A stretch of DNA of 64,000 nt from Candidatus Poribacteria bacterium (GTDB lineage: Bacteria > Poribacteria > WGA-4E > WGA-3G), in NCBI GenBank assembly GCA_026706025.1, contig JAPOZO010000059.1, forward strand, positions 62,001-126,000. The letters run 5' to 3'. The position numbers and the translations under genes are program-made. Below the pieces are notes generated by a model. The model searched no databases, was not told the DNA's origin, and worked only from the letters and a program-made list of their open reading frames with translations. Numbering within the stretch: position 1 is the stretch's first letter; each line of letters starts with the position of its first letter. Shown in pieces: positions 1 to 64,000 of this stretch.

Positions 1-4
1 CCTG

Positions 5-3000
5 ATGCGATTAAGTGAACACCTTGAGGATCTCGGGCGGGGACAGGATGCTGCCCAACTTGCAGAACGTGCGCTGCGGTTCGCGAACCAACGCGATCGC
101 TATGGGTCCACTTTAAGCAGATGGAATTTTCAGCAGGCAACACATTTGGTGAGCCATTCAAAAGCCGTTCGAGCGCGTGAACCGCAATTAGTTGAAGCCA
201 CCGAAAAGAACCCCAATTCACTCCAGGCACACCTCAAATTAGCTGCCTTTTATGAAAGCACCAATCAGATAGAGAAAGCATCGGCAGCATTTGAGGCAGC
301 ACTCAGCCTACGCCCTAAAGACAGCACAACCCGGCAACGATACGCCAGCATGTTGCAGCGAAGTGGAAAGGTAAAAGATGCTGTAACCCAATACATGATC
401 CTCCTCAAGGATAATCCAAACGTTCCCGGCTACCGAGCCTGGGATGTTGTCAGAACCTTCGTTCAGGCAGACAGAGTTGACGATCTCGTTTCGCTCGCGA
501 AAGGGATGATTACACCATCTATTGGAAGGAACTTCGGTAACGAATTCGCCAGATATGCCGCGCGAGAATGTACGAACAACAACCCCCAAGCTGCTGCCGA
601 AATCTATGAAAAACTCATCGAGGCATTCCCGAACCGGACCTACAACCATCGTTACTTGGCATCCGCTTACGCTGCTGCCGGTGACCGAGAGAAAGCGATT
701 CAGTTTTTGCGTAAACAACTGAAGACTGAGGACACGGCATCGCAAGTTCAGACGATATTGCAATTGGCAGAATTCTACAAGACATCCGGTGGGTTAGAAG
801 GTTTCATTAAGGCATATGAAACAAAACTCACTGAAAAACCGGATGATTCCGTGCTACTCTATCTTGTCGCTTCCATGCAAATTATGGCGAATGACCTTGA
901 AACGGCAGACACACTTGTGTCCGAACTGTTTGACGATTCTGATAGCATTAATATAGAATATCTCAACAATTTAGCGGATGCATACCGGCGCGCGGGGGAC
1001 TCTGAACGCGAACTGCACCTGCTGGAATCCACGGTCAATAAACTTGATCCACACACGTGGCGGTTTCCTGACACGTGCCAGAAACTCGGCTTAGCCTATT
1101 CGCAGAAAGGCGAGAAAGAGAAGGCGCGAGACGCATTCCGTAAGATGGGGACTCTCCGCATGCTGCAACGTGGATACGACATCTGGGAAAAAGAGGGTGT
1201 CGCAAACATATATATGCAACACGAGATGTGGGACGATGCTGAAGGGATCTATACCGAAATCGTCAATGACCTTTCTGTGCAATCCTATGATCGTGATCAG
1301 GCACAACGGCAGTTGATGATGATTAAACAGCGGCGCGGCGATTTTTCAAACGCTACCCAATTCACCGAAAAAACGCAAGAAATGAACATCGGAACACAGC
1401 GAGCACTGGCGAAAGCGTCCATGGAACAGGGTGAAACCAAGCAGGCGATAGAGATTTACGAACAGGTCGTAAAAATGATGCCTGAGGACCTGGAATCACG
1501 TGCGGAACTGGCTACCCTCTACTCACGTCGTAACCAACACGATACGGCGACCGATATATGGAATACACTGCTTGAAACTGATCCGGGGAATACAAAATAT
1601 CAGGACGGGTCCGTCAGGGCTTACCAAGTTTCCGGCGACATCGGCAAAGCCTTTGAACTCGCGCAGGGATATATCAATACTGCTCCGGAAAGTGGTGTCC
1701 ATTACGTGCGTCTCGCAAAACTTCACGCTGCCGAAGAACAGGTTGAAGATGCAATCACGGCTTATGAAAAAGCGATTGAATTCGCCCCCGGGAATGCACA
1801 GGCTTACCACGACTTAGCAAGGCTTCATCTCCAGATAGACGATACAGATGCCGCCGAAAAAGCGTTTAAGAAAGCCATTCAATACACCGGACAAGACTGG
1901 AAGCGGCAGGATATTGAACGGGAACTCATAAATCTCTACTACCGTGAGGGTAAATTGGAAGAGATGATAGGGCAGGCAGAAACTGATGGCACCCTTACAT
2001 TTCAGATGCAAAAGGAACGGGCGTTACGGTATCGGAATGCCGGTGATCTCGAAAAATCGGTGAGTGCGTACAAAAAAGCGATTGACATGACCTCCGATAG
2101 TTATGATCGGCGTAGGATCAACGAAGATTTACTTGAGATATACGTTAAACTCGGAAAGACTGACTTAACAGTGGAAACCTATGAAACATTAGCGATTTCC
2201 GACTCACGCGACAGAGCACGCGACAGGTTGATTTCTACCTTCAAAAGTGAGGGAAAACTTGAACAGTTGAAAACGCTTTTTGAAAACAGACGGGAAAAGA
2301 GCGACAATAATCCTGCTGTCCTTGAATTACTCGCTCAGATTTATCGAGATGCCAATGACCATGAAAAGGCAGCAGAAACTTATCTTGCACTCAGCGAGGT
2401 GCAACCCAGTAACGTCCGGAGTTTTTACTACGCTGCTGCGGCACTGAACAACAACGGACAACCCGAATTGGCAAAAGAGATGCTGTTGCAAGGTGAAGCC
2501 GCACTCTCAACGAGCAACGAAAAAAGTAGTATGTACTTTCTTAGGACACTCGGCGATATCTGTTATGAGGGTAAAATGTACGAAGCGGCGATAAAACTCG
2601 CCGATGCCGCAATCGTTGAAAGTGCAAGATACCGGTTTTACGGTGGCTCGCCACTGGAACCTATGTACGAACTCAAAGGCAAAAGCCACTTACGTGCCAA
2701 ACGTTACGAAGCAGCCTTCAACGCATATCGACAAAAGGCAGCCGTCGCCAGATATGACCGGTACCGTGAAGAAGCGGAAGCATCCATGCGGCGTGCAGCG
2801 CAACAAGGCAATCTTTATGAGAAATGGATTCCGGAACAGTTGAAGCAGGTTACTGAGAACCCTGATGACCTTGATGCCCGGTTCACGCTTGCGCAAAGTT
2901 ACGAATCCAGTAACATGATTAAGGAAGCGATTGTCCAATACCAGAAGATTAGCGAGCTTCAACCTGATAGTTGGCAGTGGCACAAGAAACTTGGCGATCT

Positions 3001-5056
3001 CTATGATAAACAATCTCAACAACACCGTGAGACGGGAGAAGTAATCAAAGGCACTGCACTGCTTCTTGACGGCAATTCAAGCTTCGTGGAAATTGGTGGC
3101 ACCGACATTTTGAACAACATCACGCAACAAGCGACAATCTCCGTCTGGATGAAACCGACCGATTTTCCGAACAGATACGCGCCGATTATTTTCAAAGGCG
3201 ATGAACGCACATCGAACTTCAGCCATCGAAGTTATATCCTCTACCTTCGGGAAAATGGTAAGATCCAAATCGCCTCATCACCCAATGGTCGAGGACAAAG
3301 ATCCTTCTATACCACATCTGACACCATTCAACTCAACAGATGGTATCATATCGCGGGTGTCATTGATGCCAAAAGAGATGTCATGCGGTTGTTCATTAAC
3401 GGCGTTGAAGTTGGAACAACCGACTACAAAGGTCAAGACAGTATTTATCAAAGCCAGAAACCCCTCCGAATTGGTTGGACCCACGAAGAAGAACGACCGA
3501 CGCAATCCCCCTTTGTCGGGTTTATTGATGAGGTGCGTATCTGGAACGTTGCTCGGACAGGCACCGAGATTCGTTCCGATATGAATAGCCAGTTGACAGG
3601 CGATGAACCCAGCTTAGTCGCTTACTGGAAATTTGATAAAGCAACGGATGGAATTATTCCCGACGCGTCGCATAACAAAAACAAGGGTAGACTTATGGGA
3701 AATGCAAAACTGGAGTCCTATACCCGTCCTATTTTCGAGAGTTTTAACCCTGAGCAATTGGCAGAAGCCACGGCGGCGTATGAAAAAGCGATTCAGTTTG
3801 ATCCGAATTCTTACGAATTGTATCGTCTGGTGGCACAAATCTATAAGAATGGTGAACATCCATTAGATGCTGAGAAGGTATATCGTCGCGCGTTGGATGC
3901 GTCCCTTACGCAAAGCGAATACGATACTGCGGTTAAAGCGATTTTGAACCTCTACAACGACGAAAAACAGGAAGATAAACATATCGCCCTCCTTGAGGAA
4001 TTGACCCCGAAAATGCCGAACAGCACTGCTTTACACGAACTGTTAGGCGATGCGTACAAAAAAGCAGGAGACACGGAAAAAGCGAAAATCGCCTATAACC
4101 GTTGGATCAAACTCCGGCAGCGAGAGATAAATCGGGAACAACGTTACTGGTACTACAGCGATTTTGCTGAGAAACTGCTCAACAAAGGCCTCTACCCGGA
4201 AACAGCGTTGAAGTTCGCGAAACGTGCTGCACAACGCTCAACAGGTTCAAGTTACATCTTGACTTTAGGACATGCATACCTCGCCAACGAACAGTATAAC
4301 GAGGCATTGGAAGAGTTTATACTTGGTCTAAATACACGAACAACTGGAAGTGCGCATCGCGATGTCTTCTCGCGGATTGCCGAAACTGGGAAAAAAATGA
4401 AAAATCAGGCACGTTACCTCGAAATGTTGAATAAACTGGTAGACGCTATGTCGCACAATCTGAGTGCCCATCTACACCTCAGTCTCGTGCTGGCTGAATT
4501 TCATCGTGAGAATGACATGCCTGAGAAGGCAAAAGCGTACATTCAAGGCACCGGTTTCATCACTGAGGACGCATGGTGGACACTCGGTCCATTTGACAAT
4601 ACCGCTGGTATCGGTTACAACACTGCTTATATCCCAGAAGACGTGACGCGGATTGACACAACCACTATATACAACGGCATAAATGGACAGGTCCGTTGGC
4701 AAAAAAATGCCGATAAGACATTGGAGGGCTATATCGGCCTTGGAAAGGATGTTGATTGGCGTGTCGCTTATGCGTTTGCAACCATTATCTCGCCCGATGA
4801 ACGGAAAGTCCAACTCCGATTCGATAGCGATGACCAGGGGAAAATTTGGTTAAACGGTGAAGAGGTGTTCGCACACACAAGAACCTCTCTGGCGGAAATT
4901 GACCGAGACATTATCCCTGTGACGCTCAAGCCCGGTGAAAACAGCATCCTCGTCAAAGTGTGTGAGGAAGAACTACATTGGGGATTCTATCTGCGGATCA
5001 CCGATACTGATGGAAAACCGTTTGACGATCTGAAAATTATAGACATAGCAAAATAA
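5..5056 (+). CDS. Giant TPR-repeat protein with LamG domain (5' end open)
   Basis: A 1683-residue frame made almost wholly of tetratricopeptide repeats, with periodic 34-residue units carrying the usual small/aromatic pattern such as AAYEKAIQFDPNSYELYRLV. Between about residues 1015 and 1245 the TPR array is interrupted by a LamG/concanavalin-like jelly roll (ATISVWMKPTDF, GFIDEVRIWN, LVAYWKFD). The last 170 residues form a beta-rich domain with a DSDDQGKIWLNGEEVF motif, like PA14 or GH2-type carbohydrate-associated sandwiches. No stop lies upstream in frame before the window edge, so the first ATG may be internal and any signal peptide is out of view. TPR proteins (BatE-like) often accompany MoxR/vWA operons such as the one starting at 5739, but a 680-base spacer separates them. 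Likely a large scaffold binding proteins and perhaps glycans; the exact role is unknown. Confidence 0.85.
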   Translation: MRLSEHLEDLGRGQDAAQLAERALRFANQRDRYGSTLSRWNFQQATHLVSHSKAVRAREPQLVEATEKNPNSLQAHLKLAAFYESTNQIEKASAAFEAALSLRPKDSTTRQRYASMLQRSGKVKDAVTQYMILLKDNPNVPGYRAWDVVRTFVQADRVDDLVSLAKGMITPSIGRNFGNEFARYAARECTNNNPQAAAEIYEKLIEAFPNRTYNHRYLASAYAAAGDREKAIQFLRKQLKTEDTASQVQTILQLAEFYKTSGGLEGFIKAYETKLTEKPDDSVLLYLVASMQIMANDLETADTLVSELFDDSDSINIEYLNNLADAYRRAGDSERELHLLESTVNKLDPHTWRFPDTCQKLGLAYSQKGEKEKARDAFRKMGTLRMLQRGYDIWEKEGVANIYMQHEMWDDAEGIYTEIVNDLSVQSYDRDQAQRQLMMIKQRRGDFSNATQFTEKTQEMNIGTQRALAKASMEQGETKQAIEIYEQVVKMMPEDLESRAELATLYSRRNQHDTATDIWNTLLETDPGNTKYQDGSVRAYQVSGDIGKAFELAQGYINTAPESGVHYVRLAKLHAAEEQVEDAITAYEKAIEFAPGNAQAYHDLARLHLQIDDTDAAEKAFKKAIQYTGQDWKRQDIERELINLYYREGKLEEMIGQAETDGTLTFQMQKERALRYRNAGDLEKSVSAYKKAIDMTSDSYDRRRINEDLLEIYVKLGKTDLTVETYETLAISDSRDRARDRLISTFKSEGKLEQLKTLFENRREKSDNNPAVLELLAQIYRDANDHEKAAETYLALSEVQPSNVRSFYYAAAALNNNGQPELAKEMLLQGEAALSTSNEKSSMYFLRTLGDICYEGKMYEAAIKLADAAIVESARYRFYGGSPLEPMYELKGKSHLRAKRYEAAFNAYRQKAAVARYDRYREEAEASMRRAAQQGNLYEKWIPEQLKQVTENPDDLDARFTLAQSYESSNMIKEAIVQYQKISELQPDSWQWHKKLGDLYDKQSQQHRETGEVIKGTALLLDGNSSFVEIGGTDILNNITQQATISVWMKPTDFPNRYAPIIFKGDERTSNFSHRSYILYLRENGKIQIASSPNGRGQRSFYTTSDTIQLNRWYHIAGVIDAKRDVMRLFINGVEVGTTDYKGQDSIYQSQKPLRIGWTHEEERPTQSPFVGFIDEVRIWNVARTGTEIRSDMNSQLTGDEPSLVAYWKFDKATDGIIPDASHNKNKGRLMGNAKLESYTRPIFESFNPEQLAEATAAYEKAIQFDPNSYELYRLVAQIYKNGEHPLDAEKVYRRALDASLTQSEYDTAVKAILNLYNDEKQEDKHIALLEELTPKMPNSTALHELLGDAYKKAGDTEKAKIAYNRWIKLRQREINREQRYWYYSDFAEKLLNKGLYPETALKFAKRAAQRSTGSSYILTLGHAYLANEQYNEALEEFILGLNTRTTGSAHRDVFSRIAETGKKMKNQARYLEMLNKLVDAMSHNLSAHLHLSLVLAEFHRENDMPEKAKAYIQGTGFITEDAWWTLGPFDNTAGIGYNTAYIPEDVTRIDTTTIYNGINGQVRWQKNADKTLEGYIGLGKDVDWRVAYAFATIISPDERKVQLRFDSDDQGKIWLNGEEVFAHTRTSLAEIDRDIIPVTLKPGENSILVKVCEEELHWGFYLRITDTDGKPFDDLKIIDIAK

Positions 5057-5231
5057 TGCACCTTTTTTCATCTTAAAGTGCGTCACTATAAATAAGACCA
5101 TAAACATTTTAGTCTTATCGGAGATATCATCTACCAGAGCCATTCAGTTTTAAGAAATTATAGAGTTTCTCGTACTTTTTTCAGGATCCGGTGCGGTTCC
5201 AAACCGCACCATAGGTGTCAATTTAGCGGCT

Positions 5232-5338
5232 TTATAGTAAAATCGGAAAATGTGTTTACACTTCGCATCTTCGTAGGGCTGGGTTACCCAGCCCCTACGA
5301 GTTACCGTGTGTGCAAATAATTATGGGATTTACTATAA
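5232..5338. mobile_element. MITE-like element with TTATAGTAAA ends, nested
   Basis: TTATAGTAAAATC at the left and GATTTACTATAA at the right form inverted ends about 107 bp apart; the centre is a palindrome around GTAGGGCTGGG/CCCAGCCCCTAC. Similar end pairs enclose unrelated centres at 40513-40662 and 53623-53741. TA flanking would suit a mariner/IS630-type mover, but that is inference. Confidence 0.55.
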
Positions 5339-5360
5339 TGGCATTTTGTCGAGTGTAGAT

Positions 5361-5440
5361 ATAAACATACCGCCCTTACAGGGCTAAGGTCCTTACTTGA
5401 TACCGCTGCTATAAACATATCGTCCTTACAGGACTGAAGA
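5361..5440. repeat. Paired hairpin repeats ATAAACATACC + GCCCTTACAGGGC
   Basis: Two units about 50 bp apart: ATAAACATACCGCCCTTACA-GGGCT at 5361 and ATAAACATATCGTCCTTACA-GGACTGAAG at 5411. The short stem differs between units but stays self-complementary (GCCCT/AGGGC, GTCCT/AGGAC). The same paired arrangement recurs at 24980/25030 and 29402/29452. Confidence 0.7.
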
Positions 5441-5470
5441 GGTTTTTGAAGTTATCAAGGTTTCCGCGTA

Positions 5471-5581
5471 GAATCCGGTTCGGTTGCAAACCAAACCTAC
5501 CGGACCTGGGGGTCGCGACGATTATTTTTTCTAAAATTGACACTTATGGTGCGGTTCCAAACCGCACCTACCGGGCCTGGA
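5471..5581. repeat. REP-like palindromes (GGTGCGGTT...AACCGCACC, CCTACCGGGCCTGG)
   Basis: Two adjoining copies. The first is built around GGTTCGGTTGCAAACCAAACC and ends CTACCGGACCTGGGG; the second is GGTGCGGTTCCAAACCGCACC ending CTACCGGGCCTGG. A shorter copy is at 5180-5205. Other copies in the window: 7344-7412, 25318-25356, 29328-29360, 29514-29551, 29585-29619 and 60212-60257. They lie in spacers only and can fold into perfect hairpins. Confidence 0.7.
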
Positions 5582-5643
5582 GGGTCTAAAATTAAACGAA
5601 AAAACCGAAAACTGAATGGTTCTGTATCATCTACAAGAATGTC

Positions 5644-5672
5644 TTGACATTCAGCAAAGCCTTTGTTATAAT
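5644..5672 (+). promoter_or_regulatory. Sigma-70-type promoter for the MoxR/vWA series
   Basis: TTGACA at 5644-5649 and TATAAT at 5667-5672 with exactly 17 bases between them, the full consensus. It lies just outside the right end of the transposon-like element and about 65 bases before the ATG at 5739. Confidence 0.7.
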
Positions 5673-5738
5673 TGACAGCAAACACTTCGTAACTATTCCA
5701 ACAGCAACTCGGGTACCTTCACATAAGGAGCAAATCCT

Positions 5739-7211
5739 ATGCAAGAAAAATTGATCCTCGAAAAGATCCAGCGCGTCCGCCAGCGACTGAACATCCAACG
5801 GTACTTCCAGACATTAGCGACCTTCCTCTTCTACGGGTTTTTGGTGTGTGTCCCGTTCGTCATCGCCGACAGCGTCACATCCTTTAATATCCCACCACTG
5901 GTTTTTCTCTGGGTGGCACTCGGTATCGCTGTGGTTGCCTTAGCCTTTCGTTTCCTGCGTCCTGTGAGTCTTCAAGAGGCAGCGCGAGCCATTGACACAG
6001 ATGCGTCCCTTAAGGACCGCGTTATAAGCGGCTTAGAACAGATTCAACACCGAACCGACGAAACCTTAACGGCACTCCAACTTCAGGATACGACCAACAG
6101 ACTGCAAGCAGTGCCGGTAAATCAAGTTGCGCGCTATACGCTGCCGCGCGAGACCAAATTTATTGCACTCGTCGCCATATTTCTTGTCGGTTTTTCGTTC
6201 GTCGAGTTTTTCGCACCACCCGCGACTTCAACGGAAATCGACTTCTCACCGCAGATCGCAGCGGAGGCTGACACGCTCCTGAAAGAGATTGAACAGGCAA
6301 AAAAGGAAGCCGAACAAAGCGAAGATGAGGAACTTGCAGAGCTCTTGAAAGAGATTGAGAAAAGAGCACTTGAACTGAAGAAACCACAGATTGCCCCCAA
6401 GGAAGCACTCGCCCGAATGACAGAGTTAAGCGCACTGTTGAAGACGAAAGTTAACCCGCTCAAGATGGCGCAACAGGAATCACTGATGAGTGGATTAGGG
6501 CAACAGTTCATCGGCAACCCATACTTGGGTGAATTCGGACAGCAGCTGAAACGCGGTGATTATCAACAGGCAGCAGCAAAGCTTGACCAAGTAACAAAAA
6601 AGCTACCGGAATTCGAGAAGGAGAAACGCCAAAATATTTCCGATGAGTTGAAACGCGGTGGCAAGAGTCTACAAGGCACCGATCTCGACGGCCTCGGAAC
6701 AGAGTTATCCGGCGCAGGGGAAGGCTTAGCCAACGACGATGTTGAAGGCGCGCAAACACGGCTCCGCGCATCAAGCAAAAAGATGCGGAACCTTGCACTG
6801 CTCAAGAAACGCAATCTACAATTGGCAAAATTGCTCTCGGAATGCGAAGCGTGCAAGGCGGGCATTGCTGGTGTGTGCCAAAGTAACAAAACAGGATTGA
6901 CCTACGCCCTCAGCCAGAATCCGAGTAAAGGTATAGGAAAAGCGACTTCTGCGGGGCAACTCGGTCAACTTACATCGCTTGATTCTACGCTTAACCTTGA
7001 ACAGATCACGGGTGTTCAGGGAGAAGGCAGCTCCACCGTTCAGACCTCTAAGACATCCGCGGAAGGACAGCAGTCCGCAGTCAGTTACAAAGATGCGTAC
7101 ACGAAATATCAGAAACTTTCCGAGGATGCTCTCACTGAAGAGCAGATCCCTTTGGGGTATAAGTTTTACGTGAAACGCTACTTCGAGTCGATCAAGCCGA
7201 GTGATGAGTAG
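5739..7211 (+). CDS. Membrane-anchored coiled-coil protein heading the MoxR/vWA series
   Basis: Hypothetical 490-residue protein, start supported by AAGGAG about 9 bases upstream. Residues 24-43 and 51-71 are two membrane helices, a third follows near 141-161, and then comes a Glu/Lys-rich helical, probably coiled-coil region to about 300. A short cysteine cluster, CEACKAGIAGVC, lies near residue 370. The C-terminal part is polar and low in structure. Proteins of this layout (DUF4175-like in general shape) precede moxR and vWA genes in other bacteria; it may form a membrane scaffold for the MoxR ATPase complex. The family assignment is tentative; position at the head of the series after a strong promoter is the best clue. 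Confidence 0.75.
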   Translation: MQEKLILEKIQRVRQRLNIQRYFQTLATFLFYGFLVCVPFVIADSVTSFNIPPLVFLWVALGIAVVALAFRFLRPVSLQEAARAIDTDASLKDRVISGLEQIQHRTDETLTALQLQDTTNRLQAVPVNQVARYTLPRETKFIALVAIFLVGFSFVEFFAPPATSTEIDFSPQIAAEADTLLKEIEQAKKEAEQSEDEELAELLKEIEKRALELKKPQIAPKEALARMTELSALLKTKVNPLKMAQQESLMSGLGQQFIGNPYLGEFGQQLKRGDYQQAAAKLDQVTKKLPEFEKEKRQNISDELKRGGKSLQGTDLDGLGTELSGAGEGLANDDVEGAQTRLRASSKKMRNLALLKKRNLQLAKLLSECEACKAGIAGVCQSNKTGLTYALSQNPSKGIGKATSAGQLGQLTSLDSTLNLEQITGVQGEGSSTVQTSKTSAEGQQSAVSYKDAYTKYQKLSEDALTEEQIPLGYKFYVKRYFESIKPSDE

Positions 7212-7606
7212 TTTTTAGTCGTCAGTTGTCAGTTCGGTTTTTCTACGAAAAACCTTTCAGTGGTCAGTAGTTTTCAGTTATCAGAGCAATTTTTTCTAAT
7301 GAAGATTAAGAATTTAATCGGGTAATTTTCAGTTTTCTTGTCGGACCCGGTGCGGTTGGAATGCAGATCGCATTTGGGTGAGTATACCGCAAAACCGCAC
7401 CTATCGGGCCTGGCGTAAATTACCCAATTTATTTGTTAAACCTCATACGAAGAAATCTGTCAGTCGTGAGTTAAGAGCCGATTTGTAGCAGTTATCAGAA
7501 AAGCGGCTGCTACAAGAAGGTAAATGACAACCGATAACCGATAACTGATAACTATTCCCTCTGACAACCGATAACCGATAACTGATAACTACACCATAGG
7601 AGCAAT
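7212..7606. repeat. Spacer of heptad (CAGTTNT) repeats and a split REP-like palindrome
   Basis: No gene seen. 7210-7290 holds CAGTTGTCAGTT-type heptads; 7344-7412 holds a GGTGCGGTT palindrome whose centre is interrupted by extra sequence before AAACCGCACCTATCGGGCCTGG; 7527-7592 holds the inverted heptads (CCGATAACTGATAACT). The arms end close to the moxR-like start. Confidence 0.6.
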
Positions 7607-8587
7607 ATGTCTGAACACGCTGAACAAAAATACGAAGAATTTCGCGAGACCTTCCTAAAAATACAACAAGAAGTATCCAAACAAATCGTCGGGCAAAAAG
7701 AGATTATCGAAGGGGTTCTGATATGTCTCATGACGGGCGGACATGCGCTGTTAGAAGGTGTCCCCGGTTTAGGGAAAACCCTGCTCATTCGGACGTTGCA
7801 TGAGGTATTAGATCTCAAGTTTGCCCGAATTCAGTTCACACCAGACTTGATGCCAGCAGACATCATCGGCACTACAGTTGTTGCTGAGGATGAAGACGGG
7901 CGGAAGTTCTTTGAATTTCAACAAGGTCCCGTATTTGCCAACCTTATTCTCGCCGACGAAATCAACCGTGCGACCCCCAAGACCCAGTCAGCTTTATTAG
8001 AAGCGATGCAGGAAAAATCCGTGACTGTTGCCGGACAGCAGCGGGAACTCAAATTGCCTTTCTTTGTAATGGCGACGCAAAACCCGTTGGAGATGGAAGG
8101 CACCTATCCGCTTCCCGAAGCACAACTCGATCGCTTCTTTTTTAAACTCAAGGTTGAATACCCAAGTCTTGACGAACTCGACCTTGTTATGGAACGCACC
8201 ACGAGACGCGAAATGCCGTCCGTGGATAAAGTCTGTGATGGCGAGCAGATTAATGCATTGGAACAGATCGTCCGTGATATCCTCATCGCTGAAGACGTAC
8301 GTAGGTACGCTTTGCGAATTGTGCTCGGTACACACCCCGAAACAGAAGACGCGCCGGAATTGACGAAGAAATATGTTCGCTACGGTTCGAGTCCGCGTGG
8401 TGCGCAAGCGTTAATTCTTGGCGGAAAAGTTCGGGCAATTCTTGATGGTAGATACAATGTCGCCCGTGAGGATATTCAAGCCATCGCCCTACCGAGTCTG
8501 CGGCATCGTCTCATCCTTAGCTTTGAAGGCGAGGCAGAAGGGATTGATCCAGACGACATCATCCGACATCTGCTGGAAGAAATTTAA
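7607..8587 (+). CDS. MoxR-family AAA+ ATPase
   Basis: 326 residues, typical MoxR length. Walker A is GVPGLGKT (residues 51-58); Walker B lies in LILADEINRATPKTQSALLE (about 111-130); a sensor-1 region is FVMATQNPLEMEGTYPLPEA and the arginine-finger segment follows in QLDRFFFKL. MoxR ATPases act as chaperone-like remodelling machines that work with vWA-domain proteins, here encoded just downstream (DUF58 at 8711, BatA-like at 9780, double-vWA at 14832). Start ATG at 7607 follows AGGAGC with proper spacing. Cytoplasmic. The family is certain; the client protein is not known. Confidence 0.95.
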   Translation: MSEHAEQKYEEFRETFLKIQQEVSKQIVGQKEIIEGVLICLMTGGHALLEGVPGLGKTLLIRTLHEVLDLKFARIQFTPDLMPADIIGTTVVAEDEDGRKFFEFQQGPVFANLILADEINRATPKTQSALLEAMQEKSVTVAGQQRELKLPFFVMATQNPLEMEGTYPLPEAQLDRFFFKLKVEYPSLDELDLVMERTTRREMPSVDKVCDGEQINALEQIVRDILIAEDVRRYALRIVLGTHPETEDAPELTKKYVRYGSSPRGAQALILGGKVRAILDGRYNVAREDIQAIALPSLRHRLILSFEGEAEGIDPDDIIRHLLEEI

Positions 8588-8710
8588 TATCTGGAATATC
8601 AGTTTCCAGTTTCCAGTTAAGAGGGAAACGTTCCTTTAGAGGCTTTCCTTCTGGTGACGGGTTACTGGTAACTTCTTTACTTCTTCGCGAAAACCCAATA
8701 GTTAAAAAAG

Positions 8711-9598
8711 ATGAACGATACACAGTCTGCCTTTGACAGCGAATTCCTGAAAAAACTTGAATATCTTTATATTGTCTCGAAAAAGATTTTTGCCGGACGC
8801 ATCAAGGCGGAGCGTCGCAGTACACGCCGCGGTGTGAGTGTCGAATTCGCCGACTACCGTAACTATACCGCAGGTGACGATTTCCGCTACATCGACTGGA
8901 ACGCTTTCGCACGCTTGGATGAACTCCTGCTAAAACTCTACGAAGAACGGGAAGACCTGCACATCTACTTCCTCGTCGATGCCAGTCAGTCCATGACCTA
9001 CGGCGAGCTGCCGAAACTGATTTATGCGAAACGAGTCGCCGCTGCGCTCGCCTATATCGGCTTATCCAACCTTGACCGGATTAGTATTACGACCTTCAAC
9101 AACACAGGCGCGAATCGGCTCCCAACAGAGCGTGGCAAAGGTAAAATTTTTACCGTCCTCGACTTTCTTGATCAGATTAACGGTAGTGGCGAAACAGATT
9201 TAGAGAGCGCATTCCACAACTTTGTCCACACAACCAAACGTCGCGGTCTCGTCGTGCTAATTTCGGATCTCTTTGATCCGAGTGGGTTTACCAACGGACT
9301 GAATGTGTTGAAATTTCAGAAGCATGAACTTTTCGTGATCCATATCATCGATCAGAAAGAAGTCGCTCCTGATCTACTTGGTGATTACCATCTTGTGGAT
9401 GTTGAAACAAATCAGCTGCGTCAAGTCACGATCAACGAAAATCATCTCAAGCGGTATCAGGCACTGTTCCAAAAATATTGTGATGACATGGATTTATACT
9501 GCACGCAACGCGAAATCAGCCTTGTACGGACGACGACAGAATCCCCTTTCGAGGAACTTATTTTACGCATTTTCAGGATGGGTGGTTTTGTTTCTTAA
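8711..9598 (+). CDS. DUF58 domain protein (vWA-like)
   Basis: 295 residues with the hallmark DUF58 core RRGVSVEFADYRNYTAGDDF followed by RYIDWNAFAR and then a degenerate von Willebrand A fold with a MIDAS-type DxSxS motif in FLVDASQSMTYGE. Family members are soluble partners of MoxR ATPases and are usually encoded directly after them, as here. No signal peptide or membrane segment. The upstream 120-base spacer contains a short partial heptad repeat. The TTCTTCGCG...AAAAAAGATG context gives no strong ribosome site, but the N-terminal sequence matches family starts. Confidence 0.93.
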   Translation: MNDTQSAFDSEFLKKLEYLYIVSKKIFAGRIKAERRSTRRGVSVEFADYRNYTAGDDFRYIDWNAFARLDELLLKLYEEREDLHIYFLVDASQSMTYGELPKLIYAKRVAAALAYIGLSNLDRISITTFNNTGANRLPTERGKGKIFTVLDFLDQINGSGETDLESAFHNFVHTTKRRGLVVLISDLFDPSGFTNGLNVLKFQKHELFVIHIIDQKEVAPDLLGDYHLVDVETNQLRQVTINENHLKRYQALFQKYCDDMDLYCTQREISLVRTTTESPFEELILRIFRMGGFVS

Positions 9599-9779
9599 TA
9601 GTTATCAGTTTTCAGTACGATTTTTTCTGCGAAAAAATCTTTCGGTTGTCAGTCGTCAGGGCGGTTTTCTACGAAAACCTTTCAGTGGTCAGAAAGAGGA
9701 AACCTTAGAATTACCCAAAACCTCTTGTAACTCTCACTGCGAGGCAAACTGATAACTGATAACCGACAACTATTAAACT
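9599..9779. repeat. Heptad-repeat palindromic element
   Basis: Starts right after the DUF58 stop with AGTTATCAGTTTTCAGT and ends right before the next start with AACTGATAACTGATAACC; the centre contains AAAGAGGAAACC and CCTCTTG. One of the family also found at 27446, 48513, 56437 and 62703. Confidence 0.65.
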
Positions 9780-11846
9780 ATGAATTTCTTGTCTCCCACC
9801 TCACTATTCCTATTTGGATTGGCACTCCCGATTGTCGCGCTGTATATCCTTAGGCTGCGTCGGCGCCGCGAACCGGTCTCTACACTGATGTTCTGGGAGG
9901 AACTTTTTAAAGAACGGCAGACGACCTCTCTGTTCCAGAGACTGAAGCACCTCCTATCACTCCTGTTGCAACTTCTATTTTTGATGCTCTTAGTGTTTTC
10001 AATTGCGCGTCCGCAATTCGCTTTCATAACAAAATCTGCTCGGCAACTGGTTTTGATTATTGACCAGTCGGCGAGTATGAATGCTATTGAAGAAGACACT
10101 GACGGGCGCACGCGGTTAGAGGTTGCTAAAGAACGTGCCCTGCGAAGCGCAGATGGTCTCCGTTTCATGGACGAAATGACGGTAATCAGTTCCCATACCC
10201 AACCTGTAATTCATATTCCGTTTACGAATCACCAGAAATCGCTACGAGAAGCGATTAATGCGATCCAACCGACTGACATCAGCACGAACCTTGAGCCTGC
10301 TTATGATTTAGCGTACGCCATTGCCGAAACCAAACCTAACCCTGAAATTGTTATCTTCAGCGATTTCCAGTCGATTTCAGAAGGGCTACTCGCTAAACTT
10401 AAAAGCAAAACGGAACAGGTGGGAGACACCGAAGAACCGGATCCAGAAATCAAACGCCACTTGATACAGATAGGAAAAGCAAAGAACAACGTTGGTATTA
10501 CGCAGTTCCGAGTCCGCAAGAGTCTTGTTAACGCCTTCGATTACCAAACACTGCTGCGTGTCGTCAACGCCTCAGAAGAAGAGAAAAGATTCAACGTTGA
10601 ACTCTATTTCAACGAGAATCTTTTTGATGTCCGCCCTTACACCCTTGCGCCCGGCGAAAGCAAATCCGAGATTTTCAGTAACTTTGCGTTTGAAGGTGGC
10701 AAACTCAAAGCGGTCCTTGATATCCAAGACCCACTGATCTCAGACAACATTGCTTACGCCACGCTTCCGAAACGCGATCTTATCCCTGTCTTGCTTGTGA
10801 CAGCAGAAAACCCGTTTCTCCAAAAAGCACTCGCCGTTGATGAACAGATACAACTCACCATCCTCACACCGACGGAATATGAAGCTGACGTACTCCCTAA
10901 CGGTGCTAATTCGCAAGCGACAAAAGCGTATCAAGTCGTTATCTTTGATCGTTACAGCCCTCCTTCCCTCGGTGATGGGAATTACATGTTTATTTACCCA
11001 CCTGCTGTTGACGGATCAGAAACCGCTACCTCCGAACTGAAATGGCATATCGGTGCAGCGTTGGAAACACCAATTATTACGGATTGGGAGCGGACGCACC
11101 CTATTCTGCAGCACGTTCATCTGGAGAATGTCCAAATCGGTACAGCGTATCAGGTCACGCCACCGTCCACAGCCCAGGTACTTGCGCGTTCATTTGAATC
11201 CCCAGTCTTGTTCATTGACGTTAAGCCGAACCGAAAAGTTGTCTTCGCTGCTATCAATATCTTGGAATCCGATCTGCCGTTACGCATTGCATTTCCGGTA
11301 ATTATAGCGAATACCATCCAGTGGTTCCAACAACGTTCTGAAATTCTGGAATACCATCTCCATACGGGAGAAGTCCTCAAACAGCAGATTGAATCGATAG
11401 ACGCAATTTCGCAACCGGAATTAAAGACAGAAACTGATTCACCCGAAAGCACCTCAAAAGTTGTAAAAATCACGGGACCTGAGGACAAAACGTGGGAACT
11501 TCCTGTTGAAGGGGACGCGCTGCTTTTTGAGCAGACACTGCGTGCCGGTTTCTACGAACTGAAGATCTCAGAAGCAGCGGATTCTACATCAGCAGAAGAA
11601 CAGCCGCCACCGGAGGTATCCGATGCTACAAAAGATAATAGCGGAACGATATGGGCAGTTAACCTCGCCGATGCAGCAGAATCGCACATCGGTGCCGACC
11701 CGGCAGTTGAAGACCTGACCGAGGCATCAGTGGCACAGAGCGGTGCCGCACTCTTACGCTACCCACCATGGGTTTACTTGGTATTCCTTGCCGTTGGATT
11801 GAGTGTTGTTGAATGGTTCTTATATCAACGCAGGCGAATTGATTAA
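9780..11846 (+). CDS. BatA-like membrane vWA protein
   Basis: 688 residues. The N-terminal aerotolerance-regulator (BatA) module has two membrane helices (about 8-23 and 57-77) around LRLRRRREPVSTLMFWEEL; a vWA domain follows with MIDAS motif DQSASM at residues 95-100. The middle is beta-rich; the C-terminal tail has a membrane helix (about 662-680, WVYLVFLAVGLSVVEWFLY) followed by a basic end. The topology places the vWA and beta domains outside the cytoplasm or in the periplasm. With the MoxR and DUF58 genes it forms the classical Bat-type set. The start ATG directly follows the heptad element without an obvious ribosome site. Confidence 0.9.
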   Translation: MNFLSPTSLFLFGLALPIVALYILRLRRRREPVSTLMFWEELFKERQTTSLFQRLKHLLSLLLQLLFLMLLVFSIARPQFAFITKSARQLVLIIDQSASMNAIEEDTDGRTRLEVAKERALRSADGLRFMDEMTVISSHTQPVIHIPFTNHQKSLREAINAIQPTDISTNLEPAYDLAYAIAETKPNPEIVIFSDFQSISEGLLAKLKSKTEQVGDTEEPDPEIKRHLIQIGKAKNNVGITQFRVRKSLVNAFDYQTLLRVVNASEEEKRFNVELYFNENLFDVRPYTLAPGESKSEIFSNFAFEGGKLKAVLDIQDPLISDNIAYATLPKRDLIPVLLVTAENPFLQKALAVDEQIQLTILTPTEYEADVLPNGANSQATKAYQVVIFDRYSPPSLGDGNYMFIYPPAVDGSETATSELKWHIGAALETPIITDWERTHPILQHVHLENVQIGTAYQVTPPSTAQVLARSFESPVLFIDVKPNRKVVFAAINILESDLPLRIAFPVIIANTIQWFQQRSEILEYHLHTGEVLKQQIESIDAISQPELKTETDSPESTSKVVKITGPEDKTWELPVEGDALLFEQTLRAGFYELKISEAADSTSAEEQPPPEVSDATKDNSGTIWAVNLADAAESHIGADPAVEDLTEASVAQSGAALLRYPPWVYLVFLAVGLSVVEWFLYQRRRID

Positions 11847-12113
11847 AATAATCTAAATTGCTAACTAACGTGAGTTCGACTTAACAGCGCAGATGATTTT
11901 CAAGGTCCATGCAGAAACCTGAAATCACCGAAAGAGACGTAGAATTCGACACACTCTCACACCTGCAGCGTTTGGAATGTTGGGTTTCGCTATATTTCTT
12001 CTTGATGAAAGTAGCATCGCAAATCAACAGGCTCCGGACAAATCAGAAATCTTGGTGCTTTACCGCGCTACCCAACCTACGGAAGTTCAAAAATAGTGAG
12101 GAGAGACATAGCC

Positions 12114-12710
12114 ATGAACAGCAAGAACCTAAAAGTGATAGCTGCCGTAATCCTCTCCTGTTTGATAATGATCGTTATCGTTATCTCTACACCCAAACCC
12201 GAACCTCGCCGCTCCAAAAGGCGGCTTCCCTCCAAGAAAGTAGACCCGAAATATCTTAGGTTAGCAAATCAAGCACTCGCAAAAGCCAATAAGGCAAACG
12301 AGGCAATGCTTCAAAAGTTGGGTCAACTCGCCAACGGAGAAAAAGCAGATTTCAACCCATTGACTGCAACAAACATAGCAGCGATTGACGCGCTTGCTGA
12401 AGCAGACAAGTCGATAAAACTGTGTAACGAAGAACTTCAAGACCTCAATAAAGAAGAAGTATCTCCTACAATCCTGATCCAAGCAAACATGAAACTGATT
12501 GCATCTCTCAACGCAATAAGTGAAATAGTGAAAGCACTCAATACAGAGGTTCAACACCTGGAAAAAGAAAATACCCAACCTTTACCACCAGCTATTGAAA
12601 AAATTGTTGATGCTTCCAGAAAGTTAATCAATGCCACCGAAAAAGGAACAAAGGCTCTTGATGAGACAATCAGCGCATACCGCGAGTACCACCAACTCGA
12701 TCAATTGTAG
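12114..12710 (+). CDS. Small membrane-anchored helical protein
   Basis: Unknown. A GTG at 12096 would extend the frame, but GAGGAGAG at 12098-12105 is placed to serve the ATG at 12114, giving 198 residues. Residues 6-26 (VIAAVILSCLIMIVIVI) are a membrane anchor or uncleaved signal, followed by a basic stretch PRRSKRR and then a long alanine-, asparagine- and lysine-rich helical region with heptad spacing (NQALAKANKANEAM, TEVQHLEKENTQ). Probably a periplasmic or outward-facing coiled coil. It sits inside the vWA gene series but its own upstream 270 bases carry no recognisable element, so membership of that operon is uncertain. Confidence 0.75.
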   Translation: MNSKNLKVIAAVILSCLIMIVIVISTPKPEPRRSKRRLPSKKVDPKYLRLANQALAKANKANEAMLQKLGQLANGEKADFNPLTATNIAAIDALAEADKSIKLCNEELQDLNKEEVSPTILIQANMKLIASLNAISEIVKALNTEVQHLEKENTQPLPPAIEKIVDASRKLINATEKGTKALDETISAYREYHQLDQL

Positions 12711-12761
12711 ATTGATAACAATTTTACAATAACTGCAACAATCTTAGTAGATAAAAAGCAC

Positions 12762-13697
12762 ATGCTCAATCCAAATGAGGCAACTCAACTATACGACAGC
12801 AATACTTCCACACTTCAACCAATGCGGTTCAGCGAGCTTCTGGATACAACCTTCAGTCTCTATCGGAAATATTTTTTACTGTTTTTAAGAATAATTGCTC
12901 TCCATTTCTTTGGCAAGTTGGTGACGTATTCGTTAGAAGGATTCCTCTCTAATATCCCTCTAAAAAGCGTGATTGCAAGTCTTGTGAGTGAGCCCTTTGC
13001 GATTGTAAGCATGGGTGGGATAATCATCGCGAGTGCGATAACCTATTTAGGCAGGCACATTACAAGCCGCGATGCATTACGATATACACTACAAAGATTT
13101 TTCCCAATGTTCGGGGGGTATCTTTTATGGCTATTGTTCTTCATAATTCCATTCATCAGTATCTCTCGTGTAGGAGGAGAAATATCTTCAGTATCATTAT
13201 GGGCAATGCTACTCACTTGCATACCGCTCCCGACCTACTTTTTGGTTCGTTGGTTATTTGTTGTCGAAGCAGTTTTGCTTGAAAAATTACCCATAGGAGC
13301 CTCGCTAAAACGGAGCAGTGAACTGGTTCGCGGTATGTGGTGGCGAGTTTGTAGCATATCCATTTCATTTTTTATACTTAGTGGTGCTATTAGTATTATA
13401 TTTAAGGTTTCAGTTGTATGTATCCTCGTTCTAACAAATATAGCAGGTGAAACAGGCTTCATAGATATCATCCGATGGGCGATAATGGAGAGTACGATTG
13501 ACAGCAGCAATTTACCCTTTTACGCGATTATGACGTGTACCGACTTAGTTGTTGATACACTTACCTTTCCAATTTGGATCATTGGTAACACTCTCTTATA
13601 CTTCGATCTATGGATACGAAAAGACCAATCTGATATTGAGATACAAATCAACGACAATAGATTAACTGAAGTAGAAACAGATGCTAAATCCAACTGA
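12762..13697 (+). CDS. Polytopic membrane protein, GPDPase-membrane-domain-like (copy 1)
   Basis: 311 residues with five to six hydrophobic segments. The N-terminal FSELLDTTFSLYRKYF and the central RSSELVRGMWWRV resemble the membrane domain found in glycerophosphodiester phosphodiesterases and related unknown membrane proteins. It is a close paralogue of the next gene, which shares the same start (MLNP...NTSTL), the FSLYRK motif and the IWIIG end segment; the second copy carries an extra loop of about 38 residues in the middle. The stop overlaps the next start by 17 bases, so the two are translationally linked. Function unknown; a role in membrane assembly of the vWA system is only suggested by position. 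Confidence 0.8.
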   Translation: MLNPNEATQLYDSNTSTLQPMRFSELLDTTFSLYRKYFLLFLRIIALHFFGKLVTYSLEGFLSNIPLKSVIASLVSEPFAIVSMGGIIIASAITYLGRHITSRDALRYTLQRFFPMFGGYLLWLLFFIIPFISISRVGGEISSVSLWAMLLTCIPLPTYFLVRWLFVVEAVLLEKLPIGASLKRSSELVRGMWWRVCSISISFFILSGAISIIFKVSVVCILVLTNIAGETGFIDIIRWAIMESTIDSSNLPFYAIMTCTDLVVDTLTFPIWIIGNTLLYFDLWIRKDQSDIEIQINDNRLTEVETDAKSN

Positions 13698-14730
13698 TAC
13701 CACACAAGCCAACAACAGTAATACATCCACACTCCGACCATTGGGGATTGGTGAAATTCTTGATATAACGTTTAGTCTGTATCGGAAGCATTTTCGGCTG
13801 TTTTTAGGGATCGCCGCCCTTCATTTTTCTGGAAACTTAGTGGTATATTTATTAGGGCGTTTTCTTCCAAACTTCCCTCTAAAAAACTGGGTAACAGACC
13901 TCGTTGACATGCCTTTTGGTCTGATAAGCATGGGTGGGATAATTGTTGCGACGGCTACAATCTATTTAGGCAAGCATATCAGGAGCCGAGATGCATTGCA
14001 GCAAGCCGGACATCGGTTCTGGCAGATGTTAGCGTCTCACCTTCCATGGAGTTTAGTCTTTGTGATACCTCGCACTGTTGTCATATTTCCTTTAGTTTAT
14101 TATGCGCTTTATACGGAAATTATTGAATCAATATCGGTTGTGTTCGTTTTCGCTCGGTTAACGTCTGTGCCTTTTTCAATCGATCTCCCCATGAATTGGG
14201 AGGTCATCACTTATGGTTTAATATCTTTGGTGACGAGAAGTGGACAGAGGTGGATCATCTTCATTCCTGCAGTGCTTGCCCCTTTCGCACTTTACTTTGC
14301 CGTGCGTTGGATGTTCGCCAGTGCTGTAGTTCTTCTTGAAAAACCTCTCATCCGACGCGCTTTTGAAAGGAGCAGTGAACTCACTCGTGGTAGATGGTGG
14401 CACGTCGGAGGTATGTTAGTCTCTTTCGCTGTGTTAAGTTTCGCGATTCAGCGGATCGTCGTGGGTATGATTGGCTTCATTTTTATGTTAACAAAAGCAA
14501 TGGGTGAAACAACGTCCATGGACATCCTCAAATGGATGATAATGTACGGCACTGATAGTAGTAACCCTCTCTTTTACGTGATTATGTGGTGGATCAACCT
14601 AATCGTTGGCACTCTCATTTTTCCAATTTGGATCATCGGCATTACGCTTCTATACTTTGACCTGCGGATACGAAAAGAGGGATTTGATATTGAAATGCAG
14701 GTGAACAACCCCGATGCTATGTCCATCTAA
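13681..14730 (+). CDS. Polytopic membrane protein, GPDPase-membrane-domain-like (copy 2)
   Basis: 349 residues, tandem duplicate of the preceding gene. Conserved points are IGEILDITFSLYRKHFRLFL near the start, SMGGIIVATATIYLGKHI, RSSELTRGRWWHVGG and FPIWIIGITLLYFDLRIRKE at the end. Compared with copy 1 it has an inserted hydrophobic stretch around residues 130-180 (FPLVYYALYTEIIESISVVF). The start ATG at 13681 lies inside the end of copy 1. The remaining similarity by eye is high in the motifs and moderate elsewhere, so the duplication is not recent. Inner-membrane location expected; no catalytic residues recognised. Confidence 0.8.
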   Translation: MLNPTDTTQANNSNTSTLRPLGIGEILDITFSLYRKHFRLFLGIAALHFSGNLVVYLLGRFLPNFPLKNWVTDLVDMPFGLISMGGIIVATATIYLGKHIRSRDALQQAGHRFWQMLASHLPWSLVFVIPRTVVIFPLVYYALYTEIIESISVVFVFARLTSVPFSIDLPMNWEVITYGLISLVTRSGQRWIIFIPAVLAPFALYFAVRWMFASAVVLLEKPLIRRAFERSSELTRGRWWHVGGMLVSFAVLSFAIQRIVVGMIGFIFMLTKAMGETTSMDILKWMIMYGTDSSNPLFYVIMWWINLIVGTLIFPIWIIGITLLYFDLRIRKEGFDIEMQVNNPDAMSI

Positions 14731-14756
14731 GCACAATAGCAAACCCATGTAAACGA

Positions 14757-14784
14757 TTGACATACAGAAACGTGCTGTGATACT
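14757..14784 (+). promoter_or_regulatory. Probable promoter for the double-vWA gene
   Basis: TTGACA at 14757-14762, then GATACT at 14779-14784 (16-base spacer) or TACTAT at 14781-14786 (18-base spacer), about 50 bases before the ATG at 14832. Confidence 0.5.
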
Positions 14785-14831
14785 ATAGTCGAAACAATAG
14801 ACAAAGCCTACAACACTACCGAGATAAAATT

Positions 14832-17414
14832 ATGGAAATTACACGACCTGTTTTACTTCTACTTCTACTTTTGCTACCGTTGCTTTATTACGGTTTCCGT
14901 CGCAGTCTGGTAGACCTGTCAAAAACGCAGCGCGTGATTAGCCTAATTACTCGCATTATCATTGTCCTACTGCTAATTCTGAGTGTGGCAGATGTCCAGT
15001 ACCTGAAAACTGATGACAAATTAGCGGTTATGTTTCTCGCAGACATTTCAGATAGTATCTCAGACGATGGATTGACGAAAACGACGGATTATCTCAACGA
15101 GGCACTGAAATTACAAGGCGGGAATCAACAAGCCGGTCTTATCGCATTTACGGACACAACCGAAATAATTCAAGCGTTATCGAAAAGTGAAAATGTACCT
15201 GATGCCGAATTGGAACTCGCCGAAATCAAGAAAACATGGCTGGATGCCGATGAGGCGGCAGGTGACACGACGAACATCGCGCAAGCGATTGAGACGGCCT
15301 GGGGATTTTTTCCAGCAAATGCGAACAAACGGATTGTTCTCATCACAGATGGGGTCGAAACACAAGGTGAAGCGATTCACACGGCACTTCGCGGAAGGGA
15401 TTTTGGGATACAAATTGATACGGTGCCAATATATCCGAGCGATGAACCGGAAGTTATGCTTCAGCAGCTTGATATGCCAGCACAAGTCAAGCAAGGTGCT
15501 CCGTTCAATGTGGAAGTGCTTATCCACAGCAACCATGAAGACGTAGCAGAGATCCGTCTCTTCAAGAACAAATTCGAGGTAGCGAAACAGGAAGCACGGC
15601 TTGAAGAAGGCGAAAACCGAGTGATATTTACTGAAACTGCTATGGAGAGTGGAACGCTCACCTACGATGCGATCTGCCGTACAACGAAAGATACACGCTA
15701 CGATAACAACCGTGCACTCGGTATCGTCTCTGTTACCGGCAAACCGAAAGTTCTCCTGATTGATGAAAACGAGTCGCATGCGCGCTATCTGACGAGAGTC
15801 CTCGAAGATGCTAAGATCCGCGTAGATGTCCGCAACGGATTGGGTGTCCCAAATGAACTCGCCGACTTACAAAATTATGAGCTCATTATTTTCAGTGACG
15901 TTCCCGCGAACCGTCTTACCGAAAAACAGATGGATCTCATCCGTACTTATGTCCAAGACCTTGGTGGTGGCTTCATGATGCTGGGTGGTGAAAATAGTTT
16001 TGGACTCGGTGGCTACTACAAAACGCCAATCGAAGCGATTTTGCCTGTCCGTACCGACACAGAAAAGAAAAAGGAGACCCCTTCTCTGGCAATCGTCCTC
16101 GTTATAGACAAATCGGGAAGTATGGGCGGCATCAAGATTGAATTGGCGAAAGAGGCGGCGCGCGCATCGGTAGAACTCCTCGGACAGCGCGATAAAATCG
16201 GGGTCATCGCATTTGATGGGTCCCCGTTCTGGATTGCGGAGATGCACGATGCTTCAGATAAGCAGTATCTCTCAGACCAGATCGGCTCAATCGTCGCTGG
16301 TGGTGGCACGAACCTTTATCCTGCGCTCGAACAGGCGTACTTTGCCCTAACAGAAACGACCGCTAAACTCAAGCATGTTATCATTCTCAGTGATGGACAC
16401 TCTACGCCGGGGGACTGGTACGGCATCGCGAATTCGATGCACAGTGAGAATATCACAATCTCAACAGTTGGTATCGGCAGCGGTGCTGATATGAACATGC
16501 TTGGTAATCTCGCGAATTGGGGCGGCGGTCGTGAATACTTCACACAAGACCCGTATAACGTCCCTCAGATCTTCGCGAAAGAGACCGTCACTGCATCTAA
16601 ATCCGCAATCATTGATGAACCTTTTATACCGCAACAGATCAAGCCGACCCAAGTCTTGAGCGGCATTGATTTGGAACTCGCGCCGTTCCTACTTGGTTAC
16701 GTTGCTACGCAGCCGCGACCTACCGCCGAAACCTTCCTCGTCTCAGACCGAGGTGATCCGCTGCTCGCGAGTTGGCAATATGGGTTAGGGAAATCTGTCG
16801 CTTTCACCTCCGATGCCAAAGCACGCTGGGCTGCGGATTGGCTGGAGTGGCCGGGTTACGGCAAGTTCTGGACCCAACTTGTGCGCGATACAATGCGGAA
16901 AACAACGCTCAGCAATTTCCAAGCAAAAATCACCAAAGAGAAAGGAACTGCACACCTTGCTATTGATGCACTTGGGGAAACCGGGGAATTCCTGAACGAA
17001 TTGGAGAGTGACATCTCTCTCATCGGACCCAACCTCAAAAAGCAGCAACTCGCTGTTACACAGAGCGCGCCGGGACATTATGAACTCGATTTCCCGACAA
17101 AAGATGTGGGACCTTATTTCGTTAACATCATGCAAAAACAGGTCGGTGAAATCGTTAACACCCAAGTAACCGGCACGGTCGTTTCCTATCCCGAAGAATA
17201 CGTTGTTCACAACGCCGATGAATCACTGTTGCGCCAACTCTCGACAACATCTGGCGGGAAATTCAACGCCTCCGTAGAGGACGTATTTCGAGCACCTGAA
17301 AATCCTGTTATGCTTCGGATTCATCTCTGGAGACCGTTTCTCATCGCAGCACTCTGTCTTTTACTTATAGATATTGCGTTGCGGCGCATTGATCTCATAC
17401 GTCCCCGAAATTGA
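14832..17414 (+). CDS. Membrane protein with two vWA domains and a GATase1-like domain
   Basis: 860 residues. Two N-terminal membrane helices (about 6-22 and 36-54) precede a first vWA domain with MIDAS DISDS at 71-75. Around 305-400 lies a class-I glutamine-amidotransferase-like fold (KVLLIDENESHARYL, GGGFMMLGGENSFGLGGY), lacking an evident nucleophile Cys, and a second vWA domain starts with VIDKSGSMGG near 425. A beta-rich region and a C-terminal membrane helix (PFLIAALCLLLIDIALRRID) close the protein. This architecture is well known in MoxR/BatA neighbourhoods and is thought to be periplasm-facing. It follows its own promoter, so it may be expressed apart from the upstream genes. Catalysis is unlikely; metal-dependent protein binding through MIDAS sites is expected. 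Confidence 0.9.
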   Translation: MEITRPVLLLLLLLLPLLYYGFRRSLVDLSKTQRVISLITRIIIVLLLILSVADVQYLKTDDKLAVMFLADISDSISDDGLTKTTDYLNEALKLQGGNQQAGLIAFTDTTEIIQALSKSENVPDAELELAEIKKTWLDADEAAGDTTNIAQAIETAWGFFPANANKRIVLITDGVETQGEAIHTALRGRDFGIQIDTVPIYPSDEPEVMLQQLDMPAQVKQGAPFNVEVLIHSNHEDVAEIRLFKNKFEVAKQEARLEEGENRVIFTETAMESGTLTYDAICRTTKDTRYDNNRALGIVSVTGKPKVLLIDENESHARYLTRVLEDAKIRVDVRNGLGVPNELADLQNYELIIFSDVPANRLTEKQMDLIRTYVQDLGGGFMMLGGENSFGLGGYYKTPIEAILPVRTDTEKKKETPSLAIVLVIDKSGSMGGIKIELAKEAARASVELLGQRDKIGVIAFDGSPFWIAEMHDASDKQYLSDQIGSIVAGGGTNLYPALEQAYFALTETTAKLKHVIILSDGHSTPGDWYGIANSMHSENITISTVGIGSGADMNMLGNLANWGGGREYFTQDPYNVPQIFAKETVTASKSAIIDEPFIPQQIKPTQVLSGIDLELAPFLLGYVATQPRPTAETFLVSDRGDPLLASWQYGLGKSVAFTSDAKARWAADWLEWPGYGKFWTQLVRDTMRKTTLSNFQAKITKEKGTAHLAIDALGETGEFLNELESDISLIGPNLKKQQLAVTQSAPGHYELDFPTKDVGPYFVNIMQKQVGEIVNTQVTGTVVSYPEEYVVHNADESLLRQLSTTSGGKFNASVEDVFRAPENPVMLRIHLWRPFLIAALCLLLIDIALRRIDLIRPRN

Positions 17415-17508
17415 GGTTAAACTAAACTATAGTAAGGTTCAGAATTAGAGTAGAATTAAGAGGACACTCTCAAATAATTCCTAATGCTCTCAGGGTCCTT
17501 GAGAGTGC

Positions 17509-17533
17509 CACAAACTAAAAGTTTGTGCTACAG
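17509..17533. repeat. Short inverted repeat CACAAACTAAAAGTTTGTG
   Basis: A 19-base palindrome followed by CTACAG. Two relatives at 53838 and 53875 change both arms together (CACAGACTAACAGTCTATG, CACAGGCTAACAGCCTATG), so pairing is kept. Confidence 0.5.
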
Positions 17534-17566
17534 TGGGCATTGCTTAGACAGCAAATAGGATACACA

Positions 17567-18391
17567 ATGGGATTTCAATTTCAAGATTCAATGGTAAACG
17601 AGTATCTCTCACAGGGTTATCTGATTTTCAGCGGGATTGTTCCACCCTCGCTGCTCACCGATTTGCGTCGTGAGGCAGAGAAGGCACGCGATCTTGCACA
17701 TAAACTCAACGGACCGCAGACGCAACGCATCCAACCACTATCCAATTACGGCGATGAATTAGACCTAAAGCCTTTTTACGACTATACAGAACTATCGGAA
17801 CTCCGCGATGCCATCGAAAAATTGCTCGGTCCTGACTATACGCACGGACATGTTGACATCATGGGACTCCTTGTTGAACCGCTTGAGCATCCATGGCATA
17901 TCGGTTGGCACCGAGACGGTGTTGTTGAAGTCCCACCCGAAGCCCGCGATGAGACTGTTAATGCCAAGTTAGCGGAAGTCTGGTACGACCTGCGGCACTT
18001 CAATCAGGTCAACTGTGCGATTTACGCGGATTCTTGTACATGGTTCGTCCCCGGTAGTCATCTACGCCAGTGGGATATGCCCGGTGAAGAACAATCTACA
18101 GGCGATCCGAGTCTACGGAAACCTGCTGAAGGGCAGTCTAATGCTGAAGCTGAGCGATACTGCTTAGAACATTGTAGGCAGTTCCCCGGAGCAGTACAGG
18201 TGCATCTCGGACCGGGAGATTTCATGGTTTATCGGAATCTCGCATGGCACACCGGAAACTATATCACCTACCAACCGCGCGCAACCATCCACGATGTCGT
18301 CCGGTATGAAGGCGGGAAAGACTGGACTGACTGGCAACAGACAAAGTTGGATGCCGTTAAACGGATGAAGGAAAAACATCCGCAAGCATAG
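17567..18391 (+). CDS. Phytanoyl-CoA dioxygenase (PhyH) family oxygenase
   Basis: Start chosen at ATG 17567 because AGGA lies 7 bases before it and MGFQFQDSMVNEYLSQGYLI looks like the usual PhyH beginning; a GTG at 17525 would add 14 residues through a repeat. The 274-residue protein has the non-haem iron facial triad: His and Asp in GWHRDGV and the distal His in NLAWHTGNY; the 2-oxoglutarate-binding arginine is probably in QPRATIHDVV. Fe(II)/2-oxoglutarate-dependent hydroxylase of a small organic molecule, soluble. The substrate cannot be told. A second member lies at 36429; large PhyH families are typical of Poribacteria and planctomycetes. Confidence 0.88.
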   Translation: MGFQFQDSMVNEYLSQGYLIFSGIVPPSLLTDLRREAEKARDLAHKLNGPQTQRIQPLSNYGDELDLKPFYDYTELSELRDAIEKLLGPDYTHGHVDIMGLLVEPLEHPWHIGWHRDGVVEVPPEARDETVNAKLAEVWYDLRHFNQVNCAIYADSCTWFVPGSHLRQWDMPGEEQSTGDPSLRKPAEGQSNAEAERYCLEHCRQFPGAVQVHLGPGDFMVYRNLAWHTGNYITYQPRATIHDVVRYEGGKDWTDWQQTKLDAVKRMKEKHPQA

Positions 18392-18537
18392 CATTTAATT
18401 GTGTATGATCTGCTATTCATCTGAAACCGCTGGTGTCTGAAGTCCACCTAAAGCCACGATCTAATATTTTCTGAATTTAATTCCACAACATGGATTGAAT
18501 CTTCTCAGAATATATGGGCTACAGGAGGATTAATAAT

Positions 18538-19353
18538 ATGAGCACAAAACAGACACACACAAATGAAATTCTAAAACACCCGTTCCCACAACAGCGTCCG
18601 GACGTGAAGATTGTCGAAAGCGAGGATCGTATCACCGAAGTTGACTGTCCGGAGCTGCAATGGTGGTTCGCCGTTCCAGAGATGGATGAACCACACTTTC
18701 GAGTTGAGTACGATGCGAATACGCTGGAACTCGATGCAATCGTAGAGATCACGCCGACTGCACCGGCGACAATTCGAGGTATTGATTGTGTAGGACTTCA
18801 AATTAGGGAATGGTTAGCACCGAGGGACTGGCCCGACGTAAATCCCCCGGTTATGATGTACGCAACACTTGACGATACCTATAGTAGATGGATTTCGGTC
18901 GTTAATATAGTAGACGGGAAACAAGCATCCTACACAGTCGGTGATGAAGGGTTTGAAGATGCTTGGGGAGGTCCCTTAAAACGACGGATTGTAGACGATG
19001 GTCGGTATGAACTTCAAGCTGATGGCTCGTACAGAATCACCGACGGTCAAGGTTTCGGTGCTGGTACATACAACGTAACAATCGGCGAAAACACTTTTCA
19101 CTGTCTTCGTATTTTAGACGTTGACATTTCCGAGCCTCACGGTGGTGAACTTGCTGAGATATACCTCGAAAGCGGTGGACGCACAGTTTTCTTTCGACGC
19201 TATGACGGTCGCTACTTGCGAGGCCACGATTTAGTGGCTAAATATCCGAACAATCGCCGCATTGTTATCAACGATATCGTCTATGTCCACAGCGACTGTA
19301 GCGGATGGGCACATGATCAATTAACATCTGTTTCCTTACCTCCAACCTCTTAA
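18538..19353 (+). CDS. Hypothetical soluble protein
   Basis: Not recognised. AGGAGG at 18523-18528 is nine bases before the ATG at 18538, so that start is preferred over the ATG at 18514; the product has 271 residues. No signal peptide, no membrane helix, no cysteine motif. The sequence is rich in beta-type alternation and aromatic residues (CPELQWWFAVPEMDEPHF, EDAWGGPLKRR, VHSDCSGWAHDQ), suggesting a beta-sandwich or barrel. The next gene, a HIT protein, begins 16 bases after its stop, so the two are probably cotranscribed. Confidence 0.7.
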   Translation: MSTKQTHTNEILKHPFPQQRPDVKIVESEDRITEVDCPELQWWFAVPEMDEPHFRVEYDANTLELDAIVEITPTAPATIRGIDCVGLQIREWLAPRDWPDVNPPVMMYATLDDTYSRWISVVNIVDGKQASYTVGDEGFEDAWGGPLKRRIVDDGRYELQADGSYRITDGQGFGAGTYNVTIGENTFHCLRILDVDISEPHGGELAEIYLESGGRTVFFRRYDGRYLRGHDLVAKYPNNRRIVINDIVYVHSDCSGWAHDQLTSVSLPPTS

Positions 19354-19369
19354 CCACGGGAGAATGCAA

Positions 19370-19867
19370 ATGAACGATAGCGTTGCCCCATTTGAAATGC
19401 CTATCTGGGATCCGTGTCCATTTTGCGAGTTGGCTGCTGGACGGATTGAAAACAGACATATCATCAATGCAACTGAAAAGACGCTTACGATTGTCAACCC
19501 TCGGCAATTTGAAATCGGGCAATTGCTTATTATTCCGCGCCGACACGCGCCAACGATATTGGACCTGACGGATGATGAGGCAGCTGAAATTATGGACAAA
19601 CTCCGAACTGCTGCCGAGGCTTTAACAGAAACATTCAATCCAGATGGTCTTACTGTCTATCAGAATAACGGTGTAACAAGTTTGCAAGAAGTGCCACACT
19701 TTCATATTCACGTTGTGCCGCGCCGGCAATCCAGTAATTGGGGAACGGGACCGCCACACATTGAGGCACTTCAACCCAAATACCCAGAGATGAAGCAGCA
19801 GGTAACCGTTTCTTGGGAGCGGGCGATAGAAATCGCGGAGATTGTGAAGCCGAACTTTAAAGGGTAG
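19370..19867 (+). CDS. HIT-family nucleotide hydrolase/transferase
   Basis: Carries the histidine triad HFHIHVVPR and an N-terminal CPFC pair typical of zinc-containing bacterial HIT proteins. The ATG at 19370 is preferred to that at 19364 because CGGGAGA ends seven bases before it; the product has 165 residues. HIT proteins hydrolyse or transfer nucleoside monophosphates from substrates such as AMP-lysine, AMP-NH2 or dinucleoside polyphosphates through a covalent nucleotidyl-histidine. Cytoplasmic. Positioned directly behind the unknown gene at 18538. Confidence 0.92.
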   Translation: MNDSVAPFEMPIWDPCPFCELAAGRIENRHIINATEKTLTIVNPRQFEIGQLLIIPRRHAPTILDLTDDEAAEIMDKLRTAAEALTETFNPDGLTVYQNNGVTSLQEVPHFHIHVVPRRQSSNWGTGPPHIEALQPKYPEMKQQVTVSWERAIEIAEIVKPNFKG

Positions 19868-19895
19868 TATTTTGTCGCGTCAAGATTGAAGGGAA

Positions 19896-19926
19896 TAAAG
19901 GTCGCGAGCACAGCTCGCTCCTACAA
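19896..19926. repeat. REP-like GCGAGCACAGCTCGC palindrome
   Basis: GTCGCGAGCACAGCTCGCTCC contains the inverted pair GCGAGC/GCTCGC and is followed by TACAAG. A variant, GATCGCGAGCACAGCTTGCTCC, lies inside the element at 36223-36341. Confidence 0.45.
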
Positions 19927-19979
19927 GATGATAAACGAACCACACGGAAGCCTGTTCCTGTGGATAAAACACTGAGTTG

Positions 19980-21182
19980 TTATAACCGATCCACTGTGTA
20001 TGCCTCTAACAACGCTTCGTCCACATCTACGCCAAAACCCGGGGCATCGTTGAAAGTGAAAAACCCATCGCGAGGTTCAGGTCGTAAACGGCGATAGAGT
20101 TCGTTTTCAATGCCGTCGCGGGAGGGACCAAAGGTCTCTGCCATACATGGCATCGGCAGACACGCTGTGAGATGTAAACCCCACGGCGTGCCAGCCTGAT
20201 GGAGCCATGTTGGGATATTGAGTTCAGCGGCTTCACGTGCAATTCGTAGGCATTCTGTAAAACCGCCCGCCCAACTAATGTCGGGTTGGATCATATCTGC
20301 CGCCTTCCAACGTAACAATTCACGAAATCCGTACCGCGTGAATTCATGTTCACCGGAGACAATCCATGTCGGTTGGACATCTCGGACGAGTTGTGCCATG
20401 CCTGCATAATCGTCAAGCGGGATAGGTTCCTCAATCCATTTGAGATTCACATCAGCAGCTGCCTCGGCGAAACGGCGTGTGTAGTCCACATCCCAACGGA
20501 GATAGATGTCTGCCATCAGTTCCACTTCTGGTCCGATGGCATCGCGTGCGGCGTGTATCATCTCAACGTTTTCTGCGAATCCATCTTCACCTTCGGCAAG
20601 GCCGTTACGGAGTGGTAGTTTGCAGGCGGCGAATCCGTTCTCTGCGTAATAACCGACATCAGCACCCGTGGCATAGGCAGGAATTTTAAGGCACGGTGTC
20701 TCTGTAATGAGGCTATAGACAGGCGCGTCTACAATCTTCCCACACAGGTCAACGAGTGCGAGTTCTACGCCGCTCAACGCATAAATGACCAAGCCGCGCC
20801 GCCCATAAATTGAGGTGATATGATACAGATGTTCCCATATCTCCTCAACATCAAGCGGATCGCGTCCGATGACGAAGTGCTGAAGGTGTTTTTCAATAAC
20901 CAGCGCACCAGCAAGCCCACCACCACCGAGCCCGTATCCTTTTAAGCCCTTATCAGTCGTTATTTCTACGATTAATGCGCCTGCTTGCGTTGCGAAGGGA
21001 CCGCGCCAGTCAACGTGCGCCGTCTGGGTAGCAGGTTTCTGCCACTGTCCTTTAGCGAACCCTAAACCGGGCATTGCGCGAGGGTTCAGATTGACGTGCC
21101 ACGTCCGAATTCCAGTAACAGTATGTTGGTTTTTTGCACGTTCTTTCCATGTAGTCGTGAGCTTGTTTTCATTGGTGTGCAT
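19980..21182 (-). CDS. Enolase-superfamily (mandelate racemase/rhamnonate dehydratase-like) enzyme
   Basis: 400 residues with the MR/MLE capping domain followed by a TIM barrel. Metal ligands are visible in order: Asp in ELMADIYLRWD, Glu in KWIEEPIPLDDYAGM, and Glu in VSGEHEFTRYGFRELL; a possible catalytic His is in WLHQAGTPWGLHL. The GEHE-TRYGF motif is most like the sugar-acid dehydratase (L-rhamnonate dehydratase) subgroup. Expected reaction: Mg-dependent beta-elimination of water from an aldonate. Genes for polysaccharide breakdown follow on the same strand, which fits a role in sugar-acid catabolism, but substrate specificity is unproven. Confidence 0.85.
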   Translation of the reverse strand: MHTNENKLTTTWKERAKNQHTVTGIRTWHVNLNPRAMPGLGFAKGQWQKPATQTAHVDWRGPFATQAGALIVEITTDKGLKGYGLGGGGLAGALVIEKHLQHFVIGRDPLDVEEIWEHLYHITSIYGRRGLVIYALSGVELALVDLCGKIVDAPVYSLITETPCLKIPAYATGADVGYYAENGFAACKLPLRNGLAEGEDGFAENVEMIHAARDAIGPEVELMADIYLRWDVDYTRRFAEAAADVNLKWIEEPIPLDDYAGMAQLVRDVQPTWIVSGEHEFTRYGFRELLRWKAADMIQPDISWAGGFTECLRIAREAAELNIPTWLHQAGTPWGLHLTACLPMPCMAETFGPSRDGIENELYRRLRPEPRDGFFTFNDAPGFGVDVDEALLEAYTVDRL

Positions 21183-21270
21183 AATATAACTCCTTCAAAT
21201 ATCCCATAGTTTAGGAATAGGAGATTGAAAAATCAGAGCCTTGATTATCATAGATAAGAATATCTCCTTT

Positions 21271-24200
21271 TCAAAATGCCTTTGCAACAATTACTAAATC
21301 TTGAATGTTAACAACACCATCACCATTCAGATCGGGTTGCGCTTTGCCAAACGCGTTTGCAACAATCACAAGGTCCTGAATATTGATAACACCATCGTCG
21401 TTCACGTCCACATCAGACCGGAAGTCCGTAAGATTCAAAGCAGACAGTGGACTGAAATCGGTTGCCAGATTGTTCTCAATCCACAACTCCGCCAAATTTG
21501 TAAGCCCCGCAATTGGACTCAAGTCTTTAATGCTGTTATCTGAAAGATTTAAATGTCGGAGTTTTTTCAGTCCTGCAAGAGGACTAATGTCGTCAATGGT
21601 GTTAACTGCAAGACCCAATCGTTGGAGTTCCTTCAATCCTGCTAACGGACTTATATCCGAAATACCGTTATTTTCAAGGGAGAGTCCCTCTAAGTTGATA
21701 AGCCCTGATAGTGGACTTATATCCAAATTTGTAACCGGGGACATTCCTGCTACTTCACGATGCGAGATATGTAATTGGGTGAGATGTGTTAAGTTCGCGA
21801 TCGGACGGAGGTCTGTGACACGATTTCTACCCCCAAGGTTTAGATCTTTTAGAGACAGCGCAAATTCCAACCCCGTTATATCAACAATGCCTCTGTGATT
21901 TGCTTTCAGAGAAGGCAGTTGTAGCATCTTCTCTTTCGTCAAGGGGGCTGATGCGGGTAGCCCGAGTGCCTCAAGTGTCTCCCGAACGACTGCCTGCAAC
22001 GCGGCATCCGGCATCCATTCTGATAAGTCCTCTACCGCAAGTTCTAACGCTAACACCTTGACGGTGCCATCGGTAATGGTGTCGGGTTCCTGTTTCAGAT
22101 ACATCTCGCCATCTAAATCGGGGACAATGTGTGTTGTGCTTGTGATACCACTTTCAACACCGGTGACTTGTCCGGGGAGTTGGATCTTTTGTGGCTGTCC
22201 ACTACGGTTATAGACCGCCCAACCGTTGGTGAACTCTCGGATAAAGAGTCCTTCACAGCCGTCACAGCGTTGTCCCTTCTCCCCAATAGGTTTGCCGAGA
22301 TCGGCATTCCAGAAATCATGCCAGATGTGTGTTCTGTTAAGATAGTCCCCCATTTTTTGTGGAACTCTAAATACACAATAACCATCAGAGTGTGTGAGAG
22401 ACATTGTTGTAAACATACGCATCCAACGTTTATTTTCGGTGCTATTGATAGGTTGGGCTACGCCATAAGGCATCAACACATTGATTCTCGGCTCACGTAA
22501 ATGTTTCTCGTGCCAAGACAGAGTATCTTCGATCTCAATGATACGCTCGTATGTGTAACCATCTGGAAGATCCTTTAACATTTCCATTAAACTGCCGTTA
22601 ACCAGCTCTGCAAATTGGGGGAATTCTCCTAAGTTCGCATTGACGAGTATAAGGAAGTCCTCACGGACGCGCTCCCGTATACCTTTTAAGATTGTTATAT
22701 ATGCTTCAACAACGACTTCACCGTCAATACCAAAGTATTTATCGTAGACACTCCGATGATAACGTATAAACGCATCGAAAAGGGCACCATTAAAAAGCCC
22801 ACACTCCGCAACACCGACAACACGTTCTATGACGAGTTGTTGAACTTCTGGATTTAGGATGTCAATCGTGTATTCCCCCCAAGGCGCACCTATATTTTTT
22901 ATCACTTGTCCATCTGCATCTCTCAGCCAAACATCTGAATCTGGTGGGAAATTATCCAAGTCCCCGTAAACAGTGATCTCTATTGTAGGGATGAATAGCA
23001 TATTCGGATTCCGATCGATGTATTTTTGGTATTCGTCCATTACGGACTCAGGCTGTCCAACAAGTCGTGTTGCTAAACCCTCGGTAGGTTCTGTCGGTGT
23101 CAACTGCCAACCCAAACCCAAAAGAAGTGCGTAAATATACGCATCGTGTTTCGTTGCGACATCATAGTAGACATCGGGATCGGCCCACCGAGTCAACCAT
23201 TTTGATGTATCTGTCTTGTGGACAAGACTCCATGCTGGTAATGCTATTGACGGGAAGGTTCTATTCTCAATGCGTTCCGCAACAAGGGGCGGAAGCGGGT
23301 CAATCTCGCAGATGCCACCGTTATCGAAGTCTGTAAGATTCTTTAGTCCTAAAAGCGGTGTGAAATCTCTCGTCGGGTTATGGAGCATCTTTAATACCCG
23401 AAGATTTACAAGTCCCGCAAGTGGAGACACATCTGAAACTTTACAATAAGCGATATCTAATACCTCTAAAGTCGTGAGATTGGAAAGGGGTCTTAAATCG
23501 CTGAGCGGATTATTTACCAAACTCAAATCTCTGAGGTTTATCAGCGTGGCTAATGGCGATAAATCTGAGATCTGGTTGTCACCTAAAGCCAGCTCTACAA
23601 GGTCTATTAGTTCGGAGAGTGGTGATAAATCTGAGATTTGGTTGCCACCTAAATCCAACCCGACAAGGTCTGTCAGTTCGGAGAGTGGCGATAAATCTGA
23701 GATTTGGTTGCTCCATAAAGTTAAATACCTAAGGCCTGTTAGTGTGGAGAGTAGGGGTAAATCTGAATCTGATATGTTGGTCGCACCTAACCCCAAGTGT
23801 GTCAGGTTCATTAGACTTTGAAGTGGACTGATGTCCTTTACTGGATTATCGCCTAACTCGAGCTCCGTCAGGTTTACCGCAAATTGTAACCCTTGGATAT
23901 TCACAATGCCTTTTTTCCACGCATCCAATCTTGTGAGTTGTTTAATATTATCTTTGGTCAAGGGCACTGTAATAGACAAGCCAAGTTCCGCTCGGACTAC
24001 GGCACGCAATGCGCTGTGCATTACTAATATCGGAAGTTTCTCAAGCCCCGCAAGCGGGGACACATCTGAAATTTTACCATAATAGATATCTAACACTTCT
24101 AAATTCGTGAGATTGGAAAGTGGACCTAAATCGCTGAGCGGGTTATTTATCAAGTTCATATCCCTCAGAGATATCAGACCGGCTAATGGTGATAAATCTG

Positions 24201-24699
24201 AGATTTGATTGTACTGTAAATCCACTTTTGTAAGGGATGTTAATTCAGAAAGTGGCGATAAATCTGAGATATGGTTGTCCCCTAAATCCAAGTCTATAAG
24301 GGCTGTCAGAGGTGCTAATGGCGATAAATCTGACAGATCAGTAGAACCCAGACCCAGGTACGTTAGGTTCATCAGACCCTGAAGTGGACTGATGTCCTTT
24401 ACGGAGTTACCGGCTAAATCGAGTGCCGTCAGGTTTACCGCAGACTCTAAGCCTTGGATATTTGTAATGCCTTTGTCTATTGCACGCAATCTCGTTAATT
24501 GTAGCATTTTTTCTTTTGTCAAAGGTTCGTCTGCGGGTAACTCTAAAGCTTTGCGGACGGCTTGCCGCAAATTCGGATCCGGCACCCATTCCTCGGCATC
24601 TTCTGCATAGACAGGAGTATTATAGACAAGCATGCCCATAGTAGATATGAAGAGCAGCTGAAACCATAACGATTTACGATGTATTTTTCTTATTGTCAT
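21271..24699 (-). CDS. Secreted LRR / putative glycoside hydrolase / LRR / dockerin-like protein
   Basis: 1142 residues. A signal peptide ends near residue 32 (VYNTPVYA). Two internalin-type leucine-rich blocks follow (about 65-225 and 235-480; units of the type NQISDLSPLSELTDLVGLDL), each headed by a cap such as VPDPNLRQAVRKALELPADE. Residues about 490-880 are unlike LRRs: VAECGLFNGALFDAFIRYH, FLILVNANLGEF, DTLSWHEKHLREPRINVLMP and HIWHDFWNADLGKPIGEKGQ resemble putative TIM-barrel glycoside hydrolases (GHL family). A third capped LRR block (890-1090) and two EF-hand-like dockerin repeats (DVNDDGVINIQDLVIVANAF, DLNGDGVVNIQDLVIVAKAF) end the protein. Extracellular polysaccharide or protein binding with possible hydrolytic activity. 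The catalytic residues are not assigned. Confidence 0.85.
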   Translation of the reverse strand: MTIRKIHRKSLWFQLLFISTMGMLVYNTPVYAEDAEEWVPDPNLRQAVRKALELPADEPLTKEKMLQLTRLRAIDKGITNIQGLESAVNLTALDLAGNSVKDISPLQGLMNLTYLGLGSTDLSDLSPLAPLTALIDLDLGDNHISDLSPLSELTSLTKVDLQYNQISDLSPLAGLISLRDMNLINNPLSDLGPLSNLTNLEVLDIYYGKISDVSPLAGLEKLPILVMHSALRAVVRAELGLSITVPLTKDNIKQLTRLDAWKKGIVNIQGLQFAVNLTELELGDNPVKDISPLQSLMNLTHLGLGATNISDSDLPLLSTLTGLRYLTLWSNQISDLSPLSELTDLVGLDLGGNQISDLSPLSELIDLVELALGDNQISDLSPLATLINLRDLSLVNNPLSDLRPLSNLTTLEVLDIAYCKVSDVSPLAGLVNLRVLKMLHNPTRDFTPLLGLKNLTDFDNGGICEIDPLPPLVAERIENRTFPSIALPAWSLVHKTDTSKWLTRWADPDVYYDVATKHDAYIYALLLGLGWQLTPTEPTEGLATRLVGQPESVMDEYQKYIDRNPNMLFIPTIEITVYGDLDNFPPDSDVWLRDADGQVIKNIGAPWGEYTIDILNPEVQQLVIERVVGVAECGLFNGALFDAFIRYHRSVYDKYFGIDGEVVVEAYITILKGIRERVREDFLILVNANLGEFPQFAELVNGSLMEMLKDLPDGYTYERIIEIEDTLSWHEKHLREPRINVLMPYGVAQPINSTENKRWMRMFTTMSLTHSDGYCVFRVPQKMGDYLNRTHIWHDFWNADLGKPIGEKGQRCDGCEGLFIREFTNGWAVYNRSGQPQKIQLPGQVTGVESGITSTTHIVPDLDGEMYLKQEPDTITDGTVKVLALELAVEDLSEWMPDAALQAVVRETLEALGLPASAPLTKEKMLQLPSLKANHRGIVDITGLEFALSLKDLNLGGRNRVTDLRPIANLTHLTQLHISHREVAGMSPVTNLDISPLSGLINLEGLSLENNGISDISPLAGLKELQRLGLAVNTIDDISPLAGLKKLRHLNLSDNSIKDLSPIAGLTNLAELWIENNLATDFSPLSALNLTDFRSDVDVNDDGVINIQDLVIVANAFGKAQPDLNGDGVVNIQDLVIVAKAF

Positions 24700-24711
24700 A
24701 GACTAATCTCC

Positions 24712-24906
24712 TTACTCAAAAGCATTTGCAACGACGACCAAATCAAGGATATTGACGACACCATCGCCATTGAGATCGGGTGCCTCCTTCCCCAACGCAT
24801 TGGCGACAAGCACTAAGTCGAGGATATTTAGATTGTGTCCTATAGCCCGTAAACTCTTACTGTGAGGTAAGTTTGCGGTATAAACATGCTGTGAATAGTA
24901 AACCAT
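24712..24906 (-). pseudogene. Dockerin-like C-terminal remnant
   Basis: A 64-residue frame whose last 40 residues are NLNILDLVLVANALGKEAP plus DLNGDGVVNILDLVVVANAF, a paired dockerin-like end as in the neighbouring gene. The first calcium loop (DxNxDG) is missing and the preceding 25 residues look like random translation of repeat-derived DNA, so this is the tail of a destroyed secreted protein gene. It stops 12 bases before the LRR protein start. Paired hairpin repeats lie directly upstream (24980-25055) and may mark the break. Confidence 0.65.
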
Positions 24907-25417
24907 GCGTTATTACCACTCTTAATTGAAGATGGTTCATAAATCACTGCATTTACAATGGTCCCAATCAATGCCTCAGATAAACATACCGCCCTTACAG
25001 GGCTGAAGATTACGAGGACACGCGTTTCTATAAACATACCGTCCCTACGGGACTAAAGAGGATACATCATTGAATCGTTTTCTTTGCTTTGCACGTTCTG
25101 TTAGATTGCGTTGACGGTTCTAACAAGCCAACAGTTTACGACACGAAAACCTCGCGAATAATGAACCACCCTCTCTTAATTAACATGGGTTCGATAGGCG
25201 ATTAAATTTAGACTATCGTCTCACAATTTATTAAAGACACAATTTGAAAGTAGAAAACGTGCATAATGTCAAAAAAAAAATGAAAAATATGAGTTTTAAC
25301 GTGAAGGAATGAGTAGAATCCGGTTCGGTTAGGAAACCGAACCTACCGGACCTGGGGATCAATGCTATTATTTTTTTTAAATTGACACCTATGGTGCAGT
25401 TTGAGGCTATCCATGTT
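24907..25417. repeat. Gene-free spacer with paired hairpins and REP-like palindromes
   Basis: Holds the ATAAACATACC hairpin pair (24980 and 25030) and a GGTTCGGTTAGGAAACCGAACC palindrome with CTACCGGACCTGGGG (25318-25356), followed by a partial copy near 25390. No promoter or gene was recognised in the remainder. Confidence 0.6.
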
Positions 25418-27442
25418 TCACGATGGTAGTGCAAAATAACCGATGCCTGTAAACAGCCCGACGATCATCCATAGTGCTACCATCACATATTCACCGAAAA
25501 TCAAGCCGAAGGCGATCGGTCGAATCTTCCGATATGTCGATGCACCGCCAAATTTTAGTGCCATGTATTTAATGAACCACCCAATCAGAATAGACGACCA
25601 GAGGTGGAATGGCGGATACGTCGCACCGAGAAGATAACCGATCGGATGCAAGGACCACCAGACAAAGTTCTGTCGCATCCAGAGCATAAAGCCAGTAAAT
25701 CCGGCACCAGCGATCATACTGTAGACCTCGTCCCACTTCGTCTCAATAGGAAATTGGATGAGACTGTTCATCCGTTGAAAATAGTTACGTGGTGCGACGA
25801 CGAAGGACCAACTCTGTAAAAATAGCGCGCCCTTGCCGTAAATCAGCGTCAATGAGGCATAAACGGAAATAAGAATTGCGACAACAATTGCGATGCCCAA
25901 AATCGGTACAACGCGTCGGCGTGCGAGTTTCACCTCATCCGCTGCTTTGAAACTGTGCAGGAAGTTCGGCATCATAAACTCACCCCAATCGCGCAGGAAG
26001 GTGCGTTGGAAACTCAGGATTGCGAGGCTCTTATGCCCTAATGCGTTGGAACCCAAAGTAATATCAATATATTCTGAGGGGAAAAAAGGAGCCTGGACCA
26101 GTAACAACCCGCCGTTAACGACCATCCAAGAGAGGACAATAGAGGTGATAAAGATAGAGAGCAACGTCACGACCGCAACCCATGTCGTTATGCCCGCCAC
26201 AGCTAAAAATATCACTAAGGTGACGAACCCGAAAAGAAAGCCGAGCAGTGCGATACGATACGAAACAGGTTCGTTGGAGTCGTCTATCGGTTGCCGCGCC
26301 ACAGTAGCGGAGGTCGTCCTTGCATGCCCGAGACCGAAGGTTTTCCTAAAGATTGTTGCAATATGTTCACGCCCTATCCAGAAAACAGCGGGAACAAAGA
26401 CGAGATACCCACCCATCACTTGACGGCTACAGCTAATCCAGGGACCGATGTTCAGTCCCATCGCATTCATGATGATATATTGGAGTTTGAAAAAGAGGTA
26501 GAAGAACCAGAGACTGAATGAGACCTCAAGCGTCAGTAAAGAGGCGATCCCGATAACAGAAAAATAGATGACGAACCGCATCGCGGGCCACCATCCGAGT
26601 GTATGCCACGGTTTTTCGGTAAAGACGGTGTAGATATTATAAATCAGTGGAATTTCTGGCACCTTTGGGAAATGTGCGTGCAATCCGTTGATCAGGTGCA
26701 ACACCACAGGCAATGCCATCCCTGCCCAAAGGAGTCTGCTTTTGAAAAAGGTGTTGAGAAGCGTACCGCGTGCCGGTTCCGCAGCGAGTTGTATCGGAAT
26801 CTGAATTAGCGGAAACGAAAACCGTTCACGTTCTACCCACTGCTTTCGTAGGATTGCCGAGAGGCAGAGCGTTGTGAAATAGAAGACGAGGACGAAAAGC
26901 CCCCAGATGAGCAACGGCTTGAGCCAGATCATCCACGGGACACTTTCACCCGGAGAAATACCTTCATAAAAGTCCGTCACAGCCCGCGTATCCGTAACAA
27001 CAAGCCACTCAGGGATATGTGGGTGTAGCGTTTCCGACCAATCGTTTTCCGTCGTTGCGAAGTATCGCACTGCCACAAGGGACGGCAGCAGAAATTGCAG
27101 CAACCCCATTGACGGAATGCCTACTGCCACGATCAACATCATCCAAATAACAGTCAATTCCGGTGCGGAGAAGGCAAAACGCCCGCGCCGCATGAACTTT
27201 CGCAACGGCAGATTGACAAGAAACACCAGAATGAGAAGTCCGAAGATTGAACCGACTGGGAGATGATTGCCTGCAATTTTGGTGTTTTGTAGGAAATAGT
27301 TGTTGTAGGGTGTGATTGCACACAATGCACCTACTAAGAGTAACCCTACAAGAATAGCAGACAATCGAATTTTTAACGATTGGGTTTTCGCTCCGATTTT
27401 TCCGTTGTCAAAATCGGGTTTCTGAAGCGTATTTAGGGACAT
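25418..27442 (-). CDS. DUF6785-type polytopic membrane protein (copy 1)
   Basis: 674 residues with about 14 hydrophobic segments and conserved points shared with the gene at 44202: FATTENDWSETLHPHIPEW, ILRKQWVERERFSFPLIQIP, TYPPFHLWSSILIGWFIKYM. This is the DUF6785/DUF6784 type known from Poribacteria and planctomycetes, with an overall look of an oligopeptide-transporter-like carrier; a transport role is inferred. Residues 8-25 (KPDFDNGKIGAKTQSLK) are encoded by an interspersed hairpin repeat that is non-coding elsewhere, so the true start may be the TTG at 27364. No ribosome site is seen before the ATG at 27442. The sulfatase gene lies upstream on the same strand. Confidence 0.82.
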   Translation of the reverse strand: MSLNTLQKPDFDNGKIGAKTQSLKIRLSAILVGLLLVGALCAITPYNNYFLQNTKIAGNHLPVGSIFGLLILVFLVNLPLRKFMRRGRFAFSAPELTVIWMMLIVAVGIPSMGLLQFLLPSLVAVRYFATTENDWSETLHPHIPEWLVVTDTRAVTDFYEGISPGESVPWMIWLKPLLIWGLFVLVFYFTTLCLSAILRKQWVERERFSFPLIQIPIQLAAEPARGTLLNTFFKSRLLWAGMALPVVLHLINGLHAHFPKVPEIPLIYNIYTVFTEKPWHTLGWWPAMRFVIYFSVIGIASLLTLEVSFSLWFFYLFFKLQYIIMNAMGLNIGPWISCSRQVMGGYLVFVPAVFWIGREHIATIFRKTFGLGHARTTSATVARQPIDDSNEPVSYRIALLGFLFGFVTLVIFLAVAGITTWVAVVTLLSIFITSIVLSWMVVNGGLLLVQAPFFPSEYIDITLGSNALGHKSLAILSFQRTFLRDWGEFMMPNFLHSFKAADEVKLARRRVVPILGIAIVVAILISVYASLTLIYGKGALFLQSWSFVVAPRNYFQRMNSLIQFPIETKWDEVYSMIAGAGFTGFMLWMRQNFVWWSLHPIGYLLGATYPPFHLWSSILIGWFIKYMALKFGGASTYRKIRPIAFGLIFGEYVMVALWMIVGLFTGIGYFALPS
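27371..27420 (-). ncRNA. Conserved-loop hairpin element at the DUF6785 start
   Basis: In transcript sense the element reads AAACCCGATTTT, loop GACAACGGA, AAAATCGGAGC, then AAAACCCAATCGTTAAAA. Stem arms are at 27393-27400 and 27410-27417, loop 27401-27409. The same 8-bp/9-nt shape with an identical loop occurs before bioB and, with a different but still complementary stem, before the gene at 53909-54877. It overlaps the annotated N-terminus. Whether it acts as RNA or is a DNA repeat is not known. Confidence 0.5.
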
Positions 27443-27445
27443 TTT

Positions 27446-27535
27446 TATCAGTTATCAGTTTCAGTTGTCAGTTGTCGGTTAAGAGGAGTGTCGTTTAAGA
27501 AAACCCTCTTGTTACTGATAACTGAAAACTATCCT
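27446..27535. repeat. Heptad-repeat palindromic element
   Basis: ATCAGTTATCAGTTTCAGTT on the left, GGTTAAGAGG and CCCTCTTGTTAC in the middle, and ACTGATAACTGAAAACTA on the right form a large imperfect palindrome immediately upstream of the membrane protein gene. Confidence 0.65.
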
Positions 27536-27573
27536 GATGATTGTTAAGTCCAAATCTCGTTCTTAAAGCGCTA

Positions 27574-29034
27574 TCAGCCTTCTTCTCTCACTGAAGGATG
27601 ATAGAGACAAGTTTCTGCATCAACGACACGACCGTCAGGTAATGTATACTGATTCGGTGTGCCTCTGCTCCAAGGTTCCTTGAAATCTCTGCTTCGCGTC
27701 CTATCAGACACCTTCTGCTCGGCAACAGATTCCCATGAAAATCCTCCCATGAGTTGTTCATGCAAGGATGCCTCTAACTCCCTATATGCCGCTTGTCCTG
27801 TGAGGTTTTCAAATTCATCTGGGTCTGTCTCCAAATCGAAGAGAATGGATTCATCTTCAGGGAAGGCGACATACTTATAGCGAGGGGTTCGGAGCATACG
27901 CATCGGTCCCGTGGTCTGGTTTGCCCAGTATTCGGTGATAGCAGTGTCGCGCCAACTGTCAGTGTCACCGGACATAAGATTCGTTAGGTCATCGCCATCC
28001 AAACCTTTAGGAATAGGAATGCCTGCTCTCGCACATAATGTTGGGAAGAGATCGTTTAGCTCGACAGGAGCTGTTACACGTGCGCCGTGTGATTGCTGCA
28101 GCTGCCTGTCCGATATGATTAGCGGGACTCGCGCCGCGGCTTCGTAGTAACTGGATTTCCACCACTGCCCGTGTTCGCCTGCCATCTCGCCGTGGTCTGT
28201 GGTATAGACGATGATGGTATTATCTAAAAATCCGTCACGTTCCAGAAGTGTGAGCAGATCTCCGACAGTCTCATCCAAGAATTCACAACAGGCGTAATAA
28301 GCGGCTCGTGCTTTTCGGGCTTCTTCGGGTGGAATCTCCTCCGTATTGAAATTATCTCTCAAGCCCTTCGCGAAGGGATGTGTCTGCTCCAAGTGTCCTT
28401 CGGGAACGTTGGGCATGTCCACATTATCGGGCCAATATTTATCAAGAAGTCGTTTAGGTGCCGTGAGAGGGAAATGTGGACGGCTGTAACTTGCGAGCAG
28501 GAACCATGGTTGTTCTGATGGTTGGGACCTTAAGTATTCAAGTGTCTCTTCGTTAATAACTCGCTCTTGCAGAAGACTGGTCGGGATTTCTGTGACACCT
28601 GCGAGTCGCGTTCGTTGTCGTATGCGAGATGGCGGATCCAGTGGATCTGTTTGGTGTCCGGCATATCCGCGCAGGTCGCCGTAGGGACGGGACTGGAAGC
28701 CGTTATTCTGCTCTTTACCACCGAAGTGCATCTTCCCGACAAGCGCGGTTGCGTAGCCGTGCTGTGCGAAATGTGCGGGCATTGTGAGATGTTCTGGGAA
28801 CAAGATGGATCCGTTATCCCATGCTGAGCATCGATGTGCGTATTGTCCAGTTAGCATACACATCCGGGAGGGCGTGCAGAGCGGGACTTGGCAGTACGCG
28901 CCCTCAAAATAGGTGCCAGACGCTGCGAGTCGGTCAAGATTTGGTGTCTGTACAATGGAATTACCTTCACACCCAATAGCGTGCGGACTGTGTTCATCAC
29001 TCATCAAAAATAGAATATTCGGTTTTTGAGCCAT
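27574..29034 (-). CDS. Type I sulfatase
   Basis: 486 residues, alkaline-phosphatase-superfamily fold. The sulfatase signature CTPSRMCMLTG starts at Cys53, which formylglycine-generating enzyme would convert to the catalytic formylglycine. Metal ligands are seen in FLMSDEHS near the start and in YTTDHGEMAGEHGQWWK. It cleaves sulfate esters, likely from a polysaccharide or other sulfated compound. No signal peptide is seen, so the enzyme is probably cytoplasmic or the true start is elsewhere; AAGGAGAC about 12 bases upstream supports the given ATG. The neighbouring GHL10 hydrolase and enolase-superfamily genes suit a polysaccharide-use role. Confidence 0.93.
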   Translation of the reverse strand: MAQKPNILFLMSDEHSPHAIGCEGNSIVQTPNLDRLAASGTYFEGAYCQVPLCTPSRMCMLTGQYAHRCSAWDNGSILFPEHLTMPAHFAQHGYATALVGKMHFGGKEQNNGFQSRPYGDLRGYAGHQTDPLDPPSRIRQRTRLAGVTEIPTSLLQERVINEETLEYLRSQPSEQPWFLLASYSRPHFPLTAPKRLLDKYWPDNVDMPNVPEGHLEQTHPFAKGLRDNFNTEEIPPEEARKARAAYYACCEFLDETVGDLLTLLERDGFLDNTIIVYTTDHGEMAGEHGQWWKSSYYEAAARVPLIISDRQLQQSHGARVTAPVELNDLFPTLCARAGIPIPKGLDGDDLTNLMSGDTDSWRDTAITEYWANQTTGPMRMLRTPRYKYVAFPEDESILFDLETDPDEFENLTGQAAYRELEASLHEQLMGGFSWESVAEQKVSDRTRSRDFKEPWSRGTPNQYTLPDGRVVDAETCLYHPSVREEG

Positions 29035-29964
29035 TAATTAAAAGTCTCCTTTAATTTTTTTTAGGACAAGGGCCTCCTCCAACCTGCCTTTAGAACATCT
29101 TTAGGCGCGGGGTACGGCAGACGATCTTAAGTCTGTTTTATTGGAATTCATAGAATCTGCTTTTTCTTATCGGGAATACGGTAATAAGGATATGCCACTA
29201 TCTCTCACCGGAACATTCTTAAACTCAATTTAGTTTACCCGATTCATTGAGAATATGCAAGCAGAATCTTGGAGAAATACAGAACCGTTCAGCTTTAAGA
29301 AATTATAGAGTTTCTCGTCCTTCTTTTAGGATCCGGTGGGGTTGCAAACCGCACCATAGGGTCAATTGAGCGATTTTTCACGACTTTTTAGAATAGTTAT
29401 TATAAACATGCCGCCCTTACAGGGCTTAGGAGACAGAGCAGACGCATTTCTATAAACATACCGTCCCTACGGGACTGAAGAAGTTTTTGAAATCTTCAAG
29501 GTTTTCGCGTAGTATCCGGTTCGGTTAGGAAACCGAACCTACCGGGCCTGGGTCCGAGACGGTTATTTTTTCTAAAATTGACACCTATGGTGGGGTTGCA
29601 AACCGCACCATAGGTGTCAATTGAGTCCCGTAGGTTGGGTTGAACGGCGTTAAGAAAGCAGATATTGGTATGCCACAATACCGTCAAATCCAACTTATTG
29701 TCATATACACCCAAAAACGTAGTGAAACCCAACTTGAGCCTTCAGGTGCCCGAAAACTGCAAAGGCGTTGGGTTTCTCTCGGTTTTCTGCTTGGCGTGCC
29801 ATCTCTGGTGCCGGTTGCGTCTTGTATTAGTTTCAGCGTTTTGGAGGTATCCGTTCAACCTAAGGGAAATCCGCAGAAATACGCAGCAATACGCAGAAAC
29901 ACCCAAGCAATACGCAGAAATACCCAGGCAAAAACACCCCAAGCAAAAACACCTACAGGACTTA
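29035..29964. repeat. Repeat-rich gene-free stretch
   Basis: About 930 bases without a credible gene. It contains a left end of the CAGAGCCATTCAGTTTT element near 29281 (CAGAACCGTTCAGCTTT, no matching right end found), REP-like palindromes at 29328, 29514 and 29585, the ATAAACATACC hairpin pair at 29402 and 29452, and a run of AATACGCAGAAACACCC-type units at 29870-29960. The ORFs readable through it are repeat translations. Confidence 0.6.
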
Positions 29965-31977
29965 TCAATGTGGCGGTTTTGCTTTGCGTTTTGCGACCCC
30001 GATAGCCAGTGCCGGTAATACAGCCTCAGAAATATCAAGGGAATAATCAAAAATTGTCCATCCCGACGCGCCTAAGTTGCGCGAAAGGTAGATCTGTTCA
30101 ACAACCGCATCTGGTGTCAGTAGCGAATTAGAAGCAGTCGCGCCGATACCCGGATAGATGGCAACATCTTTAGGCATAAGAGCGAGTTGATTGGTTAACA
30201 ACTCCGTGAAATAGCTTGTGTCTTCTGTATAATTCATCGGACACACAAAATCAACATAACCAGATTTCGCCCATGCGATCCAATCCTGTCCGATAGAAGT
30301 GACACATCCGGGATACCAGCCAAAGACGGCAGCAGAAATTTTGACTTCAGGGTCAACTTCGCGCGCGCGTTTGTGGAGCAGACGTACTAAGCGTGTGATC
30401 TGTTGTACACGCCACTCGGTATACTTTTCGCTATGTGTACCCGTTTTTGGCAAGACTGCGGCGGGCCATTTATCAATCTGCAGCCGCGTTGCCAGCACGA
30501 ATCTCTCGCGGCAGCCCTGACAGTAGCAGGCATGGCTTCCCGGATAACGGATATAATCGAGATGGATGCCGTCTACATCGTAATTTGTCACGATTTCAAG
30601 GATGCTATCCAATTCCAGAAGCACATTTTTTGGATGTGAGGGGCAGAGCCAATTGAGGGGTTGCCCCGTTGCGGAGACTTGGGTCCGTCCTGCTTTCCGT
30701 ATTTTTTCGACGAATTCTTTCGGCGCGCCTTCCAAATTCCACGTGATTTTCCACACATGAACTTCTAAGCCGTGCTTGTGTGCGGCTTCAACGCACTGCG
30801 CAATCTGATCGCCGTATTGCGTATAAGTTTTGCTCTGTGGCAAGATTTTACTCGGATAATGTGCGACCCCTGCCCACGCCATGTTTGGCAGAATTATGTT
30901 AACCCCTGCAGACGCTAATTCCTTGGCAGACCGTTCCCAATCTCCGGGATAGGCACCAAGTCCAGAGTGATTCCATACGGCGCGCCCTTCAGTTTCAACA
31001 CTGATGTGCGATAGGAAATAGGCTTTTGAGAATTCTGCGCGACTCGCGCGAGCGATCGTTATTGCTGTATTGTAAACCCCGGTATCATACGCAGTGCGCG
31101 CCCGATTCATCAAATCTGTTCCAGCTGCCAATGCTTGATTCGCTTCGGGGATATTGCTCTGCTGAACAAATTGCTTTAGTGCAGCGAAATCTTTGGTGTG
31201 TCCAATAGTCGTCATCGCCGCTATAACTTGTTCAGCAATCGTACGCCGAAATTCTGGAACGAGATGTCCTAAGAGCGCAGCGAGCATCTGCATCTTGCGC
31301 GGGATATCGTCTGGAAGGAAAATATGACTGAAGAAGATCCCTGCCTTCCCTACAGATAGCGCCGGTAAATCAGTAGACTCACCTTTGGCATTGTGCCAGT
31401 ACCCGATAATTTTCGTATCGGGTGTTGTCGGTTCTGCCACTGTAATGTTCCAAGATGCTTGCCTGATAGATGCTGGCATATCAGGTATATCAGGAGCGTT
31501 CAGCTGAATTGAAGCAAAATGCCCAGGTGCCTCTTGCCGTAGCCAATTTGTTTGACGCAAACCGAGGAGCGGTGCCACTGCATCGGGTAAAGTATAGGTT
31601 ACAAACAGTTTACCACCACTTGCTACAAAACCTTTTAATAAGTTCGCAGTTTGCGCTGTGATCACAGGGTTCAGTGGAAGAACAATCAATCGCCGGGATT
31701 TGAGTTGTGCTTCAGAGAGCGCTGCCTCTTCAAGCGTGGCAGCGGTTAATCCGATGCCGTTGAGCAGCCGGTTGAATCTTTTAGCGACAGAACGAGCATA
31801 TTGAACATCACCTGCTGATACCTGCGGCGTGGCTTTCGGTAAGACAATTGCAATCTCTGCTCGCTGCGCTGCAGCGAGGTTGAACCCACCGACACACCAG
31901 AGTAACAGGCACACCAGAATAACTATTGGGGTTGCATAGGGTAGACGCTGATTTGCAAGTCGAAGAAAAAACATCAT
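29965..31977 (-). CDS. Putative glycoside hydrolase, GHL10 / DUF187 type
   Basis: 670 residues. A membrane anchor or signal lies at about 14-36 (ATPIVILVCLLLWCVGGF). Residues 60-300 look like a GATase-like/ThuA-like fold plus helical region. Residues about 330-650 are the GHL10 barrel: GVNIILPNMAWAGVAHYPS, HKHGLEVHVWKITWN, DGIHLDYIRYPG, EVKISAAVFGWYP and DFVCPMNYTED, matching the YngK-like UPF0748 family. Expected to act on cell-envelope or environmental polysaccharides outside the cytoplasm. The ATG at 31977 directly follows the stop of the amidase gene, so the two are translationally coupled, which hints at work on peptidoglycan or its attached glycans. Confidence 0.85.
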   Translation of the reverse strand: MMFFLRLANQRLPYATPIVILVCLLLWCVGGFNLAAAQRAEIAIVLPKATPQVSAGDVQYARSVAKRFNRLLNGIGLTAATLEEAALSEAQLKSRRLIVLPLNPVITAQTANLLKGFVASGGKLFVTYTLPDAVAPLLGLRQTNWLRQEAPGHFASIQLNAPDIPDMPASIRQASWNITVAEPTTPDTKIIGYWHNAKGESTDLPALSVGKAGIFFSHIFLPDDIPRKMQMLAALLGHLVPEFRRTIAEQVIAAMTTIGHTKDFAALKQFVQQSNIPEANQALAAGTDLMNRARTAYDTGVYNTAITIARASRAEFSKAYFLSHISVETEGRAVWNHSGLGAYPGDWERSAKELASAGVNIILPNMAWAGVAHYPSKILPQSKTYTQYGDQIAQCVEAAHKHGLEVHVWKITWNLEGAPKEFVEKIRKAGRTQVSATGQPLNWLCPSHPKNVLLELDSILEIVTNYDVDGIHLDYIRYPGSHACYCQGCRERFVLATRLQIDKWPAAVLPKTGTHSEKYTEWRVQQITRLVRLLHKRAREVDPEVKISAAVFGWYPGCVTSIGQDWIAWAKSGYVDFVCPMNYTEDTSYFTELLTNQLALMPKDVAIYPGIGATASNSLLTPDAVVEQIYLSRNLGASGWTIFDYSLDISEAVLPALAIGVAKRKAKPPH

Positions 31978-33456
31978 CTATTTCCTTACAATCCTTTTAG
32001 CGGAAAATTTTGGGACTTGAGTTTTAACAAAAGGTGTTTCACCAGTCTTCCCTAAAAATTTATCGACACCTTGTGCAATAGCGGTGGCGATTTTATGCTG
32101 ATATGCCGACGTTGTGAGTTTCCGTCCTTCCACTGGGTTCGACACAAATCCGGTTTCAATGAGAATAGCAGGCACCTTTGTTCCTATTAAGACGACAAAG
32201 CGAGCATGTTTGACACCACGGTCAACCGCGCCTGTGTTCTGGACCAATGCATCCTGTACATGCCTTGCCAAGCGTTTGCTATCCTCACTTTTGCTTTCTC
32301 GTATCAATCCCACCAACAATGTTTCCAATTCTTGGATACTGTAGCCGGAGTTTATATTTTCTCGTGCTGCGATTTTTTCTGAGGCTTTGTCCGTACTGGT
32401 TACATCCAGATAGTAGGTTTCGATGCCGTTGGCTCTCGAACTTTCAGCTGCATTGGCATGGATACTGAGAAAAAGATCTGCTTTACGTTGCGTCGCGAAT
32501 TCGGTACGTTTTTTGAGTGGAATAAGATGATCGGTCTCGCGTGTCATTAGCACGGTATAGCCTTTTGCTGTTAAAACCTCGCGGAGTTTGTGTGAGATAC
32601 TGAGAACAATACCTTTCTCTTGAAGATTACTACTTCCGAGGCCTCCTGGATCTTTCCCACCGTGTCCGGGGTCGATAACAATCGTTTTCGCGGTCAATCC
32701 AAATTCACGCGTTAATGATTTTGGGACTAAAGGTTCAGGATCCGTAACCGGTGCTGCGGATTTCGGCTGCTTTGCTTGCTGTGGTTCAGGCCGCGGTTGT
32801 GGTTGTATTTGAATATTTTCTTTAGCGGGTGGGCGAACCGATTTTGGTTGTGTCTTGAGTACTTGTAGTTCTTTAGCGGCAACATCGCCAATTTTCTGGT
32901 TTGTTGAAGAATCAACAAGACTTTTATAGGACGTTTCAGCGCGTGTGGGATACCCTTGCCTTGCATACGCCCGTGCCAATTCCAACTTGGCAGGCTCGGA
33001 CACTTGGGAATCCGCATAACGGTTCTCCACAAGTTGGTATTGCATGATAGCCTGAGAATCGTCGTTGATATAATCGTAGCAACGTCCTAACCAATAGTGA
33101 GCCAGTGGTCTGTATTTCGAGTTAGGATAGGTGTGAATCAGCTTTCGGAGTGCTTTAATCGCCTGCTGCGGTGCTTCGGTGCCCCCAACCTTGATGCTCC
33201 ACATCCAACTTGAGGCGATTGCGTATTGTGCATCATCTGCTGACGGTCCCTGGACATCTGCATCAATAACCTTTTGGAACTCTGAAACAAGAGCACGCCA
33301 CTCCGCAGCGGTGGCAGGCGTTGTACCGGTTGTATACGCATGATGGCGCAGTGAAGCCTCTTCATATAACAAAGCCTGTTTATACCCTGACATGCTCATA
33401 CATCCAGACAATATTGCCAGAAAGAGTCCGAGCAGACAGAAACAACACATTTTCAT
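31978..33456 (-). CDS. N-acetylmuramoyl-L-alanine amidase lipoprotein with TPR region
   Basis: Start set at ATG 33456 because AGAGGAG lies seven bases before it; a TTG at 33477 would add seven residues. The N-terminus MKMCCFCLLGLFLAILSGC is a lipoprotein signal with lipobox LSGC. Residues about 30-185 are TPR/YbgF-like repeats (KYRPLAHYWLGRCYDYIND), then a proline/glutamine-rich linker, then an Amidase_3 domain with zinc and catalytic residues in VIDPGHGGKDPGGLG, LFLSIHANA and ILIETGFVSNP. It cleaves the amide between muramic acid and the stem peptide, probably in cell separation or wall turnover in the periplasm. Operon with the GHL10 gene. Confidence 0.93.
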   Translation of the reverse strand: MKMCCFCLLGLFLAILSGCMSMSGYKQALLYEEASLRHHAYTTGTTPATAAEWRALVSEFQKVIDADVQGPSADDAQYAIASSWMWSIKVGGTEAPQQAIKALRKLIHTYPNSKYRPLAHYWLGRCYDYINDDSQAIMQYQLVENRYADSQVSEPAKLELARAYARQGYPTRAETSYKSLVDSSTNQKIGDVAAKELQVLKTQPKSVRPPAKENIQIQPQPRPEPQQAKQPKSAAPVTDPEPLVPKSLTREFGLTAKTIVIDPGHGGKDPGGLGSSNLQEKGIVLSISHKLREVLTAKGYTVLMTRETDHLIPLKKRTEFATQRKADLFLSIHANAAESSRANGIETYYLDVTSTDKASEKIAARENINSGYSIQELETLLVGLIRESKSEDSKRLARHVQDALVQNTGAVDRGVKHARFVVLIGTKVPAILIETGFVSNPVEGRKLTTSAYQHKIATAIAQGVDKFLGKTGETPFVKTQVPKFSAKRIVRK

Positions 33457-34062
33457 AATTTTTCTCCTCTTACACAATGTTTGTTTTCCGATTTCTTCTG
33501 TATGCCATAAAATAAAACGAAATATCTACATTTTTCGTTACCAAATTATGCTATCTGGGTAGCACCTATTTGTGGGTTATAGCAGCCCAGTTATCAACTG
33601 TTGGAGATAAAGTTCTCCAGAATCGCATTGTGCTGATTTGGGAGACCAACACCAGCAAGGCGGAATGTGTATAGAAAGTGGTGTAAAATATCTCCTTGAA
33701 CCCCAGCGGAGTGACCTCGGTGGAAGCAGGAGGATAAAAAATAAACCTCTTTATACACCTATTGAAGAAATCCGTAGAAATACGCGGAAACACCCAAGCA
33801 AAACACCTATCAAAGACACCTATCAATCCGCAGAAATACCCAAGCAAAACACCTATGGGAGACTTCAATTTTTATTTTCTAACTCACGTAATTTTTATTA
33901 AATTTATTTGATTTTTCCCTAAAAATACCATATAATCTAAATTAGATATAATCTTTATAATTTAATTATTAAAATAGTAATAAAAATTGACTAATTATAA
34001 CCTAAGTTGCTGGGTTGTCCGTCTATCGGATAGCCTTTGTTTCCAAATAAGGAGAACAACGT
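33457..34062. repeat. Spacer with ACACCCAAGCAAAACACC repeats and an AT-rich tract
   Basis: 33770-33866 carries two units of GAAATACGCGGAAACACCCA / CAAAACACCTAT type, related to 29870-29960 and to a fragment near 40566. 33885-33995 is strongly AT-rich and precedes the metallopeptidase gene; it may hold its promoter, but no clear box pair was found. No gene recognised. Confidence 0.5.
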
Positions 34063-36198
34063 ATGAAAACAACACTATGTTTTATACTGACACTATTCAC
34101 TTTTACAATGCTTGTATTTGTGCCAAACAGTTTCGCACAAGACGCGGTACCAGAGTATGCCGTGCGAGTGATATACTTTCTACCGAACGACCGTCAACCG
34201 AAGCCTGACATAGACAAAATGCTGGATACAGAGATAAAAGAGGCGCAGCGATTTTTCGCAGACCAGTTGGAAGTCCACGGGTTCGACAGAAAAACATTTA
34301 GAATTGAAACCGATGATGCCGGAAATGCTATTGTTCATCATGTTAACGGACAGCACGACGATGCATATTACCAGAATCCTTCCGTTGGTGGATCCCATAG
34401 TGCCGCTAACGAAATTGCAGAACAGTTTGATATGTCAAAAAATATCTATTATATCGCCTTGGATAGCAGTAGTATTTTCCTTGATGGCAGAGAGATAACG
34501 GGTTGGGCATACGGAAATAGCGTGAGTGGCGTAGCATTTGTTACAGCCTTTGAGAAAGTTCCCACTATTCATGAACTTGGACATGCTTTTGGATTGACAC
34601 ATGATTACCGTTCTAACTTTAAGGCAAAAAGAGCTTATACTTCAGACTTTCATGGGATTATGACAACCACTTTCTGTGCGGCAGAATGGTTATATACACA
34701 CCGATATTTCAACTCAAATCCAGGAGAAAGTAATAATAACACGGATATTCAATTTCACCCTCCCGAACTTATTGAACCACCGACTAAAATACGTCTCCGA
34801 TTTACATTAACTGACCCTGATGGACTTCACCAAGTGCAGTTGTTGCATCCACAAAGGTTTTTACCAGGAGAGTATAATCATTTGGCAGGAATAAACGAGG
34901 CAACTTTAGCTGCTTGCCAGAAGTTAAGCGGTAAACGAGCCACCGTCGAATTTGTAACGCATGATTTGGTAGGGCATAATGATACAACTAATGAAATAGC
35001 CATTGCTAATAAAATATTTCTGAAAATTATAGATGTTTCTGGAAACACTACACAGCGTCTGTTTGACATTGATATTACGCCTCTTATGCCTTTACATGAA
35101 GTTGTTTCAATACCAGATCCGAATTTAGCATCAGTAATCCGGGAAAAACTCGGTTTGGCATCCGGGGATTCCATAACGAATCTGAATATTTTTCGGCTAT
35201 CTAAACTTGTAGCCGTCGGTCGTCAGATAACAAACCTTACAGGGCTTGAACACGCAATCTACCTGCGTGAATTAAATTTGTTAGGTAATCAAATCGAGGA
35301 CGTAACCCCTCTCTCACAGTTGACATATTTGACAACATTACATATTGGGGGTAATAAAATTCAAGACATCACGCCTCTCGAAACTTTAAAGTCCTTGAGC
35401 AATTTAAGTTTAGCGGATAATCCTATCAGCAACCTCACAGTTCTTTCTGCATTTAAAAACTTAGAAGTTTTAGGCATTGGGAATAATCCTATCAGCGATA
35501 TCAGTCCAGTTTGGGAGTTGACACAACTGAGATATTTATCACTCAGATTTTTAAAGATTCGTGACCTTTCTCCGCTCACAAACTTTACAAACTTAACAGA
35601 ATTACAGGTTGATTCTGCTGAAATCAGCGACATCACACCCCTTTCAGGATTGGCGAATTTAAGAAGCTTATATCTTAGGAACAATCAAATCAGCGATGTC
35701 AGTCCGCTGTCTGAACTTGTCAATCTCAGAGAATTATACCTTGAAGGAAACCCGATTAAAGATAGAAAACCGCTTCTTGAACTCCTACAAAAGACTCCAG
35801 ATGTTAAAATACATCTCAAGTGGGGTGGTAAACCGTTGCCTGTCACTTTATCCCACTTCCGCGCAGAACACACCAATACGGGTGTTGTGCTCAAATGGGT
35901 AACAGAATCGGAGGTGGATAATGCTGGGTTTTATATTTATCGCAGTGAAACAAGGGACGGAGCATTCAAGGTTGTCAACCCGACGATGATACAAGGTGCA
36001 GGCACAATCAGCGAACGTAACACCTACACCTGGAGAGATACCACCGCTAAACCGAATGTCGTTTACTACTATCAGATAGAGGACATTTCGCATGCAGGCG
36101 TTCGCAAGCAGTTAGCTACTGTTCGCATGAGAGGGTTGGTGTCTGCGAGTGGTAAACTGACTACAAAATGGGCCGATTTGAAAATACAGGAGGAATGA
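34063..36198 (+). CDS. Secreted metzincin-type metallopeptidase with LRR and FN3-like tail
   Basis: 711 residues. Signal peptide to about residue 25 (VPNSFAQDA). The zinc motif HELGHAFGLTHD near residues 170-181 matches the HExxHxxGxxHD of metzincins. Residues 350-590 are a capped internalin-type LRR block (SIPDPNLASVIREKLGLASG, then NPISDISPVWEL-type units), and the tail (about 595-711) is an FN3-like domain (VTESEVDNAGFYIYRSE) ending in GKLTTKWADLKIQEE. AAGGAG precedes the ATG. Likely an extracellular protease whose LRR and tail bind targets or the surface. The tail resembles C-terminal sorting-like ends of many Poribacterial secreted proteins, which is recollection rather than a search result. 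Confidence 0.87.
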   Translation: MKTTLCFILTLFTFTMLVFVPNSFAQDAVPEYAVRVIYFLPNDRQPKPDIDKMLDTEIKEAQRFFADQLEVHGFDRKTFRIETDDAGNAIVHHVNGQHDDAYYQNPSVGGSHSAANEIAEQFDMSKNIYYIALDSSSIFLDGREITGWAYGNSVSGVAFVTAFEKVPTIHELGHAFGLTHDYRSNFKAKRAYTSDFHGIMTTTFCAAEWLYTHRYFNSNPGESNNNTDIQFHPPELIEPPTKIRLRFTLTDPDGLHQVQLLHPQRFLPGEYNHLAGINEATLAACQKLSGKRATVEFVTHDLVGHNDTTNEIAIANKIFLKIIDVSGNTTQRLFDIDITPLMPLHEVVSIPDPNLASVIREKLGLASGDSITNLNIFRLSKLVAVGRQITNLTGLEHAIYLRELNLLGNQIEDVTPLSQLTYLTTLHIGGNKIQDITPLETLKSLSNLSLADNPISNLTVLSAFKNLEVLGIGNNPISDISPVWELTQLRYLSLRFLKIRDLSPLTNFTNLTELQVDSAEISDITPLSGLANLRSLYLRNNQISDVSPLSELVNLRELYLEGNPIKDRKPLLELLQKTPDVKIHLKWGGKPLPVTLSHFRAEHTNTGVVLKWVTESEVDNAGFYIYRSETRDGAFKVVNPTMIQGAGTISERNTYTWRDTTAKPNVVYYYQIEDISHAGVRKQLATVRMRGLVSASGKLTTKWADLKIQEE

Positions 36199-36222
36199 AG
36201 AACAGATATAGGGTTCACCTCT

Positions 36223-36341
36223 CAGAGCCATTCAGTTTTCGGTTTTTCAGGCATTTTCGCGGAGGGATCGCGAGCACAGCTTGCTCCTACCGGGAGAGGT
36301 GTCCGAAAAAATCGGAGTTATGTGACAATTGAATGGCTCTG
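36223..36341. mobile_element. Short copy of the CAGAGCCATTCAGTTTT-ended element with 9-bp target duplication
   Basis: Ends CAGAGCCATTCAGTTTTC (left) and AATTGAATGGCTCTG (right) enclose 119 bp. Outside them lie TTCACCTCT (36214-36222) and TTCATCTCT (36342-36350), a 9-base duplication with one difference. The interior carries a GCGAGCACAGC repeat and no ORF. Confidence 0.7.
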
Positions 36342-36428
36342 TTCATCTCTGTTTCTCTGTTGACCCGCATTACAATCTATGCTACACTGACATTTCACAA
36401 CTGATTCTGAATATAATGGAAGGAACCG

Positions 36429-37136
36429 ATGGAACTGACTCCGCAAGAAATCCAACTGTTTCGTCACAACGGCTTCATCAAATTTCCGACCCAACTCTCT
36501 ACCGATCACGTAGCGGCATTAAAAACGGCGGCGTTGAAGGACATAGCGGAAGGCGTAGAACCTGTTGCACGTCAAGATGACAGAATTATCCGAATCTCTG
36601 CAATTTGGGAGCGCGGCGGTATCTTCCGAGAGACGATCACCTGTGATGAAATTCTCAATCCACTGGAATCGCTATTGGGTTCGGATATAGAATTCGTGCT
36701 AAATCGCCACAATCATGTCTATCTCCGAGATGCGGGTTCAAGTCATTCGCTCGCCTTACATCGCGATGTCCGTCATTGGTCCCGGACAATCGCGACTGTC
36801 TTGGTCTATTTGGAAGACACAAATTTGGAAAATGGTTGTACACGGGTTGTGCCTGGATCACACCACTTACCCGCTTTCGCTAATCTCGAAGATGAAGCCC
36901 TACAGGAGATCGCTGCGGGTCAGGCGATTCCGTTACCGATGCCAGCAGGTGGTTTGCTTGCCATTGATAGCATGATAATCCACTCGGCAGGCATCAATCA
37001 GACGGATGGGACGCGGATGAGCATGACGCTCGGCTACCACAGCGCAGATGAACTCACGTTGGAAGACAATCCCAAGAGAGTGCTCGTCCGCGGCACGCGA
37101 CCTTATCGCGGTAACGACAAACCACGGGAGTATTAG
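36429..37136 (+). CDS. Phytanoyl-CoA dioxygenase (PhyH) family oxygenase
   Basis: 235 residues; GGAAGGA precedes the ATG. It begins with the PhyH pattern MELTPQEIQLFRHNGFIKF. Iron ligands His and Asp are in LALHRDVRHWS and the distal His in SMIIHSAGINQTDGTR, where the arginine probably binds 2-oxoglutarate. Soluble Fe(II)/2-oxoglutarate-dependent oxygenase. It is shorter and only distantly like the copy at 17567, and it stands alone between a transposon-like remnant and the tRNA unit, so no pathway can be named. Confidence 0.88.
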   Translation: MELTPQEIQLFRHNGFIKFPTQLSTDHVAALKTAALKDIAEGVEPVARQDDRIIRISAIWERGGIFRETITCDEILNPLESLLGSDIEFVLNRHNHVYLRDAGSSHSLALHRDVRHWSRTIATVLVYLEDTNLENGCTRVVPGSHHLPAFANLEDEALQEIAAGQAIPLPMPAGGLLAIDSMIIHSAGINQTDGTRMSMTLGYHSADELTLEDNPKRVLVRGTRPYRGNDKPREY

Positions 37137-37244
37137 TATCCGGGCAAAATTTGTTCTGCTATTGGAATCAACTTGCAAGCAATACCTGAAAACCATTTTG
37201 GTAAGGGTTGCTTTTTATTATTTTTCGGAAAAATCAATTTTTTC

Positions 37245-37273
37245 TTGACAAACATTAGACGATGTGGTATACT
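37245..37273 (+). promoter_or_regulatory. Sigma-70-type promoter of the tRNA unit
   Basis: TTGACA at 37245-37250 and TATACT at 37268-37273, separated by 17 bases, about 43 bases before tRNA-Val. Confidence 0.8.
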
Positions 37274-37315
37274 TAATAACGTCCTTGAGATGAGATGTTA
37301 TCAAAATCTCATTTT

Positions 37316-37389
37316 GGGCGGGTAGCTCAGGTGGCTAGAGCGACAGCCTTACAAGCTGTAGGTCACAGGTTCAAGTCCTGTCCCGCCTA
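37316..37389 (+). tRNA. tRNA-Val (anticodon UAC)
   Basis: Acceptor GGGCGGG pairs with CCCGCCT (one G-U at 1-72); D stem GCTC/GAGC; anticodon stem ACAGC/GCTGT around loop CTTACAA, so anticodon TAC; T arm ACAGG TTCAAGT CCTGT; discriminator A. CCA is not encoded. Confidence 0.96.
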
Positions 37390-37408
37390 CTTGTTAGGTG
37401 ATCTTTAT

Positions 37409-37483
37409 GGGCTCGTGGCGCAGTTGGTTTAGCGCGCCTGCCTGTCACGCAGGAGGTCGCGGGTTCAAGTCCCGTCGGGCCCG
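37409..37483 (+). tRNA. tRNA-Asp (anticodon GUC)
   Basis: Acceptor GGGCTCG pairs with CGGGCCC; anticodon stem CCTGC/GCAGG around loop CTGTCAC gives anticodon GTC; T arm GCGGG TTCAAGT CCCGT; discriminator G, as expected for tRNA-Asp. CCA not encoded. 19 bases behind tRNA-Val. Confidence 0.96.
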
Positions 37484-37503
37484 TTTTTACTATACCGAAT
37501 TAG

Positions 37504-37537
37504 CCACAGATTGTGTCCCACAATACTGTGGTTTTTT
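37504..37537 (+). terminator. Rho-independent terminator of the tRNA unit
   Basis: CCACAGATTGTG, loop TCC, CACAAT-A-CTGTGG (one bulged A) followed by TTTTTT. Stands 20 bases behind tRNA-Asp. Confidence 0.85.
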
Positions 37538-37614
37538 CGTTACTGGACAACCTACCAGAGTATTAATTCTCAGTATGCTATCTGTACCAACGCGCCCAGC
37601 ATGGAGGTATGAAG

Positions 37615-37692
37615 ATGCAAACTGAAAAACAATCAGACGCGACCGCGCTTGCTAAATATCACTCAAAAAATGGAGGAACAGCACTCTCGTGA
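37615..37692 (+). CDS. Small ORF overlapping the serS start (possible leader peptide)
   Basis: A 25-codon frame ([20 protein letters not shown] and five more residues) with GGAGG at 37603-37607 seven bases before its ATG. Its TGA (37690-37692) overlaps the GTG start of serS in the four bases GTGA, the usual sign of translational coupling. Three of its 25 codons are serine, including the last. A serS ribosome site GGAGG (37672-37676) lies inside it. It could tune serS translation or be chance; no homologue is recalled. Confidence 0.4.
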
Positions 37693-38978
37693 TTGACCTT
37701 AAATTTATTCGAGAAAATACCGAAGAGGTCCGCCAGATGTTAGCGGATCGCCATACTGAAGCTGACCTGGATCAGTTGGTAGCATTGGATACACGCTGGC
37801 GTGAGAATTTGACGCATACCCAATCCCTCAAGGCGCACCAAAACCAAGTCTCGCAACAGATCGCTGAACGCAAAAAGGCAAAACTGGATGCGACAGAGAC
37901 TATCGCGGAGATGCGGACACTCTCGCAAAAGATAAAAGAACTCACTGCCGAAAACAACGATTCAAAAGCCGAGATAGACGCTATTCTGCTGACAATTCCA
38001 AATATGCCAGAGGCAAGTACACCGGTCGGCACCTCTGAAGACGATAACATCGAGATTAAGACGTGGGGCGAATTGCCGAGTTTCGATTTTGAGCTGAAAC
38101 CGCACTGGGAAATCGCTGAACAGTTGGATATTGTCGATTTTCAACGCGGTGCTAAGGTCGCGGGTAGCAACTTTGTGCTGTTCAAAGGCTTAGGGGCGCG
38201 GTTGGAACGTGCGCTGATTCAGTTTATGCTTGATTTGCATACGACGCAACACGGCTACACCGAAGTCTCACCTCCATTTCTCGCTAACCGCCCTACGATG
38301 ACAGGGACAGGACAACTCCCTAAATTTGAGGCAGATATGTATCGATGCGATAGGGATGAAGAGAATCCCGACAGCGATTTGTTCCTCATTCCAACGGCCG
38401 AAGTTCCTGTGACGAATCTTTTTGCGGGTGAGATACTCTCCAGTGATGATCTGCCTATCTACTATACTGCCTATACACCGTGTTTCCGACGTGAAGCGGG
38501 TGCTTATGGTAAGGACACACGCGGCTTACAACGTATCCATCAATTTGACAAAGTAGAGATGGTGAAGTTTACGACCCCCGAAACCTCTTATGCGGAACAT
38601 GAATCACTCTTAGCGAATGCTGAGAGCGTTTTGCAGGCACTTGGATTGCCGTATCGCGTCGTGCAACATTGCACAGTGGAACTCGGCTTCGCTGCAGCAA
38701 AGTGTTACGATATTGAGGTGTGGGCACCTGCGCGACAACGGTTTTTAGAGGTCTCTTCCTGCAGCAACTTCGAGGCGTTCCAAGCACGTCGTGCGAATAT
38801 CCGCTATCGTCCGGAAGCCGGTGCGAAACCGGAGTTCATTCATACGCTCAATGCCTCCGGCACAGCATTGCCGCGTGTTGTCATCGCGCTCCTTGAGACG
38901 TATCAGAACTCGGATGGCACAGTTCGCGTGCCTGCGGTGCTACAACCGTATATGGGAGGTCTGACGCAAATTGGATAA
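37689..38978 (+). CDS. serS: Seryl-tRNA synthetase
   Basis: 429 residues, the normal length. The N-terminal coiled-coil arm (about 25-110) begins [18 protein letters not shown]; class II motif 2 is [20 protein letters not shown] and motif 3 contains [20 protein letters not shown] near the end. It charges tRNA-Ser (and tRNA-Sec) with serine in the cytoplasm. GTG start at 37689, with GGAGG 12 bases upstream and a small ORF overlapping by four bases. A DUF2283 gene follows after 18 bases. Close to a tRNA operon but separated from it by a terminator, so transcribed independently. Confidence 0.98.
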
Positions 38979-38996
38979 TAATCAAGCATTCAAATC

Positions 38997-39215
38997 ATGG
39001 AACTCAATTACTATCCAGAAACAGACTCACTGTATATCATTTTGTCCGAGCAGCCCAGTGTAGAGAGTCAAGAAATATCAGAAGGTATTCTCCTTGACTA
39101 TGATGCCGAGGGTAGGCTTGTTGGGATTGACATTGATAATGCCAGCTATAAAGTTGAAATGGAGGAATTGATTCTCAGTCAGATCCCTGCCAAGGTTGAA
39201 ATGGCGAGTGCATAG
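38997..39215 (+). CDS. DUF2283 family protein
   Basis: 72 residues with the DUF2283 pattern: MELNYYPETDSLYIILSE at the start, then EGILLDYDAEGRLVGIDID. Members are small soluble proteins of unknown function, sometimes found near toxin-antitoxin or addiction genes, but here no partner is seen. It starts 18 bases after serS and probably shares its transcript. It converges on bioB, with only 16 bases between their ends and no clear terminator. Confidence 0.88.
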   Translation: MELNYYPETDSLYIILSEQPSVESQEISEGILLDYDAEGRLVGIDIDNASYKVEMEELILSQIPAKVEMASA

Positions 39216-39231
39216 GGATATTTAATTTTCT

Positions 39232-40329
39232 TTAAGATTCCATGCGCGGTCGAAGCACTTTTAACTCTTTGAGAAGTACATCTCTTTTCTCTATGTCGTT
39301 CTGATTGAGTTGTTCAACGTCTTCAGCGTTTGTTTTGACCGTAAAGCCGGCATCCTTAATCATCTCCATTGTCCGCGATGCTGTCGAACCTTCCGCATTT
39401 AGGTAGCCATCAATAAACATTGAATTTGCTGGGTAGAGTGCCATTACCTCCATACTTCGTAGGTGGTGTTCTCTACCTGCAGCGACCCTTATTTCTGCGC
39501 GTGGATTCAAGAATCGGTACAGACACAATACTCGGAGACAATAATCCGGGGTTAAAGTAGTAGGCACACTCCGTTGTGCCGTAACGGATTCCGACAACTG
39601 CGTGCCGGATATCGGCAGGAAAAAGTTAACCGGCAGTGAAGCAACCTCAAACTGACGGAGTGCCTTGGCGACCTTAATCAAATCGTCCGTTCCCTCACCC
39701 ATCCCAACGATTACACCTGAACAACAGGCAAGTCCAGCCGTTTGTGCGGCTTGTAGTGTCTCCATCCGATCCTGATAAGTGTGCGTACTACAGATATTCG
39801 GATAGTGGGTTTCGGAAGTATTCAGATTATGGTTCAACCTATCCAATCCTGCTGTTTTCAGGATATGCGCGGATTCCACGTCAATCAGTCCAGCAGAGAG
39901 ACACACCTCAATCGGATAGCGTGCCTTTACAGCCTGGATGAGTTCTGCGAGGTGTGATACGCGTTTTGGCGAGGGTCCGCGTCCACTCATTACAATGCAA
40001 TAACGATACGCGCCAGATTCATAAGCGCGTTTGGCTTCTTCCAGAATCTCGGCATCGGGTTTTAAGGGGTAAGTCTCGATATCTGTCGTTGCAGAATTCG
40101 CCTGTGCGCAATAACCACAATCCTCTGGACAGTAACCGTTTTGTGCATTGTTGAGAATATGGAGTTGCACCTCGTTCCGAAAATAGGTTTTGCGAACTTG
40201 ATATGCAGCATCCAATAGCGGGAGCAATTCTGTTTCCGGTGCTGTTAGAAGTTTCTCACAAGTAGCATCGGAAAGTAATTCGCCACTGAGGCTGGTGGTT
40301 GTTAATTCGTTATAAAATGTTGTTTCCAT
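39232..40329 (-). CDS. bioB: Biotin synthase
   Basis: 365 residues. Radical-SAM cluster cysteines in CPEDCGYC at residues 67, 71 and 74; family signature NAQNGYCPEDCGYCAQ; LDRLNHNLNTSE and PVNFFLPISGTQL match BioB. It inserts sulfur into dethiobiotin to make biotin, using two Fe-S clusters and S-adenosylmethionine. Cytoplasmic. No other biotin gene lies beside it. Directly upstream of the ATG stand three tandem units of the conserved-loop hairpin repeat, the last complete, so expression may depend on that element. Confidence 0.95.
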   Translation of the reverse strand: METTFYNELTTTSLSGELLSDATCEKLLTAPETELLPLLDAAYQVRKTYFRNEVQLHILNNAQNGYCPEDCGYCAQANSATTDIETYPLKPDAEILEEAKRAYESGAYRYCIVMSGRGPSPKRVSHLAELIQAVKARYPIEVCLSAGLIDVESAHILKTAGLDRLNHNLNTSETHYPNICSTHTYQDRMETLQAAQTAGLACCSGVIVGMGEGTDDLIKVAKALRQFEVASLPVNFFLPISGTQLSESVTAQRSVPTTLTPDYCLRVLCLYRFLNPRAEIRVAAGREHHLRSMEVMALYPANSMFIDGYLNAEGSTASRTMEMIKDAGFTVKTNAEDVEQLNQNDIEKRDVLLKELKVLRPRMES

Positions 40330-40331
40330 AC

Positions 40332-40460
40332 TTTTAATGATTAAGTTTCTGCTCCGATTTTTCCGTATTTTTAACGATTGGGTTTCTGCTCCGATTTTTC
40401 CGTATTTTTAATGATTGAGTTTCTGCTCCGATTTTTCCGTTGTCAAAATCGGGTTTCCGA
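40332..40460 (-). ncRNA. Triplicated conserved-loop hairpin element upstream of bioB
   Basis: Three tandem units of 36-37 bases (40332-40367, 40368-40404, 40405-40440) of the form TTTTTAACGATTGGGTTTCT + GCTCCGATTTTTCCGTA on the + strand. Only the outermost unit continues into GTTGTCAAAATCGGG and can form the 8-bp stem (40428-40435 with 40445-40452) with loop TCCGTTGTC. The first unit ends two bases before the bioB ATG. Confidence 0.5.
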
Positions 40461-40512
40461 TCAATTTCAACTGAATCTTAATGAAACTGATATTTAACCA
40501 AGAACTGTCCTT

Positions 40513-40662
40513 TTATAGTAAAATTTAAAAATAAATGGACACTTTAAGAAGATAACCCCCCTAGAAGAAACACCCCAGCAAAAACACCCCTCTTATCAGG
40601 GGGGAATAAGACCGGAATCGCTTCGATTTGATGTGTTTCATTAATTATGGGCTTTACTATAA
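40513..40662. mobile_element. MITE-like element with TTATAGTAAA ends
   Basis: TTTATAGTAAAATTT at the left and GCTTTACTATAA at the right, 150 bp apart. The centre includes ACACCCCAGCAAAAACACCCC, related to the 29870 and 33770 repeats, and ends ATTAATTATGGGCTTTACTA, close to the AATAATTATGGGATTTACTA of the copy at 5232. Confidence 0.55.
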
Positions 40663-40676
40663 CATTTTACACCGGA

Positions 40677-41495
40677 CTAAAAAATGTTCCATGCAACATC
40701 AGCTGCATTAAAGACAGGTCCTTCGGTGCAAACACGTTGGTATTCTATAGTATCAGCGTCTATACGGACGGGACAGACACAACCGAGACATACACCCATT
40801 GCGCACCCCATCCGATTTTCCATGGCGATTTGCGTTGGGACTTCAAAATCAGCAGCTACCTTTGCGACAGCAGAAAGCATCCCGTGTGGGCCGCACGCAT
40901 AAACCGTTGGACATTGCCAAGCGGTATTCTCAAGCATATCCGCGAGGATGTCAGTGATATATCCGTGATGCCCGATACTTCCATCGTCTGTAGCTATATG
41001 TACTTCAATATCGATTGCTTCTAAATCCTTCACACTTAAAAGCCGAGCATGACGCTGAGCACCGACCAAGCCAAGTGTCTGTATACCATTTTTACGCAGT
41101 GCCACAGCCAGCAACATGAGTGAAGCAATACCAGCACCCCCACCAACAAGAATTGCGGGTTCGGGTTTTGTGGTAAAATCAAATGTATTGCCGAGTGGTC
41201 CCAGCACCTGTAGCGGTTCACCTGCCAACATCTCCGACAATCGCTGTGTTCCGTCACCGATAATCTGATAGAGCATCGTTATCTCGTGCCCCTCTACCGT
41301 ATAGATTGTGAAAGGACGGCGGAGCAGCATACCGGTATCCTGTGAAATCATGACGTGGATGAACTGCCCGGGACGTGCGTGTTGAGCGATTTCGGGGCAT
41401 TCACAACGCAACAAATAATGTGCTTCCGCTACCGCCTCGTTTGAGAGGACAGTGGTGTGGATGTCAAACCTGTTGATAAATCCTTTATTTGGCAT
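40677..41495 (-). CDS. pyrK: Dihydroorotate dehydrogenase electron-transfer subunit
   Basis: 272 residues. An FAD-binding barrel with MLLRRPFTIYTVEG and an NAD-binding domain (PAILVGGGAGIASLMLLAVA) are followed by the [2Fe-2S] cysteines in CAMGVCLGCVCPV and RVCTEGPVF, the PyrK layout. It passes electrons from dihydroorotate dehydrogenase PyrD to NAD in pyrimidine synthesis. No pyrD is in view; the gene instead starts five bases after an unknown helical protein on the same strand. Sulfhydrogenase-gamma-like relatives are an alternative reading, but the Cys motif favours PyrK. Confidence 0.88.
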   Translation of the reverse strand: MPNKGFINRFDIHTTVLSNEAVAEAHYLLRCECPEIAQHARPGQFIHVMISQDTGMLLRRPFTIYTVEGHEITMLYQIIGDGTQRLSEMLAGEPLQVLGPLGNTFDFTTKPEPAILVGGGAGIASLMLLAVALRKNGIQTLGLVGAQRHARLLSVKDLEAIDIEVHIATDDGSIGHHGYITDILADMLENTAWQCPTVYACGPHGMLSAVAKVAADFEVPTQIAMENRMGCAMGVCLGCVCPVRIDADTIEYQRVCTEGPVFNAADVAWNIF

Positions 41496-41500
41496 AGTCG

Positions 41501-42448
41501 CTACATCAGGTATCGTATATTTTCATAGCCCTGTTCGTGTTTTGCCTTATCGTTAACTAATTTGACCAAAGTATCAAATCCATAAAGCGTTTTGATGCGA
41601 TGCGTAAGTCGGGCACGATCGCGGCGGAGGTCGCCAGACTGCCAGTACACTGACAAACGAGGATCGTATTTTGTTGGTGTTTCTGGTCCCAATTCATCTG
41701 CTACATTTGGCAATGTTCGCCATAACCGTATGTGTTGGTGATGTGCTGTCAAACCCATAATAGCCAATTCCTCGTAGCCACATTGCGCCAACTCAGAGAG
41801 TGCCGCGGCGTGATTGATGACATGCCAGAGCCCACCGTATCCCTGTCTGCGCTCCGAAGCATACTGAATCAATGTGTCTATCACGGTTGTCGCCATCGTC
41901 TGTAAATCGGTATAAGGCGGGCAGGTATCCTCTTCAGGTAACGCAACGTTGCGTCCATCAACACGCCCTCTCTCCTTTCCGTAATAGGCGACACCGGGCG
42001 TTACGCCGTTGAAACCTGCAATCAGTTTTCGGATGCCATCCGTAATAGCAGGCGTGGCAAACTCCGGATAATGCTTAAGTGCCCGAATAGCGATTGCAGC
42101 GAAAATGACATTGTGCCCGGATTGCCGAGTCTGATCAATATTGCGTGCCAGAGCGTCAGCAATTCCGTCAATCAGGTTTTCTTGAGGCGGTTGCTTTGGA
42201 AACGATTCAAACATCTCAGCCACTGAAACAGCTGCGTTTCTTTTTGGGCTGAAAGTCGACTGACCATGGATAATACGGTCCAACTCCGCCTCAATTCCGC
42301 TGCAAACATATTCATCAAGGTTTGGCTGGTTTTCTGCGATGAAAAATCCAGCAACAACTCCAGCACCAAGGTGTCCTGACATAGGATTGACTAAGTGGGC
42401 TCGAGCCATTGCGTAAAGCCCTTTAGCAAGGTAATCAAAATCAACCAC
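41501..42448 (-). CDS. Hypothetical helical protein cotranscribed with pyrK
   Basis: Not recognised. The frame opens with TTG at 42463, but GAGGG at 42457-42461 is placed eight bases before the GTG at 42448, so that start is used (315 residues). Mostly alpha-helical by eye, no signal peptide or membrane span. Histidine-rich segments GLWHVINHAAALSELAQCG and MGLTAHHQHIRLWR may bind metal; SGHLGAGVVAGFFIAENQPN and GVAYYGKERGR are glycine-rich. An alpha/alpha-toroid fold is possible. It ends five bases before pyrK. Confidence 0.72.
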   Translation of the reverse strand: MVDFDYLAKGLYAMARAHLVNPMSGHLGAGVVAGFFIAENQPNLDEYVCSGIEAELDRIIHGQSTFSPKRNAAVSVAEMFESFPKQPPQENLIDGIADALARNIDQTRQSGHNVIFAAIAIRALKHYPEFATPAITDGIRKLIAGFNGVTPGVAYYGKERGRVDGRNVALPEEDTCPPYTDLQTMATTVIDTLIQYASERRQGYGGLWHVINHAAALSELAQCGYEELAIMGLTAHHQHIRLWRTLPNVADELGPETPTKYDPRLSVYWQSGDLRRDRARLTHRIKTLYGFDTLVKLVNDKAKHEQGYENIRYLM

Positions 42449-42765
42449 GATTAGAGCCCTCAACCTCTTGATACATCATGTTTGGTTCTTCTTGGACAAC
42501 TTGGTTAATTGTATCACAAAGCACTGAGGAGCGCAACGCTATTTTCATTGAAACAGCGTTATTCAGTTCTCCCAGAGCCTTAATTTTCCGCCCGAGGTCT
42601 TTTTACTAATCGCAATGAAACGACACTTTGCAGCGTCAATTGTCTATAATCACTAAACGAACTATGTTTTCCCTATCTTTTTAAGAATAGAGGTATCTAT
42701 AAGAGTTGGAACAATATTCTATTTTCGTAATCTCACGCCAAACGATTTTGGCAGCGAAGAATTTG

Positions 42766-42794
42766 TTTGCAATTTTTGGGAATTATGCTATGAT
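42766..42794 (+). promoter_or_regulatory. Possible promoter for the phosphoesterase gene
   Basis: TTTGCA at 42766-42771 and TATGAT at 42789-42794 with 17 bases between, 25 bases before the GTG at 42820. The rest of the 370-base spacer (42449-42819) shows nothing recognisable. Confidence 0.45.
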
Positions 42795-42819
42795 TATGCC
42801 CCAAGGAGAACAATAAACA

Positions 42820-43764
42820 GTGAAAAACATATTGAAGTTCAATAGTGATCGGCGTTTTAAAATCGTGCAATTCACCGATATTCACTGGCAGAACGGTGAA
42901 TCTGCTGATCGGCAATCAGCCGCACTGATGACACAAATCGCAGCAGCAGAATCCCCGGATTTAATTGTGTTGACAGGTGATATTTTGTCTGGCGGTGGAT
43001 GCGACGATGCCGCTGATTCTCTCCGAGAGGTTGTTAAAATCGTAGAGGGATGCGGAATTCCGTGGGCGGCGGTATTCGGCAATCATGATGACGAAGGCAG
43101 TGCAGATCGTCACGAGTTGATGGCAGTTATGCAAGATAGCAAACTGTCCCTCTCGGAACCAGGTCCCGAAGAGATACCTGGGGTCGGAAATTACGCGCTA
43201 CCCATCCAAAATTCTGAAGAGAACGCATCTGCTGCAGTGCTTTATTTTATCGATTCCGGTAGTTACGCGCCAACAGATATTGGTGGTTATGATTGGATTA
43301 GACGGGAACAAATTGTATGGTATCTGCAAGAATCCGCAAAGTTCACTGCTGAATCGGGACAACCCCTTCCTGCGCTTGCCTTTTTCCACATCCCAATTCC
43401 GGAATATGACGAGGTGTGGGATTTTCATACCTGCTACGGTGTGAAATATGAGAATGTTTGCGCGCCTCAGGTTAACACCGGTTTTTTTGCTGCGATGCAT
43501 GAGGCTGGCGATGTTATGGGTACTTTTGTTGGGCACGAACATATCAACGATTTTTGGGGCGATCTACACGGGATTCGTCTCTGCTATGGTCGTGCGACTG
43601 GCTATAATACCTACGGCAGAGAAGGGTTTCCGCGCGGTGCCCGTGTCATTGAGTTAGAGGAAGGCACTCGGCAATTTGAGACGTGGCTCCATCTTGACGA
43701 CAGCACCACAATCCATTCGCAACCCGAGCATACACCGCTCCAACGAACTTTTACTGAGGATTAA
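42820..43764 (+). CDS. Calcineurin-like metallophosphoesterase
   Basis: 314 residues, GTG start behind AAGGAGAAC. The five metal motifs are in order: QFTDIHW, VLTGDILSGG, AVFGNHDDEG, AFFHIPIPEY and TFVGHEHINDFWGD. This makes it a binuclear-metal phosphodiesterase or phosphatase of the Dcr2/PhoD-like branch. No signal peptide, so cytoplasmic. The substrate is not evident. It is followed after 64 bases by a STAS gene on the same strand. Confidence 0.92.
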   Translation: MKNILKFNSDRRFKIVQFTDIHWQNGESADRQSAALMTQIAAAESPDLIVLTGDILSGGGCDDAADSLREVVKIVEGCGIPWAAVFGNHDDEGSADRHELMAVMQDSKLSLSEPGPEEIPGVGNYALPIQNSEENASAAVLYFIDSGSYAPTDIGGYDWIRREQIVWYLQESAKFTAESGQPLPALAFFHIPIPEYDEVWDFHTCYGVKYENVCAPQVNTGFFAAMHEAGDVMGTFVGHEHINDFWGDLHGIRLCYGRATGYNTYGREGFPRGARVIELEEGTRQFETWLHLDDSTTIHSQPEHTPLQRTFTED

Positions 43765-43828
43765 GAGATTATCTCGCAACTAATAATCAGATTTAACAAA
43801 TTCAGGATTTATTTTACAGGAGGGAATT

Positions 43829-44173
43829 GTGAGAGCAAATTCTCAAATCTCCGTTCGACACGAAGGAAAAATCGCTATATTTGACATCACGGGGTACCTT
43901 ACCGATGCCTCTGAAGCTATCTTGAGTGACGCTTACGCTGACGTGGATGTTCAAGCCGCTGAAAAAGTTTTACTTAATTTTGAACGACGCAGTTTTATTA
44001 CAAGCAGTGGATTCGGTGAGATTATTAGATTACTCTGGAAGATGCGGGAGAAGGGACAAGTTCTACGCGTTGCACACCCATCTACGCAAGTCCGGAATAT
44101 CTTCAATACCATCGGACTGACACAAAGTATAGGTGTCTTTGAATCCGAAGAAGAGGCACTCGAAGACTTCTAA
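43829..44173 (+). CDS. STAS-domain anti-sigma-factor-antagonist-like protein
   Basis: 114 residues; GTG start behind GGAGGG. SpoIIAA-like STAS fold: ISVRHEGKIAIFDITGYLT, then the phosphoacceptor region SFITSSGFGEIIRLLWKM. The usual DSSG/DTSG is TSSG here, with Ser59 as the likely phosphorylated residue, so the aspartate before it is lost. Partners (kinase, phosphatase, sigma factor) are not in the window. Probably a partner-switching regulator, though a degenerate structural STAS protein is possible. Confidence 0.88.
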   Translation: MRANSQISVRHEGKIAIFDITGYLTDASEAILSDAYADVDVQAAEKVLLNFERRSFITSSGFGEIIRLLWKMREKGQVLRVAHPSTQVRNIFNTIGLTQSIGVFESEEEALEDF

Positions 44174-44201
44174 TTCGTTTCCGCGTTGCTCGGGGCTTGG
44201 T

Positions 44202-46094
44202 TCATGGAAAAAGGGTATACATATTCATATTTAATATTACCCCGAGCAAACTCCAAAGACTCCCAGCGAGGAACTGGCCGAACACGAAACCCAAGAAAAG
44301 TGGTAACGCCCGACGATAGGCTCGAACCCCACCCCCAGCGAAAAGTAGCTGTTTGAAGAGCCACCCCAGAAAGATTGAGAACCACATCCAACCGATAGCC
44401 CAACCGTTCCCGACAGCATAACCGACAGGATAAAACGGCCACCATAAAAACTGACGTTTTAGAAACGTCAGTACACCGGTGAACAGAAAACCGAAGGCTA
44501 TATGTTGCATAGCCGGTAGATTCGGTGCCCGTGGTGCTATAATCCAACTTTGCAAGCGGTTAAATTCACCAACACCCCATCGGGCAAACCGGTATTCATA
44601 ATAGAGTGCCACATGCCCGACAATCGAAACGATTGTTCCCACGATTGATGCCACAATCAATGCCACAACCAATCGGTTTTCGTGTAAGCGGAACTGTCTA
44701 CCGATTTTAAATGCCTCTAACTGATGTGGCATCGGGTGGCATCGGTATCCATACGCGAGCCACGACAATAGCGTTGTGTTGGTTAGGTTTTGCGCACCTA
44801 ACGGGCGACTCCCTCCGAATAATAACATAATCCTGTCGGGGTGCATATTGTGTAATTCATGTGTTGGGGGGCCGAGTTCGGCTCGCATACGTGTCATCCC
44901 GATGCATAACACCAAATAGATCCCGAAATAGCCGAGCGCGACCCACGGCGAAAGCCCGGCGAAATACCAGAATATTAATACGAATACCATACCGATTATC
45001 AACCCGAAAACCGCGAGCCGGTATAAACCATCTTTCGACCTAAAGGAGAATACACCGGTAAGTATCTCCCAAACTTGTCGCCGACTTGTAACGAGTGCGA
45101 GTGCTCCAATTCCGAGCCATGCACCGCCGCGTTGTTCCGTCTGTAAACCGATGGCGGTTGTCCATCCCGTTGCACTGAAAAAGACGCGCTGCGCGCCCCA
45201 AAACAGATAGAAGAACCACAAGGACAACGACAAGTCCAACGGCATGAGGTACCCAAACCCTATTGCAAAGGGATAGACATAGATCGGCAAACGTCCTATT
45301 GCGTTCCACGGTCGATCAGCAAAATAGAGTTGGTACTTGATTTTAAGCGAAGGTATCACCGGAAAAAGATAATTCAATCCTGCCAAAATCTCTAACCCAA
45401 ATGCGATACCGAAACCGAGCCAAATGAGTTTATTCCGAAAGAGCGCGGATGTGTTACCGAGCAGCTCAACAGGCAACGTCGTTAAGGGGTAGCTCAATTT
45501 CTCATGGTCAATCCACTGTTTCCGGATAATAATGTTGACGCAAAGCATCATAAACAGGAGCACGATTACCAACCCGCTCCAGGCCAAGATGGGCCACAGC
45601 CACGCTTCCATGTATTGTTCCTGCCAAAATGTGTCATCGCCTTCAAAGTAGCCTTGTAAAATACCGCGGTCAGTGATCGTTAGCCATGTCGGCATGAATC
45701 GGAAAAAGAGGTCTGCCCACTCATTTTCGGGTGTTGCGAACCATCCGGCATTGGCGATCATCGGTACTAACTGCCGAACGATGTCGTGTCCTGCAAGTGC
45801 AGTCGCCACGGATACCATTATGTATGTCAGCGCGAGTTCCCGCGATGTTGGGGCAAAACCTTTGAATACCTTTTTGAGAAGCGGGGTAACAAGAGCAAGG
45901 AAAAAGAACGTGAAAAGGACAGTCGGGAAAATTGAAAAATCGGTGAGCTCCCACACGACACGATTTTCTGCGGAGATAATCCAATAACAGGTGAGAACAA
46001 TAAGTATTGAACCGAAGACGAGCGTCCCGAAAAGAAAACGGAGTGCTGAGGGCTTCTGGTCGCTCTCAGTAGTACTTTGTGCTTTGTGCTGCAT
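44202..46094 (-). CDS. DUF6785-type polytopic membrane protein (copy 2)
   Basis: 630 residues and about 14 hydrophobic segments; paralogue of the gene at 25418. Shared features include FATPENEWADLFFRFMPTW, IIRKQWIDHEKLSYPLTTLP, RAELGPPTHELHNMHPDRIM and a closing GWMWFSIFLGWLFKQLLF. Carrier-like topology; substrate unknown. Start ATG 46094 is only seven bases from a promoter -10 like box, suggesting a very short or absent leader. It converges on the STAS gene and stands alone on its strand. Confidence 0.82.
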   Translation of the reverse strand: MQHKAQSTTESDQKPSALRFLFGTLVFGSILIVLTCYWIISAENRVVWELTDFSIFPTVLFTFFFLALVTPLLKKVFKGFAPTSRELALTYIMVSVATALAGHDIVRQLVPMIANAGWFATPENEWADLFFRFMPTWLTITDRGILQGYFEGDDTFWQEQYMEAWLWPILAWSGLVIVLLFMMLCVNIIIRKQWIDHEKLSYPLTTLPVELLGNTSALFRNKLIWLGFGIAFGLEILAGLNYLFPVIPSLKIKYQLYFADRPWNAIGRLPIYVYPFAIGFGYLMPLDLSLSLWFFYLFWGAQRVFFSATGWTTAIGLQTEQRGGAWLGIGALALVTSRRQVWEILTGVFSFRSKDGLYRLAVFGLIIGMVFVLIFWYFAGLSPWVALGYFGIYLVLCIGMTRMRAELGPPTHELHNMHPDRIMLLFGGSRPLGAQNLTNTTLLSWLAYGYRCHPMPHQLEAFKIGRQFRLHENRLVVALIVASIVGTIVSIVGHVALYYEYRFARWGVGEFNRLQSWIIAPRAPNLPAMQHIAFGFLFTGVLTFLKRQFLWWPFYPVGYAVGNGWAIGWMWFSIFLGWLFKQLLFAGGGVRAYRRALPLFLGFVFGQFLAGSLWSLLGVILNMNMYTLFP

Positions 46095-46100
46095 AGTTAT

Positions 46101-46130
46101 AGTATACCATATCGGTTCGTACTAAGGCAA
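46101..46130 (-). promoter_or_regulatory. Possible promoter of the DUF6785 gene
   Basis: On the - strand, TTGCCT (46125-46130) and TATACT (46101-46106) with an 18-base spacer. The -10 box lies six bases from the ATG, implying a leaderless or nearly leaderless message. Confidence 0.4.
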
Positions 46131-46165
46131 CGATATGTACCTGCTTGCGGTGTGCAGCTTCAAGA

Positions 46166-46194
46166 TTGCCAACGCCACCGCTTTGTGGTATAAT
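46166..46194 (+). promoter_or_regulatory. Promoter of the glycosyltransferase genes
   Basis: TTGCCA at 46166-46171 and TATAAT at 46189-46194 with 17 bases between, 35 bases before the ATG at 46230. Confidence 0.6.
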
Positions 46195-46229
46195 AAAGAA
46201 CACTTTAACTGCACAGCCAAGGAAAAGTT

Positions 46230-47282
46230 ATGCGATCCCGCGCCCTGAAAAACAGTAATCCGCTTCTTAATATGAATAAAATACTTGTCATTCGCGTTGA
46301 CGGCATCGGCGATTTGCTGAACTCAACACCGGCGATTGCATTGTTACGGGAGAATTATCCATCCGCAGAAATAACAGTATTGGCGCGTCCGCTTAATGCC
46401 CCCGTGTTAATCGGTAACGCAGATGTAGATCGGATTTTAATCTTTGATCGAGATGGCAAGCACCGCGGGCTCCGAGCGCGACTCCAATTCTATCGTGAAT
46501 TGCGCCGTGAACGGTTTCAACTCGCTGTCGCCATGCAAACCGCGATGTGGACGCACCTTGTGGCTTTTCTCTCAGGTGCGACTTACCGCTTAGGACGTTA
46601 TCAGAAACGTTTCAGATCTACCCTCACCCACGCGTGGCGCGGTAAATACCGAAAAGGGGAAACCCACGAAGTTGACAGGAACTTGGAACTCGTCCGACTC
46701 ATCTGTGAAGGCGCAGGCAAACGGAAACTCATCTTCCGGTTATCGCCTGATGAAACTGCTGCCGCTGAGGCGCGACTGACATCGTTGGGTATCGGTACGG
46801 CGGCATTTCTCATCGGTATCCATCCAGGGGGCAGCTCATTTGATAAACGCTGGCCTGAAAAGCGGTACGCCGAACTCGCTGATAGATTATCTCAACAGTA
46901 CAACGCTACGATACTTCTTTTACGCGGTCCTGAAGAAGCGGAATTGGTGAAGAACATTCAAGCGGCGATGCAATCCGATTCGATAACCTACGCGCCGGAG
47001 ACGATTCGCGACCTGGGTGCGATGCTATCCTGTTGCGATTTAGTCGTCTGTAATGACTCTGGTCCGATGCACCTCGCTGCGGCATTGGACATGCCGATGG
47101 TCGCTATCTTTGGTCCTACAGACCACGTGGCGTGGCATCCACTGAGCGAGAACGCCTCTATCGTGCGACGGGATATGCCATGCTGGCCCTGTAGTGCGCA
47201 TAAATGTAAAATCGGATGGGAATGCACGAAAAAACTTCCTGTTGCACCCGTTTGGGAAGCAACAACGGAGAAAGTAAAATGA
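46230..47282 (+). CDS. GT9 family heptosyltransferase-like glycosyltransferase
   Basis: 350 residues. AAGGA precedes the ATG at 46230; homologues would begin at the ATG 14 codons on (MNKILVIRVDGIGDLLNSTP). GT9 marks: GIGDLLNSTPAI for the acceptor loop, FLIGIHPGGSSFDKRWP, and the nucleotide-sugar site VVCNDSGPMHLAAALDMPMV. It transfers a heptose-like sugar from an ADP-activated donor onto a lipid A-core-like glycan at the inner face of the cytoplasmic membrane. The next glycosyltransferase overlaps its stop (ATGA). A second GT9 gene is at 48606. Confidence 0.9.
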   Translation: MRSRALKNSNPLLNMNKILVIRVDGIGDLLNSTPAIALLRENYPSAEITVLARPLNAPVLIGNADVDRILIFDRDGKHRGLRARLQFYRELRRERFQLAVAMQTAMWTHLVAFLSGATYRLGRYQKRFRSTLTHAWRGKYRKGETHEVDRNLELVRLICEGAGKRKLIFRLSPDETAAAEARLTSLGIGTAAFLIGIHPGGSSFDKRWPEKRYAELADRLSQQYNATILLLRGPEEAELVKNIQAAMQSDSITYAPETIRDLGAMLSCCDLVVCNDSGPMHLAAALDMPMVAIFGPTDHVAWHPLSENASIVRRDMPCWPCSAHKCKIGWECTKKLPVAPVWEATTEKVK

Positions 47283-48514
47283 AAATTGTTGTCGCCTGCT
47301 GGGGATCAACCGGAGATGTCTATCCTGTTTTGGCACTATCGGAGCGTCTGCTTGAACGCGGACATCAAGTGCGTGTCTGTTCACCCGCACTCTATAGGGA
47401 TAAGATTCTTGAGGTCGGCGCGGAATTCTACGAGATAGGCGTTTTTTTTGATTTGGCGGAGTTTCACACGGCGATGGATGCTATTATCCCGAAACGCGAC
47501 CCGACCGCGCTGCTACGGGTCATCGTGGAAGAGGCGATTGTGCGTCACGGTGCCCAATGGTATCAGGACTGCTTGACTGCGATGAAAGGATCAGATTTGG
47601 TAATTTGCCATTCCGTGGATATTCCTGCACAAGAGGCTGCGATCCGTAACGGGATCCCGTGGGTGACTGTGACATATTGCCCTGCCATCATAAAATGCCT
47701 CGATTTCGCGCCCTATCCGTTTCCGAATTGGGGACGTGTCTTCAACGCAATCTTCTGGAGAATCGCCGAGATGCGTCTTGGACCAAATATAGATGTTCTT
47801 TTTAATCAATTTATCGTCTCTATTGGTGGGGTGCCACGGGAGTCTGTGACGTTAGAGGGTATGTACTCGCCGCATCTGAACCTCATTGCTGCCTCTCCAG
47901 CACTCTCTACACCGGCTGATTTCCTATCGAACCACAAAATCACAGGTGTCTGGCACCTCGCGTCACCTGCTTACGATCCACCATCTGAACTTGTCGATTT
48001 CTTGGAGGCGGGCCCCCCGCCGGTTATCATCACGTTTGGATCTATGGGAGGTTCCAATGGACGTGAAACGACCAAAATTCTAATAGAAGCCGTTAGGAAA
48101 GTGAAACAACGTGCGATTATCCAAGCGGGTTGGGGACAACTCGGCACGCCGGAGACGTTATCGGACATCTACTGCGCTGAATATGTTCCGCACCAGTGGC
48201 TGTTCCGACAAGGGAGCTGCGTCGTGCATCACGGTGGTGCGGGGACGACTGCCTCGGCATGTCGTGCGAAGATCCCTTCTGTCGTTGTCGCGCACAGTGC
48301 GGATCAACCGTATTGGGGAAAACGGCTATCGGACTTAGGCGTTGCGCCACGACACCTGCATCGTCGAAACCTGACACCTGAACGCTTAGCGAAACGGATT
48401 CGGCAAGTTTTGGAGACACCAGAAATGACGGCGCGGGCACAGGTTTTAGGAGAACAGATGGAAACAGAAGATGGTTTGACTGCAGCCGTTGAAATGGTTG
48501 AATCTTTTGAATAG
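47279..48514 (+). CDS. GT1/GT28-type glycosyltransferase (UGT/MGT-like)
   Basis: Start at ATG 47279, which overlaps the previous stop as ATGA; 411 residues. N-terminus MKIVVACWGSTGDVYPVLAL is the acceptor-domain start of sterol/macrolide glycosyltransferases; the C-terminal donor site holds PPPVIITFGSMGGSN and FRQGSCVVHHGGAGTTASAC with the HHGGAGT motif. It transfers a sugar from a nucleotide donor, probably to a lipid or secondary metabolite. Coupled to the GT9 gene, so it may decorate the same glycolipid. Confidence 0.9.
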   Translation: MKIVVACWGSTGDVYPVLALSERLLERGHQVRVCSPALYRDKILEVGAEFYEIGVFFDLAEFHTAMDAIIPKRDPTALLRVIVEEAIVRHGAQWYQDCLTAMKGSDLVICHSVDIPAQEAAIRNGIPWVTVTYCPAIIKCLDFAPYPFPNWGRVFNAIFWRIAEMRLGPNIDVLFNQFIVSIGGVPRESVTLEGMYSPHLNLIAASPALSTPADFLSNHKITGVWHLASPAYDPPSELVDFLEAGPPPVIITFGSMGGSNGRETTKILIEAVRKVKQRAIIQAGWGQLGTPETLSDIYCAEYVPHQWLFRQGSCVVHHGGAGTTASACRAKIPSVVVAHSADQPYWGKRLSDLGVAPRHLHRRNLTPERLAKRIRQVLETPEMTARAQVLGEQMETEDGLTAAVEMVESFE

Positions 48515-48598
48515 TTTTCAGTTATCAGTCGTCAGTTTTCAGTTAAGAGGGCTGCTAAGGGACTGTCACAAGATGTTAACTGAAAACTGACAACTACT
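48513..48598. repeat. Heptad-repeat palindromic element
   Basis: AGTTTTCAGTTATCAGTCGT, then CAGTTAAGAGGG, then on the right GTTAACTGAAAACTGACAAC. It fills the whole gap between two glycosyltransferase genes, starting right at the stop codon. Confidence 0.65.
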
Positions 48599-48605
48599 TG
48601 AAAAA

Positions 48606-49622
48606 ATGAAAAAAATCCTTGTTTTTAGTTTCAGTTTCATTGGCGATGCTGTGCTATCCACTGCTGTTATCCACCCCCTACGTAAACACTTCCCAGATGC
48701 CCATATTACCTTCCTCGTCGGACCGCGTGCGTTTGATATCCTCGCTACCGAACCGAACATTGATACGACCCTTGTTTATGATAATCGAGGTGAACACGCC
48801 GGTTGGCCAGGACGGCTGCGTGTGATAAAAACCTTACGACATGAAAAATTTGATCTCGTTGTGAATCTACGGGATAGCCTCACGGCGCGGTGCATTGGGG
48901 CGGAACATTGGGGAATGGTTCGCGGGGAGAGCAATCGTCATGCCGTTACCCGCTATCTGGAGGTGCTTCAGCGGCACGGCGTTGACCCAACGGGTGCCTA
49001 CCCATGTTTAGAGTTAACTGAAGCGGAAAACACCGAGGCGCACCGTTTTCTTGCCGATACAGGCATTACCTCGGAAGGGTTGTTAATCGGCATTCATCCG
49101 GGTGGGAATTGGGTATATAAGTTATGGGATGTGGAGAAATACGCCTTGGTCGCGAATGCCCTGTGTAAAGAACAGAATGCAGCGATCTTATTGTTCGCTG
49201 GTCCGAACGAACGAGCACTCCAAGTCCAAGTATCAGAAATGATGGATATTCCGCCAATTCTTGTTCAAACGGAAAATCTACGGCATCTCGCGGCGTTAAT
49301 CTCTGCGTGCGATGTCTATATTGGGAATGACACGGGACCGATGCATATTGCGTCAGCAGTGGATACGCCAGTTGTTGCGCTTTTCGGTTCAACGAACCAC
49401 ATTCGGAGCGGTCCCTATGGTGATAAACACACGATTGTGCAGAGTGGGATAGATTTGGGGTGTAATCCGTGTCATCCGGGTCGGCATCCGGGGGGATGCG
49501 GTGCTGGCAGTTGTGAAGTGATTGCGGGGATTACAGTGGAACAGGTATTGGCAGCTGTGAAGCGTTATACTTCTTCAATCTCAATTTTAGACTCAAGAAA
49601 ATTCGCTTCTAATTTCTCCTAA
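48606..49622 (+). CDS. GT9 family heptosyltransferase-like glycosyltransferase
   Basis: 338 residues: MKKILVFSFSFIGDAVLSTA at the start, GLLIGIHPGGNWVYKLWD in the middle, DVYIGNDTGPMHIASAVDTP in the donor site and CNPCHPGRHPGGCGAGSC near the end, a cysteine cluster common in this family. Same role as the gene at 46230: addition of a heptose-like sugar to an outer-membrane glycan. No ribosome site is visible before the ATG, which follows the heptad element by eight bases. Its stop overlaps by three bases the stop of a decayed gene on the other strand. Confidence 0.92.
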   Translation: MKKILVFSFSFIGDAVLSTAVIHPLRKHFPDAHITFLVGPRAFDILATEPNIDTTLVYDNRGEHAGWPGRLRVIKTLRHEKFDLVVNLRDSLTARCIGAEHWGMVRGESNRHAVTRYLEVLQRHGVDPTGAYPCLELTEAENTEAHRFLADTGITSEGLLIGIHPGGNWVYKLWDVEKYALVANALCKEQNAAILLFAGPNERALQVQVSEMMDIPPILVQTENLRHLAALISACDVYIGNDTGPMHIASAVDTPVVALFGSTNHIRSGPYGDKHTIVQSGIDLGCNPCHPGRHPGGCGAGSCEVIAGITVEQVLAAVKRYTSSISILDSRKFASNFS

Positions 49623-49871
49623 TCACACTTTGAAATTTTACTATTGATTTCTGTTTCACTAGAGCATGACAACAGATAAAAATAAATGTGATTAAGAACT
49701 AAAAGTGCCTGTAATGCTTTTTCCGCTGTATAATCCTTTCCGTATCGCTTGAGAATTCCAAATCCTAGTATGCTAGAGACAGATTTAGTAGTAGTGAACC
49801 CAAGAAGGTCTCCCCAAAATCTTTGACGACTTGTTTGTCAATTCGTTGAAAATGCGAACAGCACTTTTCAT
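49619..49871 (-). pseudogene. Decayed third gene of the TIR locus
   Basis: An ATG at 49871 overlaps the previous TGA (ATGA) and reads MKSAVRIFNELTNKSSKILG before a stop; a different frame then continues, open from 49837 to the TAG at 49619-49621, reading WGDLLGFTTTKSVSSILGFG, then LKRYGKDYTAEKALQALLVL, then NHIYFYLLSCSSETEINSK. The two parts join only through a frameshift near 49800-49840. Not recognised; short helical protein of about 85 residues if repaired. Confidence 0.5.
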
Positions 49872-50422
49872 TCGTTGCTGTCTATACTTTTTGTTCTCCA
49901 ATAGATTGTAATTAACAATAATGGATAAACAAGGAGTGAGAAGAAATATATGTTTTCCAATTGATAGATTCCAATCCCCAGCGTGCCTGTAAAACCGATA
50001 AAGAAAATAGTCGGTACAAACATTTCAACAACAGATAGTTCTCAATAAGTTTTACGCTCTTTGCCTTTACCTAGAAACTCCCATTCATGTTTGAAAAATG
50101 GGTACGCGAGTTTTTCTTCTAATTTCTCCAATGCCTTAAATTTTCGAGAATTCAATTGTCGGTAGGAACGGATAACAACACACCATGCTGCTGCCAAAGA
50201 TATACCCAATAACCCAAAACCTACTGTGAGCCAACTGAGCGGAACTCCATTTTTACGCTGTAAGAGTGCAGAAAAAATCACGGCTAATCCAGACAAAACT
50301 AGCATATAGAAACGATTTGTTGTGGTTCGTCGATTGCTGACGCTGTCGGCGAGTTGCACATGGAGTTTATAGATTTCTATTAATTCTTGCTGGTTATCCA
50401 CTTCTTTTTCTTGTTCGGTCAT
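49868..50422 (-). pseudogene. RipA-like membrane protein interrupted by an in-frame TGA
   Basis: Starts at ATG 50422, two bases after the TIR gene stop (an upstream in-frame start at 50470 would overlap that gene). The intact part has HVQLADSVSNRRTTTNRFYM, two membrane helices (about residues 41-57 and 65-85) and FFKHEWEFLGKGKERKTY, then TGA at 50042-50044. In the same frame translation resumes as ELSVVEMFVPTIFFIGFTGT with one or two more membrane helices and ends at 49868 in SIDSNE. The family (RipA-like small membrane proteins) normally continues through this point, so a CGA-to-TGA change has probably cut it. Recoding is possible but unlikely, as TGA ends other genes here. Confidence 0.7.
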
Positions 50423-50424
50423 GT

Positions 50425-50835
50425 TTACACTACTTCTCGAATAGCTGAAACAATTCTTTCTGGATTCCAATCAACAATCCGGTCAGCACCTTGCTTAACT
50501 ATTGCCAGATCACTGTTGTTTTTCGATGATTCAATAGCGATAACCGGTTTTGGAATACGGAACTCGTTTTTAGCAATACGGATTTCTTGGTTTATCCATT
50601 TGCTGTCTGTTGCCTCGATTCCCATCAAAATTAGAACAACACTACTGCGCGCTATTTGCGTTTTGATGGCATTATAGAGGTTTTCATCTGTTCCGTCGCT
50701 ATCTAACGGGTCATCTTTTGGCACAGAGTAGTCGCGATAGGAAAAATCTCTTTTTGAATTTAGTAAGTGAATCAATTTATTATACATATCACTATCAGCC
50801 CAAGAATGACTAATAAAAAGATTATAGGTCCTCAT
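50425..50835 (-). CDS. TIR-like (ThsB/DUF1863) protein
   Basis: 136 residues, start behind GGAG nine bases upstream. The sequence MRTYNLFISHSWADSDMYNK, then FSYRDYSVPKDDPLDSDG and SSVVLILMGIEATDSKWINQ, matches the TIR-like domain of Thoeris ThsB proteins (DUF1863). Such proteins sense infection and make a cyclic ADP-ribose-type signal, or act as NAD-using effectors. Here no ThsA is present; a RipA-like membrane gene follows after two bases, suggesting a membrane effector or partner. The TIR frame is intact although its partners are broken. Confidence 0.87.
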   Translation of the reverse strand: MRTYNLFISHSWADSDMYNKLIHLLNSKRDFSYRDYSVPKDDPLDSDGTDENLYNAIKTQIARSSVVLILMGIEATDSKWINQEIRIAKNEFRIPKPVIAIESSKNNSDLAIVKQGADRIVDWNPERIVSAIREVV

Positions 50836-51178
50836 CTAGTATATCTCCGATTGAAACTTTAGTGTTATGCGCCTAATTTATCTTAAGTTATTATACCATA
50901 TTAAATTAAAAGTACCAAGCCAATTTTCTCAAAATCGAGAATAGATATAGAAATTTATGCTCACATCTATGCTGATTAGGCAGGTTACACACTCCTCGTC
51001 ATCCTTAAAAGCAGAATTTGCTATCTAACATCCAAGACCTACTATACGAGGTTTATCTGCTTGATGGAGAATTCCAATTGTGTTGCAACATTAAAGATAA
51101 TGTAGAGGAAATAGTCTCCTTTAAGTTATCTGGTCTGAACCATGCATTAGCGGTAAGAATGATAAGAGTACTGCCCAC

Positions 51179-51309
51179 TCAGTCTTTAACTTCAATATAT
51201 CAAACTTTACCGTTCGGCGTTTTAATCTGCTTGAAAATCTGCCACACAACTTCAATTAAACCCTTAAACCAGTTTGGACCATAGATATCCTTCAACGATG
51301 TCCTATAGA
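51179..51309 (-). pseudogene. Possible gene remnant upstream of the TIR gene
   Basis: Reverse-strand reading gives RTSLKDIYGPNWFKGLIEVV, then WQIFKQIKTPNGKV, a TGA at 51200-51202, then YIEVKD and a second TGA. The composition looks like a real C-terminus but no family is recognised and no start exists. The rest of the 486-base spacer (50836-51321) is AT-rich with no gene seen. Confidence 0.25.
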
Positions 51310-51321
51310 TTATGTTGGATG

Positions 51322-53547
51322 TCATGATTTTCGCCATTGCAATCGTAAACTGTTTAGCACAACGGACACACTGCTAAATGCCATTGCGAATGCTGCGAGC
51401 ATGGGGTGGAGTTCCCGAAACATCGTTGGCACGAAAGATAACGGATAAAGTGCACCTGCTGCGATGGGAATTAAGAGGACATTGTAGAAGAACGCCCAGA
51501 ATAGGTTCTGTTTAATTGTGCGCATCGTTGAGCGGCTGAGTCGAATCGCATCGGGAAGTCCACGCAAATCGCTGTGCATGAGTGTCACGTGTGCTGTTTC
51601 TCTGGCGATATCGGTGCCTGTGCCAAGTGAAATACCAATGTCGGCTTGTGCCAATGCGGGTGTATCGTTAATACCGTCGCCGACCATTGCGACGAGTCCA
51701 CCATTTTCTGTCTGTAACTTTTTAACGGCTGCTGCTTTATCTTCGGGTTTGAGTTCTGCCATGACATCGCTAATCCGTGAAGCCTTGGCGATCGCATCCG
51801 CCGTAACGCGGTTATCGCCTGTCATCATTGTTACCGTACATCCAAGTTCGTAGAGTTCCGCGACTGCGGCTTGCGCTTCCGGTTTTAAAGTGTCCGCGAC
51901 TGCCAGAAGTCCGGCAACATGTCCATCAACGGCGACCCATAGGACAGTTTTTGCCTCGGTCTGTAGCCGCTCTGCTTCTGCTTCAAATATCTTCGTCGGG
52001 ATACCGTGCTGTTGCATTAAGGATAAATTGCCTATAACGACACTATTGTCACCGACCTGTGCGGTGATACCGTGTCCAGTGATGGCTTTAAACTGGCTCG
52101 GTGTCGCGATGTTGAGTCCACGTTCCTGAGCGGCTTGAACAACCGCTTTTCCGATAGGATGTTCACTGCCACGCTCCGCGGCAGCAGAGAGTTGTAGGAG
52201 TTCCGATTCATCTTTATCCGTGAGGATATCGGTAAGTGTAAGTTTCCCTTCTGTCAAGGTGCCTGTTTTATCGAGGACAATTGTAGTTAAGTTTCCTGCG
52301 CGTTCAAGTGCTTCACCGTTTCGGAAGAGGATACCGCGCTGCGCACCGATACCGGTACCCATCATAACGGCTGTCGGGGTAGCAAGTCCTAATGCACACG
52401 GGCAGGCTGTGACGAGGATGGCAACGAGGCGGAGCATCGCCGGTGTGAACCCTGCTCCAAGGAGGAACCACCACGCGAGAAACGTCACAACGGCAATCGC
52501 GGCGACGATAGGCACGAACACATTTGTGACTGCGTCGGCGACGCGTTGGATAGGGGGTTTGCTCTGTTGCGTCGTGTACACCAATTGGACAAGACGTGAA
52601 AGTGCCGTTTCGGTACCGACGTGTGTGGCTTTGATCGTGAGCATCCCGCTCTGGTTCATCGTTGCAGCGGTCACAGGGTCGCCTGGTCCCTTATCTACAG
52701 GTAGGCTTTCTCCGGTGAAAACGCTTTCATCGATGGCACTTTCACCGCTGCGTACCACGCCATCCACAGGGATACTTTCGCCGGGACGTACAACGAGGAC
52801 ATCTCCTACGCCGACCTGTTCAATCGGGATGTTTTGTTCTTCACCGTCTTTTAAGCGACACGCCGTTTTCGGGGCGAGTTGCGGGAGTTTTTTCAGGGCA
52901 GCGTTTATCTTACCTTTGGCACGTGCTTCAAGCAGTTTTCCTAACTTAATTAACGTAACGATAACTGCGGCTGTCTCAAAATAGACGTGTGCGCCGAAGC
53001 GTTCTCCCGCGCCCGTGGTTAGTGCAATCGTTACGACGAGGCTATAGAGAAACGCGACGGATGAACCCATAGCAACGAGGACATCCATATTGGCGGATCG
53101 GTTGCGTAGTGCCTTAAAACCGCCGATGTAATAGTCCCACGCAACATAACCCTGCACTGGTAACGCTAAACCGAACATGAGATAGTTAACCCAGTGTGCA
53201 GATGCCCACGCACCTAACAGGTTCATATCTCTGCCCATGCTAATGAGGAAAAGTGGTAACGTGCAGATTACCCCGACAGTAAATTGCAGCTTCTGCCGTC
53301 GGAATTCTTCAGCGCGAGCCTCTTCTTCTTTGTTTTCATCAACAACATCAAAACCGAGGTCTCGGATCTTATTGACGATGGCTTCCTCGCTGAGCGTAGA
53401 TGTATCAAAGGTAACCGCGGCATATTCGGTAGCGAGACTGACTTCTACAACAAGAACACCATCCATCTTTTTTAGGTTTTGTGTGATGATGCTTGTACAA
53501 CTTTCGCAGTTCATGCCGGTGATGGGGAGGTTAATTTGGTGTTCCAT
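51322..53547 (-). CDS. copA: Copper-exporting P1B-type ATPase
   Basis: 741 residues. One N-terminal heavy-metal-binding domain with GMNCESC (Cys14, Cys17); eight membrane helices expected; the ion-path motif [12 protein letters not shown]; phosphorylation site [10 protein letters not shown]; hinge [10 protein letters not shown]; actuator [12 protein letters not shown] with HMA and the N/Y-type helix 7 region ([20 protein letters not shown]) point to Cu(I) export across the inner membrane. No copper-responsive regulator or chaperone gene is beside it. Lies alone between the TIR locus and a repeat-rich spacer. Confidence 0.95.
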
Positions 53548-53622
53548 TTTTTTTCATTAACGCTGGGCACCGCTCCGCTACGTTTCGCGATGGTTTTCGT
53601 TAATTCTAACCGCCTTTGGAAC

Positions 53623-53741
53623 TTATAGTAAAACCTAAAAATATTAGGGTGCTTCTTGGCACAACGGGCAATGAATTGCCCTACTACGAACGAGTATTTG
53701 TTAAAGGATAGGGGCCCACATAATTCTAAGTTTTACTATAA
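53623..53741. mobile_element. MITE-like element with TTATAGTAAA ends
   Basis: TTATAGTAAAACC at the left, GTTTTACTATAA at the right, 119 bp apart. The centre has GGGCAATGAATTGCCC, a small palindrome. Third member with 5232 and 40513. Confidence 0.55.
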
Positions 53742-53837
53742 AAATTTTTATTTTTCAATATTTTAGCATATCGCAGGCAGCAAACGCAACCTCCAGACCT
53801 GATAGACGGGTGTAAATATTTTGTCAATTGCCATCGT

Positions 53838-53899
53838 CACAGACTAACAGTCTATGCTACAACGGATTCCTGCCACAGGCTAACAGCCTATGGTACAGG
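53838..53899. repeat. Two CACAGRCTAACAG inverted repeats
   Basis: CACAGACTAACAGTCTATG + CTACA and CACAGGCTAACAGCCTATG + GTACA, 37 bases apart, just behind the 3' end of the oxidoreductase gene. Arms change together, as in the copy at 17509. Confidence 0.5.
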
Positions 53900-53908
53900 A
53901 CCGCACTT

Positions 53909-54877
53909 TTATCCTAAGTGGACCGGTAGACCTGTTTCAAGGGATTCGTTGGCGGCGATGGATAAAATAGCGGTTTTCGCGGCATCGGCATAGGGGGATC
54001 GGATTGCGCTGCCATCTCCTATACGAACAGCCTCAATAAAGGTGCTATCCATATCAATTGTGCAATTGTTCTGCGGGTTCCACGTGGTTTTCTCATCGGC
54101 GGTAGAGAGTACAAGCGCACGACGGAGATGATATTCAAGGGAACCGTCCTCACAGAAAATGTCTAATCCAGAACGACTCATCCCATTCGTTGTAAAGCAG
54201 GCGGAGAACATGATACCAAAAACACCGCTCTCAAATTGCAAAGAGACAGCAGACGCTTCTTCAATATCGTAATCGGTATCAGGAATCAGATCATAGCGTG
54301 CGACGGCATAGACAGTTTTGACTTCGCCGAAGAGGTATCTCGCCATATCAAATTCGTGTGTCGTCTGTTCCATGAGCTGCCCACCGGATTTTGCCTTCTC
54401 TCGCCACCAACCACCGGGCATGCCGCCCATCCAGTAGCCCATGAAGAATCCGACGCGTCGGGAAGCGAGGAGTTCCTGCGCTTTGTCGATAATATCAAGA
54501 TAACGTTCCTGATACCCTGTAGCAGTGATGATGCCTTTCTCTTCTATCACAGCTGCGATCTCCATTGCATCGTTTGTATCCATGTGTACAGGTTTTTCGA
54601 CAAACATCGCCAGTCCAGCGTCAATAACAGCCCGTTCAGGTGCCCCGTGTGCGAAAGGTGGAATAGAGATATAGACGGCATCCAATTCTTCGCGTGCGAG
54701 CATCTCGTTATAGTCTGCGTATGCTTTACCACCGTACTGCGTGACAGCCTGTTCCGCTTTTTCAACAACAATATCACAGAAGGCGACGAATTGTGAGCCG
54801 CCGATCTCGGTTAATTCACGGAGGTGGCGGTTCATGTTACCACCTGTGCCGATAAAGCCTAATCTAACATCTGACAT
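53909..54877 (-). CDS. Gfo/Idh/MocA family oxidoreductase
   Basis: 322 residues. Rossmann start LGFIGTGGNMNRHLRELTEI, then the family signature AMFVEKPVHMDTNDAMEIA containing the catalytic-site EKP, and HEFDMARYLFGEVKTVYAVA in the C-terminal domain. NAD(P)-dependent oxidation or reduction of a sugar or inositol-like substrate in the cytoplasm. The upstream region carries the conserved-loop hairpin with a covaried stem. The gene stands between CopA and nuoN and is unlikely to belong to complex I. Confidence 0.9.
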   Translation of the reverse strand: MSDVRLGFIGTGGNMNRHLRELTEIGGSQFVAFCDIVVEKAEQAVTQYGGKAYADYNEMLAREELDAVYISIPPFAHGAPERAVIDAGLAMFVEKPVHMDTNDAMEIAAVIEEKGIITATGYQERYLDIIDKAQELLASRRVGFFMGYWMGGMPGGWWREKAKSGGQLMEQTTHEFDMARYLFGEVKTVYAVARYDLIPDTDYDIEEASAVSLQFESGVFGIMFSACFTTNGMSRSGLDIFCEDGSLEYHLRRALVLSTADEKTTWNPQNNCTIDMDSTFIEAVRIGDGSAIRSPYADAAKTAILSIAANESLETGLPVHLG

Positions 54878-54926
54878 TTTTTTAACTATGGCCCTTGTTC
54901 GTTTCTCTCCGTTGTCGAGAAACGGG
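54878..54926 (-). ncRNA. Conserved-loop hairpin element, covaried stem
   Basis: On the + strand CGTTTCTC (54900-54907), loop TCCGTTGTC (54908-54916), GAGAAACG (54917-54924). Same 8-bp stem length and identical 9-nt loop as at 27393 and 40428, but a different stem sequence. In transcript sense it is followed by 22 bases ending GTTAAAAAA and then the ATG. Confidence 0.5.
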
Positions 54927-54981
54927 TAGTTGATTAATTTTTCGGAATTACCAATTGTAATAATTAAACCTCATAAAGTGA

Positions 54982-56415
54982 TTAAAAAACGGAATTCTGT
55001 GCTGGCGTGAGCATGAGCGATGGCAGAATACCGATAAGTAAAACACCAACCACAGCGAGGATTAACCCGATCACTAAAGTTGAGGCATAAGGACTGAACT
55101 CCAACTCCTCCTCTGGTTCACGCATATACATCGTTACAACGACACGCAGGTAATAGAACGCTGATATTGCGGTGTTGATAGCACCGATAATAACGAGCCA
55201 GATATGGCCTGCGCCAACTGCGGCCTTGAAGATATAGAATTTTCCGAAAAACCCTGCAGTCGGTGGAAAACCGGCGAGCGACAAAAGCATTATCATCATA
55301 AACATAGCGAGTAACGGCTTTCGGGTTCCAAGCCCTGCGTAATCAGAAATCATGAGGCTCTCGCCATCTTCTGTTTTTGCCAAGATAACCGCGCCGAACG
55401 CGCCGATGTTCATTACACAATAAATCAGAAGGTAGAACATCGCGCTCGAAATGCCGTCGTTATTTGCAGCGGCTAAGCCTATCAGGACGTACCCGGCGTG
55501 TGCGATACTCGAATACGCCAGCATCCGTTTGATATTTGTTTGCGCGATGGCGATGACATTCCCGACCGTCATTGTCAACATCGCTAATAGGATGAGAACA
55601 CCGCTCCATTCAACCTGCAAGTTAGGTAACGCTTCCATGAAGATTCTGAGGAACGCTGCAAAGCCAGCCGCTTTTGGTCCTGCGGAGATAAAGGCTGCAA
55701 TCGTTGTAGGTGCACCTTCATAAACATCTGGTGCCCATTGGTGGAACGGAACAATAGCGACTTTAAATCCGAACCCAACGACAAGGAGAAACATCCCTGC
55801 TAACAGTAGTGGCGATTTGTTTTCTGCGGTAATCGCTTCAGCAATTGCGGGTATACTTGTCGTTCCGGCGCCACCGTAAATTAGCGCGATTCCATAGAGG
55901 AAGAACGCACTCGCGAACGCGCCAAGCAACAGGTATTTCATCCCCGCTTCGCTTGAAGCAGGACTCTCTCGGAAATAACCCGCCAACACATATAACGATA
56001 ACGACATCAGCTCCAAGCCGAGGAAAACGATAATCAACTCATTACCTGCGGCCATCAACATCATGCCGAGCGTTGCCAGCAGGATAAGCAGATAGTAAGG
56101 TCCCTGCTTCCTGTCGCCTCTATCCAAATAACTCATCGAGATCAATACAACCAAAATTGTTGAAACGAGGAAGATAATGTTGAAGAACAGGGAGAAACTA
56201 TCCACCTTGAACATTTCGTTGAACTGGATGCCCACCGTACCTGCCTGATGCATCTGGATGGAGACCCATAGGGCAATCCCAGCACCAACGATCGTCATCC
56301 AACCGAGGACCGTTTTGGAAATAGCATCAAAAAGGTCAAAGACGAGGACAATGATCAAAGTTAAGGCGATAACCAGTTCCGGCATTAGTAATTGCCAGTT
56401 AATCTCTATTGGCAT
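54982..56415 (-). CDS. nuoN: NADH-quinone oxidoreductase subunit N
   Basis: 477 residues, 14 membrane helices. Antiporter-like subunit with the conserved lysine/histidine core (LLGAFASAFFLYGIALIYGG, GFKVAIVPFHQWAPDVYEGA, AQTNIKRMLAYSSIAHAGY). NuoN is one of three proton-pumping subunits of respiratory complex I in the inner membrane. It is the last gene of the nuo series here and is separated from nuoM by an antiporter gene and a heptad-repeat element, so its expression may be partly uncoupled. Confidence 0.96.
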   Translation of the reverse strand: MPIEINWQLLMPELVIALTLIIVLVFDLFDAISKTVLGWMTIVGAGIALWVSIQMHQAGTVGIQFNEMFKVDSFSLFFNIIFLVSTILVVLISMSYLDRGDRKQGPYYLLILLATLGMMLMAAGNELIIVFLGLELMSLSLYVLAGYFRESPASSEAGMKYLLLGAFASAFFLYGIALIYGGAGTTSIPAIAEAITAENKSPLLLAGMFLLVVGFGFKVAIVPFHQWAPDVYEGAPTTIAAFISAGPKAAGFAAFLRIFMEALPNLQVEWSGVLILLAMLTMTVGNVIAIAQTNIKRMLAYSSIAHAGYVLIGLAAANNDGISSAMFYLLIYCVMNIGAFGAVILAKTEDGESLMISDYAGLGTRKPLLAMFMMIMLLSLAGFPPTAGFFGKFYIFKAAVGAGHIWLVIIGAINTAISAFYYLRVVVTMYMREPEEELEFSPYASTLVIGLILAVVGVLLIGILPSLMLTPAQNSVF

Positions 56416-56436
56416 TTTTTAATTTCCTTTTTTTAT

Positions 56437-56576
56437 AGTTTTCAGTTTTCAGTCGTCAGTTGTCGGTTAAGAGGTTGTCTGTAACAATCCACCGTTTGCT
56501 GTAATATTCCAAGCGTAGGTAAATTGTTACAAAATGGGCTCTTCACTGAAAACTGATAACCGATAACTGATAACCA
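56437..56576. repeat. Heptad-repeat palindromic element
   Basis: AGTTTTCAGTTTTCAGTCGT, then TCGGTTAAGAGG, on the right GGCTCTTCACTGAAAACTGA and TAACCGATAACTGATAACC, with a 60-base centre. It fills the space between the antiporter stop and the nuoN start. Confidence 0.65.
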
Positions 56577-58076
56577 TTACAGGAACACAAGTGTTACAAC
56601 CACAAAGAGCGGGAATAAGATTGCTACTGACCAGAGCATATACCCGAAGAAGCTTGGCATGCGGATACCGCTTTGTTCGGCGATGGCTTTCACCATGAAG
56701 TTCGGTGCGTTGCCGATATAGGTATTGGCCCCCATAAAAACTGCTCCGACGGAAATAGCCACCAACAATCTGACAAACTCTTGATGCGACTGATTCGCTA
56801 ATTGATCATATGGCATAGACAAAATTTCCGGCACGATGGCTTCAGTGAGATGCAATTTTCCAAGTGCGGTATTGAAGAATGTCAAATATGTTGGTGCGTT
56901 GTCCAAAAAACTCGACAAGACCCCGGTAATCCAGAAATAGTGGTAGGGTTGTTGCATAGCCCCAATTAAGCCTGCAAGGGCACCTTCCTCTCCTGCCTTT
57001 AGGATTGCCAATGCTGGAATGATTGTCATAAAAATTCCGGCGAAAACTTTTGCGACTTCTTCAATCGGCTCCCATGAAAATTCGTTGGATTGACGTAATT
57101 CGCCGCTGAAGGGTGTATATTTAAGTGACAGTAGCCCCATAACAACAATCAATGCTTCACGCGCGATATTTTGCCAATACACATGAACGCCAAGGATGTT
57201 GACTTCTCCCCACTTGAAAGTCCCGCTCATAAGAACGGCAGCGATGATACCGAACAGGAAGACGAGGTTGAAAAGGCCCTCTACGCGAACAGGTTCGTTG
57301 GTTCCATCGTCTGGTACCACGCCTCCTTCCCGTTTAAACATCAACGTATCAAATATAAAGAACAGAATAAGCAAAACCACGCTTATAAGTAACATGTGCG
57401 GAAATAATGCTGTAGTTGTCCAGAAGAACGGTACGCCGCGGAGGAACCCGAGGAATAGCGGCGGGTCTCCTATTGGCGTTAAAGAACCACCGATGTTACT
57501 TACGAGAAAGATGAAAAAGACAATTAGATGAACCTTATTCTTTCGATATGCATTTGCTCGGATTAAAGGACGGATTAGGAGCATTGATGCGCCCGTAGTC
57601 CCGACCCATGATGCGATCACTGTGCCAATTAACAGTAAGAATGTATTGAGTATGGGTGTGCCACGCAACGTGCCACGTACGAGGATCCCACCTGCGACTG
57701 TAAACAATCCCCACAAAAGCAGGATGAACGGGATATAGTCTAACAGATAGATGTGCAGGATGTCGTAAAAAGCCGCGCCTCGGAAAGCAATGAGATATGG
57801 GATAGCGAAGGCTGATGCCCATACCAAAGACATTTTCCCCCCGTGGTGGACGAGAAAGTGCGAATCAAACACAAGAGGGAAGATCGCAATGGATAGCAAA
57901 ATACCAACGAAAGGAATAATACTCCAGATAGGTAATTTCGCGCCATCTACGCCATGCCCGTGATGTGCGCCTTCGTCGCCGTGTGCGTCATCTGCCCCGA
58001 AGGCCTCCATTGAAACCGAAAGGGCAAGCCCAATAATTACACAAATAATCAGACAAGATACCAATTTGAACTTCAC
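56577..58076 (-). CDS. NhaD-like Na+/H+ antiporter between nuoM and nuoN
   Basis: 499 residues; GTG start directly behind the nuoM stop (TAAGTG). A signal-like hydrophobic start is followed by a histidine-rich stretch DDAHGDEGAHHGHGVDGAKL, then about twelve membrane helices. FLVSNIGGSLTPIGDPPLFL and DNAPTYLTFFNTALG are typical of the NhaD/ArsB-type (ion-transporter superfamily) core. It exchanges sodium for protons; its place inside the complex I genes implies linked sodium/proton energetics. The His-rich loop is unusual and may sense pH or bind metal. Confidence 0.88.
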   Translation of the reverse strand: MKFKLVSCLIICVIIGLALSVSMEAFGADDAHGDEGAHHGHGVDGAKLPIWSIIPFVGILLSIAIFPLVFDSHFLVHHGGKMSLVWASAFAIPYLIAFRGAAFYDILHIYLLDYIPFILLLWGLFTVAGGILVRGTLRGTPILNTFLLLIGTVIASWVGTTGASMLLIRPLIRANAYRKNKVHLIVFFIFLVSNIGGSLTPIGDPPLFLGFLRGVPFFWTTTALFPHMLLISVVLLILFFIFDTLMFKREGGVVPDDGTNEPVRVEGLFNLVFLFGIIAAVLMSGTFKWGEVNILGVHVYWQNIAREALIVVMGLLSLKYTPFSGELRQSNEFSWEPIEEVAKVFAGIFMTIIPALAILKAGEEGALAGLIGAMQQPYHYFWITGVLSSFLDNAPTYLTFFNTALGKLHLTEAIVPEILSMPYDQLANQSHQEFVRLLVAISVGAVFMGANTYIGNAPNFMVKAIAEQSGIRMPSFFGYMLWSVAILFPLFVVVTLVFL

Positions 58077-59645
58077 TTACTTCGTCTCTGCCTCCTTTTG
58101 ACGCTTTTCATGCTGTGTGTGCTGCGTTCCCTGTAGTGCGAGTTTCGGATCTCGCGGTCTCTGTTTTTCCAATTGTCCCATAGCAGGTTCCGTAGTCTGC
58201 ACTTTCGTCACAACAATCCCTACAGATTTTTCCATTTTACTCAGGAAAGGCTTCGGGTAAACACCAATCCAGACGATGAACAGCAGAATCGGAAGCATTA
58301 CGACGATTTCACGAGCGTTCAAGTCCGGTAGGTTTTCATTTGTTTTATCGAGTGTTCCAAACATCACCCGCTGGAACATCCAGAGCATATACACGGCAGC
58401 GAGGATCACACCTGCGGTAGCGAAAACGACGTGTACTTTAGAGAAAGCCCCCTCAACAAAACTGCCGAGCAGTATCATATATTCACCGACGAATCCGTTT
58501 AAACCCGGTAATCCAATCGATGACAAGGTTACAATCATAAAAATTACGGCGAAGATCGGCATCCGCTTTGATAAGCCGCCGAAATCAACAATCATTCTGC
58601 TATGCCGTCGCTCATAAATCATGCCGACTAAAAGGAATAAAGCGCCTGTACTTAAGCCGTGATTAATCATTTGCAACATGCTTCCCTGAAGCCCCGCGGC
58701 ACTTTGTGAAAAGAGCCCTAACACGACAAAACCGAGGTGACTGACACTGGAGTATGCGACCAGTTTTTTGAGATCCGGCTGTACCATTGCCACCAATGCG
58801 CCATAGATGATACCGATGACAGCAAGTGTAACGATCAAGGGTGTAAACTTTTCTGCTGCATCAGGAAAGAGTGGCAGACAAAATCGGATGATTCCGTAGG
58901 TTCCCATCTTTAGTAGGACACCGGCAAGAATGACGCTTCCGACGGTCGGTGCCTCAACGTGTGCATCTGGAAGCCATGTATGGAATGGGAACAGCGGTAC
59001 TTTAATAGCAAACGCGATAAAAAACGCGAGGAATAGTAGATCCGAATGTTCAAAGGGCCCACTTAGCGTTGTTAGGTCAAAACTATTACCGTTCTGAAAA
59101 TAGAGTGCTAAAATCCCGACCAACATGAGTGCGCTGCCCGCCATCGTATAGAGAACGAACTTGATAGTCGCGTAGATCCGACGCTCTCCGCCCCAAATAC
59201 CGATGAGGAAGTACATCGGAATCAGCATTGACTCCCAAAACACGAAGAAGAGGAACAGATCGAGGGAACAAAAAACCCCCAACATCCCCGTTTCGAGTGC
59301 GAGGAGCGACATCATAAAGCCGCTCAATCCTTTCTCAATCGAATCCCATGCGGCGAGAATACACACGGGTGTTAGGAATGTCGTCAGCAACACCAACCAC
59401 AGCGAAATACCGTCGATGCCAATATGGTAGCTTATACCTAAGCTGGTAATCCAGTTTTCTTGCGTAACATATTGGAATGTGCCAGTATCTGCGTTAAACC
59501 CGGTGTAAAGCCCTAACGAGATAACAAAGGTGATAAGTCCAATGCCAAGTGCGATGCCTTTGACAGCGGTAGCTCCCAAGCCTCTGAGCAACGCAATTGC
59601 TATCACACCGAGCAGTGGTAAAAAAATGACTATTGAAAGTAACAA
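58077..59645 (-). CDS. nuoM: NADH-quinone oxidoreductase subunit M
   Basis: 522 residues; TTG start supported by AGGAGG five bases upstream. Antiporter-like subunit with LFLFFVFWESMLIPMYFLIG, KVPLFPFHTWLPDAHVEAPT and KKLVAYSSVSHLGFVVLGLF, including the Glu and Lys residues of the proton path. The C-terminal tail after the last helix (about residues 475-522) is a long charged extension (QLEKQRPRDPKLALQGTQHT), longer than usual. Directly coupled to the NhaD-like gene. Confidence 0.96.
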   Translation of the reverse strand: MLLSIVIFLPLLGVIAIALLRGLGATAVKGIALGIGLITFVISLGLYTGFNADTGTFQYVTQENWITSLGISYHIGIDGISLWLVLLTTFLTPVCILAAWDSIEKGLSGFMMSLLALETGMLGVFCSLDLFLFFVFWESMLIPMYFLIGIWGGERRIYATIKFVLYTMAGSALMLVGILALYFQNGNSFDLTTLSGPFEHSDLLFLAFFIAFAIKVPLFPFHTWLPDAHVEAPTVGSVILAGVLLKMGTYGIIRFCLPLFPDAAEKFTPLIVTLAVIGIIYGALVAMVQPDLKKLVAYSSVSHLGFVVLGLFSQSAAGLQGSMLQMINHGLSTGALFLLVGMIYERRHSRMIVDFGGLSKRMPIFAVIFMIVTLSSIGLPGLNGFVGEYMILLGSFVEGAFSKVHVVFATAGVILAAVYMLWMFQRVMFGTLDKTNENLPDLNAREIVVMLPILLFIVWIGVYPKPFLSKMEKSVGIVVTKVQTTEPAMGQLEKQRPRDPKLALQGTQHTQHEKRQKEAETK

Positions 59646-59660
59646 GGAACCCTCCTTGGA

Positions 59661-59697
59661 AATAGTTGTCAGTTGTCAATTAGCAGTTAGCAGAGGA
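59661..59697. repeat. Partial heptad repeat
   Basis: AGTTGTCAGTTGTCAATTAG and GCAGTTAGCAGAGG between nuoM and the broken DUF5069 gene; only the left arm is present. Confidence 0.5.
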
Positions 59698-59702
59698 ATA
59701 GA

Positions 59703-60132
59703 TTACGTTCTGAAGAAATTCTTCCACCACCACCTTTCACCTTGGAGCCAAGAACGTCTACGGTTTTCTGCTTGCTGAGCCAATTGTCGGCGGCGTTTTG
59801 CAAACTCGTCCTGAGGCATTTTGTTCTGCCACCAAGCTTTCATCTTACGATTAAACTTTGATACTTCCTCAGATGACCGCTCACAGTTGTCCAGAATCCA
59901 TGCCCCCAATTTAACATCATGGTCAATCCGCACTGCGGCTTCCTGAAAAGCTTCCGCTGAAATGCTGAGAAAGGCTAAAATTGCTGTATCTTGTTCAGAA
60001 TCAGCACCGTATTTATAGCTTCCGATTTCTCCAGCGTGGGCAGCGCGCTTTATCTGTCAATCTTGCGACCCCGCAGATGCCTGCAACCTCTTTGCTGAGA
60101 AGATCCCGTGGTCGAAAATTATTCTGCTTCAT
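59703..60132 (-). pseudogene. DUF5069 family gene broken by a 2-base deletion
   Basis: GGAGG six bases before the ATG at 60132 starts MKQNNFRPRDLLSKEVAGIC, then GVARLTDKAR, after which the frame runs into a stop. The other frame carries the rest: AAHAGEIGSYKYGADSEQDT, AILAFLSISAEAFQEAAVRI, DHDVKLGAWILDNCERSSEE and VSKFNRKMKAWW, ending at 59703. The join lies in GCGCGC at about 60043-60048; restoring one GC pair gives an unbroken DUF5069-type protein (ARxxDKARAxxAGxxGxY). Function of the family is unknown. It sits between nuoL and nuoM but is not a complex I subunit. Confidence 0.75.
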
Positions 60133-60189
60133 CTGCTTCCTCCATCACGGATTGTCTAATTTTCCGAATCTTCTTTTTCAAGTCCGGTG

Positions 60190-60257
60190 CCCCTTCCGAG
60201 TAACGGGTGGGAAGGAAACCTCGGCTTTCGGTTCCAAACGGCACCTACCGGGCCTGG
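60190..60257. repeat. Degenerate REP-like palindrome
   Basis: CGGTTCCAAACGGCACC + TACCGGGCCTGGAG, preceded by another GGTGCCCC fragment; the left arm is partly lost. Same family as 5471. Confidence 0.45.
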
Positions 60258-60313
60258 AGATCTAAAATCAACACAAGAAATTTATATGACACGAGCACCT
60301 ACTACCCATTGAC

Positions 60314-62212
60314 TTAAGCGAAAAATAGGTAATATGCGAGAAATATCACAATTCCGAGAACCATCGAAACAATATAGACTTGGACGAGACCGGTTTGGAG
60401 TCGCCGCAACAATCCACCGAGGAACCGGATAATAGCAGCCACACCGTTGACAATTCCGTCAATAATGCCGTTATCCACCAGTTTCCATAACAGAAAATGG
60501 GAGCCGTTTTTAACGGGTTGCACGATGAGTGCGTTGTATACCTCATCAATATAGTACTTGTTCGCGAGCAGTTTATGTAATGCCCCGGTAGGTTCATCGG
60601 ACGGGACTCGTTTGCTATAACGCGTCCATGCGAAGGCAATACCCGCCAAACCGACAACCGATGAAATTACCATAAACAAAACGACATTGCCTGATGCTTC
60701 ACCGTGTGCTTCCGAGGCAAACCCTTCAACCGATTTTGTGAAGTGGTGGAACCAACTTTCATGTCCACCCCAACCTAATAATAAGCCGATCAGGGCAGAG
60801 GGGATCGCCAGAATCGCTAACGGCACCCACATAACAGATGGTGATTCGTGCAGATGTGAAGCAACTTCGGGTTCAACGCGAGATTCGCCATAAAACGTCA
60901 CGAAGATGAGACGGAACATATAAAAGGCTGTCAGGAATGCTGTGACTAACCCGATCCCGTAAATTAACGGGGAACTTCCCCACGCGCTGTGTAGGATTTC
61001 GTCTTTGCTCCAGAAACCACTCAGAAACGGAAACCCGGCAATGGCAAGGGCACCCACTAAAAAGGTCCAGTGCGTAATCGGCATCTTCGATTTTAATCCG
61101 CCCATCTTCCGCATATCCAACTCATTCGCCATAGCATGCATCACACTACCGGCGGTTAGGAACATCAGTCCCTTAAAGAAGGCGTGGGTTACCAAATGGA
61201 AGATTCCAGAAGCATAAGCCCCGACACCAACACCGAGGAACATGTATCCGAGTTGGCTGACAGTAGAATACGCAAGGATGCGTTTGATGTCGTTCTGTGT
61301 GAGTGCAATTGTAGCGGCAAAGAGTGCCGTTAAAACGCCGATCCATGCGACGATTTCCCCCGTATGGGCAATGTTATAAAGGACAGCGGAACGCGCTATC
61401 ATATACACACCAGCTGTTACCATCGTCGCAGCGTGAATCAAGGCACTGACAGGTGTGGGACCCTCCATCGCATCGGGGAGCCATACATAGAGCGGGATTT
61501 GTGCCGATTTACCTATTGCCCCAACAAAGAGTAGCAATGTCGCCACCACGAGGGTGCTGGCACCAAAAACCTTCTGAAAATTATCTGCCTCGGCGGCATC
61601 AAATATAGTCCCAAAATCAAGGGTTCCGAACGCCGCAAATAAGGTGAACATTCCAAGCAGGAAACCGAAATCGCCAATTCGGTTCACGATGAATGCCTTT
61701 TTCCCAGCATCCGTCGCCGACTGTTTGTCATACCAGAACCCGATCAACAGATAAGAGCAGAGCCCAACGCCTTCCCACCCGACAAACATCATCAGGTAGT
61801 TGTTACCGAGGACGAGGATGAGCATTGCGAAAACAAACAGGTTCAGGTAGGCAAAATAGCGTGTATAGCCTTCATCGCCGTGCATGTAGCCGATCGAATA
61901 GACGTGGATGAGGAAACCGACACCTGTAATAACCAACAACATTACTGCTGTTAGGGCATCCACGCGGAATCCGATATTGAAAGCGAACCCTTCGCCTGCA
62001 ATCCATTCATATAATGTTTCATCAAGCGGGGCAGCACCGCCGTTCAAACTGGTAAAGGCGATAATTGAACAGACTAAGGAGACCAGCACCGCAAGCGCGC
62101 CTATCGATCCGCTGAGTTTCTCGTTACCTTTTAGCCATTTTCCGAATAACCCGTTAATCAGAAACCCAACAAGGGGGGCAACTAACAGGACAACAATTAA
62201 TTCTTTCGACAT
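60314..62212 (-). CDS. nuoL: NADH-quinone oxidoreductase subunit L
   Basis: Start set at ATG 62212 (MSKELIVVLLVAPLVGFLIN); a TTG at 62263 would add 17 residues read from a repeat. The product of 632 residues has about 16 membrane helices: YTRYFAYLNLFVFAMLILVL, MFVGWEGVGLCSYLLIGFWY, AQIPLYVWLPDAMEGPTPVS and NDIKRILAYSTVSQLGYMFL. It is the largest antiporter-like subunit and carries the lateral helix at its end. It pumps protons in the inner membrane. A 187-base gap and a damaged hairpin element separate it from nuoK. Confidence 0.96.
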   Translation of the reverse strand: MSKELIVVLLVAPLVGFLINGLFGKWLKGNEKLSGSIGALAVLVSLVCSIIAFTSLNGGAAPLDETLYEWIAGEGFAFNIGFRVDALTAVMLLVITGVGFLIHVYSIGYMHGDEGYTRYFAYLNLFVFAMLILVLGNNYLMMFVGWEGVGLCSYLLIGFWYDKQSATDAGKKAFIVNRIGDFGFLLGMFTLFAAFGTLDFGTIFDAAEADNFQKVFGASTLVVATLLLFVGAIGKSAQIPLYVWLPDAMEGPTPVSALIHAATMVTAGVYMIARSAVLYNIAHTGEIVAWIGVLTALFAATIALTQNDIKRILAYSTVSQLGYMFLGVGVGAYASGIFHLVTHAFFKGLMFLTAGSVMHAMANELDMRKMGGLKSKMPITHWTFLVGALAIAGFPFLSGFWSKDEILHSAWGSSPLIYGIGLVTAFLTAFYMFRLIFVTFYGESRVEPEVASHLHESPSVMWVPLAILAIPSALIGLLLGWGGHESWFHHFTKSVEGFASEAHGEASGNVVLFMVISSVVGLAGIAFAWTRYSKRVPSDEPTGALHKLLANKYYIDEVYNALIVQPVKNGSHFLLWKLVDNGIIDGIVNGVAAIIRFLGGLLRRLQTGLVQVYIVSMVLGIVIFLAYYLFFA

Positions 62213-62300
62213 AATTTTAACGATTGAGTTTTCGCTCCCTTTTGGCGTAAGCTTGCAAGCCAAAACTTGCTGTTAAAAGCTCCGTTGTCAAAATCGGGTT
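62213..62300 (-). other. Damaged conserved-loop hairpin element upstream of nuoL
   Basis: TTTTAACGATTGAGTTTTCG abuts the nuoL ATG and TCCGTTGTCAAAATCGGG is at 62281-62298, but between them 43 bases including TTTTGGC/GCCAAAA replace the left stem arm, so the hairpin cannot form as elsewhere. Confidence 0.45.
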
Positions 62301-62401
62301 TTTGCTCCATTTCAACAACGTTAGTTACGATTAAATTGTTCTAAAGAACAAGTGAATAGGAACGGTCGTTTTACATATAGTGACCAAATCAAAAATCCTT
62401 G

Positions 62402-62701
62402 CTAACCTTTTAATGAATTAACTTCGTCCACGTTAATTGTCTGCCGATGCTTGAAAACACTAACAATAATTGCAAGACCGATAGCAACCTCAGCAGCAGC
62501 GACGGTCATTACAAAGAAAACAAACACCTGTCCGGTTGCCTCGCCGAGACTACGGCTGATTGCCACAAAGGCAAGGTTCGCCGCATTCAGCATCAATTCA
62601 ATACACATAAAGATGATAATAGCGTTCCTGCGAATGAGCACCCCGATGACTCCGGTTGTGAAAAGGAGTGCGCTTAAAACAAGGTAATATTCTAATGCCA
62701 T
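62402..62701 (-). CDS. nuoK: NADH-quinone oxidoreductase subunit K
   Basis: 99 residues, three membrane helices. [20 protein letters not shown] and [18 protein letters not shown] with the conserved membrane glutamate of the E-channel, then [19 protein letters not shown] with the second. It belongs to the core proton-transfer module of complex I beside NuoJ and NuoA. A heptad element of about 110 bases separates it from nuoJ, which is unusual because nuoJ and nuoK normally overlap or nearly so. Confidence 0.96.
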
Positions 62702-62702
62702 A

Positions 62703-62812
62703 AATAGTTGTCAGTTGTCAGTTGTCAGTTGTCAGTTGTCAGTTAAAGAGGATTGTGATATAACCAAGGCACCTCTTACCTGATAACTGATAACCGATAA
62801 CTGTTAACTACT
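62703..62812. repeat. Heptad-repeat palindromic element, most regular copy
   Basis: Five direct copies of CAGTTGT-type heptads from 62705, then GTTAAAGAGG; on the right CCTCTTACCTGATAACTGAT and AACCGATAACTGTTAAC. The arms are inverted copies of each other around a 25-base centre. It lies between nuoJ and nuoK, both on the - strand. Confidence 0.7.
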
Positions 62813-62814
62813 CC

Positions 62815-63342
62815 TTAGTTTTCTTCTTGGTTTCCACGTTTTACCAAGACAATAACACCAATCAATGCCGCCAGCAAAATAAGTGAGGTAACCTCAAAAG
62901 GTAAGAGGTACTTGCTGAACAAGAGCTCGCCAATTTGATAAGTGGTTGTCGTCACCGATTCCGTAGCGGGTTCTGCGGATGCCACCGCTGTATCGTTCAG
63001 AGCATTTACTGCGATATAGATGCCTTCGGCAGCAAAGAGGATGCCTAAGATGATTGCGAACGCTTTCAGTTTGCCTGACATTGCGCCTTTCACTGAAAGC
63101 GTTCCAAGGTTCAGGAGCATAATCACGAACAGGAAAAGCACCATAATGGCACCTGCATAGACAATTACCTGTGCAGCTGCAACGAAGTGCGCGCCTAATA
63201 ACACAAACAGTCCTGCCTGTGCGAAAAACGTTATGATAAGCGAGAGCGCGCTATAAATCGGATGTCGAAACGAGATAACGGCAATCGCACCAATCAGCGC
63301 GACAGCCCCAAAGAGAATAAATAGAATCTGTTCTGGATTCAT
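62815..63342 (-). CDS. nuoJ: NADH-quinone oxidoreductase subunit J
   Basis: 175 residues with five membrane helices; AGGAGG just upstream overlaps the nuoH stop. MNPEQILFILFGAVALIGAI, HPIYSALSLIITFFAQAGLF and VIVYAGAIMVLFLFVIMLLN (the pi-bulge helix of NuoJ) are clear. It links quinone chemistry to proton pumping in complex I. Its start is only ten bases behind nuoH; nuoI, which usually stands between them, is absent here. Confidence 0.96.
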   Translation of the reverse strand: MNPEQILFILFGAVALIGAIAVISFRHPIYSALSLIITFFAQAGLFVLLGAHFVAAAQVIVYAGAIMVLFLFVIMLLNLGTLSVKGAMSGKLKAFAIILGILFAAEGIYIAVNALNDTAVASAEPATESVTTTTYQIGELLFSKYLLPFEVTSLILLAALIGVIVLVKRGNQEEN

Positions 63343-63352
63343 TCGCGTCCTC

Positions 63353-64000
63353 CTACTCTATAGCGTCTAATGCGCTGGGTGTAACGTGCTGGTCGTTATT
63401 CCGTATTGCTGGTTCAGGTGTTTTGTTCATAACCAGCAGCCCTGCCACAATCGATACAACAATAAACGCCGCAACGACATTGCCAATCCCGACAACCAAA
63501 CGAGAGCCTGTCATTATCCATAGGGTACCGGTTACGACGATGGAAGTCAATGCGACGGGTAACAGAAATTTCCAACCGAAGTTCATGAGCTGATCGTATC
63601 GGAATCGTGGGAGTGTCCAGCGTACCCAGATAAACACGAAAAGGAAAATGGCTGTTTTGACGAAGAAGATACCAAACGAGATAAGCCCGCTCCATACGGG
63701 ACCGCCGACATTTTCTAAGCCGAAGAAATGCCACCCTCCCAAGAAGAGGGTCACCGTCACAGCGGAGCCGACAATCATGTTCATGTATTCCGCCATAAAA
63801 AACATCGCGAATTTCATGCTGCTGTATTCGGTGTGATACCCTGCGACGAGTTCCTGCTCGGCTTCTGCGAGGTCAAAAGGTAAGCGATTCGTTTCCGCAT
63901 ACATCGCAGTTGTAAACGCGAGAAACGCGGGGAAGTGAATGAGGAAGTTCCATTGCCACGGATATGCGCCTTGTTCTATGGCGATCGCCCGAAGACTGAG
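63353..64000 (-). CDS. nuoH: NADH-quinone oxidoreductase subunit H (partial, runs off the window)
   Basis: The C-terminal part of NuoH. The visible reading is open from the window edge ([20 protein letters not shown]) through [10 protein letters not shown]-like [20 protein letters not shown], the signature of NuoH, then [20 protein letters not shown] and [20 protein letters not shown]. The conserved acidic segment lies at the quinone-chamber entrance. The frame continues to the right, so the ATG near 63904 is internal. The tail beyond the last helix is somewhat longer than usual. Confidence 0.95.

Follow-up and report, generated by a model that had tools for sequence, protein, structure and literature searches.

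The analysed window comprises 64,000 nucleotides of a Candidatus Poribacteria genome (6.27 Mb in 103 contigs) and encodes, next to a sulfatase, a membrane protein with DUF6785 and DUF6784 domains (Table 1). The protein is matched by PF20580 and by PF20581, the match to the latter beginning at residue 27. The AlphaFold2 model, computed with a 14-sequence alignment, has a mean pLDDT of 80.9; its first predicted helix starts at residue 27, residues 1-21 have pLDDT values below 50, and the N-terminal tail is predicted to be disordered. The best PDB match of this model is 7wst, the Yellow stripe 1 transporter of barley (Foldseek E 7e-8, TM 0.63/0.69), and the protein is predicted to be a transporter with a Yellow-stripe-like fold. 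About 30 further full or partial relatives of the DUF6785/DUF6784 protein are encoded in the source genome.

Residues 8-24 of the protein (KPDFDNGKIGAKTQSLK) are encoded by a copy of a hairpin repeat. An earlier note on this DNA had described the N-terminus as a direct translation of a repeat that is non-coding before bioB and nuoL. Sequence and reading frame are as claimed, the extent being residues 8-24 and not 8-25, and the same repeat was found before bioB and nuoL, where it ends directly at the ATG. A diverged copy and a weak partial copy are located in front of further start codons of the window (Table 1).

Table 1. Genes, candidate start codons and repeats of the window (positions are those of the window).
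Feature	Position	Strand	Details
DUF6785/DUF6784 membrane protein gene	25418..27442	-	674 aa; ATG start at 27442
TTG codon, residue 27, candidate start	27362..27364	-	TTG in 2/57 distinct orthologue sequences
Hairpin repeat copy within the DUF6785 coding sequence	27366..27422	-	R1 match of 82.4 bits; stem CCGATTTT/AAAATCGG
ATG start of the DUF6785 gene	27440..27442	-	Kept in 11/12 repeat-bearing orthologues
AACTGA-type repeats (second repeat family)	27448..27474	-	End 5 nt upstream of the DUF6785 ATG
Upstream sulfatase gene	27574..29034	-	Its end is one boundary of the exchanged spacer
Three partly overlapping repeat copies	40327..40460	-	End at the bioB ATG (40329)
Diverged repeat copy	54875..54929	-	36.1 bits; ends at ATG 54877, the start codon of an oxidoreductase gene (GFO/IDH/MocA type)
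Repeat copy with insert in the hairpin	62210..62302	-	Ends at the nuoL ATG (62212)
Weak partial repeat copy	8668..8712	+	26.5 bits, E 0.125; GCGAAAACCCAATAGTTAAAAAAG directly before ATG 8711; outside the copy counts

The DUF6785 copy is a member of a dispersed hairpin element family that is present in all searched genomes of this Poribacteria genus. The element is about 57 nt long, with an approximate 5' limit and a 3' end formed by TTAAAAA plus one base. A 23-nt stretch of it has three matches in the window at up to three mismatches, compared to a mean of 0.00 in 100 shuffles, and 45 BLAST matches at E≤10, including the DUF6785 copy, were obtained in the whole genome. The covariance model R1, built from twenty copies, yielded 85 matches at E≤1 in the own genome. 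After 12 of these, namely the 11 weakest and one partial match of 26 nt, and C61 were left out, 72 copies including that of DUF6785 were read, several of which are weak or overlap in tandem. At E≤1e-4 R1 detects the element in all 27 genomes of the genus, in 2 of 16 genomes of the family's other genera and in 0 of 15 others; at E≤0.001, between 2 and 55 matches per genome were obtained for 24 genomes of the genus. The hairpin covaries: in 62 distinct copies from sister species 38 double compensatory cells were counted vs. 9.1 in shuffles, and 99.3% of the stem cells are paired in an alignment that was itself fitted to R1. The exchanges, A-U to U-A and U-A to G-C, likewise appear in an ungapped count of 57 out of 60 copies. 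The DUF6785 copy folded alone is only little more stable than its shuffles (z -1.59). At several loci (L022, L031, L035-L037 and L189) the loop of the element carries a nested hairpin (GACCAACAACTCG...CGAGTTGTTGATC and variants). Within the approximate limits of the element, terminal inverted repeats as in MITEs are absent; the paired arms are internal, and the ends GAAACCC and TTAAAAA are not complementary.

Where its 3' end abuts a start codon, the element lies in the 5' leader position of the gene. An ATG that opens a frame of at least 60 codons stands precisely at model positions 55-57 in 28 of the 71 own copies (DUF6785 left out); every other offset is seen at most twice, and for 28 further copies the 40 nt examined contain no such ATG. 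At random positions in the same loci the rate is 0.0039. In sister species, 36 of 60 copies, which were taken from the top of the listed matches of 10 genomes and are not a random sample, have the ATG at the same place and two more have it one base further. R1 holds partial ATG columns and thereby favours ATG-adjacent matches; using the ATG-less DUF6785 copy as BLAST query, 12 of 29 other loci are still at offset 0. Among the 28 own genes behind the element, 20 were scanned for domain or family matches, and the best matches include PriA, MutL, PotA-like, PafA-like, NuoL, DnaJ-like, MtaB-like, MurC, RimK-type and PurN, next to PhyH, enolase-superfamily, methyltransferase, acetyltransferase, ABC and radical-SAM proteins; the name BioB rests on radical-SAM and BATS domains and on the earlier note. 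As identified, these genes are unrelated in function. As the family models begin within residues 1-7 for MutL, MurC, PurN, RimK, DnaJ, NuoL and PafA, the ATGs adjoining the element look like real starts.

A covarying hairpin at a fixed spacing to the start codon is also what would be found if the family were a conserved cis-regulatory RNA, i.e., the leader of a regulon and not a spreading repeat. The presence at bioB in 12 of 21 genomes, in eight over most of the element and in four with the 3' half only, points in the same direction. We regard this as unlikely, as the scanned genes have no common function, the number of matches varies from genome to genome as given above, many copies are situated away from start codons, and a search of Rfam with 12 of the 30 loci with the element returned no match at E≤1. 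Furthermore, the element is absent at the same gene in most sisters: it is present at priA in 3 of 23, at nuoL in 2 of 23 and at the pafA-like gene in 4 of 22 genomes, these counts, like that at bioB, depending on alignment-score cut-offs chosen by us. The element is treated here as a spreading repeat, with a putative leader function and a putative mechanism of mobility; at genes other than DUF6785 it would act in translation initiation.

At the 21 empty nuoL sites, AAGGATAAAA(T/A)-ATG or a similar sequence is frequent, in which an AAGG resembling a Shine-Dalgarno motif lies near the ATG; the two filled ones instead have the end of the element in this place. No target-site duplication was seen in this comparison of filled and empty sites, but the sequence upstream of the element also differs. 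At priA, 9 of 23 leaders end in AACTAATT-ATG, among them the leader of the most similar relative (98% identity over 100 residues). An A-tract in front of the ATG was considered as insertion target; it fits nuoL and DUF6785 and is not claimed, as priA of that relative has no A-tract. Across 24 genomes, 39 matches were obtained with the pattern CTGANAACTAATNATG vs. one with the reversed control. A third recurring leader, approximately CGCAAGG-TAAATTAAAAA-ATG, occurs in front of various genes from species to species (L225 and L234 at bioB; L252, L253 and L261 at nuoL; L363, L376 and L377 at the pafA-like gene).

Apart from the DUF6785 copy, three of the 72 own copies (C65:6582, C76:73548 and C99:19194) lie in sense open frames of at least 150 codons, the criterion being an ATG at least 60 nt upstream of the copy or an open end, and one of the 72 (C63:189283) is antisense in an open frame. 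For C65:6582, in the pafA-like gene, the family start comes after the element. Among the 72 own copies DUF6785 is the sole one with translation supported by orthologues; other coding cases are possible.

Orthologues of the DUF6785 gene were found at 75 loci, all from Candidatus or uncultured Poribacteria, which reduce to 57 distinct bodies, five of them incomplete; the 75 do not include L092-L097, which are distant, L217 and L218, in which the 5' end is missing, and L219 and L220. Class A, with the repeat, contains 12 of the 57 bodies. Class B (15/57, with L078 and L080 assigned to it by hand from the remaining group) encompasses repeat-free sisters with a tail encoded from TTG-GCT-GCT-AAT-ACT or near variants, which amounts to about 21 residues if the common TTG is the start and is unrelated to the repeat-encoded one. 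A third type, class C, comprises 6 of the 57, and the remaining 24 include many bodies opening with MPRRPKIRF or similar; in outgroup orthologues, tails of eight residues such as MPRRPKIR are frequent. The unrelated tails of the repeat-free orthologues meet the body at the same KIR motif, which precedes residue 27 in 53 of 57 orthologues, including repeat-free ones that start upstream of it. In the comparison of N-terminal residues that the earlier note had proposed as a check, those of repeat-free homologues differ from those of repeat-bearing ones, KIR excepted. The note had further offered two explanations, a true start downstream at the TTG or a protein lengthened by the repeat. The second holds insofar as the repeat is very probably coding, while simple lengthening does not describe the relatives, which bear other tails. 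As the class B tail has about 21 residues and that of many outgroup orthologues eight, the repeat-bearing tail, with 26 residues in the gene of the window and 24-43 among the 11 orthologues with the ATG, replaced another tail.

The ATG of class A is found in the same sequence context in 11 of the 12 distinct repeat-bearing orthologues. Its distances to residue 27 in these 11 are 72, 78, 87, 105 and 129 nt, all multiples of three, and no stop codon is present in between. The extra inserts that L081 and L189 carry are both in frame, the one in L189 being a nested hairpin that resembles those of non-coding copies. As a comparison, 9 of the 71 other copies of the own genome are both in register and free of stop codons in that frame. 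The twelfth class A orthologue, L077, does not have the ATG region; an in-frame GTG adjoins the sulfatase stop and the frame is open from this GTG. In L070, L074 and L189 there is no in-frame stop within 200 nt upstream, so the start may be located further upstream. The ATG at 27442 has no Shine-Dalgarno motif. Based on the conserved context and frame, it appears to be the start in use.

The TTG at residue 27 as true start in the source species, with the repeat as a 5' untranslated leader as in front of other genes, would agree with the frequent end of the element family directly before start codons, with the beginning of the Pfam match at this very residue and with the position of the TTG 4 nt past TTAAAAAT. 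The orthologues argue strongly against it: TTG at residue 27 is limited to the own genome and L069, the orthologue most similar to the gene of the window, i.e., to 2 of 57 distinct sequences, compared to TTT or TTC in 50. Moreover, the widespread KIR would be lost, the protein would open at the first residue of the predicted helix 1, and in the 11 repeat-bearing orthologues with the ATG the frame stays open as far back as that codon. We consider the TTG start improbable and reject this part of the earlier note. ATT and ATC are very rare as start codons, and a start at the ATT or ATC within AAA-AT(T/C)-CG at the 3' end of the repeat, in place of ATG and TTG, is hardly credible. An isoleucine codon ATT/ATC does occur at that place in most orthologues, close to the ATG position of other copies, but in many outgroup orthologues an ATG lies six codons further upstream, and such a start would not account for the conserved ATG and frame.

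As the element lies within the open frame behind the ATG, we infer that it is translated in DUF6785. The best explanation overall, which we hold to be likely, is that it forms most of the disordered tail of 26 residues before the first membrane helix. Four pairs of class A orthologues, drawn from 8 of the 12, differ within the part encoded by the repeat (codons 2-19) by 2 synonymous and 11 nonsynonymous changes; in these pairs no selection on the repeat-encoded residues and no third-position excess were seen. To judge from the sequences, the tail is probably translated with its sequence serving as filler, which would be tolerated and not selected. The element would have been inserted at the 5' end of the DUF6785 coding sequence, in the open frame behind the ATG. 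It is suggestive only that the ATG itself derived from a weaker 5' arm of the element: in a test of this arm with L213, 10 of 70 upstream flanks reach at least the 99th percentile of random flanks, and 0 to 4 of 70 do so with the other four test sequences.

A gene-body tree was calculated for 35 of the 57 rows with 200 bootstrap trees. Class A requires six changes on it vs. 10.2 when shuffled, and this clustering indicates that its distribution is partly due to plain descent. As they are related, the 11 or 12 class A orthologues are not independent events. The starred branches force at least four class A changes, and class A forms one clade in 0% of the bootstrap trees. A pair of loci illustrates how the allele may have moved: L213, with the repeat, and L185, without it, share 92-100% identity in 60-nt bins on both flanks, with 98% and 97% in the bins adjoining the two edges of the swapped spacer, while the spacer from the sulfatase end to KIR is unrelated, i.e., the swap is sharply bounded. 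This pattern fits an exchange of a short 5' cassette between species. The arrival of the element would be an insertion and the allele would later have been exchanged as such a cassette. Repeated independent insertion at one site could likewise produce a class A scattered over the gene tree, and it would suit an element that occurs at many loci and is missing at 21 of 23 nuoL sites. Separate class A branches have in common a detail around the ATG (ATGTTGCTAAATACGCGTCA and near variants) outside the core, which speaks against independent insertions, unless that part also belongs to the element, in which case it is no counterargument. We judge repeated insertion to be rather unlikely and favour allele exchange. 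In horizontal regulatory transfer, alternative upstream regions are switched; the DUF6785 alleles resemble this in having unrelated alternative upstream regions between conserved neighbours, scattered over the tree, and differ from it in that the start codon and N-terminal codons are part of what is exchanged.

Two described systems are close in single features. Rickettsia palindromic elements are described as small in-frame protein-coding repeats of 105-150 nt from Rickettsia and others (PMC2229807, PMC10969869). In analogy, the Poribacteria element is a short hairpin-forming repeat in many copies, both intergenic and in frame inside a gene, the DUF6785 copy appearing as an in-frame copy in a conserved protein-coding gene. 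In contrast to the Rickettsia elements as described in these reports, it is about 57 nt in length, belongs to another phylum, is often situated at start codons and has one supported coding case; the likeness drawn here is one of description. In Beggiatoaceae, TAACTGA direct repeats were described to end at start codons and apparently to replace Shine-Dalgarno sequences (MacGregor 2015, PMC4679880). The Poribacteria element is similar to these repeats, as presented there, in its sense orientation directly upstream of starts, ending within a few nt of start codons where it apparently takes the place of Shine-Dalgarno sequences, in front of functionally unrelated genes and with a patchy distribution between species. 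It differs from these tandem heptamers as a structured unit without TAACTGA: no TAACTGA heptamer pair is found in the 57-nt element, and the window has 17 TAACTGA and no TAACTGATAACTGA. The AACTGA-type repeats constitute a second family in Poribacteria, beside the hairpin element.

Among the literature matches listed for Poribacteria repeats, palindromic elements, and start-codon and leader repeats, the element is unreported, and the combination of a covarying hairpin that ends at start codons and is translated in one gene is absent. Poribacteria do not occur in PMC4679880, and a search of PMC3909097, on Poribacteria single-cell genomes, for a few terms gave no matches. As a broader reading, put forward tentatively and with more doubt than confidence, the genus may carry several unrelated short-repeat families that are portable translation-initiation leaders ending at start codons, spread among unrelated housekeeping genes, replace the ancestral Shine-Dalgarno leader and are swapped between species as sharply bounded cassettes. 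The DUF6785 tail would then be a leader that landed a few codons inside a gene and became translated.

At the DUF6785 locus, alleles with the repeat, alleles without it and swapped ones can be compared among sister species, which offers a case of a repeat turned protein sequence. Of wider interest is a structured repeat family whose end recurs at the start codons of housekeeping genes; if the leader function is true, translation initiation in this phylum would be rewired by repeats, one gene at a time. In annotating such genomes, one has to reckon with repeats that may shift the called starts. In the window, AACTGA-type repeats are situated closely upstream of the gene starts at 7607, 9780, 27442, 48606 and 56415 and recall the Beggiatoaceae TAACTGA repeats. 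Short AGAAATACGCA/AACACCC direct repeats are found at 29865-29944, just downstream of the 3' end of a GHL10 gene (29965), and again at 33766-33850.
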